23,754 bases of DNA from NCBI GenBank assembly GCA_003614735.1, contig KZ992652.1, positions 1 to 23,754 on the forward strand, given 5' to 3'. The position numbers and the translations under genes were made by a program. Under the pieces are notes generated by a model. The model made no database searches and was not told the DNA's origin. It saw only the letters and a program-made list of their open reading frames with translations. Every line of letters starts with the position of its first letter. The stretch's first letter is position 1. Of this stretch, positions 1 to 23,754 are shown one piece after another. This DNA comes from Thamnocephalis sphaerospora. Taxonomy: Eukaryota; Zoopagomycota; Zoopagomycetes; Zoopagales; Sigmoideomycetaceae.

Positions 1-724
1 GATCGACAGGTGCCCAAGCAACACCTGTTCTACAAATGTGTGCGTAACGAAGTGGAGCTAACCTTGCCCAAGCATGCGCCGGCACTACGCATGCTGCGTG
101 CTGAGTTGACCAACGGCGAAATCGTCACTGATGCATCTATTGCTCATGCACCTGTGGACAATTTTGAAGTGTATGCAGAAAACGGACGCATCATTTTTAA
201 CGTGAGTAGTATGCGATAAGATCAACACATTCTACTGCAAATGACAGGCTGACGCGATGGTACGCTAGGCGCTGAATGCCACTACAGTAGCGGTAGGCGT
301 GCACCGTGGCTCTCTGGAGGCAACTGTGCTGCAGCCAGAGTTGGTGCATGTCAACGTAGCTCAAGGTCCTGTCAATCTGACGGTAGCTTCCTACGGGCCA
401 AAGCAGCCAACGGTGCGTGCTGAAAGCACCAACGGCCCAGTGTCTGTCACAATGGTAAGCAGCGGTGAATGTGACGCACACAGACAGGCTAGGACATTGG
501 CTAACACCGCTTAATCGACCGCACACTAGGGACCTGGCTTTTCGGGCTGGTTTGTGGCATCGGCCTACCAGGCAGTGGCAGCCGTGCGCTCAGCAGTAGG
601 CAAGCGCCTTAATCTGCACACCATTGCGCAAGAGCTCAAGACGGGTTGGATCAAAAGCTCGAGCGGCGAGGGACGCATCGAGGTGGACTCCATGTCTGGC
701 GGCGTGGGCATCTCCTTTGCCTGA
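1..724 (+). CDS. Hypothetical beta-repeat protein, 3' portion (5' end outside window)
   Basis: Three exons are visible: 1 to about 208, about 288-454, and 530-724 (stop TGA 722-724). The reading frame is open to the left edge, so the start is missing. Intron 2 (455-529) is clear: GTAAGC donor, CTAAC branch-like site near 501, TAG acceptor. Intron 1 is less certain. A phase-1 donor (GTATGC at 209, or GTAGTA at 206) is needed to join acceptors ending at 287, 290 or 296. The protein is a series of short segments with alternating hydrophobic residues and repeated turns such as ELTNGEIV, ESTNGPVSV and SSGEGRIEV, ending in SGGVGISFA. This resembles the beta-solenoid style of DUF4097/adhesin-like proteins. 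No catalytic motif, and no TM segment in the visible part. The family assignment is inference from pattern only. Confidence 0.7.
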
Positions 725-1054
725 GCATACAGCCTGTCGGTGCTGGTGTCCATGTTTTTGTTGTAACTAAATCTACCCCTTCCCGCTTACTCTGTGACAG
801 CGCGACACAGTCCAATCACACGCGCGAGCGCGGATCCGGCTATACTGCTCGTCTACCCTTACTGTCCAGCCAACCTACGCGGCTGCTACTACTCATCCGT
901 CTACCCCTTCCTGTCCACCTGCTTGTCCACGCCACATCGCTGCATTGCCGTCTGCGCCTTTTGCGTGCGTTGGTACCAGTGCTGACGTTGGCAATTGCCT
1001 GCCAGCGCGCTTTCCGACCAGCCTGTCTGTACACATTGCTACCCGCCCCTGAGC
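725..1054 (+). promoter_or_regulatory. Intergenic region, probable promoter of the transporter gene, with an exact 12-bp repeat
   Basis: This stretch separates two co-directional genes. The 12-mer TCTACCCCTTCC occurs exactly at 772-783 and 900-911, with a degenerate copy (TCTACCCTTAC) at 852-862. Each exact copy contains CCCCT, the core of the fungal stress-response element (STRE), and another CCCCT lies near 1046. The repeats are seen directly; a regulatory role is inference. No good TATA box was identified. Confidence 0.4.
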
Positions 1055-2875
1055 ATGTCCCACACTCGCCTTGCGGCTGCCGAGAACGCGGAGGATTCCG
1101 ACGCCTCCAGCGCAAAGTATGAGGAATCAACCGCAACGTCCAAGGCCAAGGTGCTCTACGACGCCGACGACTTTGACGACGATGACAACGACGACAAAGG
1201 GGATGCCGTCGCGGAGCTGTCAGCCTACCGACGAGAACATGGCTACGCGATGGTGGCAGGCGTTGGCGGTCGGTTCGAGACACCTTTCGATGCGACAACA
1301 GACAACAAAGGCTTGAACTGGAATCAGCTGTTTCGCTCGCAACTTACTAACGTGCTGTTCATTTCGGGCTGGTAAGCGGAAGCGCATACGTATTCACGCT
1401 GCAGCTGGCTCACGCTGCAGACTGGCGGCGCGTCCAGGTACTTGCTCTCCACAATTCTGTCGCTCTACAACAAGTGGATGTTTGATCCGAAAAAGTACGG
1501 CTTTCACTATCCGCTCTTCACGACCAGCGTCCACCAGATAATTCAGCTTGTCCTCTCGCTCGTCTGCCTGGCCATCTGGCCAAGCTTACGGCCAAAGCAC
1601 CGCATGGGGCTCAAGGAGTACACGTACGTGAATGATGCGCAACGGCTATCAACAGCCGTAACACGCTCTCGCCGCTAACGCACAGCATGCGCTGCAGACG
1701 GCGTGTTGTACCATGCGGCGTGTCGACCGGCCTGGATATTGGCCTGTCCAACTCGAGCCTAAAGACCATCACACTCTCGTTCTACAGTAGGTATTGCTAG
1801 GCATGATGGCGGCGGCGGCCACGCGTCGCTTACCGGCGATGCGCAGCCATGTGCAAATCGTCTAGCCTGGCGTTTGTGCTGCTGTTTGCATTCATCTTCC
1901 GTCTTGAGCAGCCACGCCTTTCGCTGGTCGGTGTCATTGCCATTACATCTGTCGGCGTACTGCTGATGGTTGCCAACGAGACAAGCTTTGAGTTTATCGG
2001 GTATGCTACAAAATATCGTCAAGATGGACGTAGGTTGTATCCATCGGCTAACGCGCAGGCAGCTTTGTGCAGGTGATGCTGGCATCGCTGATGGGCGGCC
2101 TACGCTGGTCGCTCACACAAATGCTGCTGCGCTCTGGCCCGTCGGCCGCAACATCGGCCAGTAAGACGCGGTCAACTGGCTCGACCATGAGCACGCGCAA
2201 ACCCCAGCAGCCGCGCCAGCAGCACCAGCATCCGATTGCTTCGATCATGCTACTCTCGCCGGTGATGGCAGTGTGCCTTCTGGTCGTAGCGGTGCTTCTT
2301 GAGCACGGTATGTTTTCGTCACGATTTTTTGGCTCGGTCGCAGCCACCTTCAAGACGCTGCTCTACATGTCGTTTGGCGGTGTGATCGCCTTTGTCATGG
2401 TGGTGTGCGAATTCGCCGTCATCAAGCGCATCGGCGTCGTCACATTGTCCGTCTGCGGTATTTTCAAGGTACGGCCGCAAAGCAAAACTGCGCGGTCATC
2501 TTCCACCACCGCACACTAACATGTACGTGTTCTGTCCTGCAGGAGGTACTCACGATTCTGGTATCGATCATGGTGTTTGGCGATCAGCTCACGCCGCTCA
2601 ACGTATTTGGCCTCTTTGTCACAATGGTGGGCATCTGCATGTACAACTGGCTCAAGATTCGGCAGCAGGCCGCCGAGGACGAGGCCGCCTATGCAGAGGG
2701 CTATCGACAAGTGGTGGAGCGTAGCTTTGGCGAGGACGCAGTTTACTTTGCCGCTGCTGACGCGCTAGAGGAAAGCGACGACGATGACGACGGCGACGAT
2801 GCGTACGACACGGAGGTGGCAATGACGCGCAGTAGTCGTTGGCGAACGGCAAACGATGCGATGGAGCTGCGCTGA
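1055..2875 (+). CDS. TPT-family nucleotide-sugar/sugar-phosphate transporter (SLC35C2-like)
   Basis: Six exons, 1055-1371, 1438-1623, 1698-1786, 1847-2000, 2063-2468 and 2543-2875, total 1485 nt and give 494 aa. All junctions keep frame and restore family motifs: FISGWYLLST-LYNKW across intron 1, KEYTRRVVPCG across intron 2, LSFYTMCKSSS across intron 3, and EFIGFVQVMLAS across intron 4. These motifs, plus STGLDIGLSNSSLKTITLS and GGLRWSLTQMLL, are hallmarks of the triose-phosphate translocator/EamA superfamily, closest to the SLC35C2 group. About ten TM helices are expected in a Golgi or ER membrane, acting as an antiporter; the substrate cannot be told from sequence. The hydrophobic core lies between an acidic N-terminal region (DDFDDDDNDDKGD) and an acidic cytosol-type tail (EESDDDDDGDD), which are unusual additions. 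The start is the ATG just before the hydrophilic leader; an in-frame TTG upstream was ignored. Confidence 0.93.
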
Positions 2876-3498
2876 TCGCCCCAACCGTCACTATCGCTGC
2901 AGCGTTGAACGTTGATGCTGCATCATTTTTATTGATATCTTCCGTGGCAATAGACAGTGGCGTTTAATCAGGCAAATGTGCAACATGACTACTTTGCATA
3001 GCAATGATCAGCGATGGGCTTGTGAACATGCACACTACGCAATCCAGCAAACTAACAGTGGGCGTCTGATCCGACTATCATGCTAATAACAGCGCCAAAC
3101 CAATCGTTCACGCCTATAGTGTCCCAGTCAGCACAACTCAGAGCCGTCATTGTCGTCAACAGAGTATGGTGTGGGTGGCTGCCATTGTGCGCAAGGGGAT
3201 GGCAATTACAAGAATAGTATTGACTTGTAGCTTGGGCGCTTGGTATTACATTCAGTATGCGCGATGCAAAAGATGGTATTTGGTTTTAGACAGCGAGCCG
3301 CAAGTTTTCCGGACGGCTAGAGATGCTACGCCATTTGCAAATCAGTCGTTCGGTTGCCGGCAAGCATACCAGTCATCGTGGTTGCGGCAGCAAATGTGCG
3401 CGCAGGGATGCTGGCTGGCTACATGTTCAGCTGACTTGGCGGCAAGTGACGCAGTGCTTACTGTGGCGTGGAGATAAACACGATAAATATGATGGAGA
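2876..3498. other. Intergenic region between convergent genes
   Basis: This interval lies between the transporter stop and the 3' end of the first 7TM gene, which is transcribed towards it, so it should hold two 3' UTRs. A T-rich stretch (CATTTTTATTGATATC, about 2924-2939) could be part of the transporter's 3'-end signal. No ORF here shows recognisable protein features, and there is no RNA gene or repeat I can support. Confidence 0.5.
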
Positions 3499-4463
3499 TC
3501 ATGTACCGTTTGAGTGACCATCTGCATCTCGGCTAACTGGCATGGTGCTATGGCCATTAAAGTCACGGCAAACGATAACTGGCCGACGACTGCAGCCAGC
3601 ACTGTATACTGCTGCATTCGTGTTACTCTTGGGCGTGTGCTGGCATATCATCTTGCTTATTATCGTGGCGTTGATGACATCTGGTTGGCAGCAACGGCGG
3701 TTAACGTCTGCAAACGGTTGCAAGGGTCACGCAACAGCTACTCACTGTCCAGGCCGTAGATGAACGCCTCGTAGTCTGGAACCAACCGAAGTAGGACGAC
3801 AACAGCTGTGAAGATTGACGATATGGTAACCAGAAACGACGAGAAAAGACCCTCATGGTAAAGCTTCAAATAGAGCGACGAGCTAATCCTCTTTCCCAGC
3901 GTCCGCCTCAGCACACGCAGATAAAGGCCGGAAAGCGTGATATTGGTGACCATGTCAGCGGCAAACTTGGACATCGACCATATCGTGTTGGTTCCCATCC
4001 AGCAAGAGTGGCTATCGTCCGTGTGCACGGAAAAGGCAGGATAGATTGCAGCCCCAACTGCAATGTTGATGAGCACTAATAAGAATCCAACGTACGCTAA
4101 CCAGGTGCGCTGCATCCAGGTATAGTAGGCACGGATAAACAGGATGGCGGTGATGGCGGGAACGCCGAGAGCCATTATCATGGTGTTCATCACCGCAAAC
4201 GCTGTGCAGTTGGCGAAGCCTGGCCAGGCGCGCTGAGGCAGCGCGTACATGGTGGTTGCGCAACCTACTAGGTTGGGCACCACGTTGAACAGAGGCATGA
4301 GCAGCCGCGGCCCAGTATCCCGGCGGCGTTTATACAAAAAGACAATGCTAGTATAGAGGTTGCTCGAAAAGCGCCACATGGTGGCGGTGAGCAACATCGT
4401 CGTCAGACAGTCCAGCGGACCAAAAGGCACGACCAACAGCGTGTGATCATTGGCGAGCTGCAT
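3499..4463 (-). CDS. Seven-transmembrane GPCR-like protein, paralogue A
   Basis: Exon 1 is 4463-3746 and exon 2 is 3680-3499 (about 299 aa), split by a 65-nt GTGAGT...CAG phase-1 intron. Approximate helices: TM1 15-44, TM2 55-75, TM3 86-111, TM4 121-143, TM5 162-185, TM6 205-227, and TM7 233-250, interrupted by the intron at residue 240 (YGLD then NVINATII). Cys86 at the top of TM3 and Cys154 in the TM4-TM5 loop (SHSCWMGTNT) sit where GPCRs carry their conserved disulfide. Other shared marks are RAYY at the end of TM3, K166-x3-D170-x3-N174 in TM5 and EGL before TM6. The start was chosen because MQLANDH aligns with MRLADDH and MSLSNDH of the paralogues; in-frame ATGs upstream (to 4838) exist. 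It is a candidate plasma-membrane receptor with unknown ligand. The end of the 60-aa tail is uncertain. Confidence 0.82.
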
Positions 4464-5063
4464 GAGACTAGTTGCGACAGATACTACAACACGCTCGCCT
4501 GCAAGGCAACGGGCACGGCGACAGAACAGTAGAGCGAAAGAATACCAAGCAAGAAGGAGGTAAGGGCCCCGCAGGCTGTGCAAATAGATAAGGCAATCAT
4601 ACGCTTTTGTAGTATACCCATGCTGCGGCGCCAGGTAGTTTGCGCTAACGGCGTTGCCAACCCGGGATATGAGCATGACACCAACGACCAATGGTCGCCC
4701 GCAATGAGTGTTGCAGGCCGAGTTCGGAAGACGCTTGCTCTGTCCGCTTGGCAGCACACTAACTGCAGTCTGTGCAACCATTCGCGGGATTGGAATCTTG
4801 CTGTGCTGTGGATGGCAAAATGGCAATATAAACGCCATTTTTGCCTAGGGAGGGTGGCACACCGGCTACCAGGCTTTTTCAATCCAGCTCTGCGCACTGC
4901 AGACACCAACAGTGGCAGTTATAAACAAGGTAGGTTCGCTGAAACGCCTGTTGATGATACGGTATTACAACATACCCATTATGTTAATGGTTACATTGCA
5001 AGACGGAGCAACAAGCGCATGCGGCAAGCGCATGATGCAGACACCAGGCTGGGGTATGTCATT
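4464..5063. other. Spacer between 7TM genes A and B
   Basis: This 600-nt gap should hold the promoter of gene A and the 3' UTR of gene B (both on the minus strand). An A/T element (TTTATATT read on the minus strand, about 4824-4834) lies some 360 nt upstream of the chosen ATG, too far to call a TATA box with confidence. The frame of gene A stays open upstream to 4838, so part of this gap may be coding if a more distal ATG is used. Confidence 0.35.
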
Positions 5064-6191
5064 TTAGCGCATTATGCTATGCCGCTCGTGCACAGATCGT
5101 ATTTCGCAAACATGCTCAGATGCACTATGGCGAGGCTCGGTGCTGATGTATATGGATTCCCAGCGCATTCGGCTGACTGAAATGTCAACGTCAACTCCAG
5201 CAAATGAGTTTTCGATCTGGCTATGGGCAGTGTGCACGCCGTTGATGCTGCTGTGGAGATTCCAGCTGGACTGCACCTCCCCGGGGCTATTTCTTGCATC
5301 TTCGGGCACGGTTGCTGGTCTTTTGCGACCATCAGCATATTTAGCCCCTAGTGCCTGTTTGCTGCTGTGACGCTGATATAGCATCCGACCAATAATCGTA
5401 GTGTTGATGACAACTGAGCGTAGCAAGACGGTTAATTAAGAGGGTAGCCACTAGGCGTGATGCGCGCACTCACTGTCAAGGCCGTAGATGAACGGCTCGT
5501 AGTCGGGGGCCAGGCGGAGAAAGACAAAGATTGCTGTAATCACCGTCGACAGAATGACAAGAAAGGCGGAAACAAACCCTTCCCGGTAGAGCTCCTGGTA
5601 GAGCGCCGCGCTGAAGCCGCTATGGCGTGTCTGACTTAACACGCGTAGGTACAAACCCGACAGCACCACATTGGTGATTATGTCAGCGGCAAACTTGGCC
5701 ATCGACCATAGCGTGTTGGTTCCCATCCAGCAGGAGTGGCTTTCGTCCATGTGCACCGAGAAGGAAGGGTAGATTGCGACCCCGACCATGAAATTGACAA
5801 ACACCAGAAAGCTGCCCAGGAGAAGCATCCAGGTGCGTCGCATCCAGATGTGATAGGCACGCACAAACAGAATAGTGGTAATGGCGGTGACGCCGAGCGC
5901 CATCACGGCTGTGTTCAGCACAGCGAGCACCATGCAGTCAGCGAAGCCCGGCCAGGCACGCTGCCCTGTCGCGTACACCGACGTAATCACGCCAATCAGA
6001 TTGGGCACCACATTGAGCAACGGTATAAGCAGGCGCGCGCCCGAAGCGTTGCGACGCTCACAGAGAAGAATAACACTGTTGAGTAGATTATTAAAGAAGA
6101 TCCAAGAAATGCCGGTGATCGCGATGGTGGTCACTATATCCAGCGGGCCAAAAGGCACGTATAGCAAGTTGTGGTCGTCGGCAAGCCTCAT
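5064..6191 (-). CDS. Seven-transmembrane GPCR-like protein, paralogue B
   Basis: Exon 1 is 6191-5474 (718 nt, identical in length to genes A and C) and exon 2 is 5413-5064. A 60-nt GTGAGT...CAG intron splits TM7 in phase 1 (YGLD then IVINTTIIGRML). The product is about 355 aa. The seven helices align without gaps to paralogues A and C over the first 239 residues. Cys86 (FADCMV) and Cys154 (SHSCWMGTNT) are kept, as are RAYH in place of RAYY, K-x3-D-x3-N in TM5, and EG before TM6. The ATG chosen (MRLADDHNLL) is the first in its open frame, which supports the same start in A. The 116-aa tail is hydrophilic and shares only its first 12 or so residues with the other copies. Likely a membrane receptor; ligand and coupling are unknown. 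Confidence 0.85.
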
Positions 6192-7637
6192 GGGCAAAGA
6201 AGGTAGAGTGCGGTAGAGTTTAGGCTGGTCGTCACATATAGCGCGCTGTGATGGCGTGGCGTCGAATGCTAATGCAAAGTACCTTACAAAACGACGGTCT
6301 CGGCTATGAACAAGCAAGGGGGAATAGGACAGGAGCGGGGAACGAGAAGCGCTGATGGCAGACTGTAACGGCGCCTATGTAGGGCAACGGGCGCGCCGAC
6401 AATTCGCCCGCCAAAGATCACCCAATTTGGCATCCTGGCATTGACGCAATGACGCGGCAAGCGAACCTCCAACGTGCGACAGTGTGGAAGGCGAGCGAAT
6501 GGCCAGTCAGTCAGCAGTGGTGTGGCCTAGCGTGCCACATCAGGCAGGCGCTCATGCCAAAGCCAGGCCAGTCAAAGATGGCCGCAATGGCACAGGTTGC
6601 GTGGCCAGCAGGCAGTCTAAGTGAGCGACTAGCCCGGATTTCCCGACGCGGCGCACGCAGACAACTAGGCATTGTGCGTAACCGCCAAAGGAACACAAAG
6701 CGTCCGCCCCAGTTCAAGCGCTAGTACAAGTGCACCAGGTCAGTGCTGTGATACGTGTGCGACAAAGTGTATTCGTCAAAGCCGGCGTGCAAACGCGGGC
6801 AAATGTACATCTTACAGACGGACAAAGCAAAGAAAGCTGCTCTAGGCTGTCCGCATTCCAAAGCCGATGGCAAGATGCTGCGCACACGTTGAGAAGGGCT
6901 TATATGCAAGCGCTACATCCTTGGCCCGCCGTCTACGCTGTTTTCACGTACAAGACGGCGTCTGGCATAATCCTGACACAGCTTGCTTCAACAAAGGGGC
7001 CGGCAATAGGTGGACCAACAGTGCAGCAGCTTATTGGGCAGACACTATCTAGGTATAATGCCATCAAGCATCAGTGGCAGATTGGCGTGCACTGGCCGGT
7101 GCTACCCGTAATATGACGATGTAGCACGGTTCGTTGTCACCTTGGCCGGCCCTGTTTCTCGAATTATTCACAGAGTCCTGTGCAAAACCGGCAGCAATTG
7201 ACCAGCGCTAAAGCGGCAGGGCCCCCGTATTCCGACTGCTCATCACGATGCGACGTGTCTGTATATGTCCGTCGAAACAGTGTCCACTCAAAAGACTTGG
7301 TCTGGTGTACCATTGAGTAATTAATTGCCCAATATTCTGGGCACCCTGATCGTCAGACAAGTACAAGGCACGCTATCATGCGAGGAATATTCACACGCCC
7401 GCGCTGGCAGCTGGTATACTGTACACCCAATGTTTTGCGTTCGACGCCATTTCAGCTCCCATTGTACTGTAGGCTTGCGGGGTTTGGCTCTGCTCACTTG
7501 CGCGGATCGCAGCATCAGGCAGTATGCACAGCCAATTCGGATATGGATAATTTAGTAGCAAACATTGCAGCGGGCGCACCAGTGTAAAATATGCTTAATT
7601 GGCACTGATCATTAGTACAATAGCAATAATAGTACCG
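6192..7637. other. Gene-poor spacer between 7TM genes B and C
   Basis: About 1.4 kb. It must hold the promoter of gene B; a TATA-like CTATATG on the minus strand lies about 45-50 nt upstream of its ATG (near 6235-6243). It also holds the 3' UTR of gene C. Short open frames occur on both strands, but none shows TM helices, known motifs or similarity to the 7TM proteins, so I see no decayed fifth copy here. Confidence 0.45.
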
Positions 7638-8861
7638 CTACTGTATGCGAATCGCTACTAGCTGCGGAAAGCGGCGAGTTTGTGCAGGCACAGAACGCGC
7701 GGCCGCGGGATGCAGCATACTGCTGTTCGCTGCCGGGTCTGCGTGTGTTGTTGGTAGACGATGCAAAGCGGCATCTAAAGTGATGCAGCATTCAGCGTCA
7801 TCGCAATCGTATTCCGCCGACACCCGGGAGTTGCGTGGGCAAACTGCGCCATTGGAGAGCGTCCAGCTAGATCTGGTGTGGGTGTGATGGCTATGGAAAG
7901 ACTGCGATGCCATCTCTGATACTTCCTTTGTACACTGGGAGACAGACGCGATGCCAGCATTGATGTGCCCCGTGGCCATTAATTGTCGCCTGCTGCAGAC
8001 CTGCGGCGCTTCTTTTTCGTTGCCTTTAGAGATGCGCTGGCATATCATTCTGTTGATTATGGTGGCATTTATGACACCTAGTGCGGGAAAAGGGATGGTT
8101 GGCATCGGTAAAGCTTACGCACACGCTCCTTGTTGGCACTTACAGTCAAGGCCGTAGATGAATGGCTCGTAGCCCGGGACTAGCCGAAGCAGGACGATGA
8201 CAGCGGTGATGATCACCGACACAATGACCAGAAACGTGGATACAAGCCCTTCGCGATAGAGCTCGCGGTAGAGCGACGCGCTGAAGCCATTCCGAAGCAT
8301 CTGTCGCAGAACGCGCAGGTAAAGGCCGGACAGTATGATGTTGGTGATCATGTCAGAGGTGAACTTGGCGGTGGACCACATTGTGTTTGTCCCCATCCAG
8401 CATGATTCGCTCTCGTCTGCATATATCGAAAGCGCCGGGTAGAGTGTCACGCCGACTATAGCATTGACAAATACAAGCAGGAAGCCCGTACGCGCAAGCC
8501 AAGCCTGCCGCATCCAGGTGTAGTAGGCGCGAATAAACAGAATGGCGGTGATAGAGGGAGTGCCAAGGGCCATCACACTCATGTTGAGTAACCCAAGCAC
8601 ATTACAATTGGCAAACCCTGGCCGGACACGCTGCCCCAGCGCGTAGATGGATGTGATGCCACCAACCAGATTGGGTATGACATTGAACATGGGCATAAGC
8701 CGCCGCGGGCCCACATCCTGGCGCCGCCTGTACAGGAAGCGGGTGCCCTCGTAGAGATTGCTGAGAAACACCCAGCAGGTGATTGTGAGCAGCAGCGTGG
8801 TCATACTGTCCAGTATGCCAAACTGCACGGTCAGCACCGTGTGGTCGTTGGAGAGCGACAT
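7638..8861 (-). CDS. Seven-transmembrane GPCR-like protein, paralogue C
   Basis: Exon 1 is 8861-8144 (718 nt) and exon 2 is 8077-7638. The 66-nt intron (GTAAGT...CACTAG) lies at the same phase-1 position in TM7 as in the other copies (YGLD then CVINATIINRMI). The product is about 385 aa. The start MSLSNDHTVL is the first ATG of the frame and fixes the family N terminus. By eye it is well over half identical to gene A over 239 residues. It keeps the TM3 Cys (FANCNV), the TM4-TM5 loop Cys (ESCWMGTNT), RAYY, K-x3-D-x3-N and EGL. The tail (146 aa) is rich in Ser, Thr, His and Cys and unlike those of A, B and D beyond the first residues. The real end could differ if a further intron exists. Confidence 0.85.
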
Positions 8862-10612
8862 GAGAAATGGCTGAGACGGTAGTCGACAGTTGATTCCGCC
8901 AGTGCACTATTACAATATGAATATACGTGCTCGAAGTTGCCTCGCCGGCGAGGAAGCGATGCAGTGCTGAAGCGGTGAGAGGAGAAGGGTGATGGAGCAC
9001 CTACAGGTCGAGAGTGGAGAACGTCAAAGGGCGATACGGGGCGGGTATCGGCCCATGGCCCATACAACCGGGCATATTTGTTCTCTCATGGAGTTTTGAG
9101 CTGGAACATCAACGTGATGCAGCGCCGCTTTGTTCGCGTTACTGAGGTTGTACACTGTACTGCAGCGCCTCTAGAACGGGTCAGTTGCCTGACCATTAAA
9201 GCCGCAGACACGACACTCCGTATTTGGTAGATGACTGCCGCGTGATACAACAGCAGCTGAGTGCAGCGCTAATGACAGCGGTGACTCCACCACCGACGGC
9301 CCAGAACGTAGTGGAAGTGTTGGCGCAGCGGCCGAATGCAGTGCCGGCCAAGCAAGCGCAGCGCTATGCGGCCGTGGCCTGCCTGGCCTTGTTCTCACGC
9401 CAAAACGCCCGTGTTGCTACCAACAGACGGTATCAGGCGCGGGTGTATGAGGTGGTCGCTACACATGACAGCCAAGCACCAAGTGTATCGGCAGCTGGCA
9501 CAGTAACAGGGAGTAGATGACACTTGGTTGCGAAGGTCAAGTCCCTGCTGCCATTTTGGGCCATGTCTGTGATGCCAGCCTGATGTGTTGGCATTCGCAG
9601 GCTGACCGTAAAAGTGCACCAAGGTTTGCAAATGCGGTCGCCGTATTAGCTGTTCGCCTTCTGACTGGCGGTGACGAAGCTTATGCCATTGATTGGATGC
9701 CACCCACTCAAGCCGAATGAGTACACAATAAAACCGGTTAAGCTGGTAGGCGCTGCGGAACCACTAGCACCAAAAAGGACGCGGCTTGGCAATTACGCCT
9801 GCCCCCATGCACTTGGTCTGGGCGGCTAGACACACCCGTGGCGTTTACTGGATGTTCTGCAGTCTGCCACTTTTTACAAACTATTCAGTGCAACGTAGGT
9901 TGCATCATATGCATATGCAATCTACTGTTGTGCCGAGAGGTAATAGGCGGTACGCAGCGGCCATAAAACGCTGGATATAGTCCATTGCAGGCAAACCGTG
10001 GCGCAGCAACTGAGACAAGTGCTGCCAGGATGACCTCGTGTAACGCCGAGCCCAAGGCAGTGGTGGCATACGACGGCTTTACCGGCATTTATCCCTGCAG
10101 ACAAGCCGAAAACCGCCAAGCCTGCAAAGGCCGAGTCACGCGCTGCCTGTCAGGCCAGTTCTGACTTTTGCCGCATAGCGTATCGCTTAAAATCGTACGT
10201 AGCGGACTCACCGCAGGCGATGCAGATCACAACAGTCGGTACCTGCATAGTGTGGATGGCGCCGATTCAAGTCGTCTGCTACGCGTATCGTCCGTTTTTG
10301 TCCACGACGGCTCCGGAAGTGGCCAGTCGGCGTCAATGTACCTGCACTCTCCAAACAGACAGCAGGCTACAGTGCTATTTGCATCGTACAATGCGTAGCT
10401 CACTGCACGACCGGGCTAGATGGGCGCTACGACGCGTGGCGCTCTGTATCATTGCTTAGCCCGGGACGACCGCGAGTATCAGGCCGGACAGGAAGCCAAT
10501 TGTCGCAAAGATCAGTGTCACTGGCTCACACAGTGCTCCAGTCGATGGTTGTCGCACTGTGTGTGCCAACAAATCTACACAGGCTACTATTCTATCCAGG
10601 ATTGCACCACTA
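8862..10612. other. Gene-poor spacer between 7TM genes C and D
   Basis: About 1.75 kb. It should contain the promoter of gene C; an A/T-rich CGTATATTCATATTG element on the minus strand lies about 50-65 nt upstream of its ATG (near 8911-8925). It also contains the 3' UTR of gene D. The plus-strand stretch 9224-9520 is open for 98 codons but has no ATG start and no recognisable motif. I see no RNA gene or mobile element. Confidence 0.4.
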
Positions 10613-11878
10613 TTACCAGGACGATGACACAGGCTGGAGCGCTGGTTCGCTTGCAATTTCCTCCCCAGCAGCAATTGTCATGTTATCCTGGCCTGATGTA
10701 GCACGACATTGTGAACGATAATGCCGCGAATCCTGCGCGGCAATACCGTCATGTAGCACGCTGCTCTCGTCGTTTTCCGTGCGCTGTTGCCTACTGACTT
10801 GCGACGCGTACATTGCGTCCACCGTCAATGTCGTCCATTCTTCAAAGCAGACATCCGACCGAGCATGTCGACCATCCACATCCAAACGCTCAGCTTCAAA
10901 GCGCGTGCGCAATAGTTCAGGTCTACTGTCGTCCTCGTGACTGATTTTTTTATCGTCACTGCTGGTATTGGAGTGTAAGCGTACTCTGGAGCTCTTGGCA
11001 GCTGTAGATTGCAGTTGCTGGGTCAAGAGCGTATTCACAATCACCTCTAGTGGATGCGTAAAGCGACAGAGGCAAGTTGGTCAGCACAGCTCCCCAATAT
11101 TGTGTGGCCTTTGATGGCATCTGTACCTACGTTCCAGCCCATAAGCCATCACGTCGTGGCGTGGAATGATGTTGGTCAGCATGCCGATGCCGATAAAAAT
11201 GTTGATGGCTGTGGCAGAAAGCATGTAGATGAGTCCTTCCTTGGCAATGGATCGCAGATAGCTGACGCCATTGGCACGACGCGCCATTTGCCAAACTACC
11301 CAGAGGAACGATCCCGTCAGATAGGTGTTGGCAAGAACATCTAGCGCCACGCGCAAGTATAGCTGACGCTCGGAAAACTCAATCATGCAACGCCGAGTGA
11401 CCGGCTCATAGCGAACTTCCGCAAGGACTTCAATATCCACGGTAAATGCAATCATGACGCACAGCAGCAGACAGCCGACGCCGAGCATCCGGCGCGCGCG
11501 GTTGCGTGCATAGTAGGCTTTAAGCCATAGGTTGCAGTATGCCGCAATATTGCCGACGGCAAACAACAGCACCACAATGTTTAGGGAAATGGCACACACA
11601 TGGAAGCTGTGATCCGGATCGATGTCAGTCGACAGCGGCACCACATATCGCAACAGATAAACTAGAATGCCCAGTAGGAAAAAAACCGACTGCACGCAGC
11701 CAAACTTGGTGGCCAGCGTGTTGTGCGCGCTGTACAGCCGCAGACTCACTTCTGCGTTTCGGAAAAACACTGCTCCAAAAATGGTTGCGGAAAGAAGGAT
11801 GGAAAAGACCCGCTGCTGGTCTCTGTGCCCAAGTGCGTGTTGCTCCTCTCTCGGCAGCGCCAGGTTCGGCGGGCTCAT
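10613..11878 (-). CDS. Divergent seven-transmembrane GPCR-like protein, paralogue D
   Basis: Exon 1 is 11878-11131 (748 nt) and exon 2 is 11046-10613. An 84-nt GTAGGT...TAG intron is placed as in A-C, phase 1 within TM7 (AYGLE then QVIVNTLLTQQL). The product is about 393 aa. The start MSPPNLAL is the first ATG in the open frame; the frame is open to 12055 but without an earlier ATG. Overall sequence is far from A-C, yet the skeleton is the same: Cys95 at the start of TM3 (FHVCAIS), Cys164 in the TM4-TM5 loop (TRRCMIEF), KAYY after TM3, D180-x3-N184 in TM5 and KEGL before TM6. The 144-aa tail is hydrophilic and rich in Ser, Asp and Glu (for example NTSSDDKKISHEDD), like a phosphorylatable receptor tail. 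It is an older duplicate or a sister family member. Confidence 0.8.
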
Positions 11879-11902
11879 GGCTAGCACCCCGCCTAGTGCA
11901 GT

Positions 11903-11988
11903 GTACAGCAGAAAGCACAGCACGGTGCGCAGAAACGATGCGCAACAGATATACGTAAAGGGTACAGCAGAAAAGTGTACAGCAAACA
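11903..11988 (-). promoter_or_regulatory. Repeated GTACAGCAGAAA motif upstream of 7TM gene D
   Basis: GTACAGCAGAAA is present exactly at 11903-11914 and 11962-11973, and GTACAGCAAAC follows at 11978-11988 (plus-strand reading). All lie within about 110 nt upstream of the gene D start codon, so they could be promoter or 5' UTR elements. The repeats are directly visible; any function is inference. Confidence 0.3.
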
Positions 11989-14183
11989 AGGGATGAGCGG
12001 TGCAGCGATGCAGGCATGGCAGCCACCGCTTTCTATGTATACGCCGTCCAACCAAGTGGATCTAGCCGGCTGGACCGGCCGCGCCAGTCCACGTGCTTCT
12101 TTAACGGGACAGGACGGCCTAACTTGTCTGGCACACATTGTCGGGCGCCATGTCTGATCGTCGCACCGGCGCCGGTCTACTCGCCGGGTCGTTCGGCAGT
12201 TGCATGGCGTACAAACGCCGACGACAAGGCCGCAGTGGAACAGCATGGTGGCGTTTGCACGTCGTCCGGCGTAGCCTTGCTGCGCAGTGCTGCGCCTGTG
12301 TCATCCAGCGTCGCCTTCTGTGCTATCCGCAGTGGCGAATCGCCAGGCCAGTGCATGACAGAGTGCCAAGCATGGTATCTAGCGCGCAACGTCTAGACCC
12401 TGAGTGCAACTCTGTAACGGAATACTGGCGCAACCCATCCCTGAGCCGCTGCACAACCAATGGTTCGCGGCATTAGCTAGGGCCATACCATGCCAGCGCT
12501 GCCTGCACTCCGTCTTTGGTCGCGCTATCAGCGGCTCAGGTAGCTTTGCATCGCACAGTGTAATACACATGGCCGTTTGCGCTCCCGCCGCTGTGTATTA
12601 CGGTAGCGCCCGTCTGTGACAAGCTGGTGTTTTTGGCGTACGCTCCTTCCCGTCCAGTCGCAAGCATCGCGCGTATTTACACGTGCGATATGGCACAGCG
12701 TAGAGCGCTAGTCTTGGAGAAATGCCCAAGCGGCATCGACGCCTTGGAAGCAATAATCTGCAATGGCAAATCCACATGGTTCCACTGGCGCATCAATGCT
12801 CGTCGTCACACTGCGCACATCGCTTGCAGGATTTCCAACCATTCCGGCTGCCAATGTCCAGCAGATTTCTTCACCTGCAGGCGCTGTTTTCAGGCTGTTT
12901 GGGCTTCAGGAGTCCATGGGCATCCGAACGGGCATTCCCCTTGAAGCATCCGCCAATTTCCGTCACTACACCATCGCAACCGGACAAGATGGCACGCCAT
13001 CTGACTCGTAATGGTCGCCGTCTCCATGCACGCGCTCCTATCACGCCCGACCGGCATGTGCCATAACCGTCCAGCCGCAGCGTGGCCCAACAGGACCGGT
13101 GTAATTAGCGCTACTATTATTGTAGACGCTACCAATAACGAGCCAGTTACGCCGACGTGTGCTACGGCCAGCGGCGCTACCGGCCACAAAACATCTTGTA
13201 CCGCGCGTCGGTGCCGCGTGGAAGACCGTGGTGCAATGTCGTCATGGCGGTAAGGTACCATCGGAGCAGCAAGGGCAGACGTCGATAGCACCCGGTGACG
13301 TCCTGCGACCGGCAAACTGCACGACCGGCGACGACACTACCGTCTGTGCATGGCTGCATACGAAGCACGCGTCGACCGTACAGCCAGCGCAGCGTCATCG
13401 AGCTGTCCGGCGCCATGCGGTGCATGTCCAAGATGGGGCCCATGCTGTCCAGAATGGGATGTCGTTTATGCTGAGCATGCACCCTAACATCTGGAAACTT
13501 GCCAGCGACCGCGCCAATTGGTGCCAGCCTGCCAACAGCGCACTCAGCAGCGCTCAGCTTGATTAACACCGGCACAACCAGCAGAGGCGCCATGCGTTGG
13601 TACGTGACTGTGGCGACAACGTGTGCAAGCCCAGAACCGGTGTGGCGCCCAAGTGACTTGCGCGGAAGCGTATGTATTGGCGAAAACAGGTCCAATGTCC
13701 TGCTACGACGCATGCCAAAGTCAAACTCATTGCCCGGCAAAACTAGTGCCGCCAGGCTGTGTGCACCGTTAAAAACATAGCATGATCACCTAGGAATATG
13801 GTTTGCTATTATTATAGGCGGCCGCAGAAGCGGTACAACGAAAGGTTAAAGAGTAGCCGCGGCAGAGATGGAAGTACAAGCGCAATCGGTGGAGGTGGAC
13901 GATCAGAAGCAACAGCGCCAAACACTAAGACGCCAGCGTGGACGGAGCACGGGCAGAGCGGATGGCGCAAGCGCCAAGAGGCAGTGATGCGATAAAAGTG
14001 GACGGCGAGGGCGCATATGGCAGCGTGGCCGCCCTGTTGCGCCCATCTATGCACGGCCCACCAGCAAGCGCTCGAGCAGATCCAGTGACGAGTGATTTGG
14101 CATTCTTTATCTTATCGTTATTACTGCCAGTTGGCTGTAGAGCATTCCTAGAGGCAGATATAACCGGGGGTGCAACAGAAGAC

Positions 14184-14219
<36 letters not shown>

Positions 14220-14366
14220 TTGTTGTTGTTGTTGCAATCACCAAGCAAGTGGCCACGCGCATCTAACCAGTGCTTGAGGCCGATTACGACAATATCCCAC
14301 CCAGTCCAGTGCACAGCATCTTAAACAGACATCGTTGGTCGACGGCTACACGCCCGGTTGAGCGCT
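11989..14366. other. Long region without a recognisable gene
   Basis: About 2.4 kb between 7TM gene D and the Ser-rich protein gene. Several open frames of 100-187 codons exist on both strands. The largest, minus 13740-13177, begins at TTG and has its first ATG at 13713. Its product, and that of the overlapping frame 13315-12890, contain one or two hydrophobic stretches but no family signature, and they cover the same DNA in different frames. I could not build a convincing spliced gene. A CTG/TTG triplet repeat lies at 14184-14234. Confidence 0.4.
14184..14234. repeat. (CTG/TTG)17 imperfect trinucleotide repeat
   Basis: Seventeen consecutive triplets, mostly CTG in the left part and TTG in the right part. 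The clean block structure (CTG run then TTG run) suggests expansion of an interrupted allele. It lies about 130 nt beyond the 3' end of the Ser-rich protein gene, outside any CDS I support. Confidence 0.9.
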
Positions 14367-15155
14367 CTATGGGTAACCGCCACGGTGGTGTGCACCTAGA
14401 TCCTGCTTGAAGGGATCCTGGTTGCCGCGGTGCGCAAACGGATAGCCGGGCGTGTAGTTGTCCTCCTCGTTACCGAAGCGCAGCTCCTCGAAGCGCCGGT
14501 TGCGGCCCTTGCGAGTCCAGCGCGAGTAAGCGGCCAGGCCAGCGCAGAGACCGACAAAGCAGCCAAACACGATACCAACCACCGCCATGGTGGGCAGACC
14601 ACCGCCGCTGCTGGAATCGACCGTCTTGGCCGCCTTGACCTTTTGCTCGCCGCTGGTCACTGCTTCGGCGCTTTCGTCGACGCCCGAGCGACCGGCCGTC
14701 GGAGCCGTTTTAGTGACGGTGGCAGCCGGTGCGGTCGACGTGATAACACGGCCCGGAGTGGCCGCGGAAGGAGCCGACACACCCGTGGGCGTTTCCTTAC
14801 TGCTGGCGCCGCTATCCTTGCTGTTGCTAGATCCGCTGTCCTTACTATTGCCAGATCCGCTATCCTTGCCGCTGGATCCGCTATCCTTGCTGCTGCCGGA
14901 TCCGCTATCCTTACCGCCACTGCTAGATCCGCTGTCTTTGCTGGATCCGCTGTCTTTGCTGGATCCGCTATCGCCGCTGCTACCACTGTCGGCGGCAGCG
15001 GCAGAGCCTCCGGCGCTGCTGCCACCAGAGCTGCTGCTGCCGGAGCCGCTGTCCAGCTGCACCAAGTCATCGCTTAGCGCATCCGACTGCAACGCAGCCG
15101 AGGCGACCAAGAGCGCCGCGGCGACAAAGAAAAAGAACTTTTTGGAGACGAGCAT
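14367..15155 (-). CDS. Ser/Gly/Asp-repeat single-pass surface protein (mucin-like, candidate wall sensor)
   Basis: Single exon, 262 aa, ATG at 15155. Residues 1-26 form a classic signal peptide (KK then FFFFVAAALLVASAA, Ala-rich end). Residues of about 35-120 are a low-complexity tract built on KDSGSS/KDSGSG units with Gly-Ser spacers, a likely O-glycosylated stalk. A Thr/Pro/Ala-rich linker follows. One TM helix lies at about 190-211 (MAVVGIVFGCFVGLCAGLAAY), then a stop-transfer basic cluster (RKGRNRR) and a 45-residue cytoplasmic tail with aromatic and acidic residues (EEDNYTPGYPF). This topology, signal-Ser stalk-TM-short tail, is that of fungal wall-stress sensors (Mid2/Wsc style) and mucin-like proteins, but no WSC or other cysteine-rich head is present, so the name is only a functional guess. 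The stalk repeats are also visible as DNA repeats carrying GGATCC. Confidence 0.85.
   Translation of the reverse strand: MLVSKKFFFFVAAALLVASAALQSDALSDDLVQLDSGSGSSSSGGSSAGGSAAAADSGSSGDSGSSKDSGSSKDSGSSSGGKDSGSGSSKDSGSSGKDSGSGNSKDSGSSNSKDSGASSKETPTGVSAPSAATPGRVITSTAPAATVTKTAPTAGRSGVDESAEAVTSGEQKVKAAKTVDSSSGGGLPTMAVVGIVFGCFVGLCAGLAAYSRWTRKGRNRRFEELRFGNEEDNYTPGYPFAHRGNQDPFKQDLGAHHRGGYP
14811..14976 (-). repeat. Coding tandem repeats of the Ser/Asp/Gly stalk
   Basis: Degenerate units around GGATCCGCTATCCTTG / GATCCGCTGTCTTTGCTG (plus strand) recur about eight times. Two neighbouring 18-nt units starting near 14937 are identical. They encode the KDSGSS motifs of the surface protein and are likely prone to unit gain and loss, giving length variation of the stalk between strains (inference). 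Confidence 0.75.
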
Positions 15156-15969
15156 GCTGTCGTCGTGTCCGAAGCAAAAGTCAATAGGGCGACTGTATCA
15201 GTGAACGTGAGAGAGACTAAGTAGCCGGGTGGGCGTGAAGGCGAAATGGGCAAGCAGGTAGAAACGGCGTGGAGAAAGAGGGGCAGTGAGGGGTGGGGGC
15301 TGAGCTGCCAGTTGGTAATAACAGGCGGCGACAATAGAAGTAGCAAAGATTCACGGGGCGACAGCACTGGCTAAAAGAGTCGATTGGTTAGACGCCGGAA
15401 TCTGAACTGTGAAACAAGTCAAAGCACCGCCACAGCGCTGCGTTTAGCAGTTACAGAGACATATGCGTTGGGAACGCGAGCATGCATAAGACACCCCGCC
15501 AGCACGACCAGAGAAGGGCACACTGGCAGCAAATGGCATCAGACGCACGTATTTGCAACAGCGTCGCAGCCACAAGCAGCAGCTGACGCACTATCGCAGC
15601 ATAGATGGCCTTTTACCGCCCAAATCGACATGCATGCCACGGCGTTCCATCATGCTGGTAAGGGTAAGATAACACATCGCCTATCGTCATCACAGACGCA
15701 CTGTGCGTTGCAAAATTAGACTGCCTAGGTCTGGGCCAAGACGAGGCTCGCGTCACCACGTTGAGTGTATGTGCACGCTTACCAGGCTGCCAAGAACGCC
15801 AAACACTTTTCCAGCACAGCAAAAGGCAGACGGCAGGTAGCGTGCGGCCGTGCCCACAACACACGTACCCAGGCCAAAGGGAAACTAGCTCGGTACCAGA
15901 TGGGGCAGGCACCGATATGAAGCAGAAAATGCTGGGGTGTCTATGTGCAACGGAAGCCAGCGCCAAGTG

Positions 15970-15991
15970 GTGTGTGTGTGTGTGTGTGTGT
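15970..15991. repeat. (GT)11 microsatellite
   Basis: Perfect dinucleotide run of 22 nt in non-coding DNA of the divergent intergenic region. Confidence 0.95.
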
Positions 15992-16592
15992 GCGAGGGAA
16001 ATAGGGGAGAGCGACGACGAGCGATGGCCAAGAAAGGAGGACGCTTGCATGAACAGAAAGGGCAAAAGGCGACGACATGCATACATGGATGGCCAAACGA
16101 GCTAGCAAGCTGCCTAGGCATACGATAAGATGCAATAGGCGAGCGGCCTATGGCACCTGGACGCGCCTGTTGCAATGCACCCAAGCTATTGACAACGCCA
16201 TTGCGCCAGAGACGGCAGAGATGAGCGCAGCAGTAGCAGCAGTAGCCGGCCAAGCTACACCTCAATCGCGCCCTAGCAGTGCGAACCAACCAGCGCAGAC
16301 ACCGCCAGGCAATACCATATCGTAGCGCTCCGCCAACACTACCGCCAACCAAACCTCACCGCCATCGCCGCCTACCTACCTGTGTACACGTGGACGAGTG
16401 CTGCAATCAAGACGAATGCACCGCGAGCGATGATGTGACGACGATAGCAATACCAAGAGGACCAGGTGAGCTAGCGAGAGAGAGAGAAAAGGCGGCGCTG
16501 ATAGTTGAGCCTGCCTGCGCGGCGTGTGGTCAGGAAAAAGGAGAAGTGCGCCAGAAAAGGGGCAGCGGCGACCGCGCGGTAGCGTGGCGACA

Positions 16593-16650
16593 ATAGTGGT
16601 AAGTAGTAGTAGCTGGTAGTGGTAGTAGTGGTAGTAGTAGTAGTAGTAAG
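16593..16650. repeat. Imperfect (TAG/TGG) triplet repeat
   Basis: A 58-nt stretch dominated by AGT/GTA triplets with GGT interruptions (GTAGTAGTGGTAGTAG), non-coding. On the other strand it is a CTA/ACC-type repeat. Confidence 0.85.
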
Positions 16651-17220
16651 AGCAGCAACAGTGGCAGCAGCAGCGTAGTAGTTTGCTAGGCTAGTAATAA
16701 AGGTGCGGCGCAAAGAAAGCGAAAGACAAACGGACACACGTGGGGCAGCGTAACCGCAACGGAAAAAGACCGGGCAGCAGAGGACAACGACGTGGTATGC
16801 CCAGTGCACACAATACCTGCAAGCACTGCTGTGCCACGCAAACACCGCCGAGCAACCTCTGCCTGCCGCTCACCCTCATCCGCCCTCACACCAGAGCACA
16901 AGCACGACCGATGAAATGGTCCGCAGCCAGTGGCCACGGCAGTCACGACGACGGCCGAGCACATACAGCCGCGTCCGTAATGCCGTGGCCATCGCGCAAC
17001 ATCTCATCTGCAGCCGTCCGCCTGCTAGCCCAGAATGTGCTGCAGCAGAGGCGAGCCAGCCGCAGCGGATGGGAAAAACGATCTGCATTTCCCAAAATGG
17101 CAAATACAAGAGTGCTCTAAACTAGGTCAATAAGCAGACGGTCGAGACAGGTACACATGCAGTCTACTGCCACGCACGATGATTGCAAGTACTTGCACCC
17201 TGAACACGCGTACCAACAGG

Positions 17221-17260
17221 CTGACGGGCTGGCTGACGGGCTGGCTGACTGACGGGCTGG
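17221..17260. repeat. Three 12-bp tandem units CTGACGGGCTGG
   Basis: Exact copies at 17221-17232, 17233-17244 and 17249-17260; a 4-nt CTGA insertion separates the last two. It is non-coding, near the middle of the divergent intergenic region, around where the pyrimidine bias changes strand. Confidence 0.9.
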
Positions 17261-18110
17261 TACAGCGATAACCTGCCCATGTCCTGCTTATATTGACGTT
17301 GCACGCCTGACGTACATGTGCCACGGGCTATCGCAGCGCGCACCAATGCTGTTTGCATCCCCTATTGCCTCACGACCCACCCGGCCGTCCGTTCTTTTGC
17401 ACGGTACATTGCTGGCGCGTGCTTTTGCTTGCTGCGCATCGCTGCTAAACAACTGGCCAAGCACGGTCCTGTCGCCCGGCACACAACAGTACAACTCAAA
17501 CGACGACCGGATAGACAGGCGGTCATGTGGCGCACCAGGTGTGCCTCCACCTCCACGTGCTGCCGCATTACCTTGTCGGCACCATATGTCGTTTGAAGGC
17601 GTATGAAACATGTGAGCGGCACTGCTACTAGCCGTTTAGCGTCTGTTCAGATGGACTGCCGCATGCCTTGCCGTGAAAACGCCAGGGCACGTGCAGACGC
17701 GCGCGCTAGCTAGCCGGATCGCCGTCTCGTTAAAACGCACACACACACGCTGTCGTGCCCTTTGCGACAGGGACCGCGTGCGGCTACACGGCCGTCACCA
17801 CACTGCCGAATGCGATGTAGCGTGTGGTGCAGATGGCGTGGCCGTCTTGAGCGCCAGTTCGCATATGCACGGGCAAGGCGTAGGGTGCGTGACGGTTTGG
17901 AAGGCACCTATCGCGGGATGGAAATGCGCGCGCAAGGACAGTCCACGTTTACGGCCGAGCACGCTTGTGCTGCTTTGCGTATGCGCGTAAATAGCAGCGC
18001 TCAGCGCATACGTACCCTGCTGGCCGTGTCTGCTTTGTCGCTGTCCGTTTCGATCCGTTTATCGCCGCTTGCGCGTTAGTATCCTTATCCGCCACACGCT
18101 TACATTGCCC

Positions 18111-18138
18111 CTGCTGCTGCTGCTGCTGCTGCTGCTGC
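18111..18138. repeat. (CTG)9 trinucleotide repeat
   Basis: Uninterrupted CTG run in non-coding DNA about 1.4 kb upstream of the start codon at 19579. Confidence 0.9.
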
Positions 18139-18435
18139 CACGCGGTCACGGCACATCTGCTGCTTGGCCGGTCTTTTTGCCATTTTTCAGACGCCATTTT
18201 ATACTTGCTGACCTTGTCGCAGCGCTCCACTGCGGCGACGCGCACGCACCAACAGAATCGCGCATCGCGCTAAGTGCTGCTGGTAGGTGCAGGCGTGCAT
18301 ACAAGTGCAGCGCAGACAAGCTTGCGTCGTCGCCATGTTCTGGCCGGCGTGGCTGCGACCACCACGACACTACGCGTTCTTCTGCCGAATACAGACATGC
18401 GGTTTCGCTTGTCCTCTTGACCATATGCACCCTTG

Positions 18436-18460
18436 CCCCCCCCCCTTCTTCTTCTTCTTC
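18436..18460 (+). repeat. C10 homopolymer followed by (TTC)5
   Basis: Ten consecutive C residues run directly into TTC repeats, followed by more CT-rich sequence to about 18480. This is a pure polypyrimidine tract on the sense strand of the downstream gene, with potential to form triplex or other non-B DNA. Confidence 0.9.
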
Positions 18461-19539
18461 CTCGTCTTCCTCCTCCTCATCTACGCCTGTCTGCGCCCGA
18501 CGTCCGCGTCGGCTCTACACCTGCTACCGGGCGCATTCGCTAACGCGCTCCTTCTTGCTTCGCCTGCGTGTCTCCTACAGCCGGTCTCATACACGCACGC
18601 CCCCTTTTACACCGCCACCGCCTTGGGTAAGTACTGAAGCGGCATTTCCGTGTGGACCGTCAGCTGTCGGTGTTGGCGATGCCGTATGTGGTCGGGGTCC
18701 TTTTACTCAGCTCAGCTGTCGTCACCGTCGGTGGCTTCTCTTTTTTTGTTCGCTCGTCGCCTCTGCTCTCTCATTCTCTCACTCTCGTTCTCTCCTACGT
18801 TTGCGCCCCTCGCAGTCTTCCCCCGCATTCGCCAGTTCAGTGCCGCTGCGCTTCCGCTGTGACCTTGTTGCCTTGGGTTCCCCCCCTCTCCCTCTCCCTT
18901 TCTCTCCCTACACCGCGCGCAGTCTTGGCTACGGCTTCGTTCTGCCGCAACTCACCTTTGAGCACGAGTGGCCTAGCACGTGCGCTACTGTTGGCTGGCC
19001 TTTTCGCCAGACGTGCTGTCAACGACAACGCCACCCGAATTCCTGCACGGCGGACAAATAGCCGCCGCAGCTTGCACGCTCTCCTCCTTTTTTTGATTGC
19101 ACCTGTATATTCCTCCTTGTCTATCCTCGCTTTACAGAACGCTAACGTACCGGTGGTTTTCCTTGTACCGATTGCCTGTCACGCCCCTTCAGGAACCAGA
19201 GAAAGCGTGCTATTGTCTGCAAGTGGCCACTCGTCTGCTGCCAAGTGTTTCGGTTGACCCACGCTTCTTTCACCTGCCATCCGTCTCTTTCGGCCGGTTG
19301 GGGCTACTGCTGTTCACGCGCTAAAACACCGTCGCCAACGTGACTAGCACGGCGTATTGTGGCTGCACTTTGCCGCTACTCCACGCATCTGGTCGCCATC
19401 ACAGCGCCACGCTTTTCTATCGTACACCCACCCTGCTGCTGTTGTCCTGCCTCTAGCCGCATCCAGCGTGCGCGTGTGCATACTCTTTCGCATACAGTTC
19501 CCACTCTGCTTGGCAACCTGCTCACGCCTCCTATTTGTT

Positions 19540-19578
19540 TTCATCATCATCACCACCACCGCCACCGCCATTATCATC
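19540..19578 (+). repeat. CAT/CAC/GCC triplet tract immediately before the start codon
   Basis: A triplet-periodic stretch (TCATCATCATCACCACCACC followed by GCCACC units and ATCATC) abuts the ATG at 19579. It is in frame with the CDS and open upstream. It is treated as 5' UTR because the protein from this ATG has a normal soluble N terminus, and no upstream ATG was found in the open frame. Confidence 0.7.
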
Positions 19579-21646
19579 ATGAACGTCGGCGACTTTGATG
19601 TTGGCGCCGAGCTGGCTCTGACGGCTGCGCATCCGCCGCCACCGCCCTATTCCCCCACCGCCGAAGTGCGCAAGCTGCCGTCTGCAACGAGCCAAGCGGT
19701 GGATGCGGCCGCTCTTACTGCTGCCGCCACCATTGCTGCGCATCAGCAGCGACAGCAGGCACCGCAAAAGAGCAACCTTGCTTCCATGTCACCACCACCG
19801 ACCCCGGTGACACCTCGGCCGGACACGTTGACATCCATGAATCTGCCGTCGCCACCCACGTCCATTAAAGCGGCCGCTCGGCGTGCTCCTAGCATGCCAC
19901 GCGAACGCGAGGCGACGCGCGTTGATCTCTCGGTTCGTCGCTCCAAGGCGCTCAGTCGGCTGGGCCTCGACGACCCCGTCTTTCTCAAAATGACCCAGCT
20001 AGAAGGTCTGGTGAGCTCGCTCCAGTCGGCGCTCACCAACCAATCGGTCGCCATTCATGACGTGCACGGTCAGCTGACCGAGTAAGTAGCAGTGGATGCG
20101 CCCTAGAGGGTTGCGTTTTTTCCTCCGACGCTGATCTGTATTGACCACTGCGCAGGATCAATGATGTGTTGCACAAGATGCAGCACAAACCAAACCCTGC
20201 GTCGCCTACTGGTGGTCGCAGCGCTGCCGCGCCGTCTAAGGTAGGTGTCACACAACAAACGGCCGCATTGTTTGGTGCTGATCGCGAACACGTCCGTGGT
20301 ATGACGTACACTAGGCTGTTCCGCAGGTTTCCGAGGAAACGGTGGAGCCGGAACAGCTGATGCAGGATCTACGCGCGGTGGCCGCCAACATTGCCGCCAC
20401 CGGTAAGATCCCTGGTAAAAAGAAGAAGGCGCCGGTGGCGCCGCTGTCCATTGATGCTGCTCTCGCAAGTGCCGACCAGACGGACAGCACCTCGGCCGCT
20501 GACACGCTAGCTGTCGCTCAGCCGTCTGCTGATGTGATGAGCGGTGATGAAGGCGAGGACGACGTGTTTGAGGATGCCGAGGACGATGGCGACTACTTGC
20601 GTCTGTGCTCGATGCTGGAACAGCTCATTACCGAGGCGAACGTGGCGGTGGACACGCCCGTCACCACGCTTCGCCGGCCGAACCGTGCCAGCCATGCGGC
20701 CATTCCTGATTTTGCGCCGCAGACTGAGACGTCCAAGCCAACGCCATCATCGGAAGAGACCACGCCCGAGACAAGCTCGACGGCTGTGGCAAGCGTAAAG
20801 CTTGAGCGTAATGCTTCGTCGCTGGCACGCCGGATGCGCTCCAACCGGAAGCGGAGCGAGTCGGGTGCACGCATCCGGCCCGTGAGCTTGATCTTCCGCG
20901 AAGTGGACGATGTCGACACCGATATCGGCACGGATGTGGAGGACTTTGTGGACGCTCCGGAACACCAGGAAAAGTCAGCGTCCACTGTTGCGACTCGGTC
21001 TGTCGATGGCTTTACGCTGACCGAGGACGATGTGGTGGACGAGGCGGGTCTGGTGGATCCGGCGACGGCCAGCAGCGTGGATGCGGTGGAAGTCCGTTTC
21101 TACTGCCAGGTGACGCGCACTGGCAACGCGCCGCAGCGCCATGAGATGCGCCGGCGCTTGGTGCTGCCGCTGCTTACGGGTGCCAACATGACGCCCAACA
21201 ATCTGCGCCAGATCATTACTGGCTCTGCCATGGCCGGATCGTCTTTGACCGGCACCGAGCTGGCCACCAGCAACGCCCACAACATCCAGGTGGCTGCACC
21301 AAGCTCGCGAAAGAGCGTCGTGCGCCGGGCACTGGGCACTGTACAACTCATGTATTGGCTGCTGCTCTTCACGCTTGGTGTCTTGATGCTTGACGCCTAT
21401 CTGTGCGAACTGGCTGGCACGCAGGCGGTGCAAGTGGTGGACAACATTCGTCCCGACGAGCAGCGTCGTCGGCCACGGGCGCTGTTGACAGACGGCACGC
21501 AGGACGCCGACCGTAAGAACGACGGCGGATCAAATGAGAAGGCGCGCCCGACCGCGGCGCCGATCGAGTACACCGGCCTAAAGCCAGTGCAGAGTACAGA
21601 TGCGGCCGACACGATGCGCACACGCGCACGCCGCAATTCCTTCTAG
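19579..21646 (+). CDS. Unknown 635-aa protein with PPxY motif, coiled-coil segment and C-terminal TM anchor
   Basis: Exons are 19579-20081, 20156-20240 and 20327-21646 (1908 nt). Donors are GTAAGT and GTAGGT, acceptors GCGCAG and CCGCAG, and frame is kept at both junctions. From the N terminus: a Pro-rich segment with PPPY at 21-24 (a PPxY ligand for WW-domain E3 ligases); Ala/Pro-rich disorder; a helical, coiled-coil-like stretch at about 130-180 (VFLKMTQLEGLVSSLQSAL to INDVLHKMQ) crossing intron 1; a Lys-rich patch near 222-228; an acidic patch with DEGEDDVFEDAEDDGD near 270-285; a folded-looking basic segment around 450-500 (VEVRFYCQVTR, RRRLVLPLL); a hydrophobic helix at about 535-556 (LMYWLLLFTLGVLML); and a hydrophilic 80-aa end. 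One TM suggests an organelle- or ER-anchored protein facing the cytosol. I do not recognise the family. Confidence 0.87.
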
Positions 21647-22524
21647 ACCGCCGGCTACACTGCACCGTGCGCCGCTCTTGCGTGCGCGTATCTGCGCGCC
21701 CACTCATCCTTTCATCCCCACGCTTCCTCTGATTGCTCTTTTTCCGTATCTCTTTCGTGCGTTTCTCTCCTTCCTCGCCGCCCACACACTTGGGCATAGG
21801 CTGCGGTGTTGCTTATTTAACGGCGCTGCCGATGCACATGTGGCGCGTGGGGCAGGCAAGACGGCAACGCATCTTTTCCGTTTAGATGCAGTGCACCCTC
21901 TCTTTCTCTCTCTCTCTTTCTGTTTTCTCTTGCTTGCCCTCTTGCTTGCCTGTCGATCTCTGCCGATCGACCTTGCTCTGTGACATCTGTTCACGATCGT
22001 CCTCGCCGCCGTCCTCTTGACGTGCCGCGCCACCGCGTGTATTTCTCTGCTGCTCACCTGAATCTTTCCACGCCACTGAGCTCCATGCTCCACACCGCTG
22101 AGCTGCGCTGTTGTAGTCGCTGCCGCTGTTGTTGTCCAAGCAGCTTTGTTTCCTTGTTGGTGTAGCTAGCGTCCCTTCAACGGTGTTTTGTTGGCCGTCT
22201 TGCGCTCGCCTGCTTTCTTTCTGCCTCTCTTCTTGCACGTGTGCGTGCACCCTGGTGCTATCATGCACTCCTGCTGTGAAGCTCTGCCTCTTGCGCTGCT
22301 CAAAAGCAGTCGCATCCGCCGATACACCCACACGCATGTGACAGTAAAGCATCGCTGCACGCCTGCAACTGCTAACAATAGATGGCACAAATAGTGTATT
22401 GGTACAGGTGCGACATGTGACAAAAATGCTCAGGTAGCGTGAGCACTGGCCTACGGCTCACGTTGCTTTCCGGTTGCCAAGCGCAGTAGGCTGGCTTCCG
22501 GGTGGACTAAATTGCTGTTGTCTG
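21647..22524. other. Intergenic region between convergent genes, CT-rich
   Basis: It holds the 3' UTR of the 635-aa protein gene and that of the UBL-PHD gene. A polypyrimidine tract with a CTCTCT run lies at about 21896-21930. Open frames on both strands are low complexity (Arg/Glu/Gln-rich on minus), without known motifs. I looked here on the minus strand for SRA or RING exons continuing the UBL-PHD gene and saw none. Confidence 0.45.
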
Positions 22525-23742
22525 CTATAGCACAGTGGCCGCCGAAACTGGCCGCCGAAGTGTTGCTTTGCTGTGTACCGGGCGGCATTGATGACACCAC
22601 CAGGCATCCAATGGCACTGTGCTCAGCACCGGCGTCACACAGCCTATATGGTAGAAGCGCATGCAATTCTCGCAGGCTACCATATGCTCGGTATGCTCTT
22701 TGCCGCCACAGTGGAAACATCCACATGCACGGTATCCTATGGTTGGTTCACTCTTGCATTCCATGCAGTGGAATTTGTCATGAACTGCTGCTGCTGCTGC
22801 TGCTGCTGTTGGCGCAACGGTCATGCGACTTGACCGTGGCTTTTCTGCATAGCTTACTAGAGCTGATACTGTAGCGTTGGCCGGTGCTAACTCGGGGACT
22901 GTTGCCAGCGGTATCGGTAAAGCGGGAGCCAAAGGTGGGCTTGGTGGCAGCGAAGCTGTGCGAGAAAGCGCTGTTGGCGTGTATCTGGCTGGCACCATCT
23001 GCGGCTTGGCTGAATACCACTCGGTAGCTATGACGGTGGTGTTGGGACCCCATGCGCAGGGTGCCATCTGAGGTTCTTTGGGCATCATGTTCTGCGGCTG
23101 TGAAATCGGTCAGACACGCAGTTTACTTGCCCATCGCCAGGTGCAGCTTACCTTTACTAATGGCCATGCATTCGGCTGGGCTGTAGCCATGAGCGTGTCA
23201 GCCGGGGCAGACCCTGACACGCAGTTTAGAAAGTATTGCTTTTGAGTGTTGCTGTGACCATGGGCGCGTCTTGCAGTGTTCTGCTGCTGAGCCGCCATCA
23301 CCTCTCTCTCTGCCTTGATGCCACTCCATACTTGAAGATATGATCTGGCCACTACCCCAGCCAACCGTACTGAGGCATCCTCAGCTGACACCTCTCGCCA
23401 GTTGCGCGTGATCAGCGGTCGCTGCGCGTGAGGCGTGTACTTTGGCGGCGCTGACATCTGATCGATATACAGCATTTTTGCCACTGCAGCAACGGCGGCA
23501 GTAGCGGGCACTCGTTGAAAGATCACGTACAGCGACTCTCCCGACGGAATGCTGCTTAGTCGACGTTTGTCGGTGGCCTCCAGGAAACGACCGTGGTAAA
23601 GCAGAAACAGCGGCACGTGTGGCGACAGGCCAAGTATTGCCGGCACACAACTGTAAAGCTGCGCAACACTCATACTGGAGCATCCGCTCACAGTTGCATA
23701 CAACATGTTCTGCGGGACTAGGATCCGTAATAGCGTGGTCAT
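22525..23742 (-). CDS. UHRF-like protein: N-terminal ubiquitin-like domain plus PHD finger, no SRA or RING
   Basis: Exon 1 is 23742-23152 and exon 2 is 23097-22525, with a 54-nt GTAAGC...CACAG phase-0 intron, giving 387 aa. Residues 1-78 have a ubiquitin-like (beta-grasp) pattern: LLRILVPQ strand, ATVSG turn, LLYHGRFLE (compare ubiquitin LIFAGKQLE), SSIPSGESLYVIF. A basic/Gln-rich region follows (about 85-180), then a Pro/Ala-rich linker with an Ala run (about 293-301, from a GCA/GCT repeat at 22785-22808). Residues 308-368 form a PHD finger with ligands C324, C327, C339, C342, H347, C350, C365 and C368, preceded by C308, C311 and C322. The signature CGCFHCGG ... CVTPVLSTVP closely follows the UHRF1 PHD and pre-PHD. 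At one pre-PHD position where UHRF1 has Cys, Tyr319 is found. A chromatin reader is the likely role. The frame is open at the window edge, so a longer N terminus is possible. Confidence 0.85.
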
Positions 23743-23754
23743 GGTGATGGTGCG

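What the first reader, a model, noticed from the sequence alone, without database searches (positions are those of the whole stretch)
3499..11878. Tandem array of four related 7TM candidate receptors, all on one strand
Four consecutive minus-strand genes encode proteins with seven hydrophobic helices. Seen in sequence: A, B and C align without gaps over their first 239 codons (each exon exactly 718 nt), and D shares the framework but is strongly diverged. Known: fungal lineages expand candidate GPCR families by local duplication. Inference: this is a lineage-specific sensory family with two ages of duplication. I cannot match it to a named GPCR class (not obviously Ste2, Ste3, Git3 or opsin), so it may be undescribed.
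Basis: partly seen in the sequence, partly recalled or inferred. Interest (0 to 1): 0.75.

Follow-up and report, generated by a model that had tools for sequence, protein, structure and literature searches.

The report
Large unnamed fungal GPCR-like receptor family
Four neighbouring genes in a fungus that lives on other fungi belong to a family of about ninety seven-helix membrane proteins that look like G-protein-coupled receptors but match no named receptor class, which makes them candidate sensors for the fungus's surroundings or hosts.

Summary
Genes A, B and C (minus strand) each have a 718-nt first exon and align without gaps over 239 codons (142-154 of 239 identical); D is homologous but only 20-21% identical. 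All four share a phase-1 intron in helix 7. The window is a contig of the Zoopagales fungus Thamnocephalis sphaerospora. The four genes are part of a large family: 87 near-complete and about 12 partial copies in 14.5 Mb. AlphaFold models of a spliced paralogue and of D give seven helices plus an ECL2 hairpin; the 50 Foldseek rows listed for each are GPCRs (D only at E 0.006-0.06). 85 of 87 members keep two cysteines placed like the TM3-ECL2 disulphide; charges suggest an outside N-terminus in 86 of 87; inner helix halves are more conserved than outer ones. No credible Pfam match, no solved relative by sequence, and no named species outside Thamnocephalis turned up. Most likely: an undescribed, lineage-expanded family of GPCR-type chemoreceptors. 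G-protein coupling, ligands and expression are untested.

The parts
3746..4463 (-). Gene A exon 1 (718 nt): helices 1 to mid-7
   Evidence: phase-1 donor GTGAGT
3681..3745 (-). Gene A intron (65 nt) inside helix 7
3499..3680 (-). Gene A exon 2: end of helix 7 (VINATIISKM) and cytoplasmic tail
   Evidence: homologous start in A, B, C
5474..6191 (-). Gene B exon 1 (718 nt)
5414..5473 (-). Gene B intron (60 nt)
5064..5413 (-). Gene B exon 2: end of helix 7 and tail
8144..8861 (-). Gene C exon 1 (718 nt)
8078..8143 (-). Gene C intron (66 nt)
7638..8077 (-). Gene C exon 2: end of helix 7 and tail
11131..11878 (-). Gene D exon 1 (748 nt), deep lineage of the same family
11047..11130 (-). Gene D intron (84 nt), same place and phase as in A-C
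10613..11046 (-). Gene D exon 2: end of helix 7 (QVIVNTLL) and tail

Best explanation
A-D are members of a large, undescribed family of GPCR-type cell-surface receptors in Thamnocephalis sphaerospora. The N-terminus is outside; a disulphide ties the top of helix 3 to an ECL2 hairpin (inferred from the conserved pair and the model). The variable outer half of the bundle would bind diverse ligands, and the conserved inner half and basic loops would engage the same few G-alpha proteins (two G-alpha genes seen). Local duplication and divergence made the repertoire, so it most likely works as a chemosensory set for environmental, partner or host-fungus cues. Shown: homology, family size, topology signal, predicted fold, conservation pattern, purifying selection. 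Inferred: G-protein coupling, ligand binding, the sensory role, and expression.
For: Fold: P0003 model with core pLDDT about 89 and seven helices plus ECL2 hairpin; 50 of 50 Foldseek rows at E <= 0.001 are GPCRs; D model the same, with the 50 listed rows GPCRs at weaker E 0.006-0.06. Cys86 and Cys154 both present in 85 of 87 members. K/R 25 residues after position 86 in 84 of 87, with no gaps between in 87 of 87; that is the spacing of C3.25 to R3.50 in class A numbering (recalled). Positive-inside signal in 86 of 87. Outer helix halves more variable than inner in 6 of 6 helices tested (mean entropy 2.55 against 2.10; 1 of 10,000 residue permutations). 26 neighbour pairs with gaps under 5 kb against 2.6 expected in a simulation (start-to-start under 6 kb), 23 of 26 on the same strand. 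dN/dS 0.07-0.39 in the 20 closest pairs, which share members. Two G-alpha genes on contig C35.
Confidence: 0.74

Rival explanations
1. A very diverged branch of an already named fungal GPCR class (cAMP-receptor-like, Git3-like, Rhodopsin-like, Glutamate-like or DUF6534) rather than a new class.
For: The fold is GPCR. Krishnan 2012 lists R/K in ICL1, Tyr in TM3 and Cys in ECL1 and ECL2 as linking cAMP and Rhodopsin-type fungal receptors (passages); this family has similar features. Liu 2025 reports Rhodopsin and Glutamate homologues enriched in early-diverging fungi (sections read).
Against: None of 24,736 Pfam models gives a credible match: A-D at E <= 10 give only unrelated names at 0.22-1.3; the 50 members of A1 at E <= 1 and the full-length P0003, P0007, P0038 and P0006 at E <= 0.1 likewise. 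The genome's PF00001, PF00003 and STE3 hits lie on contigs where no family member was found, or were below the cut-off.
Confidence: 0.17
2. Seven-helix photoreceptors or pumps of the microbial-rhodopsin type.
Against: No lysine in helix 7 (229-259) of P0003; 3 of 87 members have a Lys in its first half. B, C and D have none in helix 7; A has one at its cytoplasmic end (sequence). The ECL2 hairpin with the Cys pair is a GPCR trait (recalled). No microbial rhodopsin is among the 50 Foldseek rows listed for P0003.
Confidence: 0.03
3. Insect-type 7TM ligand-gated channels, transporters or other non-G-protein 7TM proteins that look alike because they are seven-helix bundles.
For: No coupling data; the prediction rests on an alignment of 43 sequences; helical bundles give middling structural scores easily (note).
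Confidence: 0.06

Closest known systems
Class A (Rhodopsin-family) GPCRs, by predicted fold (EP3, SSTR, opioid, apelin receptors)
   Same: Seven-helix arrangement, ECL2 hairpin, TM3-ECL2 cysteine pair, basic residue 25 positions after the TM3 cysteine, N-out
   Different: No PF00001 match; no D/ERY, NPxxY or CWxP seen in A-D, P0003 and P0007; sequence identity 4-19% in the structural alignments (class C receptors, GABA-B and GPR156, are also among the Foldseek rows)
Fungal Pth11-like GPCRs (class XIV)
   Same: Large, unevenly expanded receptor family in fungi that live on or in hosts
   Different: Pth11-like are said to be confined to Pezizomycotina (Liu 2025, section read); no Pfam match here
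Ste2 (class D)
   Different: High rmsd; no sequence match; Ste2-like are reported as confined to Ascomycota
DUF6534 putative GPCRs of Basidiomycota
   Same: 7TM family without tested function proposed as a new fungal GPCR group (Liu 2025, passages)
   Different: No DUF6534 match listed; different phylum

Membership tests
GPCR superfamily (structural sense) | Seven transmembrane helices, N outside, C inside | tested here: met
   Models (D's last helix is cut by the exon end); positive-inside signal in 86 of 87 members
GPCR superfamily (structural sense) | Predicted fold matches solved GPCRs | tested here: met
   P0003: 50 of 50 rows at E <= 0.001; D: 50 rows listed, but E 0.006-0.06; P0003 ties with microbial rhodopsins in VIA-align
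GPCR superfamily (structural sense) | Cysteine pair TM3 top - ECL2 | tested here: met
   85 of 87 members; C183:22908 and C443 lack it; the bond itself is inferred
GPCR superfamily (structural sense) | Couples to heterotrimeric G protein | not testable with these tools
   Two G-alpha genes exist on C35
Class A Rhodopsin family (PF00001) | Match to the 7tm_1 model | tested here: not met
   No match for A-D at E <= 10, nor for P0003, P0007 at E <= 0.1; the genome has no match over the cut-off
Class A Rhodopsin family (PF00001) | D/ERY at the end of TM3 and NPxxY in TM7 | tested here: not met
   Family has K/R-A-Y there (K/R 84, A 76, Y 85 of 87); no NPxxY in A-D, P0003 or P0007 by inspection; the other members were not inspected for it
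Fungal classes I-XVII by Pfam domain | Match to the class's Pfam domain (which model stands for which class is recalled) | tested here: not met
   member hits are unrelated (Lys_export 8.6e-4 in 1 of 50, TMEM128 0.003 in 4 of 50; 25 of 27 families shown). A remote tie to a class is not excluded by this
Class D Ste2 | Closest structural match is Ste2 | tested here: inconclusive
Microbial rhodopsin / opsin | Lysine in helix 7 for retinal | tested here: not met
   None in P0003 229-259; 3 of 87 in the first half of helix 7; the second half was inspected only in A-D and P0003
Insect-type 7TM channels | N-terminus inside | tested here: not met
   Charge distribution suggests N-out in 86 of 87; an inference from charge only

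The most novel reading that the evidence does not exclude
An eighteenth fungal GPCR class, restricted to Thamnocephalis and near relatives, with about 90 diverse receptors that feed two G-alpha proteins: a chemoreceptor repertoire by which an obligate mycoparasite recognises and grows towards its host fungi.
Probability: 0.4. Interest if true: 0.8.

Novelty: new variant of a known kind. Interest (0 to 1): 0.62.

Why it matters
How obligate mycoparasites of the Zoopagales find and recognise hosts is, as far as I know, not understood. A family of about 90 receptors in 14.5 Mb would be one of the larger fungal GPCR-type repertoires (the FEMS review gives 105 GPCRs of all classes for Fusarium graminearum and 43 for Neurospora crassa; passages). 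Catalogues built on known Pfam domains or on HMMs of known classes would probably miss it. It makes host sensing directly testable and gives a case of receptor-repertoire expansion in an early-diverging fungus independent of Pth11.

Tried and rejected
Rejected: transporter or enzyme fold (no such row among the 50 Foldseek rows listed for either model); opsin (no helix-7 lysine); chance similarity of D (E 1.2e-11 and 6.1e-12 with the C498 paralogue in both directions; shared intron place and phase). D as a direct sister duplicate of A-C: rejected in favour of a deep separate lineage, although its exact node has low support (0.23). VIA-align families not listed are not excluded.

Led nowhere: the alignment-based protein search gave only 5 hits, fewer than the single-sequence search, perhaps because of the word limit. 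The first paper search listed the FEMS review, which I opened, and nothing else that I used. Searches gave no paper at all. One search matched 2,515 papers; the 20 shown all have zero hits for Syncephalis and Piptocephalis. One search gave three papers, which I did not open. One search gave two papers naming Thamnocephalis sphaerospora; I opened one (PMC6784888). The Pfam scan of window neighbours named only a PHD finger above its cut-off.

Results against: B's own genome search did not list D. Close paralogue pairs show only a weak excess of change in the outer halves. The A-B-C grouping has support 0.64 and the place of P0005 0.42. VIA-align does not separate GPCRs from microbial rhodopsins for P0003. 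An eLife 2025 survey (PMC12716839, passages) used a Foldseek cut-off of 1e-9 against AlphaFold DB; the best value here is 4.9e-5 against PDB, so this would not pass that bar. The clustering simulation used simulated contig lengths and a start-to-start rule, not the real ones.

Rows dropped: 18 partial ORFs (12 places by my count) out of 105 were left out of all counts on 87 members; some are cut by contig ends (C61:42913, C359, C405:1, C439), some may be split by an intron rather than broken (C67, C91, C322). Two incomplete loci (three of 53 rows) were left out of the 50-member alignment A1. Fragments at C151, C264, C276, C373, C382 and C405:14831 and one weak hit at C254 were not fetched.
Full report
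What is in the window. Exon 1 of A (3746-4463), B (5474-6191) and C (8144-8861) is 718 nt in each and ends at a GT donor; the 239 codons align without gaps, with 142-154 of 239 residues identical. Exon 2 starts with homologous residues (A VINATIISKM, B VINTTIIGRM, C VINATIINRM), which supports the splice model. D (11131-11878, 10613-11046) has its intron in the same place and phase and is 20-21% identical to A-C. D's homology rests on E 1.2e-11 and 6.1e-12 with a paralogue on C498 in both directions and on weaker direct matches to A (1.4e-5) and C (2.7e-5); B's own search did not list D.

Whose genome. The window is contig C228 of a 14,455,036-base, 594-contig genome. The protein records that match A, B and C are named THASP1DRAFT_23953, 23954 and 23955 of Thamnocephalis sphaerospora, a Zoopagales fungus. 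The genome paper (Ahrendt 2018, PMC6784888; passages) lists it among single-cell genomes of uncultured, mostly biotrophic mycoparasites, which it calls obligate; the words 'receptor' and 'GPCR' do not occur in its main text.

The family. Searches of the same genome with eight members and a profile over the fetched loci gave 105 ORFs: 87 near-complete (at least 80% of the profile) on 54 contigs and 18 partial ones from 12 places by my count. Some partial ones carry stops (such as C458 and C405:1-330), some end at contig ends, some may be split by introns. The tool calls its counts lower bounds. Twenty-six neighbouring pairs have gaps under 5 kb, against a mean of 2.6 (maximum 9) in 1,000 random placements on contigs of simulated length with a start-to-start limit of 6 kb; 23 of 26 are on one strand. 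In the 20 closest pairs, which share members, dN/dS is 0.07-0.39, so the genes look held by purifying selection.

The tree (94 sequences, 239 columns) puts A, B and C together (support 0.64) with a gene on C427 as sister (0.99), inside a group that also holds the C121 cluster, C309, C65, C236 and C325. D branches far deeper, with other genes in between, so the window holds two lineages side by side rather than one fourfold duplication; D's own node has support 0.23. Seven unnamed metagenome proteins fall in several different subgroups (P0005 with the A-C type at 0.42, P0038 beside C70 at 0.99), so part of the diversification probably predates the split from whatever fungus they come from.

Reach outside. 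Three protein-database searches returned only Thamnocephalis and these unnamed JGI metagenome proteins; one search was run to E 10 and gave 33 hits, the weakest at 2.1e-58. The method needs shared five-residue words, so distant relatives could be missed. Pfam gives nothing credible for A-D, for the 50 members of A1 (best Lys_export 8.6e-4 in 1 of 50 and TMEM128 0.003 in 4 of 50, both taken as chance; 25 of 27 families shown) or for P0003, P0007, P0038 and P0006 (DUF1345 at 0.026 for P0006). No solved structure matches by profile at E <= 10. Some public records (P0002, P0003, P0010) carry a truncated automatic name beginning 'G-protein coupled r', so automatic annotation had already flagged a few, including C.

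Three further features point to a receptor. Cys86 (start of helix 3) and Cys154 (second ECL2 strand) are both present in 85 of 87 members. The stretch from position 86 to 113 is 28 residues without gaps in 87 of 87, with K/R at 111 in 84 of 87 and Tyr at 113 in 85 of 87; 86 to 111 is the C3.25 to R3.50 spacing of class A receptors (recalled numbering). Intracellular loops carry on average 1.9-2.4 K+R each and extracellular loops 0.1-0.4; 86 of 87 members have more inside than outside. The helix-7 lysine of opsins is absent in A-D and P0003.

Variability. Column entropy is higher in the outer than in the inner half of all six helices tested (2.55 against 2.10; 1 of 64 sign flips; 1 of 10,000 residue permutations). 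The 14 A-C-type members give the same sign in 6 of 6 (4 of 10,000 permutations). This is what a repertoire with different ligands and one shared signalling face would show, but in 18 independent recent pairs the contrast is small (pN 0.163 against 0.139).

Signalling context. The genome has two G-alpha genes, both on C35 (one further weak match below the cut-off), no 7tm_1 match over the cut-off, one 7tm_3 match over the cut-off and three below, and one STE3-like match just below it (26.5 of 29.2 bits). Set beside the three classes searched, this family is by far the largest candidate receptor set; the other classes were not searched in the genome.

Literature. Liu 2025 (PMC12842992; abstract, two results sections and passages) defines 17 fungal classes over 1,357 species; 'Zoopag' and 'Thamnocephalis' do not occur in its main text. 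The FEMS 2026 review (PMC13308352, passages) uses 17 classes too. Krishnan 2012 (PMC3251606, passages) found Rhodopsin-type receptors in chytrids and Blastocladiomycota. Searches for Zoopagales or Zoopagomycotina with GPCR found no paper; Zoopagomycota with G protein-coupled receptor found three, seen only in the listing. I found no description of this family in these searches; the library holds open-licence papers only, and supplementary files were not open to me.

Conclusion. An undescribed family of GPCR-type receptors, expanded in one fungal lineage, is the best reading (0.74). What it senses and whether it couples to G proteins is unknown.

Noticed in passing
window 3499-8861: Public gene models of A, B and C (P0004, P0001, P0002) each lose part of the seven-helix core: B starts 96 residues late, C runs into its intron and loses the end of helix 7, A starts 28 residues late and has two stretches cut out of the conserved exon.
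   Followed up: partly
L029 (C443:7532-9454): A family outlier with a 641-residue open frame, a long cytoplasmic tail and no cysteine pair; single copy in the searches. It may be an old branch or a different 7TM family.
   Followed up: partly
C427:1382-3903 and C148:3194-5827: As in the window, a deep-lineage member sits beside an A-C-type or related member, here within about 1 kb: possible relics of an ancestral mixed cluster.
   Followed up: no
family members, codon 239: The helix-7 intron is at one place in many members: 30 of 87 with a phase-1 donor right after codon 239, 15 with a TG|GT donor, 11 other (D among them, through a one-codon shift in the alignment), while 31 read through without it, so it was lost, gained or shifted within the family.
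   Followed up: partly
C458, C405:1-330, C529, C389: Copies with stops or split frames, suggesting birth-and-death turnover of the family.
   Followed up: no
window 1055-2875, +: Spliced gene for a multi-helix membrane protein next to the array; one exon has a weak DMT_YdcZ match (E 5.4e-4, below cut-off), perhaps a nucleotide-sugar or triose-phosphate type transporter.
   Followed up: no
window 22528-23097, -: PHD-finger protein (E 8.8e-8, above cut-off).
   Followed up: no
window 14370-15155, -: Ser/Gly/Asp-rich protein with an N-terminal hydrophobic stretch and one later transmembrane-like stretch, no Pfam match: looks like a cell-wall or sensor-type surface protein.
   Followed up: no
C35:32067-43435: Both G-alpha genes found lie within about 12 kb of each other.
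   Followed up: no
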